From positions 1 to 64,000 of the forward strand of contig JADLHZ010000040.1 in the NCBI GenBank assembly GCA_020848545.1: 64,000 nucleotides of DNA, in the 5' to 3' direction. Source of the stretch: Deltaproteobacteria bacterium. Its GTDB lineage: Bacteria; Myxococcota; JADLHZ01. Shown piece by piece: positions 1 through 64,000 of this stretch. The first letter of the stretch is position 1. Each line of letters begins with the position of its first letter. Under the pieces are notes generated by a model. It saw only the letters and a list, made by a program, of their open reading frames with translations, was not told where the DNA came from and ran no database searches. A program made the translations under genes and the position numbers.

Positions 1-122
1 GAGGGAGGGCACGGTCGCGCCAAATTGCACGATGGGGAGGCGAGCGCCGGCTGCGCGAGGACGCCAGCGCTGTACTCGAGCTCTCGACCACGCACTCCGG
101 TTGAACTCATGAATGATGCGGG

Positions 123-1766
123 CTAGGCGCTTACCGGCGTGAACGTGTCACGGGACAGCTGTCTCGCTGCGCTCTTCTTCTTCTTGCCGCCGGCGAGCAC
201 CTTCTGCGCGGCTTTGGCGGCGTCGCGGCCAGACATCAACGCGCCGACGATGCCGTGGCCTTGGCGCATGCTGCCGCCGGCGAGGAAGAGCCCTTTGACC
301 TCGCTCCTCGCTTCCGGCCGATTGAAGTTGAACTGGCTCGGCAAGCAGGCAATGCCGTACGGCGTGCCTTCGCTCGCCCACGTGTAACGTTGGTGCGTGA
401 GCGGCGTCGCGACTTCGCTGTAGACGATCGCGTCGCGCAGGCCCGGCACCGCCGTCTCTGCACGCGCGATCATGCGCTCCATGAACGCCGCCTTCACCGC
501 GAGGTACTCCGGGCGCTTGCGATAGGTGCCGTCCTTGAAGCTCTCCGGAGTGACGCCCCAGGCCGCGAAGCCCGTCGGCACCGCGGTCATGATCTGCAGG
601 TTGACGATGCCTTCTGGCGCGATGTCCGCCTCCGGGTCCTTCAGCGACGTGAAGGTGACGTAAGCCATCGGGTTTTCGCAGAAGCGGCCGGCGGCGATCG
701 CCTTGTAGTCGGCCTCGACGTCGTCGCTCGCGAAGAGCCAGAGGTTCGTGTTCTTGATGTCCTTTGGCAGGCGATCTCGACGCGCGCCGATATAAACGAC
801 GCCGACGCCGGGCGCCATCTCGAAGCCTGCCACGCGCTCCGCGACCTTCGGCTTCGCGGCGCCGGCCGGCAGCAGCTCGGCGTAGGTCTTCTTCAGATCG
901 GCGTTCGAGACGATCGCACGCGCACGCACGGTCTGCTCGCCGACGTGCTTGTTGTGAAAGACGACGCCGACGGCCCGGCCGTCTTCGACCAAGATCTTCG
1001 TCACCGTGGCGCGCAGCATGATCTTGCCGCCCTTCGCCTCGATCGCCTCGCTCAAGCGGTCGGCGATCACCTGGCCGCCGCCCTTCGGATAGCACGCGCC
1101 GGTGTAGAGATAGTGCGCGATGAGCCCGCAGTGCAGCGGCGCAGAAACACGGCTCGGCGCGACGGCGTAGTCCATGTGCGGACCGCAGAGCACGGCGTAG
1201 AGGCGCGGGTTCTTCGTACAGGTGTCGAGAAACTCTTTGAGCGTCTTGTCGAGGTACTTCAGCGCCGTCGTGACGCGCGGCAAGGTCAGCAGCAAGCGCA
1301 GCGGCCGGTTGTCGGCGCGCATCAAGCGAAACATCTGGCGCACGAGCGAGCAGTAGCGCTTGATGCCCTTCGCGTCGTCGGGGAAGGTCGCGAGCAAGCG
1401 CGCTTCGAACGCGTCGATGCCGCGCGGATAGGCGAAGCGAAAGCCGTCCGGAAACACCATGGTGTCGAAGCCGTCGGGATCCATCGGCAAGAAGTCGACG
1501 CTGACGCCGGCCTCTTCGAGCACCATCGGGATCTGTCCGCCTTTTTCGCAGTCGCCCACGTAGTGCACGCCGATGTCGAACTCGTAGCCCGGGCGGTTGA
1601 AGACGGTCGCGTTGCCGCCCGCCAAGTAGTGCTGATCGAGGACGAGCACCTGGTGACCGCGCTTCGCCATGATCGCCGCGCACGCGAGCCCGCCGAGGCC
1701 GGCGCCGATCACGATGGCGTCATACTCGGCAGAGCGATCGAAGCGGCGGAAGCGATCTGGCGTCAT
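123..1766 (-). CDS. FAD-dependent phytoene desaturase/retinol saturase-like oxidoreductase
   Basis: A 547-residue flavoprotein of the CrtI/CrtISO/retinol-saturase superfamily, which dehydrogenates, saturates or isomerises polyene or isoprenoid substrates. The Rossmann FAD site is near residue 14 (AIVIGAGLGGLACA), followed by a second conserved block (GGNATVF). A C-terminal FAD segment (GLFLAGGSMRQGHGIVGA) matches the family's usual end. The tail is Lys-rich. The ATG at 1766 overlaps the stop of the upstream desaturase by 4 bp (ATGA), so the two are translationally coupled and probably act on the same lipid or isoprenoid. The frame stays open far upstream, but that part is antisense to the desaturase and is not coding. 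Family assignment is secure; the substrate is unknown. Confidence 0.88.
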   Translation of the reverse strand: MTPDRFRRFDRSAEYDAIVIGAGLGGLACAAIMAKRGHQVLVLDQHYLAGGNATVFNRPGYEFDIGVHYVGDCEKGGQIPMVLEEAGVSVDFLPMDPDGFDTMVFPDGFRFAYPRGIDAFEARLLATFPDDAKGIKRYCSLVRQMFRLMRADNRPLRLLLTLPRVTTALKYLDKTLKEFLDTCTKNPRLYAVLCGPHMDYAVAPSRVSAPLHCGLIAHYLYTGACYPKGGGQVIADRLSEAIEAKGGKIMLRATVTKILVEDGRAVGVVFHNKHVGEQTVRARAIVSNADLKKTYAELLPAGAAKPKVAERVAGFEMAPGVGVVYIGARRDRLPKDIKNTNLWLFASDDVEADYKAIAAGRFCENPMAYVTFTSLKDPEADIAPEGIVNLQIMTAVPTGFAAWGVTPESFKDGTYRKRPEYLAVKAAFMERMIARAETAVPGLRDAIVYSEVATPLTHQRYTWASEGTPYGIACLPSQFNFNRPEARSEVKGLFLAGGSMRQGHGIVGALMSGRDAAKAAQKVLAGGKKKKSAARQLSRDTFTPVSA

Positions 1767-2773
1767 GCGGCCTCGAGGTCCTTGTCGATCGGTGTTTCCG
1801 TCTTGCCGACCACGCCGGAGTAAACCATCCGCGAGGCGCCGGTCGAAAACGCGTCGGCCACCCAATCGACGTCGACGTCTTTGGGCGGCAGCACCTTCTT
1901 CGTGCCGTCGAAGTTCAAGCGCACGCCCGGGTAGATGCACGAGCGCCACAAGAACGCGATGAGGCTCTTTTGCTCGAGCTCCGGCGCGCAGCGGCCGTGG
2001 TACCGCTCGGCGTGAACCTTCGGCTGCAGGCTCCAGTGCAGCGCCGGCTGATCGTGGTGGATCGCGTGGTAGCCGTTGTTGAACACGAAGTAGTTGAGCA
2101 GCTTGCTCGTGAAGGTGCGCGAGTGGTTGTACGGATGCTGCTCGTCGCAGCCGTCGTGCTGCCAGAAGTTCACCCCGAAGATCGCCCACACGCCGTAGAC
2201 CTGCGGGATGGCGACGAAGAAGAGCGCGCGCTTCCAGTCCAACCAGATGACGAGGATGCGCAGCACGAGCACCATCGTCGACTCGAAGCGGTGCTGCCAA
2301 TACCAGCCGCGCGCCTGCGGATCGTCTTTGACGTTCTTCACGAAGCGCGACTCGGTGCGGATGATGCTCGGCACCATGTGGAAGAAGAAGAGCGCCTGGT
2401 TCAGGAAGTTCCAGCGGTAGCGCATCTTCGTGGTGCGGATGTTGTCTTGGGTGGTGCCCAAGAAGCGGTGGTGGCTGAGGTTGTGGCCAGGGAGGAAGCC
2501 GCTCGCCGGCGCGCCAAAGCCCCAGGACAGGCCGACGCTGAACAGGCGGTTCAAGGTGGGGCTGTAGAAGATCGGACAGTGGATCGTGTTGTGGGTCATC
2601 ACCGCGATGAAGAAGGTCCACAAGGAGAGCGTGATGGTCAGCGCCGCGATGACCCACGGCGAGCTCGGGTTCGCGAACCACGCGTAGGCGAAGAGACAAT
2701 AATAGAAGAGGAGAAAGGCGATCGAACGGCGATCCGCGCGGTATTTCAGCAACCCTACTCTAGAGCTTTGCAT
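1763..2773 (-). CDS. Membrane fatty-acid desaturase/hydroxylase family protein
   Basis: A 336-residue integral membrane di-iron enzyme. Three His boxes are visible: HNTIH after the second hydrophobic segment, HNLSHH a little later, and HAIHH near the C-terminal third. These ligate the two irons in the fatty-acid desaturase and carotenoid ketolase/hydroxylase superfamily. Hydrophobic segments precede box 1 and lie between boxes 2 and 3. I chose the ATG at 2773 (MQSSRVGLL) over an upstream ATG at 2827 because family members begin just before the first hydrophobic segment. It is the first gene of a two-gene operon with the FAD oxidoreductase. Together they suggest lipid or carotenoid-like modification, but no crtE, crtB or crtI-type partner lies in the window. 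Confidence 0.88.
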   Translation of the reverse strand: MQSSRVGLLKYRADRRSIAFLLFYYCLFAYAWFANPSSPWVIAALTITLSLWTFFIAVMTHNTIHCPIFYSPTLNRLFSVGLSWGFGAPASGFLPGHNLSHHRFLGTTQDNIRTTKMRYRWNFLNQALFFFHMVPSIIRTESRFVKNVKDDPQARGWYWQHRFESTMVLVLRILVIWLDWKRALFFVAIPQVYGVWAIFGVNFWQHDGCDEQHPYNHSRTFTSKLLNYFVFNNGYHAIHHDQPALHWSLQPKVHAERYHGRCAPELEQKSLIAFLWRSCIYPGVRLNFDGTKKVLPPKDVDVDWVADAFSTGASRMVYSGVVGKTETPIDKDLEAA

Positions 2774-2883
2774 CGGCAGGAGCGTGCCATAGTGGATGCC
2801 GCGAACAAGGACAAGAGGGTCATGCACGGGCCTCGCTCAAAGTGGCGGCGCCCTTGGACTGCCTTTAGGCTCAGAAGACTCGC

Positions 2884-3765
2884 ATGCCGCTCTTTCGCAG
2901 ATCCGACGGCACCGTGGTCAGCGGCCTCTCGCTCGTTCGCCGCATCATCCCCTTCTTGATGCGCGGCCGAAACGAGAGCGTCGTCTACTACGAGCAGATG
3001 CTCGATTTGACCAAAGCGCTGCCCTTCATCGAGCGCTGGAACGCGACGGCGACGCAGAAGATCACGGTGTTTCACCTGATCATGGCCGCGGCCGGCAAAG
3101 GGCTCATCGCGCGCCCAGGGCTGAACCGCTTCGTCTCGGGCGGGCGTATCTATCAGCGGAAGGGCGCGTGGATCTCGTTCGCTGCCAAGCAGCGCTTCGC
3201 CGACTCCGCCGCGCTCGTCACGGTGAAGATCGAGATGAAGAAGGGCGAAGCGCTGGCGCAGACGATCGAGCGCATCCACGGCGCCGTCGGCGAGGGCCGC
3301 TCGGACAAGCAACGCCCGGTCGACAAAGAGCTCAAGCTCTTGTTCATGGTGCCGCACTTCGTGCTCGGCTGGCTCGTCGGGATCATGCGCTTGCTCGATC
3401 GCTGGAACCTGATGCCGGCGTCGCTCATCGCCAACGACCCGATGTACACGAGCCTCTTCGTCGCGAACCTCGGCAGCGTCGGCATCGATCGCGCGACGCA
3501 CCACCTGTACGAGCACGGCACCTGCAGCTTGTTTTGCGCCATTGGCGTGACGAAGAAGATCGTCGCGGTGGACGCTGCCGGCGCGCCCGTCGTCAAAGAC
3601 ACGGTGTCGCTGCGCTTCGCCTTCGACGAGCGCATCAACGACGGCTACTACTGCGCGGCCTCGCTGGACGTCTTGCGCCGCTACGTCGAAGATCCCGAGC
3701 TCTTCCTGACCGAGCCCGACCCAGGCGAGGAGCGTTCGCCGCGGGTGCGAGCGAGCGCGATCTAA
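2884..3765 (+). CDS. E2-like acyltransferase catalytic domain protein, catalytic His absent
   Basis: A 293-residue protein resembling only the C-terminal CAT-like catalytic domain of 2-oxoacid dehydrogenase E2 subunits. There is no lipoyl domain and no E1/E3-binding domain. The conserved E2 active-site signature is DHRxxDG; here residues 248-254 read DERINDG, so the catalytic His is Glu while the Asp-Gly pair remains. Upstream, NLGSVGIDRATHHL and CAIGVTKK match typical E2 core strands. A classical acyltransfer mechanism is therefore doubtful; it may be a structural or acyl-CoA-binding homologue. Its stop at 3765 abuts the ATG of the PilZ-Hsp70 gene at 3766, so co-expression is likely. Confidence 0.75.
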   Translation: MPLFRRSDGTVVSGLSLVRRIIPFLMRGRNESVVYYEQMLDLTKALPFIERWNATATQKITVFHLIMAAAGKGLIARPGLNRFVSGGRIYQRKGAWISFAAKQRFADSAALVTVKIEMKKGEALAQTIERIHGAVGEGRSDKQRPVDKELKLLFMVPHFVLGWLVGIMRLLDRWNLMPASLIANDPMYTSLFVANLGSVGIDRATHHLYEHGTCSLFCAIGVTKKIVAVDAAGAPVVKDTVSLRFAFDERINDGYYCAASLDVLRRYVEDPELFLTEPDPGEERSPRVRASAI

Positions 3766-5679
<1,914 letters not shown>

Positions 5680-5751
5680 CTCGTCGCCGTCACGATCGTT
5701 TGACTGACGCGCCTTGTCAGCGTCCGGGTTTTCAGGGCACGCATTCGCACC

Positions 5752-6473
5752 ATGGAAACCTACGGCATGCTCCTTCCGCAGCTCGACGTGCTGCTCGCAG
5801 TCAGCGCCGTCCTCGCCTTGGCGTTCGCCTTCGTCGGCGCGCCGCTCTGGCTGTGGACGCTCGCCACCTTCGCTGGCCTGTGGCTTGGCGGCGCGCCGCT
5901 GCTCGCGCTCTACATCGCGCTGCCTGTCGCGTTCGTCATGAACGTGCCGCCGGTGCGCCGCTACCTCGTCAGCTTGCCGATCTTCGTCATCGTCAAGAAG
6001 CTCGGCATCTTGCCCAAGATCTCCGAGACCGAACGGACGGCGTTGAAGGCCGGCAACGTGTGGATCGAGAGCGAGTTCTTCAAGGGCAAGCCGAACTTGA
6101 ACCGCATCATGCAGCAGCCCTACCCGGAGCTCACCGCCGAAGAGCGCGCGTTCTTGGACGGCCCCGTCGAGAAGCTCTGCGCGATGGTCAGCGACTGGGA
6201 CGTCTCGCGAAAGCGCGCGCTGCCGGACGCCGCCTGGGAGCACATCAAGAGAGAGCGCTTCTGGGGCATGATCATCCCGAAGGAGCGAACGTGATCACCC
6301 AGGACGAGCTCGCGGTCTTGGCGAAGGCTGAAGAAGCGTCGCTCGACGCCGTTCAGGTCGACGACTTCGCGCTCGATGAGTTCCTGCGCTGGCAGCAACC
6401 GGCGACGCCACCGGAGTCTCGCAGCGCGCGACCGACCGCCGCCGAAGCCAGCCGATCGATCCCCGCGTCCTGA
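5752..6473 (+). pseudogene. fadE: Internally deleted fadE (long-chain acyl-CoA dehydrogenase) remnant
   Basis: Two adjacent reading frames are the two ends of a FadE-type acyl-CoA dehydrogenase (about 814 residues in E. coli). Frame 1 (5752-6294, 180 aa) carries the N-terminal membrane segments, then LTAEERAFLDGPVEKLC and GMIIPKE, all recognisable FadE N-terminal sequence. It stops exactly where the dehydrogenase core should begin. Frame 2 (6291-6473, about 60 aa) reads VITQDELAVLAKAEEASL, then VQVDDFALDE, matching the extreme FadE C terminus. The roughly 570-residue FAD/acyl-CoA-binding core is missing and the junction near 6285-6295 is out of frame. A GTGA overlap could let both ends be translated. 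Either a genuine decay deletion or an assembly collapse would explain this; no catalytic activity is expected. Confidence 0.82.
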
Positions 6474-6490
6474 TCGCGCGACTGCCCGCT

Positions 6491-8317
6491 CTACGGCGAG
6501 AGCGCCTTCTGTCGCTCGCACCCGAGCTCGACGCCGGCACCGCAGCAACGCGAGTAGAGCGATCGCGCGCGCGAGGTGGAGGCCTTCGTGCCCTTGCCGT
6601 ACTCGTAGTGCCACGCCTCTTGGCAGCACGCGGCGTGATCGCGCTTGAGCTCGCACGACTCGGCGAGCAACGAGAGCGACTGCGCGTAGAGCTCGTAGGC
6701 GTTGAGCTCGTCGATCTCCATGCCACGCCCGAGCTCCATCATCGCCGCCAAGTTGCTGCAACCGCGCGCTTCCTTCTGCGTACAGGCGCTGCGAAAGACA
6801 CGCGCGGCCTTGGTGAAGTCGAGCGCGACGCCGTTGCCGGTCACCATCAGCTTGCCGAGCTCGACGCACGAGAGGGTGTGGCCCTTTTCGCATGCGCGCT
6901 GGAAGAAGTCGGCGGCGCGGCGATACGAGGCGGCTCGGCCCTCCTTCACGGCGTCGCGGGCGAGCAAGTAGCAGCTCACCTGATCAGCGCAGATCCCGGG
7001 CGGCGGCTTCGGTGGGTCCGCAGGCGCGGCGCTGTCGCCGCACGCGGAGCGCAGCCCGCCGCGGCATGCCTGGGCCAGGTACTGCGCGGCCTTCTCCTCG
7101 TTGCGCGCGGTGCCCTTGCCGCGCCGGTGCAGGTCGGCCAACGCCGCGCAGGCTTCGGGATCAGCGGCGCACTCCGGCTCCAAGTAGTTGAACGCTTGCT
7201 GGAAGAGGAAGTCCGCGTAGCCGACGTCCGGCGAGAGGTGTTCCGCGAAGAGCGCGCACGATCGCCCGTCGCCGCCCGAGCACGCGTCGTGTAATAAGTC
7301 TCGTACATGGCTTCGGTCCCCGGGCGCCAACCCCTCGAGCTTCAAGCCACCGAGCGCGCCGCAGCCGCGCGCGAGCCCGAGCCGGCAAGCCTCGGCGAAC
7401 GCTTCCGCCGCGAGCGCGGGTTGGTGCGCGGCGAGCCACTTGTTGCCGAAGCGCAGGCAGCTCGGCGCGTCGATGCACGGTGTCTGTCGCGGCGGCGGCG
7501 CCGGCGATGGCGAGTGCGCCTGCGAATCGCCGAGCGTGTTCTTCACGAGCTCCTCGGTCGCCTGGATGATCGCCGCCGCCTCGTGCGCGGCGAAGGTCGT
7601 GCGCCGGGAGACGACGCGCGCGTTCTCGACCTCGATGAGCTTCACCGAGAGCGCCGCGTCGCCCTGCACGTCGGCGATGGTGACGACGAGCAGCAAGTCG
7701 GCGCCGACCGCGTCCGCGAACTGGCGCCCACAGGCGTCGCCTGCGCAGCGCTCGGCCTCCGCTTGCCGCTCGAAGTCCGCGAGCGCGTTCATGTCCCGCT
7801 CGCCGAGCGCTTCGTAGCGGCCGCTCGCCTGGGCTGCGGCGAGAATCGCTTCGTCGATGGCGTCGGGCGAGAGGATCCTTCGCAGCTTCGGCGTCACGTG
7901 CGCAGGGAGCGCCGCGAGCCGCGGCCTGTCGTTGCCCTTCTTGCCGTCGACGATCGCGCGCACGGTCACCCGATAGAGCGTGCCATCGCGCTCTTCGCGC
8001 ACGACGTCGAAGGTGCGAACGAAGCCCTTGGCCTCAGCCCGCAAATCGTCGCTGACGGCGCTCGCGCCGGTGGTCGTGCGCCCGTCGCTGGTCTCGGATT
8101 GGCGGGCGCTGAAGCGGCTCTCCACCCACTGCCCGCGCGCGCGTGAGACGGCATGGCGCAGCGCGATCGCGATCGCCTCTTCGCGCGCCTTGGCGACGTC
8201 GCCGCCCTTGATGTCGGCGACGCCGGTCGACTCGAGCGTCTGCTCGCGACGCGCCGGCGCGGCGGCGCCTGCGATCGCGGCGATGAGAACGATCGCGACC
8301 GTGCGCGGGACGAACAT
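6491..8317 (-). CDS. Exported Sel1-repeat protein with N-terminal FlgT-like region
   Basis: A 608-residue protein with a Sec signal (MFVPRTVAIVLIAAIAGAAA). Residues about 25-130 (AREEAIAIALRHAVSRARGQWVES) resemble the N-terminal domain of FlgT/LPP20-type periplasmic proteins. A middle domain (VGADLLLVVTIADVQGDAAL) resembles a TolB-N/lipoprotein-like fold. The C-terminal half holds several Sel1-like TPR repeats with paired Cys (SCVELGKLMVTGNG, GCSNLAAMMELGRG, CCQEAWHYEYGKG), which may be disulfide-stapled in the periplasm. I took the ATG at 8317 because it starts the signal peptide; the frame continues upstream but is antisense to the next gene. It is divergently transcribed from the membrane protein at 8351. 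The exact function is unknown. Confidence 0.75.
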   Translation of the reverse strand: MFVPRTVAIVLIAAIAGAAAPARREQTLESTGVADIKGGDVAKAREEAIAIALRHAVSRARGQWVESRFSARQSETSDGRTTTGASAVSDDLRAEAKGFVRTFDVVREERDGTLYRVTVRAIVDGKKGNDRPRLAALPAHVTPKLRRILSPDAIDEAILAAAQASGRYEALGERDMNALADFERQAEAERCAGDACGRQFADAVGADLLLVVTIADVQGDAALSVKLIEVENARVVSRRTTFAAHEAAAIIQATEELVKNTLGDSQAHSPSPAPPPRQTPCIDAPSCLRFGNKWLAAHQPALAAEAFAEACRLGLARGCGALGGLKLEGLAPGDRSHVRDLLHDACSGGDGRSCALFAEHLSPDVGYADFLFQQAFNYLEPECAADPEACAALADLHRRGKGTARNEEKAAQYLAQACRGGLRSACGDSAAPADPPKPPPGICADQVSCYLLARDAVKEGRAASYRRAADFFQRACEKGHTLSCVELGKLMVTGNGVALDFTKAARVFRSACTQKEARGCSNLAAMMELGRGMEIDELNAYELYAQSLSLLAESCELKRDHAACCQEAWHYEYGKGTKASTSRARSLYSRCCGAGVELGCERQKALSP

Positions 8318-8350
8318 GCGGCGATGATACAGTGTGCTACGCTCGCGCGC

Positions 8351-10270
8351 ATGGCAGAACGCGAGGGATCGCTCGAGCTCACGCTGAACGGCCAAGCCAC
8401 AGCGCGCATGCTCGTCGTCGCCTTCGTCATCGGCGGCGCCGTCGCGGCGGCGGTGCTGGCGGCGCTGAAGAACGCCCTGCAGATCGGCGAGCCGCTGCCG
8501 CGCCAAATCGCGATGGGCAGCCCCTACTACACCCTCTTCTTCTGGTGCGGCACGGTGATCGCCGCGGCGTCGTACGCGATCGTCAAGCTGCGCCAGCCGA
8601 AGGGCGCGCGCATCGCGTGGAACGACTGGGGCGTCGTCGAGTGGGATGGCGACGCCGTGCGCTGCGCGATCGAGCGGGAGAAGCTGCGTGTCGGCTCGCT
8701 GACGACCGCCGTCGCCGTCAGAGGCTTGAAGGGTGCCGCGGCGCAGGCAGCGCTCGGGCGCGAGAAGCTCGGCGGCGCCATCGGCAAAGTGTTCACGCTC
8801 GGCGATGACGACGGCCGCCGCATTTACGTGGGCGAAGGCGTGCAGCTCGCGTGGCTCAACGATCGGCTGTCGACCGTGGGCGACACCGAAGCGCTGCGCG
8901 CGTACGCCGCCGAGTGCGCCGGCATGCCGCCGGAGATCGGCAGGAGCGCAGAGAACCGCCTCGCCGGCATTTGGGCCCTCGCGATCGGCTCGTATGTCTG
9001 CGCGCTGCTCGGCGCGATGATGATCCTCGCCGGCAAGACCACCGAGCCCGCGGCGCTCGCGTTCATCGCCGGCGCCGCGCTCTTCGCGTTCTTTCGCGCG
9101 CTCGTCGTGTGGGTGCGCGCTCGGCGCGTCGCGAAGGCAGGACGCCACTTCACCGAGCGCGTGACGATCACCGGCAACGACGGTCCGCTCTTGCTCGTGC
9201 AGGGCGCGGGCGCGGCGTTCTCTTTGGACCCGCGATCGTGGAAGCACCCGGACGCGGCGTTGTTCACCCGGCGAGGAGAGGCTTGGATCGCGAAGGATCG
9301 CAGCGACCTCGAGACCTCGGCTGCACGCCAGGCCCGGCGACATCGCCTGCGATCGCTACGCCTGGAATTCCTCGGCCGGGCGCTGTTCTTCGTCGCGCTC
9401 GTGGTGCTCGGCGCCGCCGTCTACAACGGCTTCGAACGCTGGGAGCTGTCGGTCGCCGGCCTCAGCACGAAGACCGAGGTCGCTTTCCTCGATCGCTGGT
9501 TCGCGCGCATGACGCCGGCCGGCGCCGAGATCGCGTACCACCTCGGCAAGACGCCGATCGGGATCAACGGGACGCCCGAGATCTTCGCCGCCGGCCCGGA
9601 CGGCACCCTCGCCTTCCAGGCGAACGGCCAGCTCGTGTTTCGCACCGTGTCGCTCGAAGGCAGCAACTACAACGTGCGCGCGAAGTCGCCGCTGCCGCGC
9701 GCGCGCTTCGTCGCTGCGGACAAAGACGACGTCTTCATCGCGACCGATGGCGGCGGCGAGCTCTGGCGCAAGCTCAGCATAGACGTGGTGCCGATCGCGC
9801 AGATCGTGCTCGCCGATGTCAGCGCAGCGACCTTTTCCGACGAAGCCCTCTTTCTCGGCACAAGCGCCGGCAAAGTACACGTCTATTCGCGCGACAAAGG
9901 CGCGGCGCTCGAGACGCTCGCCAGCGACGGCCCGATCACGGCGCTCGCCGCCGGCGCGTCCGGCATCGCGGCGATCGACGCCGAGGGCATCACGTTTTTC
10001 TCGGCGTCCGATCGGCGCCGGCTCGGGCGCTTCCCTGCGCGCGACGTCCGCGAGGTGCGCCCAGGTTACTACCCGGACTGGCTGCACCAAGCGCACAGCG
10101 GCTTCTTGGTGCTCGGCCAAAAGACGGTGCGCGCCGTGCAAGCGAACGGCACAGCGCGGCGCGAGCTGAAGCTGCCGCCAGGCGTCGACGTCGTCCACCT
10201 CAACGGCAACAGCCGCGAGATGCAGGCGGCGACCGCGGACGGCGCGCTTTATACGCTCTGGATCCACTAA
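8351..10270 (+). CDS. Membrane protein with C-terminal propeller-like region, function unknown
   Basis: A 639-residue protein I do not recognise. Hydrophobic segments lie at about residues 17-40, 55-75, 212-250 and 335-355. Between the first two pairs is a soluble part resembling a bacterial PH-like domain (ARIAWNDWGVVEWDGDAVRC). After the last helix, about 280 residues contain repeated short strand motifs (GTPEIFAAGPDGTLAFQANGQ, DDVFIATDGGGELWRK, EALFLGTSAGKVHVYSRD) that look like WD40/PQQ-type propeller blades. The start is the ATG at 8351, only 33 bp from the divergent gene's start. It is followed after 72 bp by the LYG-repeat protein and radical SAM genes, so a membrane partner role for that cassette is possible but unproven. 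Confidence 0.65.
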   Translation: MAEREGSLELTLNGQATARMLVVAFVIGGAVAAAVLAALKNALQIGEPLPRQIAMGSPYYTLFFWCGTVIAAASYAIVKLRQPKGARIAWNDWGVVEWDGDAVRCAIEREKLRVGSLTTAVAVRGLKGAAAQAALGREKLGGAIGKVFTLGDDDGRRIYVGEGVQLAWLNDRLSTVGDTEALRAYAAECAGMPPEIGRSAENRLAGIWALAIGSYVCALLGAMMILAGKTTEPAALAFIAGAALFAFFRALVVWVRARRVAKAGRHFTERVTITGNDGPLLLVQGAGAAFSLDPRSWKHPDAALFTRRGEAWIAKDRSDLETSAARQARRHRLRSLRLEFLGRALFFVALVVLGAAVYNGFERWELSVAGLSTKTEVAFLDRWFARMTPAGAEIAYHLGKTPIGINGTPEIFAAGPDGTLAFQANGQLVFRTVSLEGSNYNVRAKSPLPRARFVAADKDDVFIATDGGGELWRKLSIDVVPIAQIVLADVSAATFSDEALFLGTSAGKVHVYSRDKGAALETLASDGPITALAAGASGIAAIDAEGITFFSASDRRRLGRFPARDVREVRPGYYPDWLHQAHSGFLVLGQKTVRAVQANGTARRELKLPPGVDVVHLNGNSREMQAATADGALYTLWIH

Positions 10271-10342
10271 GCGCCGCGCCAAACACTTGCGGTTTTTCGG
10301 AATCGCGCTTTCATACGCCAACCCCTTTGAAAGGATCCCACC

Positions 10343-10873
10343 ATGGTGAAGGTCACAACGCCCGAGAGCAGCACGACGAAGCCGCAGGACGCCACCCCCG
10401 TCCGCACTCCCATCCGCGCGCTGTACGGCGTCTTCATCAACGACGATCTGCGCCAGTTCCGCAGCGACCTGAGCCAGACGGTGGAGGTGCTCGAGACCGC
10501 GCTCGAAGACGGTGATCGCGACATCCAAGGCGCCAAGGACAAGCGCCTCGCCGAGGGCGCGATCAAGGCGTTGAAGCAGGCGATCGAAGAGCTGCGCATC
10601 GGCAGCCCGAAGAAGAGTGGATCGGTGGCGGCGATGGCCTCGGCGGCAAGCGCGAAGGAGCCCGAGCCGATCAACGTCGTGCGCCCGCTCTACGGCGTGT
10701 TCATCCAGACGCAGGTCGACAAGGCGAAGACGCAGATCACGAGCGAGATCGCCGAGATCAAAGAAGCGGTGAAGCAGAAGAAGATCCCGAAGGGTGAAGG
10801 CGACGACGTGCAGCGCGCCTTGAAAGATCTGCAAACGGCGCTGAAGAAGCTCGAAAAAATCCAGACCAACTGA
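10343..10873 (+). CDS. Duplicated LYGVFI-motif protein, candidate radical SAM substrate
   Basis: A 176-residue hydrophilic protein made of two homologous halves. Each begins with a near-identical motif: RALYGVFI at 25-32 and RPLYGVFI at 114-121. Each motif is followed by a charged amphipathic helix of about 55 residues (residues 33-86 and 122-175). An Ala/Ser-rich linker (about 87-110) joins them. AAGGAT 7-12 nt upstream of the ATG is a good ribosome site. It lies 32 bp before a radical SAM/SPASM maturase. The L-Y-G tripeptide matches the XYG site processed by PlpX/PcpX-type spliceases, which excise a tyramine equivalent and leave an alpha-keto-beta-amino residue. Acting as that substrate is an inference from motif and context. 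It has no signal peptide and no Cys. Confidence 0.7.
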   Translation: MVKVTTPESSTTKPQDATPVRTPIRALYGVFINDDLRQFRSDLSQTVEVLETALEDGDRDIQGAKDKRLAEGAIKALKQAIEELRIGSPKKSGSVAAMASAASAKEPEPINVVRPLYGVFIQTQVDKAKTQITSEIAEIKEAVKQKKIPKGEGDDVQRALKDLQTALKKLEKIQTN

Positions 10874-10905
10874 TTGCGCGACCGAGTCGCCGTCTAAGGT
10901 TCCGC

Positions 10906-12156
10906 ATGGGCGAAAAGCGCTACGTCGACGACCGAGACCTCAGCGTCTGTAAGCCGATCTACGCCGTTTGGGAGATCACGCTGAAGTGCGACTTGAGCTG
11001 CGCGCACTGCGGCTCCCGCGCCGGCAGCGCCCGGGTCGAAGAGCTGTCGACCGCCGAGTGCTTGGACATCGTGCGCCAACTCGCCGCGATGGGCTGCCGC
11101 GAGGTCACGATCATCGGCGGCGAAGCGTACCTGCGCAAGGACTGGACCACGATCATCAAAGCGATCCGCGACGCCGGCATGGACGCGTCGATGACGACGG
11201 GCGGCAAGAACCTCACCGAGAAGCGCGTCGTCGACGCGGCGCGCGCCGGCCTGCAGCAAGTGTCGGTGTCGGTCGACGGCTTGGAAGACGTGCACGATCA
11301 GATCCGCGGCGTGAGCGGCTCCTACGCCGCGGCGATGCGATCGATCGCGCTCTTGAAGCAGCACGGCATCAAGGTCGGCGTGAACAGCCAGATCAACGCG
11401 CTGTCGATGCCGCAGCTTCCGGAGATCATGGAGCGCATCATCGCTGCCGGCGCCGTCGGTTGGCAGCTCCAGCTCACCGTCGCGATGGGCAACGCCGTGG
11501 AAAATCCGGAGCTCCTGCTGCAGCCGTACGAGCTGCTCACGCTGATGCCGACGCTCGCCGAGCTCTACGACAGCGGCACCGCCCGCGGCCTGACGATCGT
11601 GCCGGGCAACAACATCGGTTACTTCGGGCCCTACGAGCGGCTCTGGCGCGGCGGTCCCGACGGCCAAGGCCACTGGATCGGCTGCAACGCCGGCCAGAAC
11701 ACGATCGGCCTCGAAGCCGACGGCACGATCAAAGGCTGTCCGTCGCTGCCGACCGCCGAATACTCGGGCGGCAACATCAGAGATCTCAGCCTCGAAGAGA
11801 TCTGGCGGCACAGCGCCGCGCTGCGCTTCGCGCGGGAGCGCACCGTCGATGATCTCTCAGGGCACTGCCGCACGTGCTACTACGCGGACCTTTGCCGTGG
11901 CGGCTGCTCGTGGACGACGCACGCGCTCTTCGGCAAGCCCGGCAACAATCCGTACTGCCACTACCGCGCGCTGCAGCTCGAGAAGCGCGGCCTGCGCGAG
12001 CGCGTGGTCAAGGTGAAGGACGCGCCCGGCCTCCCCTTCGATCGCGGCGAGTTCGCGCTCGTCGAAGAAGCGATCGACGCCGAGGTGTCTCGCCCGATGC
12101 CACAGGAGCTGCGGAGCCCACGCAGCGTGCGTTCCGCGCTGACCGTGCTGCCGTGA
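10906..12156 (+). CDS. Radical SAM/SPASM peptide maturase (splicease-like candidate)
   Basis: A 416-residue radical SAM enzyme. The SAM-binding cluster motif C28-x3-C32-x2-C35 sits in ITLKCDLSCAHCGSR, followed by a GGEAYLRKDW glycine motif near 71-80. The SPASM extension is complete: C260 and C278 flank NAGQNTIGLEADGTIKG, then C321-x2-C324-x5-C330-x3-C334, then C351. These bind auxiliary 4Fe-4S clusters, as in anSME, MftC and RiPP maturases. No RRE (PqqD-like) domain precedes the barrel; only about 15 residues lie before the core. It sits between the duplicated LYG-motif protein and a zinc-ribbon protein whose GTG overlaps its stop, so all three are probably co-expressed. Enzyme class is secure; the reaction is inferred. 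Confidence 0.92.
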   Translation: MGEKRYVDDRDLSVCKPIYAVWEITLKCDLSCAHCGSRAGSARVEELSTAECLDIVRQLAAMGCREVTIIGGEAYLRKDWTTIIKAIRDAGMDASMTTGGKNLTEKRVVDAARAGLQQVSVSVDGLEDVHDQIRGVSGSYAAAMRSIALLKQHGIKVGVNSQINALSMPQLPEIMERIIAAGAVGWQLQLTVAMGNAVENPELLLQPYELLTLMPTLAELYDSGTARGLTIVPGNNIGYFGPYERLWRGGPDGQGHWIGCNAGQNTIGLEADGTIKGCPSLPTAEYSGGNIRDLSLEEIWRHSAALRFARERTVDDLSGHCRTCYYADLCRGGCSWTTHALFGKPGNNPYCHYRALQLEKRGLRERVVKVKDAPGLPFDRGEFALVEEAIDAEVSRPMPQELRSPRSVRSALTVLP

Positions 12157-12347
12157 CCGACATCCCCGGCCGCGTGCCGCCGCGCCTCGAGCTCTGCCCG
12201 CGTTGCAGCGAGCACATTTACGCCGGCACCAATCTCTGCCCGCACTGCGGCGGCGAGGTGCCAGCGTTGCTCGCCGCGCGCGAAGAAGCGATCGCAGAGG
12301 CGCTCGACGCGCTGCAAAGGCTCGAAGCCGCGCTCGCGCTTTCCTAG
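12153..12347 (+). CDS. Small zinc-ribbon protein coupled to the radical SAM gene
   Basis: A 64-residue protein beginning at a GTG that overlaps the maturase stop (GTGA at 12153-12156), which implies translational coupling. Two Cys pairs form a zinc ribbon, CPRC near residue 16 and CPHCGG near residue 31, with a short loop between. The C-terminal half is an amphipathic Ala/Glu/Leu helix (LLAAREEAIAEALDALQR). Its position suggests an accessory or substrate-binding partner of the maturase, in the place where splicease operons carry an RRE-type partner. It shows no PqqD-like sequence that I can recognise. The role is inferred from context only. Confidence 0.7.
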   Translation: MTDIPGRVPPRLELCPRCSEHIYAGTNLCPHCGGEVPALLAAREEAIAEALDALQRLEAALALS

Positions 12348-12433
12348 CATCGCCTGCCGTCGTCCCCTGTTTTTGGATGTCGGCGATCGCTGAAGCACGG
12401 TTGTGGCGCAGTGGCGCGGCGGCTGTGACTGAA

Positions 12434-12784
12434 CTACTTCTTCTTCGGCTCGGCCTTCGCCCCGTCGCCGCGCACGACGAACAAGCGCGTCTGATTGTTG
12501 ATCTCGTAGATGTTGATCCCGACCCAATTCCCCGGCGTCGGCTTCAAGTTCTGCAGGTGCACGGCCTTCACCGACGGCGCGTTGATGATCGCGCGAAAGC
12601 GGATCGCGCCGCTCCCCTTGTACAGCTTCTCGTAGAACTCGATGGTGTCGTCGTAATTGCGCGGCGAGACGTAGCGGGCGTCTTCGATCTTGCGCGCGTT
12701 CGGCACGATCGGCGCGCCGTAGACCCGCTCGCCCTCGGACTCGGCGCCGAGCAGCAGCAAGGAGAAGGTGGCGGCGAAAAGCAT
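12434..12784 (-). CDS. Small exported protein, function unknown
   Basis: A 116-residue protein with a short Sec signal (MLFAATFSLLLLGAES). The mature part is a compact beta-rich domain with APIVPNARKIEDARYVSPRN and AIRFRAIINAPSVKAVHL, ending in a Lys-rich tail. I recognise no named family. The frame extends upstream to 12820, but the ATG at 12784 opens the signal peptide and leaves room for the divergent ABC gene at 12807. The 22 bp between the starts must hold overlapping promoter elements. Confidence 0.65.
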   Translation of the reverse strand: MLFAATFSLLLLGAESEGERVYGAPIVPNARKIEDARYVSPRNYDDTIEFYEKLYKGSGAIRFRAIINAPSVKAVHLQNLKPTPGNWVGINIYEINNQTRLFVVRGDGAKAEPKKK

Positions 12785-12806
12785 TCTGTGGTGTCTACCT
12801 TCGTCA

Positions 12807-13649
12807 GTGTCGATCCTCAAGACTTCGAAGCTCGAGAAACGCTATCAAAAGACCGCCGTCGTCGACGCCCTCGACCTCGCGATCGCCCCGGGCGACATCT
12901 ACGGCTTCCTTGGCCCGAACGGTGCTGGCAAGACCACGACCATCCGCATGCTGATGGGGATCATCGCGGCGGACAGCGGCACCATCGAGCTCTTCGGAAA
13001 AACGCGGCGCCGCCCGACGAACGAGGACAAGCGCCAGATCGGCTACGTGTCGCAGGACCAACACTTCTACCCATGGATGAGCGGCGACGATCTCGCGCGC
13101 TTCGTCGGCGCGTTCTACCCCACCTGGGATCGTGGCGAGTTCGATCGGCTGACGCGGCGCCTCGAGCTGCCCGTCGATCGCAAGGCGTCGCAGCTCTCGC
13201 GCGGCATGCAGGTGAAGCTCGCGCTGGCGTTGGCCCTCGCGCACCGGCCGGCGCTCTTGATCCTCGACGAGCCGACGTCCGGCCTCGATCCGCTCACCCG
13301 CCGCGAGTTCTTGGATCTCATCCGCGCGCAGGCCAAGAGCGACGGCAGGACGACCTTCTTCTCGTCACACATCATCGAGGATCTCGAAGGCACCGCGAAT
13401 CGGATCGGCATCTTGAAGAACGGCCGCCTCCTCTACCAGGGCGCGCCGGAGACGCTGTGCCGCGAGATCCGCCGGGTGCCGAACGCGCCGGAGCTCGGCG
13501 TTCCCGAGGGCTTCACGGTGATCGGCGCCGATGAGCGTGGCACCCTCCTGCGCGCGCCCGAGGCCCTGTGGCCCGTCGATGTCGGCGAGCCGCTCGAGCT
13601 CGAAGCGGCCTTCGTCGCGCTGGTGCGGAGCACGTCTCGCCCGTCATGA
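12807..13649 (+). CDS. ABC transporter ATP-binding protein
   Basis: A 280-residue ABC-2-type ATPase. Visible motifs are Walker A GPNGAGKTT (about residues 36-44), the Q-loop region GYVSQDQHFYPW, the signature LSRGMQVKLALALAL, Walker B LLILDEPTSGLDP and the H-loop FFSSHIIEDLE. The C-terminal extension (GAPETLCREIRR onward) is typical of drug, lipid or NatA-like exporters. I chose the GTG at 12807 since the ATG at 12768 would sit inside the divergent gene. Its stop overlaps the ATG of the first permease (ATGA at 13646-13649). It energises the two permeases that follow. Confidence 0.93.
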   Translation: MSILKTSKLEKRYQKTAVVDALDLAIAPGDIYGFLGPNGAGKTTTIRMLMGIIAADSGTIELFGKTRRRPTNEDKRQIGYVSQDQHFYPWMSGDDLARFVGAFYPTWDRGEFDRLTRRLELPVDRKASQLSRGMQVKLALALALAHRPALLILDEPTSGLDPLTRREFLDLIRAQAKSDGRTTFFSSHIIEDLEGTANRIGILKNGRLLYQGAPETLCREIRRVPNAPELGVPEGFTVIGADERGTLLRAPEALWPVDVGEPLELEAAFVALVRSTSRPS

Positions 13650-15529
13650 TCCGCGCGTTCATTCGCAAGGAGCTGCAGCAACACGGCACCTACGTTGCCG
13701 TCGCGACCTCGCTCGCCGCGCTGATCGTGCTCCTCGACGCCTTCAGCGAGCTCTCCCACGATCCGAGCCTCGACGCGTTTGCTGCGGGGCGCGGCGGCCT
13801 GCGCATCGCGCTCGTCGTCGTGGCGCTCGTCGTCTCCAGCCGGCTCGTGAGGAAGGAGTACGCGGAGAAGACCCAGCTCTTCCTCGAAGCCCTGCCGCTC
13901 TCGCGGGCGCACATGGTGCTGATGAAGGCCGGCATCGGCCTCGCGCACGTCCTCGCGTGCGGCGGCGCGTTCACCGCGATCGCCTTCCTCGTCGAGCGCC
14001 GAAACCCGCTCCTCACCGCCGCCTTCGTCGCGCAGCTCGGCGCCCGCATCCTCGCCTTCGCCACCGCGGCCTACGGCGTCTGCTTCCTGCTCGGCTTCTT
14101 CGGCCGCTACCGGGTGCCGATCGTCATCGCGACGGCGCTCGCGCTCATCTACTTGAACGATCGCACCACCTTCGACGTGTTGCGCGTGGGGCCGTTCGCG
14201 CTGATGGACGAGACCTTCGCCACCGAGCGTGGGGCGTGGCCGGCGCGCGCGTTGTTGATCTCTCTGGCGATCGGCGTGGGCGCCCTCGCCGTCAGCGTGC
14301 TCCTCGCCAGCCTGCGCGAAGGCTCGCTCGCGGCGATGCTCGGCGAAAAAATGTCACGCCGAGAGGCGATGTTCTTCGTCGTCGCGATCTTGTTCGGCGC
14401 CAGCGCGATCTTTGCGGCCACACCGAAGAAAGCGCGCGAGCCGTTCACGCTCGCCAGCGCGGCGCCGGCCGAGGGAGGCGGCGTCCGCGTTCGCGTCGCC
14501 GATCTCGCGGGGCGCACCGAGGCCGACCAGACGATCGCCGAGTCCCTGCGCACGTCGCTCGCTGCGGCCGCGCGCGCGCTCGACATCGCGGAGCTCCCAC
14601 CCGTCTTCGTCACCGGCCGCGACGATCTCGATCCGGCGCTGGTCGAGGTCGACCTCTTGCCCGACAATGAAGGCGTCATCGTCCGCGGCGACTACCCGAA
14701 CCCGCGCTTCGATCGCACGCGCCTCTTCTGCGCCGCGCTTCACCACGCGCTCGTGCTGCATAGCGGCGGCCGCCTGTTCATCGAAGAGACGCATTGGTTG
14801 CTCGACGGCTTTTCGCGTTACTTCGTCCTGTCGGGCGGCGCGGGGGAGATCGACGGCGCCGTCCGTGATCGCGGCGCGCTGCGCGTCCTCTACGCGAAGG
14901 ATCTCGGGCTCTCGGCGCAAGACTTCGATCGCTGGAGCGCGTATCGCGAGCGCGTCGGCGACGATCTCGGCGAGGCCGTCGCGGCGTCGCTGCTGCTCCA
15001 CTTGCGCGAGCGCTACGGCGAAGCGAGCGTGACGGCGCTAGCGCGGACCGTGCTCGGCCGGCAGGTGCCGAAGGACTTTCGCGCGCTCTTCGATCGGCGG
15101 CGGAACGCGCCGCGCCGGCTCATCGAAGCGGCCACAAAGCGCTCGTTCGAAGCGATCGTCGCCGACTGGCTCGCGGCCCTGGAGCTGACCCGGTCGCCCC
15201 TCGCCGCCGCGCTGGCCCGCATCCCCCGCTTCGCCGGCGCGCCGCGCATCGACGCCCGGGGCAAGAGCGATCGGCAGATCCGCTTCGACCTCGCGCTCGC
15301 TCCGCTGCCGCGCCGCGTGCGCTTGTACTACCAGACGATCGATCCGCTGACTGGTGAGCTCTCGCGCGAGACCATGCGCCGCGTCGACAAGGTTGCGACC
15401 GCGGCCAGCGACTACGATCTCGGCGAGACCTTTCAACGCGGCCAGGTCGTGTTCGTCGACGCCGCCGCGCACTCGGACGCGCTCGACTGCGAGGTCTCGC
15501 TCGGCGGCCGCCGGCTGGTGCTCGAATGA
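13646..15529 (+). CDS. ABC-2 permease fused to a degenerate gluzincin-like domain
   Basis: A 627-residue protein. Residues 1-260 hold about six hydrophobic segments of an ABC-2 permease (LIVLLDAF, VVVALVVSS, VAILFGASAIFA). The following periplasmic part resembles an M1/M61-type peptidase, but the metal site is gone: where the paralogue has HETAH there is HHALV (366-370), and where it has HEGLANY there is LLDGFSRYF (385-393). A C-terminal beta domain closes the protein. Start ATG 13646 overlaps the ATPase stop, and its own stop overlaps the next permease (ATGA at 15526). It probably pairs with that active-site-containing paralogue as a heterodimeric membrane unit. Confidence 0.83.
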   Translation: MIRAFIRKELQQHGTYVAVATSLAALIVLLDAFSELSHDPSLDAFAAGRGGLRIALVVVALVVSSRLVRKEYAEKTQLFLEALPLSRAHMVLMKAGIGLAHVLACGGAFTAIAFLVERRNPLLTAAFVAQLGARILAFATAAYGVCFLLGFFGRYRVPIVIATALALIYLNDRTTFDVLRVGPFALMDETFATERGAWPARALLISLAIGVGALAVSVLLASLREGSLAAMLGEKMSRREAMFFVVAILFGASAIFAATPKKAREPFTLASAAPAEGGGVRVRVADLAGRTEADQTIAESLRTSLAAAARALDIAELPPVFVTGRDDLDPALVEVDLLPDNEGVIVRGDYPNPRFDRTRLFCAALHHALVLHSGGRLFIEETHWLLDGFSRYFVLSGGAGEIDGAVRDRGALRVLYAKDLGLSAQDFDRWSAYRERVGDDLGEAVAASLLLHLRERYGEASVTALARTVLGRQVPKDFRALFDRRRNAPRRLIEAATKRSFEAIVADWLAALELTRSPLAAALARIPRFAGAPRIDARGKSDRQIRFDLALAPLPRRVRLYYQTIDPLTGELSRETMRRVDKVATAASDYDLGETFQRGQVVFVDAAAHSDALDCEVSLGGRRLVLE

Positions 15530-17565
15530 GCGGCTTCCTCGCGCTGTCCCGAAAAGAGCTTCGCCTGCTGCGCACCTACGCCGTCTTCCTGGCGGCGATC
15601 ATCGGCTTCGACGCGCTCTCGACGCTCCTCTTCTCCTATCCCGACCAGCACACCCCGGATCGGCCCGGGCTCTTCTCGGCGGCGATCGGCCTCTTCTTCG
15701 TCTACTTCATCGTCCAGGGCGTCGCCGCGCAGGACGACGACCACCAGACCAAAGAGCTCGTGTTCGCGCTGCCGACGCCGCGCTCCACGATCTTCTTCGC
15801 GAAGATCGCGGCGGTCGTGCTGCTGCTCGTCGCGGCCGATGCGCTCGATCAATCGATCGACTACGTCTTCGCCGTGTGGTCGCGCACCTCGGCCGCGATC
15901 CCGCTCGGCCCTACGCACTGGCTGCGCCTGTTCTTCGTGAACGCGTGGCAAACGGCGTGCTTCGTCTGCATCGCGTTCTTCTTCGCCGGCTTTCGTCAGC
16001 TCGGATGGCCGCTCGTCGCCGCGTGCATCGCCGCCTTCGCCCTCGCCGCCGAGCTCCGCCCAGACCTCGCGATCCTGAACCCGCTGACGATCGTCCAGTA
16101 CGACTTCGACGGGCTTTCGCTCATCATTCCGTGGAAGAAGCTGTGGGCCACGGGCGGCCTCTCGCTCGGCCTCGGGGTCGTCGCCGGCGCGCTCTTCGTG
16201 CTCGATCCCGACACCCTGGCCGGCGCCCTCGACCGCTTCAAGCGGAGCCGCTGGAGCACGGCGCTCGTCCTCGCGCTCTTCTTCGCGAGCGTCGCCCTGC
16301 TCGTGCCGGTGCTCGGGCCGTGGGCGAAGGAGAGCGGGCCGAAGAGCCAGAGCAGCATCGCCGAAGGCGAACAGTGGGCCAAAGTGCGGGCCATGACCGA
16401 GCGCTACCTGTTCTCGTATCCGGCGAACGAGCACGCGCGCGCCGCGCCGCTGCTCGAAGCGGCCGACGCGGTCTACGCCGACGTGCGCGCGGTCTTCGGC
16501 AAGGACGCCGGCGCGTTGATCGCTGTCGACCTCGGCGGCTCGCGCGAGGGCACGCTTGGCACCACCCATTGGACGGAGGTGCACATCGACTTTTCGCAGC
16601 ACGACACGCTCGCCGCTCAGAAGGAGACGCTCGCGCACGAGACCGCGCACGTCTTCATCAGCGTGCTCGCGGACCGCCGCTTGGACGATCGCTTCGCCGA
16701 CGCCCGCTTCTTTCACGAAGGCCTCGCGAACTACGTGCAGCTGCAAACGTACGGCACCCCACAGAAGAAGGAGAACCGCCGCTTCGTCGCGTCGGTCCTG
16801 CACGCGCAGCGGCGCGCGCGCTTCGAGCTGCTCATCGACTCTGCGCGGATGACGCGCGACTACGACGCCGAGGACGCGTACACGCTCGGCGGCGAATTCG
16901 TGACGGCGCTCGTCGCGATCTACGGCCAGGGCGCGCCGGCGAAGCTGCTCGAAGCGATCGCCGCAGCGCCCGACTTGCGCGGCGAGAACGGCCCGGCGTT
17001 CTGGCGCGCGGCGTTTCAGGCGGCCGGATTTCAGCTCGACTCCGTCATCGCGCGCTACACGAAGACGCTGGAAGCCGCGCGCGTGGCGAACGAGCAGCGC
17101 ATCGACGCTCTGCCAGCGCTGGCGGCCGGCGTGCGCAAGAGCGACGGTCGCTACTTCGTCGTCTTGGCCGAGGACTTGCCGGAGGAGCTGCGCCTGCGCT
17201 GCCAGGTGCGCCGCTCCGAGCGAGACCCGCCGCACGCCGGGCTCGTGCGCGGCAACAGCGTTTGCGCCGCTCCCAGCGCGGCCGGCGAGAAATCTCTGCA
17301 GTACGCGCTCGGCGTCGAAAGCTCCGACGAGGGCTGGACGATCTTCTCGCCGTGGGTCGACGCGCCGATCGCAAACGTCGAGCCGCTCGACGCCGCCGCT
17401 TGGCGTGAGCTCCATGAGCGCGGCTGCGACAATGGCGACGGCGGCTATTGCTTCGCCGCAGGCGAGGACGCCGAGAAAGCCGGTGAGAACGCCGACGCCA
17501 CCGCCTGGTTCCGCGTCGGCTGCGCGCTCGGCCATACGCAGGCCTGCGTGCGCGCCCCGGAATGA
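15526..17565 (+). CDS. ABC-2 permease fused to a gluzincin (HExxH) domain
   Basis: A 679-residue protein. Residues 1-265 carry about six hydrophobic segments of an ABC-2 permease. The periplasmic region has the zinc site HETAH at 371-375 and a downstream ligand Glu398 in FFHEGLANYV, the M1/M61-like gluzincin pattern. Near the C terminus, GCDNGDGGYCFAAGEDAEKA and GCALGHTQAC resemble one or two Sel1-like repeats. The ABC-permease/peptidase combination resembles Gly-zincin ABC systems in which transport and periplasmic proteolysis are coupled. The third gene of the operon, it is intact where its upstream paralogue is degenerate. The substrate is unknown. Confidence 0.85.
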   Translation: MSGFLALSRKELRLLRTYAVFLAAIIGFDALSTLLFSYPDQHTPDRPGLFSAAIGLFFVYFIVQGVAAQDDDHQTKELVFALPTPRSTIFFAKIAAVVLLLVAADALDQSIDYVFAVWSRTSAAIPLGPTHWLRLFFVNAWQTACFVCIAFFFAGFRQLGWPLVAACIAAFALAAELRPDLAILNPLTIVQYDFDGLSLIIPWKKLWATGGLSLGLGVVAGALFVLDPDTLAGALDRFKRSRWSTALVLALFFASVALLVPVLGPWAKESGPKSQSSIAEGEQWAKVRAMTERYLFSYPANEHARAAPLLEAADAVYADVRAVFGKDAGALIAVDLGGSREGTLGTTHWTEVHIDFSQHDTLAAQKETLAHETAHVFISVLADRRLDDRFADARFFHEGLANYVQLQTYGTPQKKENRRFVASVLHAQRRARFELLIDSARMTRDYDAEDAYTLGGEFVTALVAIYGQGAPAKLLEAIAAAPDLRGENGPAFWRAAFQAAGFQLDSVIARYTKTLEAARVANEQRIDALPALAAGVRKSDGRYFVVLAEDLPEELRLRCQVRRSERDPPHAGLVRGNSVCAAPSAAGEKSLQYALGVESSDEGWTIFSPWVDAPIANVEPLDAAAWRELHERGCDNGDGGYCFAAGEDAEKAGENADATAWFRVGCALGHTQACVRAPE

Positions 17566-17570
17566 ACGCC

Positions 17571-17596
17571 GCGAAAACTTCCCCGGTCCCTTTTCG
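17571..17596. repeat. Dispersed intergenic element, copy 1
   Basis: GCGAAAAC followed by TTCCCCGGTCCCTTTTCG just after the permease stop. The CGAAAA and TTTTCG ends are inverted, so the transcript could form a small stem. The same core occurs at 19497-19551 and 38225-38251. It lies between two genes, so it may be a terminator-like or dispersed repeat element. Confidence 0.6.
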
Positions 17597-17627
17597 AGTG
17601 CTAGCCAGCCCCGAACAGGAGGTCTCC

Positions 17628-17903
17628 GTGAAGTACATTATTGCTTTGGCTCTCGGTGTCGCGTTTACGGCGTGTGGCGGCGGTAAGGACGCAACCACGT
17701 CATGCAAAGATCTGTGCACGACGGCGGGGTTCACGTCTTCGCGCGTCGACACGCAACCAAAGGAAGTGAACTGCTTCTGCTCCGGCGGCACCGGCACCGT
17801 CACCGCCGCGGCGTGTACCAGCATGTGTACGGGCGTCGGCAAGGCGAAGAGCCAAGTGTTCGGACAGTCGGCAGGCGCGAGCGACGCTTGTCAGTGTGAG
17901 TAG
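17628..17903 (+). CDS. Small Cys-rich lipoprotein
   Basis: A 91-residue protein starting at a GTG with an excellent AGGAGG 5 nt upstream. An N-terminal hydrophobic stretch (YIIALALGVAFTAC) ends in a lipobox-like FTAC, suggesting lipidation. The mature part has about eight Cys in pairs (CKDLC, CFC, CTSMC, CQC), so it is probably disulfide-linked. An alternative ATG at 17562 overlapping the permease stop would place the repeat element inside the gene, so I rejected it. No named family is recognised. Confidence 0.7.
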   Translation: MKYIIALALGVAFTACGGGKDATTSCKDLCTTAGFTSSRVDTQPKEVNCFCSGGTGTVTAAACTSMCTGVGKAKSQVFGQSAGASDACQCE

Positions 17904-18049
17904 CGAAGGCAAGCACGAGGCACAGGAGCGCGGGCGACCTTCTCCACGTTCACAGGCATCGGCGGCGGCGCTTGCTCCGGCTCGGCCGCGCCCTTCGCAC
18001 AGGCGCCTATATAAAGGAGAAGGGCGACCCAGCACCGCGGCGACGACAT
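17891..18049 (-). CDS. Possible 52-residue lipoprotein
   Basis: A short frame with a convincing lipoprotein signal: MSSPRCWVALLLYIGAC, with lipobox IGAC, then a Pro/Glu-rich mature part ending ACLRYSH. It overlaps the end of the preceding + strand gene by 13 bp, tail to tail. There is no conserved domain. It may be real, since the region otherwise holds no gene between 17903 and 18182, but it rests on the signal peptide alone. Confidence 0.35.
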   Translation of the reverse strand: MSSPRCWVALLLYIGACAKGAAEPEQAPPPMPVNVEKVARAPVPRACLRYSH

Positions 18050-18181
18050 AGGCGCTCCCCGATAGGGACGGCGCTTGACGGCGTCAAGATGCCGGCGCTT
18101 CGGCACCGGCCTTGCTGTGGTCGATGCATGGATCGACGAAGGCGGCGCATCGGTCGGCCTCGACGCGCCGAGAATGCAGAT

Positions 18182-18568
18182 ATGTCCCAGCGCGCGCCAC
18201 GCCTGACCGCCATCCTGCTCATCGCCGTCGCGGCCTGCGGGCGCCTCGCACCGACGGAGCTCTGCGCCCGGGCTCACGAAGGCGTCGACATCGTCGAGTC
18301 CAAGGGGAAGACTTGCCTCGCCGAGACGAGCTTTCACCTCGCCGCGTTCGACACCGGCGCGTGTGCAGCGCGGGTCGAGAGCGACTGCAGCGAGGGCGAC
18401 CGCGCGCGGATGGAGCAATGGCTCGAGTGCTGGGACGCGCTCCCCGCTTGCTCCGACAGGAACCGCGCGAGCTTCGTCAGCGCAGGGAACGCCTGCGCGA
18501 AAACGACCGGCCTCGCCGAGGTGCCGCGGCGCTGCCGCGTGGTCTTCGGCGACACCTCGACCCGCTGA
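18182..18568 (+). CDS. Cys-rich lipoprotein, function unknown
   Basis: A 128-residue protein. Its start (MSQRAPRLTAILLIAVAACG) is a type II signal with lipobox VAAC. The mature part has nine Cys spaced through the chain (LCARAH, CLAE, CAAR, CSEG, CWD, ACSD, ACAK, RRC), so disulfides are likely in the periplasm. It sits between two other exported proteins of this cluster of small lipoproteins. No family is recognised. The ATG at 18182 is preferred over earlier in-frame positions because the signal peptide begins there. Confidence 0.6.
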   Translation: MSQRAPRLTAILLIAVAACGRLAPTELCARAHEGVDIVESKGKTCLAETSFHLAAFDTGACAARVESDCSEGDRARMEQWLECWDALPACSDRNRASFVSAGNACAKTTGLAEVPRRCRVVFGDTSTR

Positions 18569-18632
18569 GCCTGGCTCCTCGTGACAGTGAAAAAATAGCG
18601 AGAATCCTCGGTCGGGGATACTGTGGGTTGGT

Positions 18633-19454
18633 ATGCGTCAATCCCTGTACGTCCTCGCATTTTCTCCTTTGTTCCTCTGTGCTGTCGCCTTCGCCGATAA
18701 AGAGCGGCTCGACGCCGGCGACGAAGCCCCGAACTTCGCCGCGAAGACGCTGAACCCAGACGTCGCCAAGACGCGAGTGTTCACCTTGGACAGCGTCGTC
18801 GGCACCGAAGCGACCGACAGGAAGAAGGCCGTCCTCACGAGCTTCGTGTCGGCGACCTGCGAGTCCTGTCAGAAGGAGCTGAAGTTCCTGCAGGCGCTCT
18901 ACGCCGAGTACAAGGACAAAGGTCTGCTCGTCGTCGGCGTCTCGACCGACAAGGAAGAAGGCGACACGAAGAAGATGGCCGAGCAGACCGCCGGCATCGA
19001 GTTCCCGGTGATCAACGACCGCTTCAACATCGTGGCGCAGCGCTACTTCGTGACCAAGCCGCCGCAGATGTACATCATCGACGAGAGCGGCAAAGTGGCC
19101 AAGGTGTCGACGTCGTACGACGACGCGGCGAATCGCGGCACGCTCGACGAAGTGAGGAAGAACCTCGGCCTGTCCGTGTCCGAAGATCCACCGCCTTCGC
19201 TGCAAGCGTTCATGATGGCGCCGAAGAACGACGCGACGCCAGTCGCCGCCACGACCGGCGCGATTCCGAAGACCGACCCTGCCCCGGCTGCGCTCGAAGC
19301 GCCGAAGAAGGGCGCGAAGGGCAAGAAGGCGAAGGAAGAAAAGACCGTCGCCGCCGCCCCAGCCGCGAAGAAGGTCGTCGGCAAGCCGCCCCCGAAAGCC
19401 GCCCCGCCGCCCCCGGCCGCCAAGGGCCCCAAGCGCATCGGCCGCAAGCCCTGA
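18633..19454 (+). CDS. TlpA-like thioredoxin-family exported protein
   Basis: A 273-residue protein with a Sec signal (MRQSLYVLAFSPLFLCAVAFA). Residues about 25-175 form a TlpA/AhpC-TSA thioredoxin fold: GDEAPNF opens it, the redox motif SATCESCQKEL carries CxxC, and the cis-Pro loop is TKPPQMYIID. The C-terminal 70 residues are low-complexity Ala/Lys/Pro, perhaps a wall- or membrane-spanning tail. It likely reduces or isomerises disulfides in the periplasm, which fits the neighbouring Cys-rich lipoproteins. Confidence 0.88.
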   Translation: MRQSLYVLAFSPLFLCAVAFADKERLDAGDEAPNFAAKTLNPDVAKTRVFTLDSVVGTEATDRKKAVLTSFVSATCESCQKELKFLQALYAEYKDKGLLVVGVSTDKEEGDTKKMAEQTAGIEFPVINDRFNIVAQRYFVTKPPQMYIIDESGKVAKVSTSYDDAANRGTLDEVRKNLGLSVSEDPPPSLQAFMMAPKNDATPVAATTGAIPKTDPAPAALEAPKKGAKGKKAKEEKTVAAAPAAKKVVGKPPPKAAPPPPAAKGPKRIGRKP

Positions 19455-19496
19455 AAAAACGCCGATCTCGGCGCATCTGCCTTCGTCCGAACGTCC

Positions 19497-19551
19497 CTCC
19501 CCGGTCCCGCTCCCCGGTCCCTTTTCGATTTTGCTCCCCGGTCCCTTTTCG
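19497..19551. repeat. Dispersed intergenic element, three tandem copies
   Basis: CTCCCCGGTCCC is present at 19497-19508 (truncated copy), then CTCCCCGGTCCCTTTTCG at 19510-19527 and again at 19534-19551, separated by ATTTTG. The array lies in the gap between the TlpA-like gene and the large MYXO-CTERM lipoprotein. The same core occurs at 17579 and 38234. Confidence 0.75.
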
Positions 19552-19612
19552 CGGCGCAACCCGGCAACCGATTGTCGTCATTCGGCGATAACGACGCTGG
19601 AGGGTGTCTATC

Positions 19613-22240
19613 GTGGGACAACCGCGCCTTGGCTCGTTGACGCTTCGTGGAAAACTCATTCTCCCCCTCCTCGCGTTCGTCTTCGCGGCCTGCTCGAACC
19701 AGGGCGGCTGCGGCGGCTTCGGCGACCCCGTCGATAGCCACATCGACAAGAAATACATTCAGAATAATGCGATGCAGGCTCGACTCTCGCCGGCGGGCTT
19801 CGCGCTCGTCGAGAGCGACCTCATGCAGCTCGTCGAGGCGGCGTTGCAAAAGCCGCTGTCGGTGAAGATCCCGAAGACCGTCGTGCCAGGGCCGGTCAGC
19901 GTCACGATCTGCGGTCCAGACGGCTGCGACGCGACTCTGAAGGTGCTCCCCGGGTCGATCGGCATCACCCGCGGGGCGCCGGACGCGACCGGCAAGAGCC
20001 AGCTCACCGTCCAGGCGAAGGTCGAGATCGAGGCCAAGGGGATCCTCAACGTCGCCGGCGCCGAAGGCCCTACGACCGACTGCCAGGTCGACCTGCGCTT
20101 CGTCGATCACTTCCAAGACGTCTGCCAGCCGACCTCGACGGCGAGCGTGCCAAAGTCATGGGCGCGCCCGACGAACCCGTACGACACCCGCCCCGAAGCC
20201 GTGGCGCCCTGGAACGCCATGAAGAGCGCCTGCTCGACCTATTGCGCTGGCAGTCAGACCGGCGCAGGCCGCGGCGTCGGCGCGGTGATTCGCATCGGCG
20301 TCGATCCGAGCCTCGGCTATCCCGAGATCACCGTCGATGGCATCGACCTCACCTTCTCATCGGTCGCCAACTGCCCAGCCGCCGGCGACGTGCGCGTCTT
20401 CCACCCGAAGCGCACGAGCTACACCTGCGCCGATGGCACCAAGCACCCGGAGTGCGAAGTCTTCGAACAGAGCATCCTCTACAAAGCGCCGCTCACCTGC
20501 TTGCTCGGCGGCTTCCTCTACGACGCCGGCGTGAGCATCCTCTCCGACGCGCTCATCGTCGGCGCGCGCGTGGCGATCAACGCGCAGCTGAAGCAAGCGC
20601 TCAGCGTCAAGTGCACGCTCGACAAGGACTGCCAGACCGGCGCCACCTGCGGCACGGTCAAGATCAGCGACGGCTTCCCCGCCGGCTGCGTCGGCACCGC
20701 GTGCATGATGCCGCCCGTGAGCGATCGCGTCTGCAACGCCGCCGGTAAGCCGGTGCCGCCGCTGCTCGGCATCGAGCGCCAGATCAACCTCGCCACGCTG
20801 ACGCCGGCCTACACGCCGGACAACGCCGGCCCGGTCAAAGTGATCGCCGCGATGGGCGGCTTCGTCGGCAACGACAGCGACGCGCAAATGCAGGGCCTCG
20901 GCCTCCCGGCGAACGACGACAACCGCGGCCTCACCATCGGCGGCTTCTTCGGCGTCGACACGCACCGCGCGAGCTGCGTCGTCCCGAAGGCGCGCCCGGC
21001 CATTCGCACGATCGAGCCGCTGATCATCCCAGAGCAAGTCGATCTCTTCGACTCGGCGTCGAAGAAGATGAAGGCGACCGACTATCAAGCGGCCGTCTCG
21101 CTGCACAAAGACGCGCTCGCGCAGTTGGGCTACGCGATCTACACGAACGGCGCGCTCTGCCTCACCTTCGGCGGCTCCGCCGACTTCCCGCTGAACTCCG
21201 CCGTCCTCGCCTTCATCGTCACCTCGGTGAAGGACCTCGACCTCGGCGGCGGCACGCGCCCGGCGTTTCTCTACATCTATCCGGAAGAGGTGCCCGAGCT
21301 CGCGATCGGCGAAGGCAAGCTGCACTACGAAGGCACCACGCCGGTCATCGACTCGCCGCACATGGAGCTCACGGTCAAGAAGCTGAAGATCGAGTTCTAC
21401 TCGAGCGTGCGCGATCGCTTCGTGCGCTTGTTCTCGCTCGGCATCGACTTTCAGCTCGGCGTGTTCTTGGAGTTCACGACCGACAACAAGCTCCTACCCG
21501 TGACGAGCGATCTCAAGCGCGGCCTCTCGAACGTCGTCGTGCAGAACGTGGAGATCCTGAGCGAGAAGTCGAGCGACCTCGAAAAATCGATCCCCGGCCT
21601 CCTCGACTTCGCCTTGCCGCTCGTGTCGCAAGCGCTGCTCGACGGCATCGCGCTGCCGCAGCCGACCGTACTGCCGGGCTACGAGTTCAAGCTGCTCGGC
21701 CTGCGCGGCATGAAACCGGTCAGCAACACCTCGCCCGCGCGCTTCGAGTTCCTCTCGGGCTTCGGCAAGCTGCAAAAAGCCGGCACGCCCGCGCGCGACG
21801 AAGACTCGATCGTCATCGCGCCGAGCGTCCGCGTCCAAAGCATCGACGCACGCTCGCAAGACACGGCGCCTCTCGTGACCCTCGCGCTCGACGTCGCCGA
21901 TCCGGCGTTCTCGGACGAGGATGTCGAATACGCGACGTCGCTGAACGGCGGCCCCTACTCGCCGTTCTCGCGGGCCAAAGAAGTCACGATGCAGCGCGAG
22001 CAGTTCCGTTTCGCCGGCCCGCACTCGGTCCGCATCATCGCGCGCAAGGTCGGCGGCCTCGCGATGAGCGCACCGGCGACCACGTCGTTCATGATCGAGA
22101 ACACGGTGCACGATGCGGCTGTGGAAGCCGATGCCCCGGCAACGTCGGCGAAGTCGCGCGGCTGCAACGCCGTCGATGGCGGTGCGCTGTGGTGGCTCGT
22201 TGCGGCAGCCTTCTTCTTCCTCCGACGCCGCAAGCACTGA
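19613..22240 (+). CDS. Large lipoprotein with MYXO-CTERM-like tail
   Basis: An 875-residue secreted protein. The N terminus has a lipobox (LPLLAFVFAAC-SNQ) and the C terminus a MYXO-CTERM-like signal: an isolated Cys (RGCNAVDGG), a hydrophobic helix (LWWLVAAAFFFL) and RRRKH. Carrying both sorting signals is unusual. The middle is mostly beta-rich with scattered Cys pairs, and residues near 770-830 (VTLALDVADPAFSDEDVEYA) look Ig/FN3-like. I preferred the GTG at 19613 to the GTG at 19604 because GGAGG lies immediately before 19604, too close, and 9 nt before 19613. The function is unknown. Confidence 0.8.
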   Translation: MGQPRLGSLTLRGKLILPLLAFVFAACSNQGGCGGFGDPVDSHIDKKYIQNNAMQARLSPAGFALVESDLMQLVEAALQKPLSVKIPKTVVPGPVSVTICGPDGCDATLKVLPGSIGITRGAPDATGKSQLTVQAKVEIEAKGILNVAGAEGPTTDCQVDLRFVDHFQDVCQPTSTASVPKSWARPTNPYDTRPEAVAPWNAMKSACSTYCAGSQTGAGRGVGAVIRIGVDPSLGYPEITVDGIDLTFSSVANCPAAGDVRVFHPKRTSYTCADGTKHPECEVFEQSILYKAPLTCLLGGFLYDAGVSILSDALIVGARVAINAQLKQALSVKCTLDKDCQTGATCGTVKISDGFPAGCVGTACMMPPVSDRVCNAAGKPVPPLLGIERQINLATLTPAYTPDNAGPVKVIAAMGGFVGNDSDAQMQGLGLPANDDNRGLTIGGFFGVDTHRASCVVPKARPAIRTIEPLIIPEQVDLFDSASKKMKATDYQAAVSLHKDALAQLGYAIYTNGALCLTFGGSADFPLNSAVLAFIVTSVKDLDLGGGTRPAFLYIYPEEVPELAIGEGKLHYEGTTPVIDSPHMELTVKKLKIEFYSSVRDRFVRLFSLGIDFQLGVFLEFTTDNKLLPVTSDLKRGLSNVVVQNVEILSEKSSDLEKSIPGLLDFALPLVSQALLDGIALPQPTVLPGYEFKLLGLRGMKPVSNTSPARFEFLSGFGKLQKAGTPARDEDSIVIAPSVRVQSIDARSQDTAPLVTLALDVADPAFSDEDVEYATSLNGGPYSPFSRAKEVTMQREQFRFAGPHSVRIIARKVGGLAMSAPATTSFMIENTVHDAAVEADAPATSAKSRGCNAVDGGALWWLVAAAFFFLRRRKH

Positions 22241-22277
22241 ACGGGAAAACCAACGCAGATGGGCCAAGATCAGCGTT

Positions 22278-23846
22278 TTACCCTGCGTCGTCCGGAATAT
22301 CGTAGCTCAAGAGGCGTGCGTTCACCTGCACGTCCGCCTTCTCGCGCAGCTCACTGACGACGGCGCGGAGCACTTCGTTGCGCTTCTTGTTGAGCGCCGT
22401 CGTGCGCAGCTCGTCACGCTTCTGCGCGAACTTCGCGTCGTCCGCCTTGCTGCGCTCCTTGAGCTCGACGACGTAGTAGCGATCGCCGACCTTGAACGCT
22501 TTGTCCAAGTGCTTCTTGTTGTCGTCGAGCGTGAACGCGGCTTTGGCGAGCTCGTCGTTGTAGCCGATCTTCGGGATCGCGCTCTGCGACTTGTTGAACG
22601 GACCGGTCGAGCGGTAGCTCAGCTTCTTCGCGTCCTTCTTCGCCTTCGCCGGATCCTCGTCCTCCTCGACGAGGACGGCGACGTCCTTCAACGCCTTTCC
22701 AGCCTTCAGGTCAGCCACGAGCTTGTCCGCCTTCGCCTTCAACGCGGCGTCCTTCTTCTGCTCGACGAGGAGCTGCTTGGCGATTTCGGCGCTGACGTCC
22801 TTCAACGCCTTGCTCGACGCTTCCTTCGCCTCTTCCAGCTTGATCAGATGAAAGCCGAAGGGTGAGCGCACGGGCTTCGACACCTCGCCCGGCTTCAGCG
22901 CGCTCGCGGCGTCTTCGAAGGCCTTCACCATCGTGCCCGGCCCGAACCAGCCGAGGTCGCCGCCCTTCTCCTTCGACGAGTCCTCCGAGTGCTCCTTGGC
23001 CAGCGCGGCGAAATCTTTGCCCGCCTTGCTGTCCTTCTCGATCGCTTCGATCTTGTCCTGCGCCTTCTTGACGTCGGCTTCAGGCGCGCCCTCGGCGACC
23101 TTGATCAAGATGTGCCGCGCACGGAGCTTCCTCGCCTCGTTGTACTTGCTGTTGTCACGCTTGTAGCGCGCTTCGATGTCGGTGGCGTGCGCCTTCTCGT
23201 ACGCCGCTACGTCGGCCGCGCTCGGCGCCGGTGCGTCGACGAGGTCGGGCAAGAGCGTGACGAAGTTCAGGTCGACCTTGTCTTCGTTGGCGATGAACTC
23301 GCTTTTGACTTCCGAGTCCGAGACGCTGACGCCGGTCTCGAGCGTGTCGCGGAACTTCGACGCGAGCAGCCGGCCGGCCAGGTCTTCCTCGAAGCGCGCC
23401 ACGGTGGTGCCGACGGCGTTGTTGACGTAGCGCTCGTAGACTTGGAAGTCGAAGGTGCCGTTGTTCTGAAACGCCGGCTCCTTCAGCAGCATGTCGCGCA
23501 GCTCGTCCGGCGCGATGCGGAGGCCGTTCTTCGCGGCGGCCTGCTTCAGCACGCGCTGCTCGATGAGCTCGTCGAGCACTTGCTTCTTCAGGTTGAGCTG
23601 CTTGGCGAGCTTGGCGTCGAAGCCGCGCGGGCTCTGCTCTTGGAAGTAGCTCAAGCGGGCGCCGTAGGCGCGGCGGAACTCGTCTTCGCTGATCGACTCG
23701 CCGTCGACCTTCGCCGCGAAGCCGGTGTCCTGTACCTGAAAGCCCTGGCCGGCGGGGCCGAAGCTGATGACGAACACGGCGATGATCGCGCCGAAGAGCA
23801 CGTAGATGATGAACGACTGCGAATGCCGACGCATCGCTTCGAGCAT
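22278..23846 (-). CDS. PpiD/SurA-like periplasmic peptidyl-prolyl isomerase
   Basis: A 522-residue protein. It starts with an N-terminal membrane anchor (SFIIYVLFGAIIAVFVISFGP), then a SurA_N-type chaperone region (VDGESISEDEFRRAY). A parvulin PPIC domain around residues 240-350 shows RARHILIKV, FAALAKEHSEDSSKEKGGDLGWF and RSPFGFHLIKLEE. The C-terminal part is another chaperone-like segment. It matches the PpiD family layout and should assist outer-membrane and periplasmic protein folding. It is transcribed divergently from the glycine-zipper gene at 23950. Confidence 0.9.
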   Translation of the reverse strand: MLEAMRRHSQSFIIYVLFGAIIAVFVISFGPAGQGFQVQDTGFAAKVDGESISEDEFRRAYGARLSYFQEQSPRGFDAKLAKQLNLKKQVLDELIEQRVLKQAAAKNGLRIAPDELRDMLLKEPAFQNNGTFDFQVYERYVNNAVGTTVARFEEDLAGRLLASKFRDTLETGVSVSDSEVKSEFIANEDKVDLNFVTLLPDLVDAPAPSAADVAAYEKAHATDIEARYKRDNSKYNEARKLRARHILIKVAEGAPEADVKKAQDKIEAIEKDSKAGKDFAALAKEHSEDSSKEKGGDLGWFGPGTMVKAFEDAASALKPGEVSKPVRSPFGFHLIKLEEAKEASSKALKDVSAEIAKQLLVEQKKDAALKAKADKLVADLKAGKALKDVAVLVEEDEDPAKAKKDAKKLSYRSTGPFNKSQSAIPKIGYNDELAKAAFTLDDNKKHLDKAFKVGDRYYVVELKERSKADDAKFAQKRDELRTTALNKKRNEVLRAVVSELREKADVQVNARLLSYDIPDDAG

Positions 23847-23949
23847 GAGAGAAACCTCCGAAATTTCAGGGTCCGTGGCGTAGCTGATCTCGAATCCAAT
23901 TGCGAGACCCGCAACGAAATCCCCGGCTTACCGATAATCGGCGCCACCT

Positions 23950-24276
23950 ATGAGCACCACGTCTGTCACGCGCCGTTCTGCCGACCCGTACGCCTACCAG
24001 CCGGAGCCGCCATCGCTCGCCGAGCGCGTCTTCGACAAAGCCAAAGAATTCGTCCCCGCCCCGATCCGGAAGGTCGCCTGGGCCGTCTCGATGCCGATCT
24101 ACATGGGCGTCGCCTTCGCCAGCGTCGGCGCCGTCATCGGCGGCACGGTCGGCGGGCTCGGTGGTCCGTTGGGCTTGATCGCCGGCGGTTTGTCGGGCGC
24201 CGGCATGGGCGGCAGCATCGGCACGACGCTCGGCGCGCAGATCGCGCTGGTCGGGCTGTCGCGCGACGAGAAGTAG
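23950..24276 (+). CDS. Glycine-zipper membrane protein
   Basis: A 108-residue protein with a polar N-terminal third and a hydrophobic Gly-rich hairpin (VGAVIGGTVGGLGGPLGLIAGGLSGAGMGGSIG) made of GxxxG repeats. Such glycine zippers pack into membranes. No enzymatic motif is visible. It lies between PpiD and an RNA methyltransferase with no clear operon link. Confidence 0.65.
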   Translation: MSTTSVTRRSADPYAYQPEPPSLAERVFDKAKEFVPAPIRKVAWAVSMPIYMGVAFASVGAVIGGTVGGLGGPLGLIAGGLSGAGMGGSIGTTLGAQIALVGLSRDEK

Positions 24277-24315
24277 GACTTTCGCTCACGGCCACGGCGA
24301 CCGGCGCGATCACGG

Positions 24316-25572
24316 CTACTTAGGCTCGAACACCGCCACGCATTCTATGTGCGGCGTCCCGAAGAACATGTCGACCGGCGTCGCGCTGACGATCCGATAC
24401 TTCTCGGCCATGATCTGCGCGTCGCGCGCGAGCGTGGCGACGTCGCAGCTCACGTAGACGATGCGCTCGAAGCCGCTGCCGATCATCTCGGCCACCTTCT
24501 TCGCGCCTGTTCGCGGCGGATCCAAGACGAGCACGTTGGCCCCGGACGCATCCGCCCGCAACGCCTCGACGTCGCCGGCCGCCAGGATCTTTACCGATGC
24601 GCCGTGCGCTTCGACGTTGCGGCGCAAGCACAAGATGGCCTGCTCGTCCCATTCGCTCGCGGTGACGGTCGCTGCCTGCGCCGCGTAGCCGAGCGTCAGA
24701 TTCCCTGCGCCGGCATGCAGCTCGAGCACCCGCGCGCCGCGAGGCACGGCCGCCGCCACCAGCGCCACGAGGCGCGCGTTCATCGCCAGGTTCGCCTGCG
24801 AGAAGACGCCGGGCTCGAGGAAGAACTTCGCCGCGTCGAACGCCGGATGACGGAGCAGCACCGAAGGCTCACCATGCCGCCGCGTTCCGTGCTTCTTGCC
24901 GACGCCGATCGCACCGTCGACGACGCGGCCGGAGACGAGCGCGCGCAGCGCGTCCTGCGCGGCCTTTTCGTCGGCGCTCTTGTCGAGGACGGCTTCGATG
25001 GCCAAGCGGCGATCGTCCGGCGAGTACACGCACTCGATTTCGCCGAGGATTTCCGTCTTCGCGATCGCGCGGATCAGCGCCTGCACGCGCGCGTCGAGCT
25101 CCGGATGTAGCACTTTACATACATCGAACGCGACGACCTGATGCGACGCTCCCGCAAAGAACCCGGTGCCGCCGCGGGTGCGATGCAAGCGCGTGCGATG
25201 CCGGTAGGCAAGCGCGCCGTCCGCGACCAGCGGCTGCACGCGCGACGCTTCGACGCCGGCGCGCTCCAAGATGCGCACGACCTCATCGTGCTTCCAGCGC
25301 GCCGCCGCCGCGCCGCTCCACTCGCGCAGAACACAGCCGCCGCACCGTTGGACCGCGCAAAACGACGCGGCGCGCTCGGGCGATCGCCGCTCGAATTCGA
25401 ACGCGTCGACGATGGCCATGCCGCTGCGTCGCCCACCGCGCGTGACCCGCACGACGTCCCCTGGAAGCGTCGAAGGAATGATCCAGCGCTCGCCTCGTTC
25501 GTCTTGCGCGAGCCCGTCGCCGGCGCTGCCGAGCGCGCTCACCGTCAGAACTGTCTCGGAATTGACACCCAC
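24316..25572 (-). CDS. TrmA/RlmC/RlmD-family RNA uracil-C5 methyltransferase
   Basis: About 418 residues. It has an N-terminal TRAM-like domain (SALGSAGDGLAQDERGERWIIP). The 4Fe-4S-type Cys set includes CAVQRCGGC and a later Cys in DVCKVLHPE. The C-terminal Rossmann methyltransferase has LELHAGAGNLTLGYA and LVLDPPRTGAKK, with the catalytic Cys in YVSCDVATLARD. It methylates uracil C5 in rRNA or tRNA using SAM. The ATG at 25599 overlaps the start of the divergent CoA-transferase gene; I prefer the GTG at 25572, which has GAGGTAGGG upstream. Confidence 0.88.
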   Translation of the reverse strand: MGVNSETVLTVSALGSAGDGLAQDERGERWIIPSTLPGDVVRVTRGGRRSGMAIVDAFEFERRSPERAASFCAVQRCGGCVLREWSGAAAARWKHDEVVRILERAGVEASRVQPLVADGALAYRHRTRLHRTRGGTGFFAGASHQVVAFDVCKVLHPELDARVQALIRAIAKTEILGEIECVYSPDDRRLAIEAVLDKSADEKAAQDALRALVSGRVVDGAIGVGKKHGTRRHGEPSVLLRHPAFDAAKFFLEPGVFSQANLAMNARLVALVAAAVPRGARVLELHAGAGNLTLGYAAQAATVTASEWDEQAILCLRRNVEAHGASVKILAAGDVEALRADASGANVLVLDPPRTGAKKVAEMIGSGFERIVYVSCDVATLARDAQIMAEKYRIVSATPVDMFFGTPHIECVAVFEPK

Positions 25573-25597
25573 GGAAAATGACCCTACCTCGGGCGCC

Positions 25598-26296
25598 ATG
25601 CAGAAAGTCTACAGCGACGCCGAAAGCGCGTTGAAAGGCCTCGCGGACGGCGCCAGTATCGCGGTCGGCGGCTTCGGCCTCAGCGGCAATCCGGAGAACT
25701 TGATCACGGCCGTCAGCAAGCTCGGCACGAAGAACCTCACGGTCGTGTCGAACAACTGCGGCACGACGGAGCTCGGCCTCGGCGTGCTCTTGAAGGCGAA
25801 GCAGATCAAGAAGATGATCTCGTCCTACGTCGGCGAGAACAAGGAGTTCGAGCGCCAGTTCCTCGCCGGCGAGCTCGAGGTCGAGCTGTGTCCGCAAGGC
25901 ACGCTCGCCGAGCGCCTCCGCGCGGGCGGCGCCGGCATCGGCGGCTTCTTCACGCCCACGGGCTACGGCACGCAGATCGCCGAGGGCAAAGAGACGCGCA
26001 TCATCGACGGCAAGGGCTACGTGCTCGAGAAGCCGCTCGTCACCGACTTCGCCTTCGTCAAAGCGTGGAAGGGCGACGCTTGGGGCAACCTCGTGTTCCG
26101 AAAGACCGCGCGCAACTTCAATCCCGTCGCCGCGATGGCCGGCAAGATCACGATCGCCGAAGTCGAGGAGCTCGTGCCGGTCGGCGCGCTCGATCCGGAC
26201 CAGGTCCACTTACCGAGCGTCTACGTGCACCGGATCTTCCAGGGCAAGAATTACCAAAAGTGGATCGAGCAACGCACGGTCCGGGAGAAGAAGTAG
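25598..26296 (+). CDS. scoA: 3-oxoacid CoA-transferase subunit A
   Basis: A 232-residue alpha subunit of a succinyl-CoA:3-ketoacid (SCOT-like) CoA-transferase. Seen are GASIAVGGFGLSGNPE, VVSNNCGTTELGLG, and QGTLAERLRAGGAGIGGFFTPTG, characteristic of the family's CoA-binding half. It lies 1 bp before subunit B. It activates acetoacetate or related ketoacids for breakdown, which fits the acyl-CoA metabolism in this window (FadE remnant, mutase). The ATG at 25598 overlaps a possible ATG of the divergent methyltransferase. Confidence 0.92.
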   Translation: MQKVYSDAESALKGLADGASIAVGGFGLSGNPENLITAVSKLGTKNLTVVSNNCGTTELGLGVLLKAKQIKKMISSYVGENKEFERQFLAGELEVELCPQGTLAERLRAGGAGIGGFFTPTGYGTQIAEGKETRIIDGKGYVLEKPLVTDFAFVKAWKGDAWGNLVFRKTARNFNPVAAMAGKITIAEVEELVPVGALDPDQVHLPSVYVHRIFQGKNYQKWIEQRTVREKK

Positions 26297-26962
26297 ATGC
26301 TGACCCGCGAACAGATCGCCGCCCGCGTCGCGCGCGAATTGAAAGACGGCTTCTACGTCAACCTCGGCATCGGCCTGCCCACGCTCGTCGCCAACTACAT
26401 TCCTGACGGCGTCGAGGTGGTGCTGCAATCGGAGAACGGCCTCCTCGGCATCGGCCCGTTTCCCTTCGCCGGCGACGAAGATCCCGACTTGATCAACGCC
26501 GGCAAGCAGACCGTCACCGAGATCAAAGGCTCGTCGTACTTCTCGTCGGCCGACTCGTTCGCGATGATCCGCGGCGGCAAGATCGATCTCTCCGTGCTCG
26601 GCGCGCTGCAGATCTCGCACAAGAAAGGCGAGCCGCGCGGCGACCTCGCCAACTGGATGGTGCCGGGCAAGATGGTGAAGGGCATGGGCGGCGCGATGGA
26701 CCTCGTCGCCGGCACGAAGCGCGTGATCATCGCGATGGAGCACGTGGCCAAGGGCGAAGCGAAGATCGTCAAAGAGTGCACGCTCCCGCTCACCGGCAAA
26801 GGCGTCGTCGACACGATCGTCACAGACCTGGCGTACATGGACGTCACGCCCGAAGGCATCGTGGTCAGAGAGCTCGCGCCGGGCGTGACGAAGCACGAGC
26901 TCGTCGCCCAGACAAAAGCGCCGCTCCTGTTCGCACCGGATCTCCAGACCATGGCAGTGTGA
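26297..26962 (+). CDS. scoB: 3-oxoacid CoA-transferase subunit B
   Basis: A 221-residue beta subunit. The catalytic Glu lies in [14 protein letters not shown] (about residues 41-54), which forms the covalent glutamyl-CoA intermediate. [13 protein letters not shown] and [21 protein letters not shown] are further family motifs. Its ATG directly follows the subunit A stop, so the two are translated together as a heteromer. Confidence 0.93.
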
Positions 26963-27039
26963 CGCCGGTCACGATTTCAATGCGTCCGTAAATTCCGCCG
27001 GTTAGACTGGATCTCGGTCTCTCTGGGAGGTCACGAGCA

Positions 27040-28077
27040 GTGCCCGGTCATCTCGTCGTCATAGACCGCGCCCCGAGCGAACGCATGCTCGCCGCCCTCG
27101 CCGAAGCCGGCTACAAGGTCACCTTCATCACCACCGAGGCCGATCCTCTGCCGGAGCTGAACGCGCTCTCGAATGCGGACGCCGTCATCATCGCCAGCAC
27201 GCATCCGAACGCCGAGAGGACGGCGAAGACCTTGGCGAAGGTTCGAGCCGATGGCAGCTACGCGCCGATCGTCTGGCTCGCCCGCAGCGACGCGGCGCCG
27301 TTCGTGCTCGACGTCGTCCATGACCCGCCCGACCGAGACGAGCTGCGCCTGCTCGCCTGGATGACCTCGGCTGAACGATCGCGCCGCGCCGAGCGCGACG
27401 CGCGCCGTGAAGCCGGCGACGCCCATCACTTGTCAGACCTCGGCCGCGTCGTCACCCAAGTCGCGCACGAGATCCGAAATCCGCTGACCGCGCTCTCGGC
27501 GAAGCTGCAGTGGCTGAAGCGCAAGGCCTCGAACGAGCCGCAGATCACCACGATGTCGGCGAGCCTGCTCGACGAGGTGGATCGCCTCTCGCGGATGCTG
27601 AGCGAGGTGCTCGAGTACGGACGCTCGCGCACCTACTCGCGGCGCACGACGGCAGAGGTGGCGCAGACGCTGAAGGAGGTCGTCGCGCTCTATCGCGAGA
27701 CCGCCGAAGCCGCGCATGTGCAGCTCGTGCTCGACGCCGAAGACTCGGCGCGCGTGCCCTACCCTTCGGAAGAATTGCACCAAGTGTTTCAGAACCTGCT
27801 CGCCAACGCGATCGACGCGACGCCGCCCGACGAGACCATCCGCATCGCGGTGAGGAAGCGCGAGGGCAAGCTCGACGTCGAGTTCCGCAACCCCGGTCAC
27901 TTGCAGGAGGAGACGCTCGCGCAGATCTTCGAGCTCTTCTTCACGACGAAGCCGAACGGCACCGGCCTCGGCCTGCCGATCGTCAAGCGCATCGTGCGCG
28001 GCGCCGAAGGCGACATCCAAGCGCTCAACGACGGAGCGGACGTCGTCTTTCGGGTGACGCTGCCGCTGTCGGCGTGA
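27040..28077 (+). CDS. Sensor histidine kinase with pseudo-receiver N-terminal domain
   Basis: A 345-residue soluble histidine kinase. Residues 1-110 resemble a receiver domain (HLVVIDRAPSERMLAALAEA), but the usual phospho-acceptor Asp is Ala (NADAVIIASTH), so it is probably non-phosphorylatable. The HisKA helix has His143 in VAHEIRNPLTAL. The ATPase domain shows NLLANAIDATPPDE (N-box) and GTGLGLPIVKRI (G2). No membrane segment is seen. The GTG at 27040 has GGGAGG 10 nt upstream. No response regulator is adjacent. The next gene overlaps its stop (GTGA). Confidence 0.9.
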   Translation: MPGHLVVIDRAPSERMLAALAEAGYKVTFITTEADPLPELNALSNADAVIIASTHPNAERTAKTLAKVRADGSYAPIVWLARSDAAPFVLDVVHDPPDRDELRLLAWMTSAERSRRAERDARREAGDAHHLSDLGRVVTQVAHEIRNPLTALSAKLQWLKRKASNEPQITTMSASLLDEVDRLSRMLSEVLEYGRSRTYSRRTTAEVAQTLKEVVALYRETAEAAHVQLVLDAEDSARVPYPSEELHQVFQNLLANAIDATPPDETIRIAVRKREGKLDVEFRNPGHLQEETLAQIFELFFTTKPNGTGLGLPIVKRIVRGAEGDIQALNDGADVVFRVTLPLSA

Positions 28078-28685
28078 GCCGCTTTCTCCTCGTTCTTTTG
28101 CTCGCGTGTCAGGCAAAGAGCGCCGGTGACCTCCGCGCGCTCGGCCCGAGCGGCACCTTGGACAAATCGCCGCCGCCACCGCCGACAGACGTCGAAGCGA
28201 TCGGCGGCAACGGTGAAGTGACGGTCACCTGGTCGTTGAACGCGGCCTCTTCCTACGTCGTCGTCGAGCGCACGCCGCAAGAGACCGAAGTCGGCGCCGT
28301 CACCGGGAATGATCTCGTCCATACGGGGCTCTTGCCCGGCACGACGCACACCTACGTCGTTCATGGCGTGAACGTGTTTGGCCAGGGAGATCCGTCGGAC
28401 GAGGTCACAGCGCTGACGCTACCCGCCGCGCCGGCGAGCCTCACGGCCACGGCGAGCGCCGGACGCATCGATCTCGCGTGGGCGGCGGCCCAAGGCGGCG
28501 TCGCCTACGTGGTCTTTCGCCGCGATCCGGGCGGGGGAAGCTACAGTGAGGTGGCAACCGTCGGCGGCCTCACGTACGCAGACATCGGCCTCACCGCCGC
28601 GACGAGCTACACCTACTTCGTTCGCGCCAAGAACCAGACCGGCCAAGGTGACCGCTCGCCCTTCGCCAGCGCGCAGGTTCCATGA
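28074..28685 (+). CDS. Lipoprotein with two fibronectin type III domains
   Basis: A 203-residue lipoprotein. The GTG start overlaps the kinase stop (28074-28077). It has a short signal with lipobox (SRFLLVLLLAC-QAKSAG), then two FN3 domains: PPTDVEAIGGNGEVTVTWSL to DEVTALTL, and PASLTATASAGRIDLAW to FASAQVP. It is probably surface-exposed and adhesive or structural. Co-translation with the kinase is plausible, but a functional link is not shown. Confidence 0.75.
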   Translation: MSRFLLVLLLACQAKSAGDLRALGPSGTLDKSPPPPPTDVEAIGGNGEVTVTWSLNAASSYVVVERTPQETEVGAVTGNDLVHTGLLPGTTHTYVVHGVNVFGQGDPSDEVTALTLPAAPASLTATASAGRIDLAWAAAQGGVAYVVFRRDPGGGSYSEVATVGGLTYADIGLTAATSYTYFVRAKNQTGQGDRSPFASAQVP

Positions 28686-28735
28686 AATCGCTGAAAAATT
28701 GTCGGACCCCGCGTTTTTCCCGTAGAATCCAGCGC

Positions 28736-29887
28736 ATGCGTGTCGTTGCCCACCTCATCCTCTGCTGCTTCCTGCTCGCCACCTTGCACGGGCCAGCGTG
28801 GGCGGCCGAGACGACTGTCCAGACCGGCGACGCCGTCGGCATGCCGCAGACCGATCAGACCCACACCGTGCAGGCCGGCGATACGCTCTGGGATCTCACG
28901 GCGCGCTATCTGCAGAACCCGTGGTACTGGCCGAAGGTCTGGTCGTACAACCCGCAGCTCAGTAACCCGCACTTCATCTACCCGGGCCAGCTCGTCCGCT
29001 TCTTCCCCTCGAACGAGCAGCTCCCGGCGCGCATCGAAGCCAGCGCCGCGCGTGAGATGCCGGGCGACGAGAACGCCGCCGCGGCGACCCAGGAAGGCGA
29101 AGAGACCTCGGAGATCGAAGCCCCGGCGACGAGCGATCCCGGTCAGCGTTATTCGAAGCGATCCGAGGTCACGGTGGCCGGCAACCGCCCGCTCGCCTAC
29201 AACTCGAACCGCGGCATGGTCGTGCAGAACGTGCAGCTCGTCACCGAGAAGGAGCTCAAGGAGTCCGGCGAGCTCACCCACGCGTTCGACGACAAGAAGC
29301 TGCTCTCGTCCTACGACCTCGTCTACCTGAAGTGGAACAAGAAAGAGGCTCGCCCGCAGCAAGGCGTGCCGCTCGTCCTCTACAAGATGATCGAAGAGGT
29401 CGAGCATCCGGTCACCGGCAAAGACGTCGGCTACCTCACGCAGATCACCGGCACGGCCGAGATCTTGGAGGTGCCAGAGGACGAAAAAGAGCTGGTCACC
29501 GCCCGCATCCTGAAGACCTTCGAGCCGATCGAGCGTGGCCAATACGTGGCGCCGCAAAAGGGCCCGCTGCTCGCCGAGCTCAGCGAGACACCGAACGCGC
29601 ACAAGCTCGAAGGCGTCGTCCTGGCGGGCGGCGTCTACTCGAAGGACCTGCTCGGTCAGTTTCACTACGTCTTCGTCGACCGTGGCACGAAGGACGGCGT
29701 GCAGCCCGGCAACAACTTCGTCGTCATGCGCAGCGTCGACGCGTTCATGGACGACGACAAGATTCCGAAGCGCGTCGTCGGCCGGCTGATCGTGGTCGAC
29801 GCCAAGGAGACCGCCTCGCTCGCCCTCGTCACCCAGTCGCTGCGTGACATCGCGCCGGGCGACAAAGTTGAGATGCGGACCAATTAG
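28736..29887 (+). CDS. LysM peptidoglycan-binding exported protein
   Basis: A 383-residue protein. The preferred ATG at 28736 gives a clean Sec signal (MRVVAHLILCCFLLATLHGPAWA). A LysM domain follows (HTVQAGDTLWDLTARYLQNP, ending YPGQLVRFF). The rest is a beta-rich domain of unknown type (GLVLAGGVYSKDLLGQF-like strands, ending in DIAPGDKVEMRTN). A first ATG at 28682 overlapping the FN3 gene's stop would add a poorly charged extension. It should bind cell-wall glycan in the periplasm. Confidence 0.8.
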   Translation: MRVVAHLILCCFLLATLHGPAWAAETTVQTGDAVGMPQTDQTHTVQAGDTLWDLTARYLQNPWYWPKVWSYNPQLSNPHFIYPGQLVRFFPSNEQLPARIEASAAREMPGDENAAAATQEGEETSEIEAPATSDPGQRYSKRSEVTVAGNRPLAYNSNRGMVVQNVQLVTEKELKESGELTHAFDDKKLLSSYDLVYLKWNKKEARPQQGVPLVLYKMIEEVEHPVTGKDVGYLTQITGTAEILEVPEDEKELVTARILKTFEPIERGQYVAPQKGPLLAELSETPNAHKLEGVVLAGGVYSKDLLGQFHYVFVDRGTKDGVQPGNNFVVMRSVDAFMDDDKIPKRVVGRLIVVDAKETASLALVTQSLRDIAPGDKVEMRTN

Positions 29888-29975
29888 GGGCATCCGCGGC
29901 GCTGGGAGGGCCGAAAACGCCTATGATGCCCGCAGCTAGCCCGTTCCACCTGTCTATGGGTACACTTCTCTAGTC

Positions 29976-30446
29976 ATGGCTGAGACTGTCCCCGCAGTTC
30001 CGACGTATCGGCTGACCGCGCCGGGTCTGCTTCGCGATGACGCGCCGCCCCCACAGTACTTCTTCAAGCTGAGCCTGATCGATACGACCATTCAAATTCT
30101 ACCGCGATATCCAATGGTTACGGTAGATTACATGGCACCTGCCACCTTGGATCCGACCCGCGTATTGAGCCCGGGCCCGAGCCCGGCAGCGGCCTTCGCC
30201 TTGCCTCTTCCCCTAGAGAACGTCGGCGGCGTCAGCGTGCTCCGCCCGAGCCCCCGCGTGCCGATCGTCGTCGGCGGACGGACCTTGGGAAGCTTCGGCG
30301 GCGGGGACGGGATTGCCGGCGTCGGCGGCGGCATCAGCCTACGCATCGGTGAGGACGGCCGGAGCGGCATCTTCGGCTCGGTGTTCGGCGCCCCGGTCGT
30401 CGGCGACTTCTCGATCGGCACCCTCTTTCGGCTTGGGGGCCGCTGA
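29976..30446 (+). CDS. Conserved-looking hypothetical protein, Gly/Pro-rich
   Basis: A 156-residue protein I do not recognise. The N-terminal half (YRLTAPGLLRDDAPPPQYFFKLSLIDTTIQILPRY, given here in parts) is polar. The C-terminal half is Gly-rich (GGRTLGSFGGGDG, then GAPVVGDFSIGTLF). There is no signal peptide. It is followed by the next gene with no gap, so the two may form an operon. Confidence 0.5.
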   Translation: MAETVPAVPTYRLTAPGLLRDDAPPPQYFFKLSLIDTTIQILPRYPMVTVDYMAPATLDPTRVLSPGPSPAAAFALPLPLENVGGVSVLRPSPRVPIVVGGRTLGSFGGGDGIAGVGGGISLRIGEDGRSGIFGSVFGAPVVGDFSIGTLFRLGGR

Positions 30447-31250
30447 ATGCCGCCGGTCAGCAATCAGCAGCCGGTGCGCCTGCGCGACCTGCGCGACACG
30501 GCGGTGCCGCGCGACAAGAGCGAAGTGCGCGCGCCAACGCGGCGGCCGAAGTTCGAAGACTCGCTGAAGCACGAAAAGGCCGGCGAGGTCGTCGGTGAAT
30601 TTCCGCCGAAGTTCGATAAGGGCTTATCGAAGCAAACGCTCAAGCGCTCCGCGCTGCAAGTGGCGACCGAGCGCCAGCAGCCGCGCCAGGCTGTCGCAGC
30701 GTTGATGGCGAGAGAAGGCATCTCGACCTCGACGAAGTGGGGCTCGACCCTGAAAAAAGCGCCCGTGTTCGGCGCTGGCGCGAGCGGCGACAAGAGCGAC
30801 AAGGACAAGACCGACGACGCGAAGGTCGAAGAGAAGAAGCCGGCGTGGATGATGCTCGCCGGCGACAGCCCCGAGGACAAAGCGAACCTCGCCTTCGCCG
30901 ATCGGATCAAGCGCCTGCGCGATCAGCAGAAGGAGCTGAAGGACCTCGACAAGTTCAGCAAGACCGTCGACGGATTCTCGACGCTCGATCAGCACATGCG
31001 CGCCAACGACAAGCGCGTGCTGCAGGAGGCGGGACGCATCGAGCGCTCGTCCGAGAAGCAGCTGCTCGGCAGCGGCAACAAAGAGTCGATGAACCTCGAG
31101 CTGATGAAGAAAGAGATGGCGATGAACCAGGCGCTGAACATGCAGTACCTGGCGTTGCAGGACAAACTGCAGCGCGGCTTGACGTCGCTGTTGTCGAACT
31201 TGTTGAAGACGCGATCGGAAGCGACGAAGAACGCGATCTCGCAGGCCTAA
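30447..31250 (+). CDS. Charged helical protein, function unknown
   Basis: A 267-residue hydrophilic protein with Arg/Lys-rich N terminus (RLRDLRDTAVPRDKSEVR) and long helices at residues about 155-267 (LAFADRIKRLRDQQKELKDL; MKKEMAMNQALNMQYLALQD). The helical C-terminal part resembles secretion-apparatus or filament-like proteins, but I cannot assign it. The ATG directly follows the previous stop. The stop overlaps, tail to tail, that of the enoyl-reductase-like gene. Confidence 0.55.
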   Translation: MPPVSNQQPVRLRDLRDTAVPRDKSEVRAPTRRPKFEDSLKHEKAGEVVGEFPPKFDKGLSKQTLKRSALQVATERQQPRQAVAALMAREGISTSTKWGSTLKKAPVFGAGASGDKSDKDKTDDAKVEEKKPAWMMLAGDSPEDKANLAFADRIKRLRDQQKELKDLDKFSKTVDGFSTLDQHMRANDKRVLQEAGRIERSSEKQLLGSGNKESMNLELMKKEMAMNQALNMQYLALQDKLQRGLTSLLSNLLKTRSEATKNAISQA

Positions 31251-32437
31251 CGCTTGGGCGTGACATCGACCTTCAGGCCCGCCCTGCGCAGCCGATCCGC
31301 CAACACCTCGCCGATTCCGCTCGCCGGCGTGAGGACGCCGTAGCGCTCGGGGAGGTCGCGGCCTTCGGCCAACGCGAGCGCCGATTCGCCCAAGAAGCGC
31401 ACGGTCGCCCAGTTGCCGGGATCGCCCTGGCCGGAGAGCTCGACCCACACTTCGCCGCCGCTGTCGCCGGTGCCGAGGAGCGTGGTCCGAAAGAAGCCGT
31501 TCTCGATCGCCGCCTCGCTCGGGCCGACGCCGGGCTTCGGGCCGACCTTCTCGAGCAAGCGCCGGGTGAGCGGCCGCGACACGAGCGCGTTGATCGCCGC
31601 GAGCCCCGCGGTCATCGCCAGCGCCGCCGCCCGCGACTTCGACGCCTGATACTCCTGGTAGACGAAGTCTTCGCCGTAGCCCTGCCCCTCGGCGGTGAGC
31701 AGGCTGTGTGATCGCCGCACGACGCGGGTGTTGATCGTGCCCATGACGAAGGGCGAGACCCAGCGATCGAGCTTCGCGTGCCGAAACACCGAGCGCACGT
31801 CGCGCGACTCCTTCTCGACGCGGGCGTTCGGCCGTGGCCCTTCGCTCAGCAAGAAGGGCAACGCCATGCGCCGCTGCTCGCCGGTCTCGCCAAAGTTGAG
31901 CATCGTCGCGAAGCTGCCGCCGTTGACGCCGCCCTTTATGGTAAAGAACGCCTCGACCTTCCGGCACGCTTCACCGTGGCTCCGGCGCAAGGTGGTCGCC
32001 GCGAGGAAGGCGCCGAGATCGGAAGGCACCGAGTCGAAGCCGCAGAACGGTACGATCTTCACCCGCTTCTGGCGCGCGGCGTGGTGGTGCTTGTCGATCA
32101 TGTCGCGCACCCAAGCGGTCTCGCCGGTGATGTCCGCGTAGTGGGCGCCATGGGCGACGCACGCATCGACGACCGGCGTGCCGTAACGGGCGTAGGGCCC
32201 GGCGGTCGTCACGACCACGCGCGCCGCCGCCGCCATGCGATCGATCGCCGCGTGATCTTCGCTCGCCGCTTCGATGATCCCGACGTCGCGCCCGAGCGTG
32301 CTGGCGACGGCCTCGAGCTTCTTCTTGCTGCGGCCGGCGATGGCGAGGCGCAGCCCGTGATCCTTCGCGAGGTATTTTGCCGTGCGCGCGCCGGTGAAGC
32401 CGCTCGCGCCGAACACGACGATATCGTACTTGCTCAT
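31247..32437 (-). CDS. Saccharopine dehydrogenase-like/trans-acting enoyl reductase
   Basis: A 396-residue protein with an N-terminal Rossmann NAD(P) site (VVFGASGFTGARTAKYLA) and family motifs TTAGPYARYGTPVVDAC, DITGETAWV and PFCGFDSVPSDLG. It is typical of the saccharopine dehydrogenase-like group, including mycobacterial trans-acting enoyl reductase used in lipid synthesis. A reductase role on a lipid substrate is plausible. It is the last gene of an apparent operon with rnc and mnmA; the 4 bp overlap with rnc (32434-32437) couples them. Confidence 0.85.
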   Translation of the reverse strand: MSKYDIVVFGASGFTGARTAKYLAKDHGLRLAIAGRSKKKLEAVASTLGRDVGIIEAASEDHAAIDRMAAAARVVVTTAGPYARYGTPVVDACVAHGAHYADITGETAWVRDMIDKHHHAARQKRVKIVPFCGFDSVPSDLGAFLAATTLRRSHGEACRKVEAFFTIKGGVNGGSFATMLNFGETGEQRRMALPFLLSEGPRPNARVEKESRDVRSVFRHAKLDRWVSPFVMGTINTRVVRRSHSLLTAEGQGYGEDFVYQEYQASKSRAAALAMTAGLAAINALVSRPLTRRLLEKVGPKPGVGPSEAAIENGFFRTTLLGTGDSGGEVWVELSGQGDPGNWATVRFLGESALALAEGRDLPERYGVLTPASGIGEVLADRLRRAGLKVDVTPKR

Positions 32438-33123
32438 GGTTCTTCCTTCAGCGCGGTCGGGGGATGCAGCGCGAGCGCGGCGCTGGCCGCCGCCGCTTCG
32501 GCCGCCTTCTTAGACTTGCCTTCGCCGGCGCCGAGCACGCGATCGCCGAGCATCACCTCGCAGCGAAAGCTCCGGTCGTGCTCGGGCCCGCTCTCGCCTT
32601 GCACGCGGTAGGTCGGCACCTTGTGGAACATCTTCTGACAGTAGTGCTGCAGCTCGGTCTTGGGATCGCTGCTCTGCAGGCGCAACTTTGCGATGTCGAC
32701 GTGGCGGCTGACGAACGCTTTGGCCGCGTCGTAGCCGCCGTCCAGGTGGATCGCCGCGACCACGGCCTCGAACGCGTCGGCGAGGAGCGAGCTCTTCGTG
32801 TGGCCGCCGGTCTTCTTCTCACCTTCGCCGAGGCGCAGCGCCGAGCCGAGGTCGAGCGTCCTCGCGTGAGCGGCGAGCGCGTCTTTGTTCACGGCGGTCG
32901 CCCGCAGGCGGCTGAGCTCGCCCTCGTCGGCGCGGGCGTCGTGGGCGTAGAGCAGCTCGGTCAAGATGAGTTGCAAGACGGCGTCGCCCAAGAACTCGAG
33001 CCGCTCGTTGTGCTCCTTCTCGCTCGTCTCGTTGACGATGGACCGATGCGTGAGCGCGAGCCGGAGCAGAGCAGGATCGGCGAACGCGTGGCCGATGCGC
33101 GCCTCGAGATCGTCAGCGGACAA
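32434..33123 (-). CDS. rnc: Ribonuclease III
   Basis: A 229-residue RNase III. The catalytic signature is NERLEFLGDAVLQ, with the second acidic cluster in DAFEAVVAAIHLDGG. A C-terminal dsRNA-binding domain follows (PKTELQHYCQK; FRCEVMLGDRVLGAGEGKSKKAAEAAA, given in parts). It cleaves double-stranded RNA during rRNA processing. Start ATG 33123 overlaps the mnmA stop by 11 bp, placing it in the mnmA operon. Confidence 0.94.
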   Translation of the reverse strand: MSADDLEARIGHAFADPALLRLALTHRSIVNETSEKEHNERLEFLGDAVLQLILTELLYAHDARADEGELSRLRATAVNKDALAAHARTLDLGSALRLGEGEKKTGGHTKSSLLADAFEAVVAAIHLDGGYDAAKAFVSRHVDIAKLRLQSSDPKTELQHYCQKMFHKVPTYRVQGESGPEHDRSFRCEVMLGDRVLGAGEGKSKKAAEAAAASAALALHPPTALKEEP

Positions 33124-34192
33124 AGCCGCCGCCGATGGCCGCGTCGCCCACGTAGAACACCGCCGCTTGCCCGGGCGTCACGGCTTTGGCCGGCTGCAAG
33201 AAGCGCACGCGCGCCTCACTGTCGCTCGTGCACTCGACGAGCGCATCGACCGGATCGCTCCGGTAGCGAAACTTCACCCGCACGCGCTCTTCCGCGCGCG
33301 GCCGCCGCGTCCACTTCGTCTCGATGACCTCGGCCGTGTCGCTGAACAAATCGGCCTCGTCGCCGACGACGACCGCGTTTTCGTCAGGCAGCACGCGCAA
33401 GACGTACTTCGGCGTGGGCCCGAGCGAGCCCAAGCCCTTCCTCTGCCCCACGGTGAAGCCGAAGTAGCCGTCGTGGGCGCCGATGACGCGGCCGTCGTGA
33501 TCGCGGATCTCGCCGACCGTCACACCTTCGGGCGCGTGCCGCTTGACGACGTCGACGTACGAGCCGCCGGCGACGAAGCAGATCTCTTGGCTGTCCGGCT
33601 TGTCGTGGTTCGGCAGTTCGTGCGCCGCCGCGATCTGGCGCACATGGTCCTTGGTCATCTCGGCCAACGGAAAGACGAGGCGCGAGAGCTCCTGCTCCGA
33701 CAAGCCGAAGAGAAAGTACGACTGGTCCTTCGTCTGATCATGCGCGCGCGCCAGCAAAGTCTCGCCGGCGGCGGTGCGCTCGATCTTCGCGTAGTGCCCG
33801 GTGGCCAAGTAGGCGCAGCCGAGGCCGGTCGCTTCCTTCAGCAAGATGTCGAACTTGACGTCCTGGTTGCAGCGCACGCAGGGGTTCGGCGTGCGGCCCG
33901 CGAGGTAGTCCTTCACGAACGGCTCGATGACGCGCTCCTTGAACGCCTGCTCGTAGTCGAAGAGAAAGTACGGGATGTCCAAGAGCTCGCAGACGCGGCG
34001 GGCGTCGTCCATGTCGCGCGGGGTGCAGCAGCCGCCCTTTCGGCCGGCGCGATCGGACGACTTGTACAAGCGCATCGAGATGCCGACGACGTCGTAGCCC
34101 TGCTGCTTCAGGAGCAACGCCGCGACGGAGCTGTCGACGCCGCCGCTCATCGCTACGCAGACGCGCGCGCCTTTTTCGAGCTCCTGCTTCAC
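33113..34192 (-). CDS. mnmA: tRNA-specific 2-thiouridylase MnmA
   Basis: A 359-residue PP-loop ATPase (VAMSGGVDSS, about residues 13-22). The two active-site Cys are visible: C105 in NPCVRCN and C205 in QEICFVAG. Other family blocks are GHYAKI and QRKGLG. It inserts sulfur at C2 of the wobble uridine of tRNA, receiving sulfur from a cysteine desulfurase relay. The upstream gene is a cysteine desulfurase whose stop overlaps this GTG start (34189-34192), a direct sulfur donor-acceptor pairing. Confidence 0.95.
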   Translation of the reverse strand: MKQELEKGARVCVAMSGGVDSSVAALLLKQQGYDVVGISMRLYKSSDRAGRKGGCCTPRDMDDARRVCELLDIPYFLFDYEQAFKERVIEPFVKDYLAGRTPNPCVRCNQDVKFDILLKEATGLGCAYLATGHYAKIERTAAGETLLARAHDQTKDQSYFLFGLSEQELSRLVFPLAEMTKDHVRQIAAAHELPNHDKPDSQEICFVAGGSYVDVVKRHAPEGVTVGEIRDHDGRVIGAHDGYFGFTVGQRKGLGSLGPTPKYVLRVLPDENAVVVGDEADLFSDTAEVIETKWTRRPRAEERVRVKFRYRSDPVDALVECTSDSEARVRFLQPAKAVTPGQAAVFYVGDAAIGGGFVR

Positions 34193-35289
34193 GCGCCCCG
34201 CTCTGCCACTTCCCCGCGGCGTTTGCCAACGGAATCTGCGAGGAGCGCGACCAAGCGATCGAGGTCCTCTGGCCGCTCGTCGCCGGAGAAGCTCACGCGG
34301 AAGACCTCGATCGCCCGTTCGCGAGAGAGCCCGAGCGCGGTCAGGACGCTCGACGGCTCGTTCGTATGCGCCGAGCACGCGGCGCCGCTCGCGATCTGCA
34401 CGCCGAGCGCATCGAGATCTTCGACGAGCGCGCGGGCCGGGACACCCAAAGCCAACGCCGCCGTCACGCCCGGAGCGCGCCGGCGATCGGCGGCGATGAC
34501 GCGCATGCCCGGGATCGTCGCGAGCCCCGCCTCGAAGCGGCGCGTCGCTTCGGCCAAGCGGGCTTCGCGCTGATCGTCGGCGAGGTAGGCCGTGAGCGCC
34601 CGAGCAAAGCCGGCGGCGAGCGCGACCGCTTCGGTGCCGGCGCGCAGCTCGTGCTCCTGCGGACCACCGCGGACGAGCGGCACGAAGGGATGGCCCCTTC
34701 GGAGCAGGAGCGCGCCGGCGCCGGGTGGCCCGCCGATCTTGTGGCTCGACAAGCACAGCGCCGTCACGCGCGGCTCGGCCCACGCTGCGCGCGCATAGAG
34801 CGTGGCCTGCGCAGCGTCGACGACGAGCGGTGCGCCAGCCGCGAGCGCGCACAGATCGCCGAGCGACGCCCGCATGCCGGTCTCGTGGTTGACGAGGGCG
34901 CATGCGACGAGCCCACCCGCGAGCGAGCTTGGATCCGGACGCCCGTCGTGGTCGTAGGCGAAGGTGAAGGCGCCATCGCCGAGCGCGTCGTAGAGCGACG
35001 GATGCTCGTAACGGGAGCACAGCGGCGGCGCTGGGCGGCCGGGCGAGCGTAGACCGAAGATGGCGAGCGCCAACGCTTCGGTGGTGCCCGAAACGAAGAC
35101 GACTTCGTCCGGGTGGGCGCCGAGCGCTTGCGCCACTTCGGCCCGGGCTTCGCGGAGGATTTTGCGTGCCCGGCGGCCCTCCTGGTGCACGCTCGACGGG
35201 TTGAGGGGCCCCTCGGCGTAGAGCTCGCGCATCCGCTGGCGGGCGGCACCGACCAGGCTCTCTGCCGAGGCGAACGCATCGAAGTACAT
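34189..35289 (-). CDS. Cysteine desulfurase (NifS/IscS family)
   Basis: A 366-residue PLP enzyme. The PLP Lys is K184 (SSHKIGG), the cofactor region includes VNHETGMR and VVDAAQATLY, and the persulfide Cys is C305 in GAACSAHTNE. It converts cysteine to alanine and a persulfide, likely passed to MnmA, whose GTG overlaps its stop. It lacks the long C-terminal tail of full IscS, so it is a short-type enzyme. Start ATG 35289 is MYFDAFASAE. Confidence 0.9.
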   Translation of the reverse strand: MYFDAFASAESLVGAARQRMRELYAEGPLNPSSVHQEGRRARKILREARAEVAQALGAHPDEVVFVSGTTEALALAIFGLRSPGRPAPPLCSRYEHPSLYDALGDGAFTFAYDHDGRPDPSSLAGGLVACALVNHETGMRASLGDLCALAAGAPLVVDAAQATLYARAAWAEPRVTALCLSSHKIGGPPGAGALLLRRGHPFVPLVRGGPQEHELRAGTEAVALAAGFARALTAYLADDQREARLAEATRRFEAGLATIPGMRVIAADRRRAPGVTAALALGVPARALVEDLDALGVQIASGAACSAHTNEPSSVLTALGLSRERAIEVFRVSFSGDERPEDLDRLVALLADSVGKRRGEVAERGA

Positions 35290-35321
35290 CGGAAAAGTTT
35301 CTCTCGACCTCGTTGCGCCGC

Positions 35322-35327
35322 TACAAT
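35322..35327 (+). promoter_or_regulatory. Probable -10 box for the MshEN-domain gene
   Basis: TACAAT is a strong -10 match 32 bp before the ATG at 35360, in the divergent gap with the cysteine desulfurase. No clear -35 is seen at 16-18 bp spacing, so the call is tentative. Confidence 0.35.
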
Positions 35328-35359
35328 AGCCGGGGGCTCGCGCACAACGGCCACATTGA

Positions 35360-36541
35360 ATGGACCAAAAGTACAACCTGGAACAAGAGCTCGTCGCTCG
35401 CCGTTTGCTCACGGTCGATGCGCTCGCCGACGCCAAGATGACGGCGGCCGCGTCCGGTGAGCCTTTGGTCGAGGCCCTGCTCGAGCGCCGCCTCATCGCC
35501 GAAGAGACCTTGCTCGACCTCTTTCACCAGCGCCTCGGCTTTCCGCTGGTCGACGACAACTACTTCGACAAGCTGGAGCCGGCGACCCTGCAGTTGATCC
35601 CGCGCGACCTGGCGGTCAAAGCGCGCGTGCTGCCGCTCTACCGTTCGAACGACAAGCTCTTCGTCGCCGCCGTCGATCCCCTGAGCCCGGCGCTGGCCGA
35701 GGTCGCTTACGCCATCGGCCATCAGCTCATCGTCTGCGTGGCGCGGCCGTCGTCGATCCTGCGCGCGTTGAGCCTGCGCTACCGTGCTGCCGATCTCTTG
35801 CGGAAGGCGCCGAAGCAGAAGGCGACCGTCGAGCCGATCATCGACCTCGATCGGCCGAAAGAGCGGCCGGCGGAGCTGATGACGGAGCGCCCGAAGGCCC
35901 AGGTCGCGCGCCCAGATCCCCTGCCCGCGTTGCCGTCGCTCGCTCCGGAGAAGGCCACGGCCCCGGTGCTCGACCCGGACAATTCTCTCACCGATCTCTT
36001 TCGCCACACGCCGCCGACCGTGCAGCAGCGGCCGCAGACGAAGCGCGTCCCAGGGCCCGACGACTTCGAGCGTGCGCGCGTCGAGATTAGGAACGCCCCG
36101 GATCGTGACACGGTCGGGCGCATCGTCTCGCTCTTCGTCGCCCGATACTTCGCCCGGGTCGTCATGCTGGCGCACAAGCAACAGATGCTCTTTGGCTGGC
36201 AGTCGGTCGGCACCGATCTCAGCCCGACGCGGCTGAAGGGCGTCATCGTGCCCTTGCACCTGCCGAGCGTTTTTCAACACATCGTGCAGAACCGGACTTA
36301 TCACATCGGCAAGATCGAACCGAACATGATCAACTCGGCCTTCTTGGCAGCGATCGGAGATCAGCAGGCCGGCCACGCCCTGCTCGTTCCGATCATGGTC
36401 GAGAAGCGGGTCGCCACCGTTCTTTATGCCGATACCGCGGGCGCCCCGGCGCCGAACGCGGATCTCTCGCTCGTCTATCGCTTGTGCGAGGAAGCCGGCA
36501 TGGGGCTCTCGGCGCTGATTCGTCAGAAGCGCGGCGGCTGA
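35360..36541 (+). CDS. MshEN/GspE N-terminal domain protein with GAF-like C terminus
   Basis: A 393-residue protein. Residues about 1-150 match the N-terminal domain of type II secretion/pilus ATPases (LLTVDALADAKMTAAASGEPLVEALL..., then AAVDPLSPALAEVAYAIG); such MshEN domains can bind c-di-GMP. No ATPase follows. A Pro/Arg-rich linker (about 150-235) leads to a GAF-like domain (ALLVPIMVEKRVATVLYAD). The pairing suggests a regulatory sensor. It is separated from the mnmA operon by a divergent promoter region. Confidence 0.7.
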   Translation: MDQKYNLEQELVARRLLTVDALADAKMTAAASGEPLVEALLERRLIAEETLLDLFHQRLGFPLVDDNYFDKLEPATLQLIPRDLAVKARVLPLYRSNDKLFVAAVDPLSPALAEVAYAIGHQLIVCVARPSSILRALSLRYRAADLLRKAPKQKATVEPIIDLDRPKERPAELMTERPKAQVARPDPLPALPSLAPEKATAPVLDPDNSLTDLFRHTPPTVQQRPQTKRVPGPDDFERARVEIRNAPDRDTVGRIVSLFVARYFARVVMLAHKQQMLFGWQSVGTDLSPTRLKGVIVPLHLPSVFQHIVQNRTYHIGKIEPNMINSAFLAAIGDQQAGHALLVPIMVEKRVATVLYADTAGAPAPNADLSLVYRLCEEAGMGLSALIRQKRGG

Positions 36542-36858
36542 CGCCCAAAGCGAAAATCTCACGTCCTACCGCCATTTGCCGACTTCCCCACAAGTTATCC
36601 ACAGGCAAAACTGAGAATTTCGTTGGCACAACGCGTCAGAGCCGCGTGCGACATTTGAGCGTGACGATTCAATGACGACGGGTAAGCGGTCGGAATCATT
36701 TCGATTTTTCGTGTACATTTTTTGGACAGTGGCGCAACAAGGCTAGGTAATCGCAGAAGTTTTGCGCAGCGCGTCTCAAATGCACACAAGGCTTGCGCGC
36801 GTCTGTGGATAGTTTTTCTGGGTTTGCTCTTGACACCCTTATTTGCGAGCAACGTCTC
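36542..36858. other. AT-richer non-coding stretch with two DnaA-box matches
   Basis: No supported gene. It contains TTATCCACA (36595-36603), a perfect DnaA-box consensus, and TGTGGATAG (36804-36812), the reverse complement of CTATCCACA with one mismatch. Between them lies the AT-richest tract in the region (around 36690-36725, with TTTCGATTTTTCGTGTACAT). Two boxes are fewer than usual at an origin, so this is a candidate regulatory or origin-like site only. Confidence 0.4.
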
Positions 36859-36869
36859 AAATGGCGCCC
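36859..36869. repeat. Distal copy of 11-bp direct repeat (candidate att site)
   Basis: AAATGGCGCCC, identical to 38111-38121 at the 3' end of tRNA-Arg. It marks the far edge of a segment holding a recombinase remnant and higBA. It resembles an integration target-site duplication but is short and could occur by chance. Confidence 0.45.
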
Positions 36870-36876
36870 GCCATTT

Positions 36877-37113
36877 TCACGTCGCTGCCCCCCGTCCGCT
36901 CGTCCACCGACCAGCTTCGGCAGCGCTGGGCGGGCGCGCAGCACATCGGCGCGCAGCAATCTTCTTGTTCAACGCGGCGAGCTTTCCTTCGAGCCCGGCG
37001 AGACCCTCGCGGACGCCGGCTGACGTGTCGCCAGCCGCCACGAAGTCGATCAGCTTCTCGAACTGGCGGTGGGTCCCCCCTCGCTCGCACCGTAGCGCTT
37101 TCGTCCCCTACTG
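36877..37113 (-). pseudogene. Decayed serine recombinase C-terminal fragment
   Basis: On the minus strand, reading from about 37113 down to the stop at 36877, one frame gives KALRCERGGTHRQFEKLI, followed by DFVAAG and the helix VREGLAGLEGKLAALNKKIA. This matches the coiled-coil end that follows the zinc-ribbon in large serine recombinases. The upstream catalytic domain is absent: a stop precedes it and a further frameshift may follow. The remaining fragment cannot be functional. The assignment rests on the coiled-coil pattern only. Confidence 0.35.
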
Positions 37114-37414
37114 ACGGGGTCCCGTTGCTCCAGCTCAGCTCGACGCCGGCCGCGCTCAACTTCGCGGCGAGCGGAGCGTTGTGGCACCGCGCCTGCAGCG
37201 TTTGGGCAGGAGTACCGTTCTAAACTTCAACGGCGGCCGAGGTCCGAATGGTGCCCGATGACTCGAAGGTGTTCGTGGGTCCCGCGGCGGATACCCGAAT
37301 TGAAAAGGCGTTCAATGGTTGGAGGCGATCCGTCGGCAGCGGCCTTGGCGCGCGGGCGGTCGGATACGCAATGTGCTGGCGTAGACATCGCAGTGCGTTA
37401 GATGCGGGCGAAGC

Positions 37415-37447
37415 ATACCTTGTTTGGGTATACCTGACTGTGGTATA
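37415..37447. promoter_or_regulatory. Candidate higBA operator/promoter
   Basis: ATACC and GGTAT half-sites repeat with a 15-bp period: ATACC at 37415 and 37430, GGTAT at 37427 and 37442. TATACC/GGTATA (37429-37434, 37442-37447) forms a perfect 6-bp inverted repeat with a 7-bp spacer. It overlaps TTGTTT (37420) and TATATA (37444), which could be -35 and -10 with an 18-bp spacer. HigA-type antitoxins autorepress through such sites. The start codon lies about 12 bp after the -10, so the mRNA may be leaderless. Confidence 0.55.
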
Positions 37448-37455
37448 TATCTCCT

Positions 37456-37749
37456 GTGTCGATTCAGTCCTTCGCTGATGCGGCCGCGGAGTCATTCTTC
37501 GAGACTGGTCGAGTTGGCAAAGGGGTTGGCTGGGCGTCGGTGAGCACGATCGTGAATCGGAAGCTCGACATGTTGGACTACGCGGCGAAGCTGATCGATT
37601 TACGCTCGCCGCCCGGAAACAGATTGGAAGCGTTGGTTGGTGATCTTGCCGGGTTCTATAGCATTCGCGTGAACGATCAGTGGCGCGTCGTGTTCAAGTG
37701 GACCGACGCGGGACCAAGCGAGATACATGTGGTGGACTACCACCGGTGA
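37456..37749 (+). CDS. higB: HigB-type mRNA interferase toxin
   Basis: A 97-residue RelE/HigB-family toxin. Recognisable blocks are ESFFETGRVGKGV near the N terminus, DLRSPPGNRLEALVGDLAG, FYSIRVNDQWRVVFKW and HVVDYHR at the C terminus. HigB cleaves ribosome-bound mRNA. The GTG start lies about 12 bp after a TATATA -10 candidate, so a leaderless mRNA is possible. The antitoxin gene follows after 8 bp. The usual toxin-first order of higBA is kept. Base composition is lower in GC than the flanking genes, consistent with acquisition. Confidence 0.88.
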   Translation: MSIQSFADAAAESFFETGRVGKGVGWASVSTIVNRKLDMLDYAAKLIDLRSPPGNRLEALVGDLAGFYSIRVNDQWRVVFKWTDAGPSEIHVVDYHR

Positions 37750-37757
37750 GGTTGAAG

Positions 37758-38066
37758 ATGTTGAAGCGCAAACGGAAGCCGACCAGTCCAGGTGAGATCT
37801 TGCTTGCAGAGTTTTTGATGCCGATGAAACTCACGCAGAAGCAGCTTGCCGATCACATCGGTTGTGACGTGAAGGTCATCAACCGCGTCGTCAATGGACG
37901 AACGTCTGTGACCGCGGAGACGGCGGTGAAGCTCGCCGCTGCTCTTCGGACAACACCCGATTTTTGGCTCAATGCTCAGAAGGCCGTCGATCTCTTCGAG
38001 GCCGAGCAGCGGCTTGGCAAGCGATTGCCGCGTCCCTTGGAAAGTGGACACATCGTCGCCGGGTGA
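37758..38066 (+). CDS. higA: HigA-type antitoxin (XRE family)
   Basis: A 102-residue protein with a helix-turn-helix (LTQKQLADHIGCDVKVINRV, then VNGRTSVTAETAVKLAAA) and the HigA signature GEILLAEFLMPM, PDFWLNAQ. It neutralises HigB and should repress the operon via the repeated half-sites at 37415-37447. The ATG at 37758 with GGTTGAAG upstream is preferred over an earlier in-frame ATG inside higB. It ends 47 bp before the tRNA gene. Confidence 0.9.
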   Translation: MLKRKRKPTSPGEILLAEFLMPMKLTQKQLADHIGCDVKVINRVVNGRTSVTAETAVKLAAALRTTPDFWLNAQKAVDLFEAEQRLGKRLPRPLESGHIVAG

Positions 38067-38110
38067 GGCGCGGCGCGGCTTCATCCGCTCGAACGGGTAC
38101 ATCCACGTGA

Positions 38111-38121
38111 AAATGGCGCCC
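38111..38121. repeat. Proximal copy of 11-bp direct repeat at the tRNA-Arg 3' end
   Basis: AAATGGCGCCC overlaps the encoded CCA and last acceptor-stem bases of tRNA-Arg (minus strand). The second copy is at 36859. The 1.26-kb span between them contains the recombinase fragment and higBA, as expected if an element integrated at the tRNA 3' end. Confidence 0.45.
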
Positions 38122-38192
38122 CCGAGAGGAGTCGAACCTCCGGCTTACAGGGCTTAGGAAGCCCCAGCTCTATCCAACTGAGCTACGGGGGC
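38114..38192 (-). tRNA. tRNA-Arg (anticodon CCT)
   Basis: Cloverleaf of 76 nt plus encoded CCA. The acceptor stem is GCCCCCG/CGGGGGC, the D-arm is GCTCAGTTGGATAGAGC, the anticodon arm is GGGGC-TTCCTAA-GCCCT with anticodon CCT (reads AGG), and the T-arm is GGAGG-TTCGACT-CCTCT. The discriminator base is G. The 3' end faces the higBA segment, which places a tRNA-targeted integration site there. Confidence 0.93.
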
Positions 38193-38224
38193 GGGCCCCT
38201 CGGGCGTATCACGCTCTGGCCCCG

Positions 38225-38251
38225 GCGAAAACGCTCCCCGGTCCCTTTTCG
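38225..38251. repeat. Dispersed intergenic element, copy after tRNA
   Basis: GCGAAAAC then GCTCCCCGGTCCCTTTTCG, with inverted CGAAAA/TTTTCG ends. It repeats the element at 17571 and 19497 and lies between tRNA-Arg and the outer-membrane protein gene. Confidence 0.7.
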
Positions 38252-38315
38252 GTGTTTGCATCGCCGTTCGCTCTCGTGAGAGACCGCCGGCTTTGCGCGC
38301 CCTGGAGTGTGACGG

Positions 38316-39680
38316 ATGCTCTCGCTGATCCTGGTGCTCGCCGTCGCGAGCGACACGAACTACCAGAGCTACGTCACGGGCGGCCGCGCTGCGGGGCTCG
38401 GTGGGGCCTTCACCGCGCTCGGCAACGATCCGACGGGGCTGCTCTACAATCCCGCCGGCCTGGTCGACGATCTGCACACGGACATCAGCGTCAGCGCCAA
38501 CCTCTACGGCTTCGAGCGCACCGCCCGCAGCGACACGCCGCCCTCGCCGTTTCCCGACCTGCGCAACATCGGCCAGGCGGCGAGCGAGCTCGTGATCATC
38601 CCGAGCACGAGCGGCGTCCTGCGCACCTTCCAAAAGGATCCCGCCGGCACCGGTTACTTGAACGCCCTCGCCGCCGGCGTGATGGTGCCGTCGTATCGCT
38701 CGAGCCTCGAAGCGGTGAAGACGGCCGATCCCACGGGCCGTGCCGTCGACTACCGGCGAACCGTCGACGATCGCCTGCTGATGCCGGGCCTCGGCTATGC
38801 GCGCAAGCTCAGCGAGCGCTTCCGCGTCGGCATCTCGACCTTCTTCGTCCTCCGTACGGTCGACGCCAACGAGAACATCGTCTCGTCGCAAGAGAGCGAA
38901 GGCCAACCCGCCGCGTTTCGTTACGCCGACTCGACGCTCTCGCTGTCGGCGGGCTCGCTCTGGTGGGTGTTCGGCGTGAAGTGCCTGGTCTCGGATCGCT
39001 TCCACTTGGGCTTGAGCTTCGCGCCGCCGAGCCTGCCGGTCTTCTCGTCCACGTCTTTGCGCTACTACCGCGGCGGCGTCGATCCCGCGCCGGCCGAAGG
39101 CCAGCCGGGCTCCGAGTTCAAGCCCGTCGTCGCCACCAACTTGCCGTCGAGCTACGTCGTGCCGGCGACGCTGCGCTTCGGCATGGTCTACATGACGAAG
39201 CGCGCGTTCACGATCGCCGCCGACGTGTCGCTGCACTTTCCGGTGAGCTACGATCTCATCCGCGCGCCTACGCCGGACGTCGAAGCCGTGCTGCCGACAG
39301 CGACGCGCGTCGACCGGCTGACCGTCGCCAACATCAACCTCGGCGCCGAGTGGCTGTTCCTGCCGAACGTCTCGCTCTCGGCCGGGTTCTTCACCGACTT
39401 TTCCTCGAGCCCGAGCCTGGCCGGCCCGAGCTTCAGCGGTCCGCTCGAGCGCCAACGGCTCGCGAACATCGACTACTACGGCTTCACCGCAGCGCTCGGG
39501 TTGTACTCGGCGTTTACGTTGACCCGCATCGGCGCTTTGTACTCGTTCGGCAAAGGCTACGACGTCGTCACCCGCGACGACTTTGGGCGCCTGCTCCAAA
39601 GCCAGAACCAATTCGAGCGCGTGCCGCAGGCGAAATCTTTGCTCTACATCTTCGTCTCGTCCACAGTCCGGTTTGAATAG
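38316..39680 (+). CDS. OmpP1/FadL-like outer-membrane beta-barrel
   Basis: A 454-residue protein with a short signal (MLSLILVLAVAS) and a conserved N-terminal block GGRAAGLGGAFTALGNDPTGLLYNPAGLV, given here in parts, that is typical of OmpP1/FadL-like proteins. Alternating strands fill the rest and the C-terminal strand ends in an aromatic/charged pair (SSTVRFE). It should span the outer membrane and may admit hydrophobic substrates. A strong AGGAGG precedes the next gene, so the two may be co-transcribed. Confidence 0.8.
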   Translation: MLSLILVLAVASDTNYQSYVTGGRAAGLGGAFTALGNDPTGLLYNPAGLVDDLHTDISVSANLYGFERTARSDTPPSPFPDLRNIGQAASELVIIPSTSGVLRTFQKDPAGTGYLNALAAGVMVPSYRSSLEAVKTADPTGRAVDYRRTVDDRLLMPGLGYARKLSERFRVGISTFFVLRTVDANENIVSSQESEGQPAAFRYADSTLSLSAGSLWWVFGVKCLVSDRFHLGLSFAPPSLPVFSSTSLRYYRGGVDPAPAEGQPGSEFKPVVATNLPSSYVVPATLRFGMVYMTKRAFTIAADVSLHFPVSYDLIRAPTPDVEAVLPTATRVDRLTVANINLGAEWLFLPNVSLSAGFFTDFSSSPSLAGPSFSGPLERQRLANIDYYGFTAALGLYSAFTLTRIGALYSFGKGYDVVTRDDFGRLLQSQNQFERVPQAKSLLYIFVSSTVRFE

Positions 39681-39689
39681 GAGGTAGAA

Positions 39690-40265
39690 ATGCCACTCTT
39701 GCTCGCGTTGCTCCTCGTCGGCGACAGCGTCGGTGAAGCGATGATCAAAGAAGCGACGGCCGTGCGCCTCGACAAGTTCCTCGAGCAGTACATCGGCGAG
39801 TGCACCAAGGGCGACGAAGAGGACAAGAAGGCGTGTAAAGAGAACGCCGAAAAGTACAGAAAGGACGCCGCCGGCAAGCAGTTCGTCGTCGAGCTCGCGA
39901 GCTCCATCGCCCGCTCGATGCGCCCGATCGAGACGAAAGATCCCGCGATCCTCTCCTACCACTTCACGCCCTTCTTCGACGGCAATGGCTACGGGCTCAC
40001 CTTCGGCAAGCCGACGAGCCAAGACAAAGCCGGCAATCCGAAGGTGAAGCCGGCGACGATGAACCTGCCGTCGGGCGACGACGCGCAGACCATCCTCGAC
40101 GGGTTGAAGGTCGATCGGGTGACGATCCAGCTCGTGTTCACGCCGGGTGAAGTCTGGAAGATGAAGATCAAGGGCGGCGAGGCGATCTACGGCGTCGGCG
40201 TGAAGCCGGTGTTGCTGCACTTGCAGGAAACGCGTTCGGGCGCCACAGCGGATACAGTGTTTTAG
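39690..40265 (+). CDS. Small exported protein, function unknown
   Basis: A 191-residue protein with a weak signal (MPLLLALLLVGDSVGEA), an acidic Cys-containing segment (YIGECTKGDEEDKKACKEN) and a beta-rich C-terminal domain (VDRVTIQLVFTPGEVWKMKI). TAGGAGGTAG upstream of the ATG is an excellent ribosome site, and it lies 9 bp after the barrel gene. No family is recognised. It may be a periplasmic partner of the barrel. Confidence 0.65.
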   Translation: MPLLLALLLVGDSVGEAMIKEATAVRLDKFLEQYIGECTKGDEEDKKACKENAEKYRKDAAGKQFVVELASSIARSMRPIETKDPAILSYHFTPFFDGNGYGLTFGKPTSQDKAGNPKVKPATMNLPSGDDAQTILDGLKVDRVTIQLVFTPGEVWKMKIKGGEAIYGVGVKPVLLHLQETRSGATADTVF

Positions 40266-40309
40266 ATCGTTCTTCCCGCGCAGCCCTGCCAGGATTTTCC
40301 TTCGCCTTG

Positions 40310-40338
40310 CTTGACAGGGAGGCGCTCTTCCTTATTTT
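40310..40338 (+). promoter_or_regulatory. Heat-shock-like promoter for dnaK
   Basis: CTTGACA (40310-40316), a 13-bp spacer and CCTTATTT (40330-40337) match the sigma-32 consensus CTTGAAA-N13-15-CCCCATNT with small deviations. The same bases also read as a sigma-70 promoter: TTGACA, 16-bp spacer, TATTTT (40333-40338). The dnaK ATG is 66 bp downstream. No CIRCE element is seen. Confidence 0.6.
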
Positions 40339-40404
40339 ACACGCGGTTAACGGCCGCTTAGGTCGAATATAACTGAATTTCCCTCAGTAGAAGGAACGAA
40401 GACC

Positions 40405-42336
<1,932 letters not shown>

Positions 42337-42357
42337 CCTTCCCGATTTCTGAGCCGC

Positions 42358-43200
42358 TCAGGCACGCCGGGCAACCTGCTCGGAGACTTGCAACCTGAGT
42401 CCCTCCTCCACATCCAACGGCGAGAGATCCGCGCGCAGGACGACCGGGTGCTTCGGCGCGTCCGTCGACACGATGACGAGCAGCTTCGTGTCCTTGTCGA
42501 GCAAGACCGGCAGTCCCTTCTTCGGATTGACGATCTCGGTCAGCTCGAAGCCCGGCGGCACGCCGAGGTGCTCCGGCACTTTGTAGCGGTAGAGCAAGTT
42601 GCCACTCTCCTTGCCGTTGACGACCTGCTTCGCCACGCCGAGGATCGGACACTCGACCTCGACCCCGCGGCTCGCGGCGGCGGCCACGCGACGCGTTCCA
42701 TTCCACGTTGCGTAGGCGAAGCCGATGAGGCCGAAGCCGAAGATCAGGACACCGATGCCGAACATGAGCGCGAACGACGCCCAGCGGCCGCCGCTGACGC
42801 CGGTCGCCCAATTCAACGCGAACTTGTCGGGCGCGCCCGGTAGATAACGCACGACCGGCGACTGTTCCTGATCGACCGTCGACCATACCGTCGAGAACTC
42901 GAGCACGTCGTGATGCACCTGCTCGTTCTCGTCGTCGAAGGTCACCTTCAGATCGTAGCTATTGAAGATGAACTTGCGCGTCGTCACTTTGCCGTCGACG
43001 TCGGCGCCGGTCTCTATCGCCTTCGGATCGTCCCACACGCGGCCGTCGGCCAAGATGCGCGCGGCTTCTTCCCACTGCCAGACGCCGTAGGCGCCGCCGA
43101 TGCCGATGCCGGCGAGGAGCAGCAGCACAGCGAAGAAGTGGCGCTTGAACAAGTAGCCGGAGCGGAGCTTCCAGGGTCCGGGCGGGAGGAGGTTCGCCAT
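42358..43200 (-). CDS. Membrane protein resembling DUF3592
   Basis: A 280-residue protein with two membrane segments (FFAVLLLLAGIGIGGAYGVW and FALMFGIGVLIFGFGLIGFAY). The soluble segments include RKFIFNSYDLKVTFDDENEQV and RGVEVECPILGVAKQVVNG, reminiscent of the DUF3592 family (membrane proteins of unknown role). Start ATG 43200 is MANLLPPGPW. It is transcribed after the thi genes with no sign of coupling. Confidence 0.65.
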   Translation of the reverse strand: MANLLPPGPWKLRSGYLFKRHFFAVLLLLAGIGIGGAYGVWQWEEAARILADGRVWDDPKAIETGADVDGKVTTRKFIFNSYDLKVTFDDENEQVHHDVLEFSTVWSTVDQEQSPVVRYLPGAPDKFALNWATGVSGGRWASFALMFGIGVLIFGFGLIGFAYATWNGTRRVAAAASRGVEVECPILGVAKQVVNGKESGNLLYRYKVPEHLGVPPGFELTEIVNPKKGLPVLLDKDTKLLVIVSTDAPKHPVVLRADLSPLDVEEGLRLQVSEQVARRA

Positions 43201-43264
43201 GCGGAAAAGATTGCCACCGATCAAGCGACTCGGCGAGCGATGGTCACGCGCGTGCGTGAGAAGA

Positions 43265-43855
43265 TCAAAGCGGAGCGACTCTCCGCCACGCCGCGCGCAT
43301 CATCGCCACACCGTGCACCCCGGTGGCGAGCACGCTCGTCGCGTTCGCTTCGTCGATGCCCCCGAGCGCGTAGAGCGGCACCTTGCTCTTCCTCGCCTCC
43401 TCGAGCGCAGCCATGCCGAGCGGCGGCGTCCCTGGATGCGAGTCGGTCTCGAAGAGCGGCGACAGCGTCACGTAGTCGACGTCGCCGGGGCTCGCGAGCA
43501 TCGCGACGTCGTGCAGCGAGCGGCCGAGGATGGCCGACGGCCAGAGCTGGCGCACCTCGTCCGGGCGAAAGCTGTTCTCCGGCAGGTGCACGCCGTCGGC
43601 GCCGACGAACTTGCCGATGTCCACGCGCTCGCGCAGGACGAGCCGCTGCGACGCCGCGTGGACGACCGGCATGAAGGCCCGCACGAGCTCCGTCAACGCC
43701 AAGCCGTCTAGGTCAGGCTCGCGCACGTAGACGAGCACGCTCTCGGGCGGCAGCGACCACAGCGCTTCCGCGAGCGTGTCGACGATCTCCGGCCCCGTGC
43801 CCATCAAGCGGCGCGACGTCACGTACATCAGGGGCGGCAGCGCGGGCACGCTCAT
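43265..43855 (-). CDS. thiE: Thiamine phosphate synthase (ThiE/TenI family)
   Basis: A 196-residue TIM-barrel protein: [60 protein letters not shown] and [10 protein letters not shown] match ThiE/TenI. It is shorter than typical ThiE and could be the TenI-like variant. Its start overlaps the thiG stop by 4 bp. It condenses thiazole phosphate and HMP-PP in thiamine synthesis. Confidence 0.85.
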
Positions 43856-44649
43856 GCCGATGCCTTCTTCGCAGCGGTCGCCGCGGTGGCAAAGTCGATG
43901 ACCGGGCTCGACGCCGACGCATACGCACGCTTCGGCATGCGGCCTGCCAAGTGCGCCGCGCGGCCCGCTTCGACGCCCATCTTCATCGCCTTCGCCATGA
44001 GCACGGGGGCCTTCGCTTCGGCGATCGCCGTGTTCATCAAGAGCGCGGTCACGCCGAGCTCCATGGCCAGCGCGGCGTCGGAGGCCGTGCCGACGCCGGC
44101 GTCGACGATGACGGGCACGCTGACCGCTTCCAGGATCAAGCGGATCTGATGCGGGTTCTGCACGCCGAGCCCCGACCCAATCGGCGCCGCCAGCGGCATC
44201 ACCGCGGCGCAGCCGAGATCGGCGAGCTTCTTCGCCACGATCAAGTCGTCGCTGATGTACGGCAGGACGACGAAGCCTTCACCGAGCAGCACCTTGGCCG
44301 CGGCGATCGTCGCTTCGTTGTCCGGCATCAGCGTCTTTTGATCGCCGATGACCTCGAGCTTCACCCAGTGCGATAGCCCGGCTTCACGTCCGAGGCGCGC
44401 CGTCCTGATCGCGTCATCGGCCGTGTAGCAGCCCGCGGTGTTCGGCAACAGCGCGACATCCTTCGGGATGTAGTCGAGCAGCGACTCTTCCTTGCGATCG
44501 AGGTTCACGCGGCGCACGGCGACGGTCACCATCTCGGCGCCGCTCGCCTCTATGCAGGCCTTGTTCTCGGCGAACGACGCGTACTTGCCGGTGCCGATGA
44601 CGAGCCGGGAGTGAAAGCGTTTGCCTGCGATGACGAAGTCGTCCGACAT
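43852..44649 (-). CDS. thiG: Thiazole synthase ThiG
   Basis: A 265-residue Thi[32 protein letters not shown] (in parts), [48 protein letters not shown], and [19 protein letters not shown] are diagnostic. It makes the thiazole ring with ThiS-bound sulfur. The ATG at 44649 touches the thiS stop (TAATG), and its own stop overlaps thiE. The order thiS-thiG-thiE is intact; thiF and thiH/thiO are not in the window. Confidence 0.95.
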
Positions 44650-44849
44650 TATCCGCCTCCTACGAAGTGCACGATCTCGAGCATGTCGCCGGCCTCGAGC
44701 TCGACCTTCGTATGCTCGGCGCGCGGCACGAGGCGCGTGTTACGCTCGACCGCGACTCGCGCCGACACGAGCCCTAGCGCTTCGAGCACCCGCGCCACGG
44801 TCGCCTTCTCAGGGACCTCGCGCTCGGCGCCGTTGATGCTGACGATCAT
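44649..44849 (-). CDS. thiS: Sulfur carrier protein ThiS
   Basis: A 66-residue ubiquitin-like protein ending in the required Gly-Gly (VHFVGGG). The core is [23 protein letters not shown] and [21 protein letters not shown] (in parts). It is thiocarboxylated and delivers sulfur to ThiG. No TPP riboswitch (THI box) is visible upstream; only 33 bp separate it from the PilZ gene. Confidence 0.93.
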
Positions 44850-44882
44850 GGGTGGCGGTCTAGCTCAAAGCAGGCCCGGGGC

Positions 44883-46532
44883 TCAACGCTCGTCGGGCTG
44901 GCCGGTGCCTTTGCTCACCTTCTCTTCGACGACCGGGGCTCCCTCGCGCAGCGCATCGAAGGAGCGCAAGAGCTTCGCTTGCTCGGCGATGAACGCTTGC
45001 AGCGTGTCGCGCTCGGCGTCGCGATGGTCGAGGCGCAGGGTGGCGCCGCAGATGGTGCGGCCGCTCTCCGCCTTCGCCCAGCGCACCTCGGCCTCGATGC
45101 GCGACAAGTGTTCTCCGTTCGGCAGGCCGAACGACAGCTCGACGACGTCGCCGATCGCGTGCTTGCCGGCTGAGACGAAGCGGGCACCGACGATGCTCAC
45201 GTCGAGCAGGCGCGCGTCGACGAGCTTCATCCCGATGTGCACCTCCGCCTGCGCCGACAGCGGCACGCGCAAGTGGCTCCGCACGGGGAGATCGAGCCAG
45301 TTGATGATCGCCGCGATGAGATCTTGATTGTCGAGCGCACCGGCGCGGATGATCGGCGCGGCGGCCGGAAAGAACGCGTCCGGCACGGCGCCGACGCTCG
45401 CGACGGTGACGTGGCTCGTCGCGGCGAGCTTCTTCAGCGCGGCGTGATCGAAGAGATCGCCGCGCGTCGCCTCGTCGGAGCCGTCGAGGATGACGAGCTT
45501 CTTGTTGTCGCCGGCGCGCCCGGTCTCCATCTGCAGCGTGGTCCACGACTGCAGCGGCACGAGCGAGACGTCGGCGCGGCAGAGCAGGCCGGCGCTGCGC
45601 ACGAGCTCGGCGGCGCGCGCTTGCGTAAAGCCGAAGAGCAGCACCTTCGGGCCGCGTGACTTCTGCGCCTTTGCACGCTCGACGCTCTCGATGAGCTGGT
45701 GCCACTTCTGCGTCGCCGCCTTGTCGCCATCGGCGATCTTGGCGCCGAAGCCTGGCGTGCTTCCCTGCCCTTTGTCGACGATGTGCACGACGAGCGCGTT
45801 GATGACGAGCGCTTCTTTCAGCTCCGGTACGCGTAAGGTGAGCTGCACGTTCGTGTCGCGGGGCGGCGGCTGCTCCGTCCGAACGAAGACGCCGCCGCGC
45901 GAGATGTTCTGCGTGTACTCCTTCATGTACTCGGGCTTGCTCGAGAAGCTCACCTCGAAGGCGGCGTCGAAGCGCGGGGCGGCGCGCATCGGCGGCACCG
46001 CGGACGGAGCTCTGGCGCCCTTCTTCGGCTCCGGTCTCGTTTCTGGCGCGGCTTCGACCTGCTTCAGCGCGATCGTCGCGAGCGCTTTCTTCGGCGGTTG
46101 CTTGGCCGCCGCGCTCGCGAGCAGCGTCGCCACCGACGCGGTCGGCCGCCCGAGCAAGGGATCACTCGCCGACAACGCGCGCGCGATGAGCTCGAGCAAG
46201 ACAACCATCCTCGGCGGCTTCACCAACGTCGCGACGACGCCGTAGCCACGCAGGATCGCCTCGCTCGGGCCGCCGGGCTCACGCGTCAGGTTGACGATCG
46301 ACGGCCTGCGTTCGCCCTTGCCCTTTTCGCGCAAGCTCCTGCACACCTCTTCGAGCTCGGCGCGCACCGGCAACAGGTCGCAGACGATGAGATCGGCTGC
46401 CTGCGCCAGCTCGAGCTCGATGTATGACGAAAGCCCACGATGGGCGCGGACGAGATGACCGGCTTGGGTGATGGCTTCCGCCACGGGCCGTAAGATGGCC
46501 AGATCGTCGTCGATCACATGAATGAGCGCCAC
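44883..46532 (-). CDS. Tandem receiver-like/PilZ regulatory protein
   Basis: A 549-residue cytosolic protein. Four segments are visible: a receiver-like domain (ALIHVIDDDLAILRPV, Asp cluster; 1-120), a PilZ domain (APRFDAAFEVSF, QNISRGGVFVRTEQ; about 190-290), a second receiver-like domain (VLLFGFTQARAAELVRSA; about 300-425) and a C-terminal PilZ-like domain (RVPLSAQAEVHIG, VSIVGARFVSAGKH). The first PilZ has an NxSxGG-like motif compatible with c-di-GMP binding. The GTG at 46532 has TAGGAGAG upstream. It lies upstream of thiS in the same direction. Confidence 0.82.
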   Translation of the reverse strand: MALIHVIDDDLAILRPVAEAITQAGHLVRAHRGLSSYIELELAQAADLIVCDLLPVRAELEEVCRSLREKGKGERRPSIVNLTREPGGPSEAILRGYGVVATLVKPPRMVVLLELIARALSASDPLLGRPTASVATLLASAAAKQPPKKALATIALKQVEAAPETRPEPKKGARAPSAVPPMRAAPRFDAAFEVSFSSKPEYMKEYTQNISRGGVFVRTEQPPPRDTNVQLTLRVPELKEALVINALVVHIVDKGQGSTPGFGAKIADGDKAATQKWHQLIESVERAKAQKSRGPKVLLFGFTQARAAELVRSAGLLCRADVSLVPLQSWTTLQMETGRAGDNKKLVILDGSDEATRGDLFDHAALKKLAATSHVTVASVGAVPDAFFPAAAPIIRAGALDNQDLIAAIINWLDLPVRSHLRVPLSAQAEVHIGMKLVDARLLDVSIVGARFVSAGKHAIGDVVELSFGLPNGEHLSRIEAEVRWAKAESGRTICGATLRLDHRDAERDTLQAFIAEQAKLLRSFDALREGAPVVEEKVSKGTGQPDER

Positions 46533-46595
46533 GGTCCCGCTCTCTCCTATCGGGGGGTTTGCTCCGAACGTTGTATCGGGCCATACGAGCGCACG

Positions 46596-47603
46596 TTGAG
46601 CCGATTCACAAGAAATGCGCTCGCCCTGCTCGTACTTTGTGCGCCTCGTGTCGCAGCCGCCGCAGCAGGTGAGCCGATGTGTGAGCGCACGTTCACGGCG
46701 ATGGGCACGGAGGCGACGCTCATCATCGACACCGCGCGATGCGATGACGCCGAGCGCACTGTTCGCGGCATTTACGAGCGCGTGACCCGAGCGATGTCGC
46801 CTTGGATCGAGACGAGCGACGTCAGCCGGATCAACCGCGGCGGTGGAAAGCCTGTCGTCATCGGCGACGAGACCTTCTCGCTCCTCGAGCGTGCCGTCCT
46901 TGGATCGCGGCGGACCGACGGGCTCTTCGACGTCACCTTCGCGTCGCTCGGCGAAGTGTGGAGCTTCAAGGAGACAGTCGTGCCCCGGCTGCCGGATCCC
47001 TCCGCACTGCGCGCCCGGCTCGCGCTCGTCGATTATCGCAAGGTCACGCTCGACGCCGAGGCAAAGACCGTGTCGCTCGGCGATCCGCGGGTGCGCGTGT
47101 CGCTGAACGGCATCGCCAAGGGCTACGCGGTCGACGCGGCGGCGGCGGCGCTGCGGGCGAGCGGCGCGCGCGACTTCCTCTTGCGATTGGGCGGCGATCT
47201 CTACGCCGCCGGCACCCGCGGCGCGCGGCCGTGGAAGGTGGCCATCCGCGATCCGCGCGCGCTCGATCGCACCTTCGCCGAGCTGGACGTGCGCGACGCG
47301 GCGTTCTCGACCTCCGGCGACTACGAGCGCTTCTTCATGAGCGGCGGCAAGCGCTATCACCACATCATCGACCCGAGGACCGGCTATCCGGCGACGGCGA
47401 GCCGCAGCGTGACCATGCTGTGCAAGGACGCGACGAGCGCGGAGGTGTTGAGCAAGGCGATCTTCATCGCGGGACATACGGCGCTCGATCGCTTGCTTGC
47501 AGACAGCGGCTGCGACGCCGTGATCGTCGATCAGGCGGGCTTGGTGCACACCTCGCGGGGGGTCCAGGGTAAGCTGGTGATGCTCGGGGCGCCGGCGCGT
47601 TAA
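46596..47603 (+). CDS. FAD:protein FMN transferase ApbE-like
   Basis: A 335-residue exported flavin transferase. The N terminus is a signal (LSRFTRNALALLVLCAPRVAAAAAG) if it begins at the TTG at 46596; no ATG fits without overlapping the divergent regulator. ApbE motifs are FTAMGTEATLIID, FSLLERAVLG, VSLNGIAKGYAVDAAA, LLRLGGDLYAAG and HHIIDPRTGYPA. It attaches FMN to Thr/Ser of target proteins, such as Rnf/Nqr subunits. No target gene is nearby. Start is uncertain. Confidence 0.85.
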   Translation: MSRFTRNALALLVLCAPRVAAAAAGEPMCERTFTAMGTEATLIIDTARCDDAERTVRGIYERVTRAMSPWIETSDVSRINRGGGKPVVIGDETFSLLERAVLGSRRTDGLFDVTFASLGEVWSFKETVVPRLPDPSALRARLALVDYRKVTLDAEAKTVSLGDPRVRVSLNGIAKGYAVDAAAAALRASGARDFLLRLGGDLYAAGTRGARPWKVAIRDPRALDRTFAELDVRDAAFSTSGDYERFFMSGGKRYHHIIDPRTGYPATASRSVTMLCKDATSAEVLSKAIFIAGHTALDRLLADSGCDAVIVDQAGLVHTSRGVQGKLVMLGAPAR

Positions 47604-47640
47604 CTTTGCGCGCTCGCAGAACGCCTGTTACCCCCTATCG

Positions 47641-48690
47641 ATGTCCGCGCGCCTCGGTCCGGCCGCCCTGCTGACGTCGCTCTTCTTCACGGCCTGTGAT
47701 GACCCGAAGCTCGCCGCCGTGCCGGCCAAGGGCGGCGAGTTCGCGTCGGCGATGAACAAGCGTTTCGCCGAGCGCTGGAGCACCTGCACCGGCCTGCCAT
47801 TGACCGCGGTCGAGACGCTCTTGCGCATCGACGACGAGAAGAAGCGCACCGACAATTCGATCGCGAAAAAGCGCCTCGCCTACGATCGCGCCAAGGGCAA
47901 AGGTTGCCTCGACGCGTTGGTCGACGCGCCGTGCGAGGACCTCTTGAACGTGTTCGTCGAGGGCAAAGGCGCCTGCGACGCACCGTTCGTGGGCCAAGTC
48001 GGCCTCGACGATACCTGCTTCGAAGGCAACGAGTGCGCGGCCGGTAGCTTTTGCGAGCCCACCGGCGAGTGCGAAGGCGCCTGCCGCAAGTTCACGAAGC
48101 TCGGCGGTCCATGCGGCGCCGGCACCGTCTGCGAGCCGGACACGCAGTGCATCGGCGGGCTCTGCCGCGAGCGCGCGGGCGACGGCGATGCGTGCGCAGG
48201 AGAGAACCGAGTCGGCTGCAAGAGCGGGCTCTTTTGCCTGCAAACGTCGGCGACGACCGGCGTTTGTTCGAAGGGCATCGTCGACGGCACCTGCAGCCGC
48301 AGCAACGTCTGCCTCGTCGGCCATCACTGCGCGCCGAAGTCGAAGACCGCCACCGAAGGCACGTGCATCGCGAGCCGCGCCGAAGGCGAAGCCTGCGAGC
48401 CCGGGCTCTCGCAGTGCGCGTCGTTCACCTCGTGCATGAAGGGCGAGGACGGATCCTTCGCGTGCCGGGCATGGGGCGGCGAAGGCAGCCCGTGCGGCCG
48501 CATCGACGAAGAGTCGGTCGACTGCTTCAACGCATGGTGCGGCGCCGACCAAGCGCAGGCCGCGGCGCATGGCGGCACCTGTCGCGCGGTGCTCGACAAC
48601 GGCGCGCCGTGCGAAGACAGCACGATGTGCGCGAGCGGGATCTGCGACCCCTTCGGACAACTGTGCGTGAGCGCTTGCCCGCTGCAGTGA
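47641..48690 (+). CDS. Cys-rich (Dickkopf-like) lipoprotein
   Basis: A 349-residue lipoprotein (MSARLGPAALLTSLFFTAC-DDPK). From about residue 120 it has many regularly spaced Cys with repeats of the type C-x-x-G-x-x-C (DDTCFEGNECAAGSFCEP, GGPCGAGTVCEPDTQC, DPFGQLC). Such EGF/Dickkopf-like Cys repeats are abundant in secreted myxobacterial proteins. It is probably surface-exposed and disulfide-bonded. It is followed by several small membrane or exported genes. Confidence 0.75.
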   Translation: MSARLGPAALLTSLFFTACDDPKLAAVPAKGGEFASAMNKRFAERWSTCTGLPLTAVETLLRIDDEKKRTDNSIAKKRLAYDRAKGKGCLDALVDAPCEDLLNVFVEGKGACDAPFVGQVGLDDTCFEGNECAAGSFCEPTGECEGACRKFTKLGGPCGAGTVCEPDTQCIGGLCRERAGDGDACAGENRVGCKSGLFCLQTSATTGVCSKGIVDGTCSRSNVCLVGHHCAPKSKTATEGTCIASRAEGEACEPGLSQCASFTSCMKGEDGSFACRAWGGEGSPCGRIDEESVDCFNAWCGADQAQAAAHGGTCRAVLDNGAPCEDSTMCASGICDPFGQLCVSACPLQ

Positions 48691-48709
48691 TGCACAGTAG
48701 CGGAGGCGC

Positions 48710-49147
48710 ATGACCAGCAGCCGAGCGCCCCTGCCCAAGCGCGCCCTGTCGATCTTCGCGCTCTACTTGAGCGTCGTGCTCACGGCCGCGACCGTGCTCA
48801 CGCGCACGATCGCCAAGAACGCCGCCGGCGCCGAACAGCCAGTGGCCGTGCGCGCAGACCGTGCCGGGCTCTCATGCGTTGCGCTCGCAGCCAAGCTCGA
48901 GGACGAGCTCTTCACTTGGTACGTCGCCGCGGTTCGCGAGCTCTCCGCCGACTCGATGCGTCCTGAGCCGACGCCAGGCCTGTTGCGCGAGTGGGAGTCG
49001 GCGCGCGCCGCTGGAGCCGAGCGCTGTCAAAGCGATGCCTCGGCCACGAAAAAATTCAGTCACCTGTTGAACGTCCGCCGCGGGCTCGAGAGCAATACAT
49101 TTTTACTCGCGACGCGGATCGGCGAAGATGTGTCCGGATTGCATTGA
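48710..49147 (+). CDS. Membrane-anchored hypothetical protein
   Basis: A 145-residue protein with one N-terminal membrane segment (RALSIFALYLSVVLTAATVL) and a soluble part with two Cys (GLSCVALAAKL; ERCQSDAS). It is not recognised. GGAGG lies about 5 nt before the ATG. It sits between the Cys-rich lipoprotein and another single-pass protein. Confidence 0.5.
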   Translation: MTSSRAPLPKRALSIFALYLSVVLTAATVLTRTIAKNAAGAEQPVAVRADRAGLSCVALAAKLEDELFTWYVAAVRELSADSMRPEPTPGLLREWESARAAGAERCQSDASATKKFSHLLNVRRGLESNTFLLATRIGEDVSGLH

Positions 49148-49187
49148 CCGATGCATTGACTGACAGGTTCCACCAGAGGGCAAACGC

Positions 49188-49505
49188 GTGAGCGACGAAG
49201 AAAAGAAGTCCGAGCGTTACAACACCGTCTTTTTGGTCTCTCAGATTCAAGCTGGGCAGTCGCGCAACAAGAAGATCGGCATCGCGATCGCCGCCGTGAT
49301 CGTCGTGGCGATCATCTACTTCTTGTTCATCATGGAGCCGCCGCCGCACGAAGCGCCGCCCGCCGAGACGCCGGCCGCAGGCGCGCCACCTTCCGCGACC
49401 CCGCCGCCTCCGACGCCACCGTCTGCGCCAGGCGGCATCGCGCCGATTCAGCCGGCACCGGCAGCTCCCGCGGCACCTGCACCGGCGGCACCTACAAAGA
49501 AGTAG
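49188..49505 (+). CDS. Single-pass Pro/Ala-rich membrane protein
   Basis: A 105-residue protein: a charged N terminus (SDEEKKSERYNTVFL), one helix (IGIAIAAVIVVAIIYFLFI) and a Pro/Ala-rich tail (PPPHEAPPAETPAAGAPPS) ending in TKK. It begins at a GTG. The tail suggests a periplasmic linker or wall contact. It is not recognised further. Confidence 0.55.
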   Translation: MSDEEKKSERYNTVFLVSQIQAGQSRNKKIGIAIAAVIVVAIIYFLFIMEPPPHEAPPAETPAAGAPPSATPPPPTPPSAPGGIAPIQPAPAAPAAPAPAAPTKK

Positions 49506-49508
49506 GCG

Positions 49509-49892
49509 TCAATTGACGCGGGCGTGCGCTTGCTGAGCGAGCTCGGACTCTTGCGCCACGAGCTCGGCGATCGTGTCTTTCACCTGCGCCGCGTCGCGCG
49601 CGTCTTGCTGCAAGGTCAGGTACAAGCGGTAGTGCGCGACGGCGGCGGCCTTGTTGCCAGTCTTCGCGAAGGCGACGCCCAAGTGGCGGTGCGGGAGCGC
49701 GAAGGTCGCGTCTTCCGACGCCGCCTTCTGCAGGTGAACGATGGCTTCTTGGTAGCGCTTGTCCTTCAGCGCTTCGACGCCGTAGGCGTGCCAGTAGCGC
49801 GAGGTCTCGGTCGGGACTTTGTGCTCGCTTTGGCAAGCGACAAAGGTAAGGAAAAGAACGACACCGGAGAGCTTCGTGATCGTGTTTCCCAT
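49509..49892 (-). CDS. TPR lipoprotein
   Basis: A 127-residue lipoprotein (MGNTITKLSGVVLFLTFVAC-QSEH). The mature part is two TPR helices pairs (YWHAYGVEALKDKRYQEAIVHLQKA, given in parts; LPHRHLGVAFAKTGNKAAAVAHYRLYL). TPRs mediate protein contacts, so it may scaffold an envelope complex. The ATG at 49892 is used because it opens the lipoprotein signal. Confidence 0.78.
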   Translation of the reverse strand: MGNTITKLSGVVLFLTFVACQSEHKVPTETSRYWHAYGVEALKDKRYQEAIVHLQKAASEDATFALPHRHLGVAFAKTGNKAAAVAHYRLYLTLQQDARDAAQVKDTIAELVAQESELAQQAHARVN

Positions 49893-49992
49893 GTAGCGCC
49901 ATACAGCCACGTTGTCCGACGTGGTTGCCGAGTGGCGTGTGATCGGCGCCACACACGCACATGCTTAGTTAATAAATCGGGGCCGTCGCCGA

Positions 49993-51378
49993 CTACTTCT
50001 GTGTGCGGCGCAGATAATTGAGCACGTCGCTGCGCGTGATGAGGCCGAAGAAGCGCTCGCCTTCGGTGACGATCGCGACCATGCCCGCCGAAAAGATCGG
50101 CATCAGCTGCTCGATCGGGGTCTTCGGCTCGAGCGTCTTCAGCCGCGTGCTCATGTACCCCTTCACCTCGTTCTTGAAGCGCGCCTGATCGCCGTAGACC
50201 GCAAAGAGGATGTCCGACTCGTCGATGATGCCGACGATCTTGTCGCCCTCGAGCACCGGCAGCTGCGAGACGTCGTAGAGCTTCATCAGCGCGTTGGCCC
50301 GCAAGAGCGTATCGGTCGGCTTCACGCTGACGACCGCGCGCTGCGACGCCGGCCGTGTGATGATGTCGCGCAAGTCGCCGTAGCGCTCGACCTTGATGAA
50401 GCCCTGGTCTTGCATCCAGTAGTCGTTGAACATCTTCGAGAGGTACTTGCCGCCGGTGTCGCAGACGAGCGTGACGACGCGCTTCTTCGTCTTCTGCTCG
50501 CGGCAATACTTCAGCGCCGCCGCGAGTAAGGTGCCGGACGAGCTGCCGCCCAAGATGCCCTCTTTGGCCAAGAGCTCGCGCGCGGCGGTGAACGCTTCTT
50601 CGTCGGTGATCGTATAGGCCTGCTTGACGCGCGAGAGATCGCAGATGGCCGGGATGAAGTCCTCGCCGATGCCTTCGACGAGCCAGCTGCCGGCGTCGAT
50701 CATCTCGCCGGTCTTGATGTAGTGCGCGAGGATCGAGCCCTTGGGATCAGCCAGCACCATCTCGCACTCGGGCGCGGCCTTCTTGAAGAACTTCGAGAGC
50801 CCGGTGAGCGTGCCGCCGGAGCCGACGCCGCAGACCATCGCGTCGATCTTCTTGTCCATCTGCTCGAAGATCTCGGGGCCGGTGCTCTCTTCGTGCGCCT
50901 GCGGGTTCGCTTGGTTGTTGAACTGATTCACGTAATGCGAGTTCGGCGTCTCTTTGGCGATGCGCGCGGCGACGTCTTGGTAATAGTCCGGGTGGCCCTT
51001 GGCGACGTCGGAGCGGGTCATCACGATCTCGGCGCCGAGGGCCTTCAGGTGAAACACCTTCTCTTGGCTCATCTTGTCAGGGATGACGACGAGCATCTTG
51101 TAGCCCTTGGACGCCGCGACGAGCGCGAGGGCGAGCCCGGTGTTCCCCGCCGTCGCTTCGATGATGGTGCCGCCGGGCTTCAGCTTGCCCTCCTTCTCCG
51201 CGGCCTCGATCATCGATAGCCCGATGCGATCTTTGATCGACCCGCCGGGGTTCTGGTTCTCGAGCTTCAAGAAGAGCTCGCACGGGCCGGTGTCGATGCG
51301 CTGCACCTTCACGAGCGGTGTGTTGCCGATGAGCCCGAGGACGCCGCCAGAAACAGGACGGTTCATTTGTGATGGCAT
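49993..51378 (-). CDS. Cystathionine beta-synthase
   Basis: A 461-residue protein: a PLP-dependent beta-synthase domain (K49 in GGSIKDRIG; ATAGNTGLALAL; GVGSGGTLTGLSKFF) followed by two CBS domains (VSVKPTDTLLRANALM; TPIEQLMPIFSAGMVAIVTEG). This is the full-length CBS layout, although some such enzymes act as cysteine synthases. It supplies transsulfuration from homocysteine and serine. GGAGA before the ATG supports the start. It is divergent from xth, 47 bp away. Confidence 0.93.
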   Translation of the reverse strand: MPSQMNRPVSGGVLGLIGNTPLVKVQRIDTGPCELFLKLENQNPGGSIKDRIGLSMIEAAEKEGKLKPGGTIIEATAGNTGLALALVAASKGYKMLVVIPDKMSQEKVFHLKALGAEIVMTRSDVAKGHPDYYQDVAARIAKETPNSHYVNQFNNQANPQAHEESTGPEIFEQMDKKIDAMVCGVGSGGTLTGLSKFFKKAAPECEMVLADPKGSILAHYIKTGEMIDAGSWLVEGIGEDFIPAICDLSRVKQAYTITDEEAFTAARELLAKEGILGGSSSGTLLAAALKYCREQKTKKRVVTLVCDTGGKYLSKMFNDYWMQDQGFIKVERYGDLRDIITRPASQRAVVSVKPTDTLLRANALMKLYDVSQLPVLEGDKIVGIIDESDILFAVYGDQARFKNEVKGYMSTRLKTLEPKTPIEQLMPIFSAGMVAIVTEGERFFGLITRSDVLNYLRRTQK

Positions 51379-51425
51379 GGGTTGGTCTCCGTTTGCCTGC
51401 GCGGGGCGTATGATAAGGACGCCTG

Positions 51426-52214
51426 GTGAGCAAGGTCAGCCGCAAGATCATCTCCTGGAACGTGAACGGCATTCGCGCCGCCGAGCGCAAAGGCTTCATG
51501 CAGTGGATCGCGCGAGCGAAGCCCGATGTGCTCGGCTTGCAAGAGACGCGCATCGACGATCTGATCCTGCCGGAGCGCCTGCGCGTGCTCGACGGCTACC
51601 ACGCCGTTTGGTCGTTCGCGCAGAAGAAGGGCTACAGCGGCACCGCGCTCTACACGCGGGAAAAGCCGGTGAAGACGTACGCCGCGATCGGCGACGACGC
51701 CTATGATCACGAGGGGCGCATGACGGCCGCCGAGCTCTCGGACGTCATCATCTGCAACGCGTACTTTCCAAAAGGCAGCGGCACCCTGCGCGACAACAGC
51801 CGCGTGCCGTTCAAGCTCGGCTTTTACCGTGCGTTCTTCGACTGGGCGCTCCTGCTTGCGAAGCGGCGCAAGAAGCCGCTCGTCGTCATGGGCGACTTCA
51901 ACACCGCGCACGAGAACATCGACCTGAAGAACTGGAAGACGAACAGCGGGACGAGTGGGTTCTTGCCCGAGGAGCGCGCCGAGATGACCAAGCAGCTCGA
52001 GCGCGGCTTCGCCGATACCTTTCGGCGCTTGCACCCGAGCGTGGCGCGCTACTCGTGGTGGAGCCAACGCATGGGCGCGCGCGCGCGGAACATCGGCTGG
52101 CGTATCGACTACGTGTGGGTGAGCGAAAAGCTCATGCCGCGCGTGAAGGAAGCGTTCATCGACGTCGAGGTGCTCGGCAGCGATCACTGCCCCGTCGGGA
52201 TCGTGCTCGGGTGA
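51426..52214 (+). CDS. xth: Exodeoxyribonuclease III
   Basis: A 262-residue AP endonuclease/exonuclease III. Motifs are SWNVNGIRAAERKG, LGLQETRI (Glu metal ligand), GYSGTALYTR, VMGDFNTAHENIDL and GSDHCPVGIVL (catalytic Asp-His). It repairs abasic sites in DNA. The GTG start has AAGGA about 9 nt upstream. Its stop overlaps the GTG of the HTTM gene. Confidence 0.94.
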   Translation: MSKVSRKIISWNVNGIRAAERKGFMQWIARAKPDVLGLQETRIDDLILPERLRVLDGYHAVWSFAQKKGYSGTALYTREKPVKTYAAIGDDAYDHEGRMTAAELSDVIICNAYFPKGSGTLRDNSRVPFKLGFYRAFFDWALLLAKRRKKPLVVMGDFNTAHENIDLKNWKTNSGTSGFLPEERAEMTKQLERGFADTFRRLHPSVARYSWWSQRMGARARNIGWRIDYVWVSEKLMPRVKEAFIDVEVLGSDHCPVGIVLG

Positions 52215-53599
52215 CGCGTTGGCTGCTCGCGCCCGTCGACCCGCGGCCGATCGCTCTCTTGCGCATCGGCCTCGGCGCTTTGGTCCTCGCCGACATCGCC
52301 GATCGCTTGCGGCAGTTTCACACCTTCTACACCGACTACGGCATGCTCGCGCGGAGCGACGTTCCGGTGGCGCTCCGCTGGCCCTCCGCGCTGAACCCGT
52401 TCTTCTGGTCGGGCGAGCCTGCGGCGATCGGCGCGGTGTTCTTCTTCGGGGCCCTCGCGGCGGCGTGCTTGCTCGTCGGGTGGCGCTCGCGCACGGCGGC
52501 GGTGCTCACCTGGGCGTTCCTCTCGGCGCTCGGCGCGCGCAACGAGCTCGTCTTGAACGGCGCCGACACGGTGATGCGCGTGCTCGCGTTCTGGCTGATC
52601 TTCGCGTCGCCGGGCGCGGCGTTGAGCGTGGATGCGCGGCGCGGCGCGGTGGCGGCCCCGTCGCGGGCGGCGTTGATCGCGCTGCAGGCGCAGGTCGCGA
52701 TCATCTACGCCGCCGCCGGCCTGCATAAGCACGGCGACGACTGGTTGAACGGCACGGCGATCTATCGGGTGCTGCAGATCGGCGTCTACGCGCGCTCGTG
52801 GACCCGCGCGCTGCTCGATCATCCGGGGCTCTGCGCGTTCTTCACTTACGCGACGCTGGCGCTCGAGCTCGGCTTCGTGCCGCTCGTCCTGTCGCCCTTT
52901 CGCCGCCCGCTTTGTCGCGCTGTGGCGATCGGCGCCGCCTGCGCGCTGCACCTCGGGATCTTTTTCGCGATGCGCGTTGGCAACCTGGTCTGGGTGATGC
53001 CGGTGGCGCTCTGTGCGTTCATCGAGCCTGCGTGGCTCGCGCGCTTGGTGCCGCCGGCGTCGCCTGGCACGCGGGCACAACGGTGGACTCTGGCGGCGCT
53101 CGTTCCATTGCTGCTCGTCTTCTCCGATCAATGGCGGCAGCTGAAGGAGCCCGAGTCGAAGCGCGGCGTCGTCCTCGCGCGTGTCGGCTTGCAGCAACAG
53201 TGGCCGCTCTTCGCGCCGAACCCCGCTCGCTATGATCACCGCTTCACCGCGCGTGCTCTGACGGCAGATGGCTCGACCATCGACGACGTGCTCAGTGAGA
53301 CGCTGCCGGAGCTCAGCGCACCGCCCGACGCGATCTACAACCGTTGGCTAAAGGCGCGGACGAGCCTGTCACGACGCGCGCACTCGCCGTACCTCGGCGG
53401 CGTCGGCCGGCTCGTGTGTCTGAGGTGGAAGGAAGCGCACGGCGCGCCGCTGGCCGAGATGACGATCGTGCTGCATGTGCGCAGCAGTGTGGCGCCGGGA
53501 GAAGCGCTGGCCGAAGAGCAGCACTTCGATCTCTGGCGGCAGCCCTGTGTGTTCAGCGCCGACGGCGCCGGCGCAGCATCAGAGCGAGCATCGCCATGA
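52211..53599 (+). CDS. HTTM (VKGC-like) membrane protein
   Basis: A 462-residue polytopic protein of the HTTM family, related to vitamin K-dependent gamma-carboxylase. The early block PIALLRIGLGALVLADIADR, further helices and the segment HLGIFFAMRVGNLVWVMPVALCAF are typical. The C-terminal soluble part (YDHRFTARALTADGSTIDDV onward) is family-like. The GTG start overlaps the xth stop (52211-52214). Its 3' end overlaps the MYXO-CTERM gene on the other strand by 47 bp. Confidence 0.85.
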   Translation: MTRWLLAPVDPRPIALLRIGLGALVLADIADRLRQFHTFYTDYGMLARSDVPVALRWPSALNPFFWSGEPAAIGAVFFFGALAAACLLVGWRSRTAAVLTWAFLSALGARNELVLNGADTVMRVLAFWLIFASPGAALSVDARRGAVAAPSRAALIALQAQVAIIYAAAGLHKHGDDWLNGTAIYRVLQIGVYARSWTRALLDHPGLCAFFTYATLALELGFVPLVLSPFRRPLCRAVAIGAACALHLGIFFAMRVGNLVWVMPVALCAFIEPAWLARLVPPASPGTRAQRWTLAALVPLLLVFSDQWRQLKEPESKRGVVLARVGLQQQWPLFAPNPARYDHRFTARALTADGSTIDDVLSETLPELSAPPDAIYNRWLKARTSLSRRAHSPYLGGVGRLVCLRWKEAHGAPLAEMTIVLHVRSSVAPGEALAEEQHFDLWRQPCVFSADGAGAASERASP

Positions 53600-54953
53600 A
53601 CGCCAAAGGTGTCGCCTCGTTCGCTTGACAGCCCTTCTTCGGCTGCACGACGAGCGTCCCACCTTCGCGCTCCGGCGGCGCTTCGGCCTCGGCAGAGGTG
53701 CGCGCCACGCAGATGCAGACCCCGCGATCGCAGAGCGCTTCGAAGCAGCCGGCGACCTCGCAGGCGGTGCCATCAGCCGCAGGAGCTTCGCTGCACGCGC
53801 CGTCCGTCGGATCGCAGCTCGGGATCATGCACGCTGACTTCGAGGCGCAGCGCGGCTGGCCGACGCAAACACCCGCGTTGCATTGGCCGCCCTTCATGCA
53901 TGCGTCGACGAGCGCGCACTCGCTGCCGTCAGCGAGGTTCTCTTCGACGCAATCGCCGGTCGCGGGGTTGCAGTACGCCGAGCGACATTGATCGCTCGCC
54001 GGGCACTGCTTCGGCGTGCCGCGGCATTCGCCCGCCTGGCAGGCGACGTTCACCATGCACTTGTCGGCGAGCGTGCACGCGGCCCCGTCATCGAGAGGCA
54101 CGATGATGCAGTTGCCGCTCGGCTCGACACACTGGCCGACGTTGCACACCGGCACGCCGCCCGAGCAGTCCTTCGGCGCTTGGCCGCCACACGATCCGCC
54201 GCTGCAGGAGGCGCTGTTTGCGTAGCAGCCGGTGCCGCCGCAGGTGGTACCGTCCGCCAACAGCGCGTCGCTGTGGCAAACGCCATCGGCCGGCGTGCAG
54301 GTCGGCGCGGCGTGGCACGCTGGCCACTCGCAGACCTTGGCTGCGTACGGAATGCAGTCGCCGGTCGCGTTGCAGCGTTTGTGCGCTGCGCAGCGATCGG
54401 CCACGGAGCCATCGCAGTACGCGTCGCTGTTGCGCGCGGTGAAGGCGCAGACGTTCGTCACTTGATTGCAGTAGTTGTCGCGGCAGGTCGTGTCGGCTGG
54501 ACAACCGGCGTCATTGCAGCAGCCGGCGTCGGGGACGCACTTGGTCGCGCTGCAGGCTTTGTAGCCGGCTTCGCACGTCGGTAGCCCGCAGGCCGTGCCG
54601 TTGCAGTTGGCGTCGGTCGCGTGCTCGGGGGGCGTGCAACATCGCGCTCCGCAGCGTGCCGTGTGATCGATCGGCGTGCCGACGCAGACGTCGCCGTCGC
54701 ATGCGCGGGTCGTGCACGCGTCGCCGCTGCCCGCGCAGGCGATGGGGTCACAGATCGGCCCGACGTCCCCGCCGGGGTCGCCCGTGTCACCGACGCCGTT
54801 GTCGCAGGGCGGATATGCGCCGCCCGGGCAAATCGCGAGCTGGCTGACACCCGGCGGCGCAACGTAGATACCCGGCGGCACACGATCGTTCGGCAGCGGG
54901 CGGTCGCAAGCCGCGGTCAGGACGAGCAAAATGGAGAGGCAGCGAAACGACAT
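53553..54953 (-). CDS. Cys-rich MYXO-CTERM lipoprotein
   Basis: A 466-residue protein with a type II signal (MSFRCLSILLVLTAAC-DRPL), a long Cys-rich body with repeats such as DGTTCGGTGC, DGAACTLADKCMV and DGSECALVDACMKGGQ (Dickkopf/EGF-like), and a C-terminal MYXO-CTERM-like tail (KKGCQANEATP, helix LAFMAMLALML, RRRRRR). It carries the same double sorting signals as the lipoprotein at 19613. It is probably a surface protein. Start ATG 54953 opens the signal. Confidence 0.82.
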   Translation of the reverse strand: MSFRCLSILLVLTAACDRPLPNDRVPPGIYVAPPGVSQLAICPGGAYPPCDNGVGDTGDPGGDVGPICDPIACAGSGDACTTRACDGDVCVGTPIDHTARCGARCCTPPEHATDANCNGTACGLPTCEAGYKACSATKCVPDAGCCNDAGCPADTTCRDNYCNQVTNVCAFTARNSDAYCDGSVADRCAAHKRCNATGDCIPYAAKVCEWPACHAAPTCTPADGVCHSDALLADGTTCGGTGCYANSASCSGGSCGGQAPKDCSGGVPVCNVGQCVEPSGNCIIVPLDDGAACTLADKCMVNVACQAGECRGTPKQCPASDQCRSAYCNPATGDCVEENLADGSECALVDACMKGGQCNAGVCVGQPRCASKSACMIPSCDPTDGACSEAPAADGTACEVAGCFEALCDRGVCICVARTSAEAEAPPEREGGTLVVQPKKGCQANEATPLAFMAMLALMLRRRRRR

Positions 54954-55033
54954 CGATCTAACAAATATGCCAGGAAACAAGCCGGAAATCTCGACGGATC
55001 GTGCGGAGACCATGTGCGAAATCGCCCGCACGC

Positions 55034-55318
55034 TCAACCCACTTGCCGGCCGACGACAAACGCAAGGAGCGCGCTCAGCAAGGCCACGACCATGGCGGCT
55101 TTTTTCCACTCTGGCTTCGCCCACCGGGTCGCCAGCGCAACGATCGCCAGCATGTTCAAGACGTGCGCCGCGATGACGCGCGGCTCTTGTGCGCTCTGAG
55201 CCTGCGAGAAGACGCGCCAGGCGACGTAGGCGCCGGCGACGAGCAAGCCGGCGACGAGCAAGGGGCGCGGCTTGTCGAGCGGCGATGGGGATGGCTCTGG
55301 CGACTCGGGCGTTTCCAT
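55034..55318 (-). CDS. Small three-helix membrane protein
   Basis: A 94-residue protein with a Pro/Ser-rich N terminus (METPESPEPSPSPLDKP) and three hydrophobic helices (LLVAGLLVAGAYVAWRVF; HVLNMLAIVALATRW; AMVVALLSALLAFVVG). No family is recognised. It is divergent from the methyltransferase at 55384. Confidence 0.55.
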   Translation of the reverse strand: METPESPEPSPSPLDKPRPLLVAGLLVAGAYVAWRVFSQAQSAQEPRVIAAHVLNMLAIVALATRWAKPEWKKAAMVVALLSALLAFVVGRQVG

Positions 55319-55383
55319 GCGTTCCCTTCTGCGGCCTCGCGCGCTAACACGAAGCGGTGGACCCGGGAAGCAAGAGCAGATTG

Positions 55384-56022
55384 ATGCCGATCGCCGTCGA
55401 GCGCTTCGATCCGAAGACGCTGTTTGGGCAGATCGCACGCACGCTGGCCGAGGCCGAGTGCTTGCCGCAAAAAGAGCTCTTCGAGGCGTGGGAGGTTGCG
55501 AAGCGCACGCAGCGACGCCTGCGCGGCCGGGGAGTCCGGCGCGTGGTCGATCTGGCGTGCGGGCATGGTGTCGCGGGAGCGGTACTCGCGCTGATCGAGC
55601 CTCGGATCGCAGAGGTCGTCGGCGTCGATCGGCGCTTGCCGCCGTGCGCGAAGAAATCGTTGGCGGCGATGACGGCGCGCTTTCCGCAGCTCGGCGGCCG
55701 CGTTTCGCTGATCGAGGGCGAGCTCCGGGCGGTCGAAGTCCGCGCGGATGATCTCGTCGTCTGCGTGCACGGCTGCGGCGCGCTGACCGACGTCGCGATC
55801 GATCGGGCGATCGCCGGTCGGGCGATGGTCGCGGTGTTGCCGTGCTGCCACAAGAAGCGCGACGCCGACACCGGCGGGCTCGAAGGATGGTGCGACTTCG
55901 CGCTGGCGATCGACGTCCGGCGCGCCGAGCGCTTGAGGGCGGCGGGATTTCGCGTGGTGACGCAGAAGATCCCGGAAGAGATCACGCCGAAGAACCGTTT
56001 GTTGATCGGGGTGCCAAAGTGA
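55384..56022 (+). CDS. Class I SAM methyltransferase (Trm13-like fold)
   Basis: A 212-residue methyltransferase. The SAM motif is VVDLACGHGVAGAVLA (residues about 55-70), then VVGVDRRLPP, VCVHGCGALTDVAIDRA and VLPCCHKKR. These last two blocks resemble the Methyltransf_32/Trm13-type core, whose members modify tRNA. No CHHC zinc finger is attached. The ATG at 55384 is preferred over a GTG at 55357. Its stop overlaps the next gene's GTG. Confidence 0.75.
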   Translation: MPIAVERFDPKTLFGQIARTLAEAECLPQKELFEAWEVAKRTQRRLRGRGVRRVVDLACGHGVAGAVLALIEPRIAEVVGVDRRLPPCAKKSLAAMTARFPQLGGRVSLIEGELRAVEVRADDLVVCVHGCGALTDVAIDRAIAGRAMVAVLPCCHKKRDADTGGLEGWCDFALAIDVRRAERLRAAGFRVVTQKIPEEITPKNRLLIGVPK

Positions 56023-56255
56023 ACGAGCAGCGGCGGGTCACGTGGAATGGTGGGATTCGACCGACGCGCGGCGAGCTCGTCTTGCGCGGCGCGTGCGGGG
56101 CGATCATCGGCGCCGGCCTCGGGTGGTTGTCGCTTTGGTGGTTCGAAACGCTGTGGCTGATCGCGGGCGGCGCGATCGTGTGCGGCGTCCTCGCGGTGAC
56201 GATGGGCGATCGTTTTTGGGCGCGGTTGTCGGGGTGGCTCGCTTGGTGGCCGTGA
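56019..56255 (+). CDS. Small two-helix membrane protein
   Basis: A 78-residue protein starting at GTG 56019, overlapping the methyltransferase stop. Two hydrophobic helices (AIIGAGLGWLSLWWF; LIAGGAIVCGVLAVTMG) make up most of the chain. It is not recognised. The overlap implies translational coupling to the methyltransferase. Confidence 0.6.
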   Translation: MNEQRRVTWNGGIRPTRGELVLRGACGAIIGAGLGWLSLWWFETLWLIAGGAIVCGVLAVTMGDRFWARLSGWLAWWP

Positions 56256-56374
56256 TTCGACGCGTCGCCGTAGTCGCTGACGTCGCCGTACGATCGTGGC
56301 CCCGCCCGTGCGCCCCCACCCCTCGCTCCGCTCCACCGCGTCGACCGCGTTGATGATCGGAGCGCGCCGCCCTC

Positions 56375-58303
56375 CTACCGTCCGAAGCGCCAGCACTCCC
56401 ACACCGCTCGCGCCATGCCCGCGATCGTCGCGTCGCGCATCGCTTCGCTCGCCGTCGTTTCGCCGACGAACACCGCGAGCGCGAGCTGGCGCCCGTTCTC
56501 CAGCGGCACGAGCCCGAGGTCGCTCGTCACCGTCGTCGGCCCGACGCCGGTCTTGTGCATGAGCACGACTTCCTTCGGCAGCCCCGCGCGGATGCGCCGC
56601 GGTCCGGCCGGCGTCTCTTGCAGCCACCCGAGCAAGCGATCGCGGCTCGCGGCCGACAAGCCGGCGCCGTTCGCGAGCGCCACGAGCAGCCCCACCGCGG
56701 CGGCCGGCGTCGTCGTACCTCGGCTCATCTCGGCCACCGAAAGGGATCGCAGGTACGCATCGACGAGGGCCGGCGGGGCCCGCTCGCGCACCCGGCCGTC
56801 GCCGAGCACGATCGCCGCGCGTAGCTCCGCCGCGACGGCCGGCGCGAGCTCGGCCGATCCGATCGCGTGCAAGGCCGCCATCACCGCCGGCAGCTCGGCG
56901 ATCCCGTCGGTCGCGAACTGGTGATCGCCGCCCCAGCTCGCGCTGAGCTCGAGGCCGCGCTCGCTCGACAGCAACGCCGCCGCCACGCCGACGGTGCCAC
57001 CGCTCTCACCAGCGATCCGCCGCAGCGCTGCCTCGAGATCGCCGACTTCGCAGCTCGCGCGCGGCTTGTCGAAGCCCGGTTGAAAGAGCGGCACCATCGC
57101 GTGGCGCGACGCTTCGATGAGCGCAGGGAACTGCTCGCCCATCACGCCCGTCTTGCCCTGCACCGGGTACGGAAAGTCGTCACGCACCCACTGGCGCGGC
57201 GTCCACTCACCGGTCGCGAAGCTGCTGATCGCCTCGCCTCCCAAGTGCGTCTCGACGTAGAGCAGGCGCATCGTCGTGTCGGCGCACGCGGCTTCCACAT
57301 CTTGCGGCATGCGCTCCGGCCACTGCATGTCGCTGATGAGCCACGGCCGCACCGGGTTCGCCACGTTGAAGGTTCGCCGCGGAACGGCGCGGTTGTCCGG
57401 CAAGTCGAAGCGCGAGTCCCACCAGACGCCGTTGGTCGAGAGCATCGCGCCGCGCCCGCTCGCCATCGGCACCGATCCGAGCTGCTTCAACGCCGCCTTC
57501 AGCCACGCGTCGATGCCGGCGTTGTAGTCCTCGCGCGAGCGGAACACCTTGTGGCGGATCGCCAGCGCGCCGAGCTTCACGCCGAGCGCGTTCGAATAGA
57601 AGTCGTCGGGGGAAAACGCCGACACCTGCTCCGAGTAGCCGCGCACGCTCTCGTAGCCCCACCACTGCGCGATCTCGTGCCAAGTGCCATGCTGATACGC
57701 GATCGCCTCGGCGATGGTGGCCGCCACGGTGAAGCGGCCGTACAAGGCGAGCAACGCGTCCGGAACATGCACCCGCACCTTCACCGACGCGTCGTTGGTC
57801 GTGAAGTCTATCGCGAGCGGGCCAGGCAGCTCGGCGAGCAGGCGCATCGCCAAGAAGAAGGTCATGTCGGCGTTGTCGCGCACGTGGGCGAGATCGATGA
57901 AGCCGCCGCGGCAGGTGTAGACGAGGCCGTTCTTCTCGAGCCCGAACCAGTGGCCGTTCGAGTCGAGCGAGATCATGCCGTTGTCGTACTCGTGCGGCCC
58001 CATCAGCTGCGGCTCGGTGATGTTCGGGATCCACGACAGCGGAAAGCCGACGTAGCGCATCGTCATGTCCATGCCGAACGCGCAGCACGCGCGCAGCGAC
58101 ATCGGCGGCGGGATCTTCGGCACCAGATCGCGATCGAAGTCGTCACGCGGCACTTCGTCGCCGAGCGCTTCGGAGACGATCCGCTGCGCGTCGAGCAAGA
58201 GCCCGCTCGCGTTCCACCGCGGCCAGACACAGCCACTGAGCAACACGGCGAGTAGGATCCACCGTTGACGTTGACGTCGCCGTCGCCGTCGCCGAAACCT
58301 CAC
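56375..58303 (-). CDS. DUF4056-like/inactivated class A beta-lactamase-like fusion lipoprotein
   Basis: A 642-residue lipoprotein (ILLAVLLSGC-VWPRW). Residues about 60-390 (LRACCAFGMDMTMRYVGFPL, WHEIAQWWGYESVRGYSEQ) resemble the DUF4056 domain. The C-terminal 250 residues have a class A beta-lactamase/D-Ala-D-Ala peptidase shape and keep the KTG box (LMHKTGVGPTTV). The catalytic SxxK position reads G-I-A-E in DGIAELPAV, so Ser and Lys are lost and hydrolase activity is unlikely. Its start overlaps the mutY stop by 4 bp (58300-58303). Confidence 0.75.
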   Translation of the reverse strand: MRFRRRRRRRQRQRWILLAVLLSGCVWPRWNASGLLLDAQRIVSEALGDEVPRDDFDRDLVPKIPPPMSLRACCAFGMDMTMRYVGFPLSWIPNITEPQLMGPHEYDNGMISLDSNGHWFGLEKNGLVYTCRGGFIDLAHVRDNADMTFFLAMRLLAELPGPLAIDFTTNDASVKVRVHVPDALLALYGRFTVAATIAEAIAYQHGTWHEIAQWWGYESVRGYSEQVSAFSPDDFYSNALGVKLGALAIRHKVFRSREDYNAGIDAWLKAALKQLGSVPMASGRGAMLSTNGVWWDSRFDLPDNRAVPRRTFNVANPVRPWLISDMQWPERMPQDVEAACADTTMRLLYVETHLGGEAISSFATGEWTPRQWVRDDFPYPVQGKTGVMGEQFPALIEASRHAMVPLFQPGFDKPRASCEVGDLEAALRRIAGESGGTVGVAAALLSSERGLELSASWGGDHQFATDGIAELPAVMAALHAIGSAELAPAVAAELRAAIVLGDGRVRERAPPALVDAYLRSLSVAEMSRGTTTPAAAVGLLVALANGAGLSAASRDRLLGWLQETPAGPRRIRAGLPKEVVLMHKTGVGPTTVTSDLGLVPLENGRQLALAVFVGETTASEAMRDATIAGMARAVWECWRFGR

Positions 58304-59313
58304 GGCAGCGCCGCCCGAAACGCCGAGGGCATCCCCGCGTCACCAAGCTCCGCCACAGGCACGAACCGCCCGCGCAGCGCGCCTGACGCGCTCACCTCGT
58401 GCACCACGATCTCGACTTGCCGATGCGTCAACGTCCGCGCCGTCTTGCGCAGCACCGCTCCCACGCGAACGCTCTTCGCTCCGATCTCCTCCAACAACGA
58501 CGCGAGCTCCTCGCTCGACGACGCGGAAGGCAGCGCCCACATCCCCGCCCACAGCCCCGGCCGCACGCGCTCGACGAGCAGCACCTTGCCGCCTTGCTCG
58601 ATCCACGCGGCCGCGATCCGCACGCGCTTCTTCGCGACCGCCGCCTTCGCCAGCGGATACTTCGCCGGATCCTTCGTCGCCGCCGCCGCGCACGCAGCGC
58701 GCACCGGACACTCGCCGCACTTCGGCGCCGGCGTACACACTGTGGCGCCGAGCTCCATCAGCGCCTGATTGAAGTCCCCGGGCCGCGCGCGCACGATCGG
58801 ATCGTCCGCGTGCAGCGCCTCGGCGATCGCCCATATGCGATCCTCCGAGCTCTTCTCGCCTCGCCGCGTCTTCAAGCCGCCGATCCGCGACACCACCCGC
58901 AGCACGTTGCCGTCGACGAGCGCGCACGGCTCGCCGTAGGCGATCGATCGCACCGCGCCCAAGGTGTAGCGGCCGACGCCAGGCAGTGCGCGCCAACCGT
59001 CGCGCGTCGCCGGCAACCCGCCGTGCTCTTTCACAGCTATCCGCGCCGCCCGGTGCAGGTTTCGCGCGCGCGAGTAGTACCCGAGCCCTGCCCACAACGA
59101 GAGCACGTCGCGCTCCTCGGCCGCCGCCAGCGCATGCACGTCGGCAAAGCGTTCGACGAAGCGCGCAAAGTAGCCGCGCACGGCGTCCACCTGCGTCTGC
59201 TGCAGCATGATCTCGGAGATCCACGTGCGGTACGGCGAGACGACGTGGCGCCAAGGCATCGATCGCTTCGCGCGATCGTACCAGCCTATGAGCTCATTCG
59301 AGGGGAAGCGCAC
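58300..59313 (-). CDS. mutY: A/G-specific adenine glycosylase MutY
   Basis: A 337-residue MutY. The N-terminal block is PWRHVVSPYRTWISEIMLQQTQV (in parts), the helix-hairpin-helix is LPGVGRYTLGAV, the catalytic Asp region is VDGNVLRVVSRI, and the 4Fe-4S Cys set is C-x6-C-x2-C-x5-C in VCTPAPKCGECPVRAAC. The C-terminal NUDIX-like domain recognises 8-oxoG. It removes A opposite 8-oxoG. It overlaps the downstream lipoprotein gene by 4 bp. Confidence 0.95.
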   Translation of the reverse strand: MRFPSNELIGWYDRAKRSMPWRHVVSPYRTWISEIMLQQTQVDAVRGYFARFVERFADVHALAAAEERDVLSLWAGLGYYSRARNLHRAARIAVKEHGGLPATRDGWRALPGVGRYTLGAVRSIAYGEPCALVDGNVLRVVSRIGGLKTRRGEKSSEDRIWAIAEALHADDPIVRARPGDFNQALMELGATVCTPAPKCGECPVRAACAAAATKDPAKYPLAKAAVAKKRVRIAAAWIEQGGKVLLVERVRPGLWAGMWALPSASSSEELASLLEEIGAKSVRVGAVLRKTARTLTHRQVEIVVHEVSASGALRGRFVPVAELGDAGMPSAFRAALP

Positions 59314-59342
59314 AGAAGAGCGCGCTTAGAACGAAGTAAAGA

Positions 59343-59383
59343 AGCTGTCAGCTGTCAGCCGTCGGTTCCGATAGCTGACAGCT
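59343..59383. repeat. Perfect 11-bp inverted repeat
   Basis: AGCTGTCAGCT (59343-59353) and AGCTGACAGCT (59373-59383) around a 19-nt loop form a stable hairpin just upstream of mutY, in the gap 59314-59537. The left arm is itself partly repeated (AGCTGTCAGC-TGTCAGC). No T-run follows, so a terminator role is not clear. The rest of this gap holds no gene. Confidence 0.55.
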
Positions 59384-59537
59384 GAAGTCTCACCAGCCGC
59401 CACAAAGGCCTCCAAAAACGGGTCGCAAAACGAGGACCAAAACGGTTCTCAGCGCCTAAGGTGGCAACGATGTCATGGTTTGGCGAGGTTATTTTTCTAG
59501 AATCGTGGCCGTGAAGCGTGGCCGTGGCCAAAGCCCG

Positions 59538-59900
59538 CTACAAACCCGCGTAGGCGCCGTGCTTCGAACAAACCAACGCCATGCGCACGAAGCGCCCTTG
59601 CTCGCCGCACTTCGGGCAAGCACCGTCGTTGTCCTTCATCCGATGATCGGAGGCGGCGCCGAAGGGCTCCAAGCAGTGCGACATGTACCCGTACTCGTCG
59701 ACGAGCCAGATCTTCAGCGGATCGTCGGCGTCATGCACCCCACCCGACCAGCTGTAGCCGAGCTGCAACGCATCGAGCTCGCCGAAGAGGTTCGCCCAAT
59801 CACCGGCGTTCGAGTTCGGCGAGCGCGGCGGAATGCACACGACGGTGCCCTCTTGCGTCTTCGTCTTGGCTCGAATCAGTCGGTACGTCGTGCGATTCAT
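59538..59900 (-). CDS. Small protein with C-terminal zinc ribbon
   Basis: A 120-residue protein. Central acidic and aromatic blocks (GDWANLFGELDALQLGYSW, DPLKIWLVDEYGYMSHC) precede a Cys-ribbon at the C terminus (CPKCGEQGRFVRMALVCSKHG) with CxxC and C-x2-H-type ligands. No family is recognised. It may be a nucleic-acid or protein-binding factor. It lies 25 bp downstream of the helical protein gene at 59926 and is read in the same direction. Confidence 0.55.
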   Translation of the reverse strand: MNRTTYRLIRAKTKTQEGTVVCIPPRSPNSNAGDWANLFGELDALQLGYSWSGGVHDADDPLKIWLVDEYGYMSHCLEPFGAASDHRMKDNDGACPKCGEQGRFVRMALVCSKHGAYAGL

Positions 59901-59925
59901 GGCCCTGCTCCCGATCCCAAGTTCA

Positions 59926-61200
59926 TCACTCAGTCAATTGCTTGCGGAGCTGCTTCAGCCAGCCCTCGCTCTTCATCGCTTCGTAGATCTTCGATGCCGA
60001 TCCCTTCAGATCGGCTTGCTCCGGCGTGTACTTCAATAGCGCGATCGCCTGCTTCTCGGCGTCGGCGGCGCTCGTCGCTTGCTTCGACTCGAGCAGGGCG
60101 TCGCGCAGGCCGTGGATCGCCTCGCCGCGGTCTTTGATCGCCCCGAGATCGAGCACGGTCTTTTGCAGCTTGGCGTAGAGCGACTTCGAGACGACGATCG
60201 GATCCTTCTCGCGGTCGGCCGGATCCATGTTCATGTACTTGCTCGACGCCACCGGGTCCTTCAGGATCGCGTCGTCGATTGGCGCGATGGCGGCGTCGTG
60301 CTGGAAGAGGCCGTTGCCGAACTCCGTGAAGGTCGTGACCTTGCGCAGGTCGCGGCGCAGCTCGTGGATGCCCTCCTCCAAGTTGTTCATGTCGTACTCG
60401 GTCTCTTCGACGTCTTTGGCTTCCTTCTTGATCGCTTTTTGGATCAACTTCCTGTCGTCTTTGTACGAGTCGAACTCGGCGTGACGCACATCGCGGACGA
60501 GCGCCTTCATGCCCGGGAACTGACCCTTGTCGTTCAACGTCCAGTTCTCGTCGATGAGCTTGCCGAGCTCCGCGCGCGCGTCGGCGATCTTCTTGTCGTA
60601 GAGCTTGACCGTCGCTTCGGGCGCGCCGGCGTCGGCGGCGTTCTTCTTCATCTGGATGAAGTACGTGTAGGCGCCGATCTTGTCCTCGATCTCTTTGATC
60701 GCGTCGAACTGCGCGTCCATCTCCTCGTCGAGGCGGCCGTGATAGAGGCCGAGGCCGCCTTCGAGCGTGAAGACGCGGCGGCGGAACTCGCTCGTGCCGA
60801 GGATGTCGATCGCTTGCTCGCGTGTCGTCGCCTTCCGGAGCTCAGTGTCCATGATCGAGGCCGGCATCAAGAAGCGCTCGGCGGCGCGAGACACGGTCTT
60901 CGCCTTGTTCGGATAATAAGTGAGGAGCAGCTTGGCGACTGCGGGATGGTTGCCGATGCGGCCCGACTCCAGCTGCGCTTCGATGTTGTGACGCAAGGTC
61001 GCGCTGCCGCCCGCGGCGACGTTCGCGCGCGGAGCTTCGGCAAGGACCGGCTGCTTGGCGGAGTTATCGACCTTGTCGCTGGCCTTCTCGGCGGCTGGCT
61101 TCGCGACGCTGAGCTCGGGCTTCTTCGCTTCGGCCGTCTCGGACGCAGCGGTGGGATCTTTGAGGTTTTGCGTGCGCAAGGATGAGATCGTTGTCGCCAT
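59926..61200 (-). CDS. Large helical protein, function unknown (CHAD-like motif)
   Basis: A 424-residue almost wholly helical cytosolic protein. An Ala/Lys/Glu-rich N terminus (about 1-60) precedes long helices, including IEAQLESGRIGNHPAVAKLL and AGDKIADARAELGKLI-like segments. The segment EEGIHELRRDLRKVTTFTEF resembles the H-x-x-R-R/K signature of CHAD domains, but I cannot confirm the fold. ATG 61200 is chosen over 61251. It is read divergently from the mutase gene. Confidence 0.5.
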   Translation of the reverse strand: MATTISSLRTQNLKDPTAASETAEAKKPELSVAKPAAEKASDKVDNSAKQPVLAEAPRANVAAGGSATLRHNIEAQLESGRIGNHPAVAKLLLTYYPNKAKTVSRAAERFLMPASIMDTELRKATTREQAIDILGTSEFRRRVFTLEGGLGLYHGRLDEEMDAQFDAIKEIEDKIGAYTYFIQMKKNAADAGAPEATVKLYDKKIADARAELGKLIDENWTLNDKGQFPGMKALVRDVRHAEFDSYKDDRKLIQKAIKKEAKDVEETEYDMNNLEEGIHELRRDLRKVTTFTEFGNGLFQHDAAIAPIDDAILKDPVASSKYMNMDPADREKDPIVVSKSLYAKLQKTVLDLGAIKDRGEAIHGLRDALLESKQATSAADAEKQAIALLKYTPEQADLKGSASKIYEAMKSEGWLKQLRKQLTE

Positions 61201-61360
61201 GGTATGCTCATTATCGGGCCGACACCTGGCGGGTGTCGCCAATGTGCACACACCGGTCTACGAACTTGGAATCCCTCGCTTTTTGCGGCGGGCTCAGGGT
61301 AGTCCCGGGCTTCGCTGGACAGGCCTGCTGTCCTAGGGACGCGCAGCTTTCGAGGTAAAA

Positions 61361-62964
<1,604 letters not shown>

Positions 62965-62968
<4 letters not shown>

Positions 62969-64000
62969 TCGCCCTCCTCGCGGCCGTCGCGCTCGCCGCA
63001 GCGATGACCGAGCCGAAGGATCCGACGCGCGACGAGATGATCGCCGCGTTCAAGGCGGCCGAGCTCGCGATCTCCGCGGCCGATCTCGCGTACGCAAACG
63101 AGATCACGCTGCGCCTGAACAGCGGCAAGCCCTACGACACCCTGCTCGCCCTCCGCCGCTTGCGCGCGGTGCCGCACCTCGTCGATGCGAAGGTGCTCTC
63201 GCGCCTCGTCGCGCTCGCGTCGAACACGGCGCCGCTCGTCGTCTCGGCGCAGTGCCTGCAGCTCGTGAAGGCCGGCGACGAGGGCCAATGCATCGGCACG
63301 TCGCTGGCGGCCGAGACGCGCGAGCTGTTGATCGAGCTCGATCGGCCGAGCGACCTCGCGCAGGCGATCTTGCAACGCGTCGCCGCGGTGCCGGGATCCG
63401 CGGCCGATCTCGCGCCGCTCGTCGAGCCGGCGTTCGGGCCCAGCAAGGTCGCGCTCTTGTCGCTCGTGCGCGACGCCAAGTCGGTCGAAGAGCAAGGCGC
63501 GCTCCTCTTGCTGGCGAGCGAGATGCGCTGTGGCGCGAGCGACGTCGAAACGGCGATGCTGAGACCGTTTCTCAGCTCGCGATCGCTCGAGGTGAAAGTG
63601 CGCGCCGCCGCGGTGATCATGAAGCGCTCGGACGGCTGCGATCACAACGCCGCTCCGGTCGCCGGAGGCGCACGCCAAGAAGCGACGAACGTGCTGACCG
63701 ACGCGTTGACGCGCGAGCAACCGCCGAGCGTCATGAACGACATCGTGCGTCTCGGGATCACCGCGTCGCCGTTGATGCCGGTGCTCCTGAAGAAGCTCGA
63801 CGCGCCGCTGGTCGCGACCGTGCAAGCGTTCGCGGCGATGAAGTACCGCGCGCGCCCGGCGGTGCCGCGGCTCGTGGCGCTGCTCGACGATCCGCGGATC
63901 GCCCCGCTGCACTCGGAGATCCTGCGCGCTTTGTCGGCGATCCGCCCGAGCCCCGAGAAGGCGCGCGGCAGCATCTTGAAGGTCATCCAGCGCACGCCCA
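62965..64000 (+). CDS. HEAT-like repeat exported protein, 3' end outside window
   Basis: Open frame from a TTG at 62965, overlapping the mutase stop (TTGA), to the right edge, at least 345 codons. The first residues are a signal-like segment ([16 protein letters not shown]). The rest alternates short helices ([20 protein letters not shown], given in parts; [32 protein letters not shown]), the pattern of HEAT/armadillo repeats. No stop is reached, so length and end are unknown. The rare start and overlap suggest coupling to the mutase. Confidence 0.65.

Follow-up and report, generated by a model that had tools for sequence, protein, structure and literature searches.

The locus described here raises two linked questions: whether a small protein carrying the motif RxLYGVFI twice is the substrate of the radical SAM/SPASM enzyme encoded directly after it, and which reaction would take place at the motif. 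Splicing removes C8H9NO (135.0757 Da) at an XYG motif and leaves a ketoamide (PMC10533398), and in the cases studied the ketoamide product inhibits proteases (PMC11117315, PMC10373908). A sequence-only reading of the window (the whole stretch of 64,000 nucleotides analysed) had proposed a new cassette of this kind, in which a zinc ribbon might take over substrate recognition. That reading proved largely right on the logic of the partners and plausible on the chemistry; the enzyme family already has a name.

The three-gene cassette and its two-site protein

The cassette lies on the forward strand, and the open reading frame list bears out both the positions of its three genes and the placement of the small protein directly before the radical SAM/SPASM gene. 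The candidate substrate, a double-YG protein of 176 aa (10343-10873), has an AAAGGA element upstream of its gene and is separated by 32 bases from the maturase gene (10906-12156; 416 aa). On inspection of the reading frames, the maturase stop shares GTGA with the GTG start of a stand-alone zinc ribbon (12153-12347; 64 aa, CPRC...CPHC), an overlap that suggests translational coupling. Genes flanking the cassette in the window had no homologue beside it in seven related loci, some with short flanks, so we take the three genes as the conserved unit. Neighbouring ABC transporter and peptidase-like genes were rejected as members on the same grounds, and no protease or exporter conserved with the cassette was found in these seven loci. 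Just downstream (12768-17565) lie an ABC ATPase and two long membrane proteins with weak ABC-2 and DUF6055 matches, none of them conserved with the cassette. Elsewhere in the window, 3766-5679 encodes an Hsp70/DnaK-like protein with a fused PilZ domain.

The two motif copies, RALYGVFI (10415-10438, residues 25-32, within TPIRALYGVFI) and RPLYGVFI (10682-10705, residues 114-121, within NVVRPLYGVFI), differ at 3 of 24 bases; all six reading frames of the window, some 128,000 residues, contain no other match to R.[LM]YGV. The halves of the protein align end to end in a profile-profile comparison (hhalign, probability 99.3), confirming that the motif sits in duplicated halves. Homologues were present in 5 of 193 genomes searched within the phylum, representing five genera, and in each the gene is directly upstream of the maturase. 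In a parallel search of 195 genomes, the five closest maturases (that of the window and four at 66-69% identity) were confined to the same five genomes. In these searches the conserved two-site YG protein occurred only with window-type maturases.

All five homologues consist of two halves, with an overall identity of only 25-35%. The first half keeps R25, Y28, G29, F31 and I32 invariant, the second Y117, G118 and V119. In the homologues of the window protein the sites read (V/I)RP(M/L)YG(V/I)FI and then (A/P)MYGVV(F/L), or, for the window clade, VRPMYGVFI and AMYGVV. The expectation that LYG would be conserved thus holds for both Y-G pairs, with L or M as the leading residue. Because four homologues from other genera keep both pairs, the motif pair is not a product of chance. 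This duplicated two-site substrate family is new here.

The small protein had no Pfam match above cut-off and no match to PF08898, which was also without a match above cut-off in the whole genome. No convincing PDB relative was found by sequence or by fold (best fold E 0.31). AlphaFold2 predicted two helical hairpins, each starting at Tyr-Gly, from helices at 28-55, 64-83, 117-144 and 153-171; each tyrosine opens a helix after a low-confidence linker, in a model of low overall confidence (pLDDT 60). If this placement is right, splicing would need local unfolding. The tyrosine of a DUF1843 peptide from another locus (L074) was likewise placed at a helix start (pLDDT 64).

The maturase and its relatives

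The maturase scored 581.5 bits against TIGR03913 ("GDL motif peptide-associated maturase", NCBIfam), 10 bits short of the curated cut-off of 591.75. Joined in silico to the zinc ribbon it reached 619.1 bits, above the cut-off and collinear with model positions 5-463, and a close homologue (L006) clears the cut-off on its own at 595.7 bits. The second-best family was TIGR04103 (514.8 bits, below its threshold of 725). A new maturase family is therefore ruled out, and the proposal of a new radical SAM cassette falls with it, enzyme and zinc ribbon together being TIGR03913. The C-terminal zinc ribbon of that family is present as the next, overlapping ORF; an adjacent GDL-motif (DUF1843) peptide is absent. 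TIGR03913-type enzymes, of which 80 loci were kept from one scan, span Pseudomonas, Burkholderia, Chromobacterium, Acidobacteriota, cyanobacteria and Myxococcota.

The GDL/DUF1843 system of this family shares with the window an enzyme and ribbon collinear with the model, a short helical Y-[GA] partner upstream and the cassette arrangement; a DUF1843-like YG protein stands in the same arrangement with the maturase in 76 of 96 loci. The window differs in having two YG sites in duplicated halves, neither GDL motif nor PF08898 match, and the ribbon as its own gene. Against the DUF1843 profile the small protein gave a match of 95%, which fell to 42% once the motif columns were removed, and its full score of 39.8 was only modestly above the best of 20 shuffles (35.1). 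Membership in DUF1843 is thus not established, and common ancestry is at most possible, because the similarity rests mostly on the motif. A DUF1842/DUF1843 protein was called one of unknown function as late as 2024 (PMC10994174). Substrates of the sister clade often have LYA or PYG in place of LYG; many Pseudomonas loci, and L010, L016, L017 and L020, encode such LYA/PYG DUF1843-type partners, often as three paralogues per operon in a fixed set of variants.

In a maximum-likelihood tree, the window enzyme grouped with four enzymes from Myxococcota (97/89), and the nearest neighbours of this clade, its sister group, were the enzymes associated with DUF1843/GDL (100/98 for the union). Outward from this union came L096 and L076, then the TIGR04103-type enzymes L101, L102, L103 and L087, followed by enzymes that adjoin CYG lipoprotein-like partners and finally by enzymes with fused DYG-repeat tails. 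Grouping of the maturase with known spliceases had been anticipated, and in part this stood: nearly every sampled clade adjoins YG-bearing partners. Placement with TIGR04103 itself did not stand, since forcing the window clade together with that family was rejected (AU p = 0.007).

The window enzyme is nonetheless close to the PlpX/PlpY splicease type (IPR026482), which we represent by TIGR04103 on the strength of the family name, nif11-like MYG precursors and what has been published on PlpX (PMC11002830), and not by comparison with the PlpX sequence. The Pleurocapsa plp locus, sought by its tag PIRPLYGLPI, was not found among the loci compared, so PlpX is represented here by TIGR04103 loci from cyanobacteria. 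Identity to TIGR04103-type enzymes is 50.9-55.4%, reaching 55% for L101 and L102, which adjoin nif11-like precursors with MYG sites. All 10 cluster cysteines (radical SAM CxxxCxxC C28, C32 and C35; SPASM C260, C278, C321, C324, C330, C334 and C351) are common to the window enzyme and L101, L102, L103 and L087. Across 42 compared enzymes the three radical SAM and seven SPASM cysteines are conserved, with C334 in 90%.

The precursor sites are also alike. A cyanobacterial nif11-type precursor beside a TIGR04103 enzyme, IIRPLYGVIVWPPVQAMYGVVI (L123), has counterparts in similar pairs elsewhere; with IIRPLYGVIV...QAMYGVVI, the sites of such precursors are nearly those of the window. On both sides an XYG lies in an (I/V)R(P/A)LYGV context, with two sites each; both XYG sites of the window protein are LYG, and the YG is kept in its five homologues. 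PlpXY acts on LYG and MYG and does not need the leader; among its published tags are GPIRPLYGLPI and several versions of AVAAxYGVVFP, and it accepts an engineered tag derived from PIRPLYGLPI (PMC10533398). The two systems differ in that the PlpX type relies on an RRE partner and on a leader of the nif11 or nitrile-hydratase kind, both missing from the window, which has a protein-size substrate instead of a peptide, and a zinc ribbon. The TIGR04103-like maturase of L103, in a Myxococcaceae MAG, adjoins a precursor-like protein with four PPIAMKYGL(I/V)RPD repeats (1733-2290).

Placement of the zinc ribbon

The separate ribbon matches C-terminal positions 422-465 of the TIGR03913 model, and most homologous loci (73 of the 80 in the set L006-L085) encode enzyme and ribbon as one fused protein. 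The window, L006, L007, L008, L011, L073, L118 and L119 have the ribbon as an ORF of its own next to the enzyme. The window's zinc ribbon is the usual C-terminus of TIGR03913 enzymes, here split off; its presence is no novelty of this cassette, and its separation is a recurring variant. A frameshift artefact is an unlikely cause of the split, as L006, L008 and L011 have the same overlap and L007, L118 and L119 also carry a separate ribbon.

Eight loci (L076, L088, L089, L090, L091, L096, L097 and L110) have no ribbon adjacent to the enzyme; there a CxxC...CxxC ribbon forms the start of the YG partner. A model made from the ribbons of the enzyme side recovered six of the eight (E 2e-7 to 2.5e-3); the partner ribbons of L090 and L110 were recognised by their cysteine pattern alone. 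Searched with the same model, TIGR04103 loci with nif11-like leaders had no zinc ribbon nearby. This pattern of placement, on the enzyme, alone or at the substrate N-terminus, is new here.

Several of these partner-ribbon loci are myxobacterial systems with an ACYG lipoprotein-like partner (L088, L090, L091, L097 and L110). Like the window, they combine a ribbon with a related maturase (identity 45-49% for L091 and L097) and a YG partner encoded directly before it; unlike in the window, the ribbon sits on the partner, at the N-terminus, and after it come a membrane or lipobox-like segment and then CYG. In L088, L089, L090, L091, L097 and L110 this segment ends in (M/S)ACYG and the tails are Asp-rich, so that the partners look like lipoproteins modified at CYG. 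Neither of the two partners searched, those of L091 and L110, had an NCBIfam match.

Family-model searches found no nif11 leader or other leader-family match in the cassette, and the window's contig holds no PqqD domain or PqqD-like RRE partner, as the first reading had noted. Its description of the cassette as unlike known systems fits the missing leader and RRE; it does not fit the zinc ribbon, a normal part of a TIGR03913 enzyme. On another contig of the same genome (C89), some 10 kb separate a radical SAM protein from a PqqD domain (65 bits), at 27186-28073 and 37827-38021, possibly another peptide-modifying locus.

A docking element would be expected to behave in this way: the ribbon can be carried by enzyme or by substrate, and loci with a leader lack it. 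From gene arrangement, the ribbon probably docks the substrate to the enzyme, which supports the suggestion that it replaces the usual recognition partner as a movable module; the argument is tempered by the weakness of the ribbon matches at several loci and by the capacity of small zinc ribbons to evolve more than once. It could instead serve the enzyme structurally or in electron transfer and have become detached from it, a role compatible with splicing and in keeping with its fusion to the enzyme in most relatives and with the common, convergent nature of small zinc ribbons. We consider that role somewhat unlikely: where the enzyme side lacks a ribbon the YG partner starts with one, the enzyme-side model finds most of these, and nif11-leader loci go without.

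Candidate chemistry at the YG sites

The reading that these comparisons lead us to favour, with some confidence, is a leaderless splicease cassette of the protein type, which would splice out tyramine at both sites of a folded substrate. It is the best explanation because the enzyme shares 55% identity with TIGR04103 enzymes and the cyanobacterial sites are nearly identical to those of the window; that two different scaffolds share local sites beside related enzymes adds to its support. The zinc ribbon would dock the small protein to the maturase, which would excise the tyramine part of the tyrosine at each (R)xLYGVFI and join the carbonyl of the preceding leucine to that of the tyrosine. A leucine-derived alpha-keto-beta-amino residue would be left at the start of each helical hairpin, and the product would be a single protein with two reactive ketoamides. 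As known spliceotides are protease inhibitors, this product plausibly is one too, the least certain step. The evidence also supports the earlier suggestion of a protein-type substrate.

Several points count against splicing: the window clade stands apart from TIGR04103, many sister substrates have LYA or PYG, the contig has no PqqD-like RRE, the low-confidence model puts each tyrosine where unfolding would be required, and neither a protease nor an exporter accompanies the cassette in the loci compared. No splicing by a TIGR03913-clade enzyme was found in the literature covered, which did not include Scott et al. 2022 (Chem). With LYA or PYG frequent in DUF1843 substrates, the clade may accept further residues or catalyse a different reaction. 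The same YG sites could undergo cleavage next to the tyrosine without rejoining, a tyrosine crosslink, epimerisation or tyrosine oxidation, had the TIGR03913 clade left splicing and kept the Y. Tyrosine is indeed the sole motif residue never lost in aligned DUF1843-type substrates, in which X and G vary, and the clade's separateness agrees with such a change. We judge it unlikely all the same, given the level of identity to TIGR04103 enzymes with every cluster cysteine in common, and sites in the window clade that are nearer to PlpX-type precursors than to the LYA/PYG ones.

Still less probable is a role for the small protein as scaffold or partner, with the enzyme acting on something encoded elsewhere. 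The protein's size, its mostly helical prediction and the lack of a recognisable leader or cleavage site would suit such a role, yet it co-occurs strictly with the maturase and adjoins it, its two invariant YG sites match precursor sites of a related enzyme type, and its arrangement is that of DUF1843-like YG proteins. Splicing of the small protein itself thus stays our preferred account. A broader form of it, put forward only tentatively, is that there is a splicease superfamily in which a mobile zinc ribbon replaces leader and RRE, that whole folded proteins receive backbone ketoamides, and that the window holds the two-warhead version. A link between the TIGR03913 clade and backbone splicing would give DUF1842/DUF1843 proteins a testable chemistry, would explain why zinc ribbons keep company with these enzymes and would provide a compact, leaderless system for placing ketoamides in folded proteins.

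Related loci show two further features. Three maturases from the same phylum (L093, L094 and L095; 41-44% identical) end in tandem Cys-rich repeats with CDYG(V/I)LPPEV, so their YG sites appear to be fused to the enzyme, which possibly modifies itself. In three distant loci the maturase has as its neighbour a small protein whose motif, DLGSGYGR or DLGCGYGR, resembles that of methyltransferases; it lies just downstream in L077, overlapping the maturase end in L084, and upstream on the other strand in L009; it may be a tailoring enzyme.
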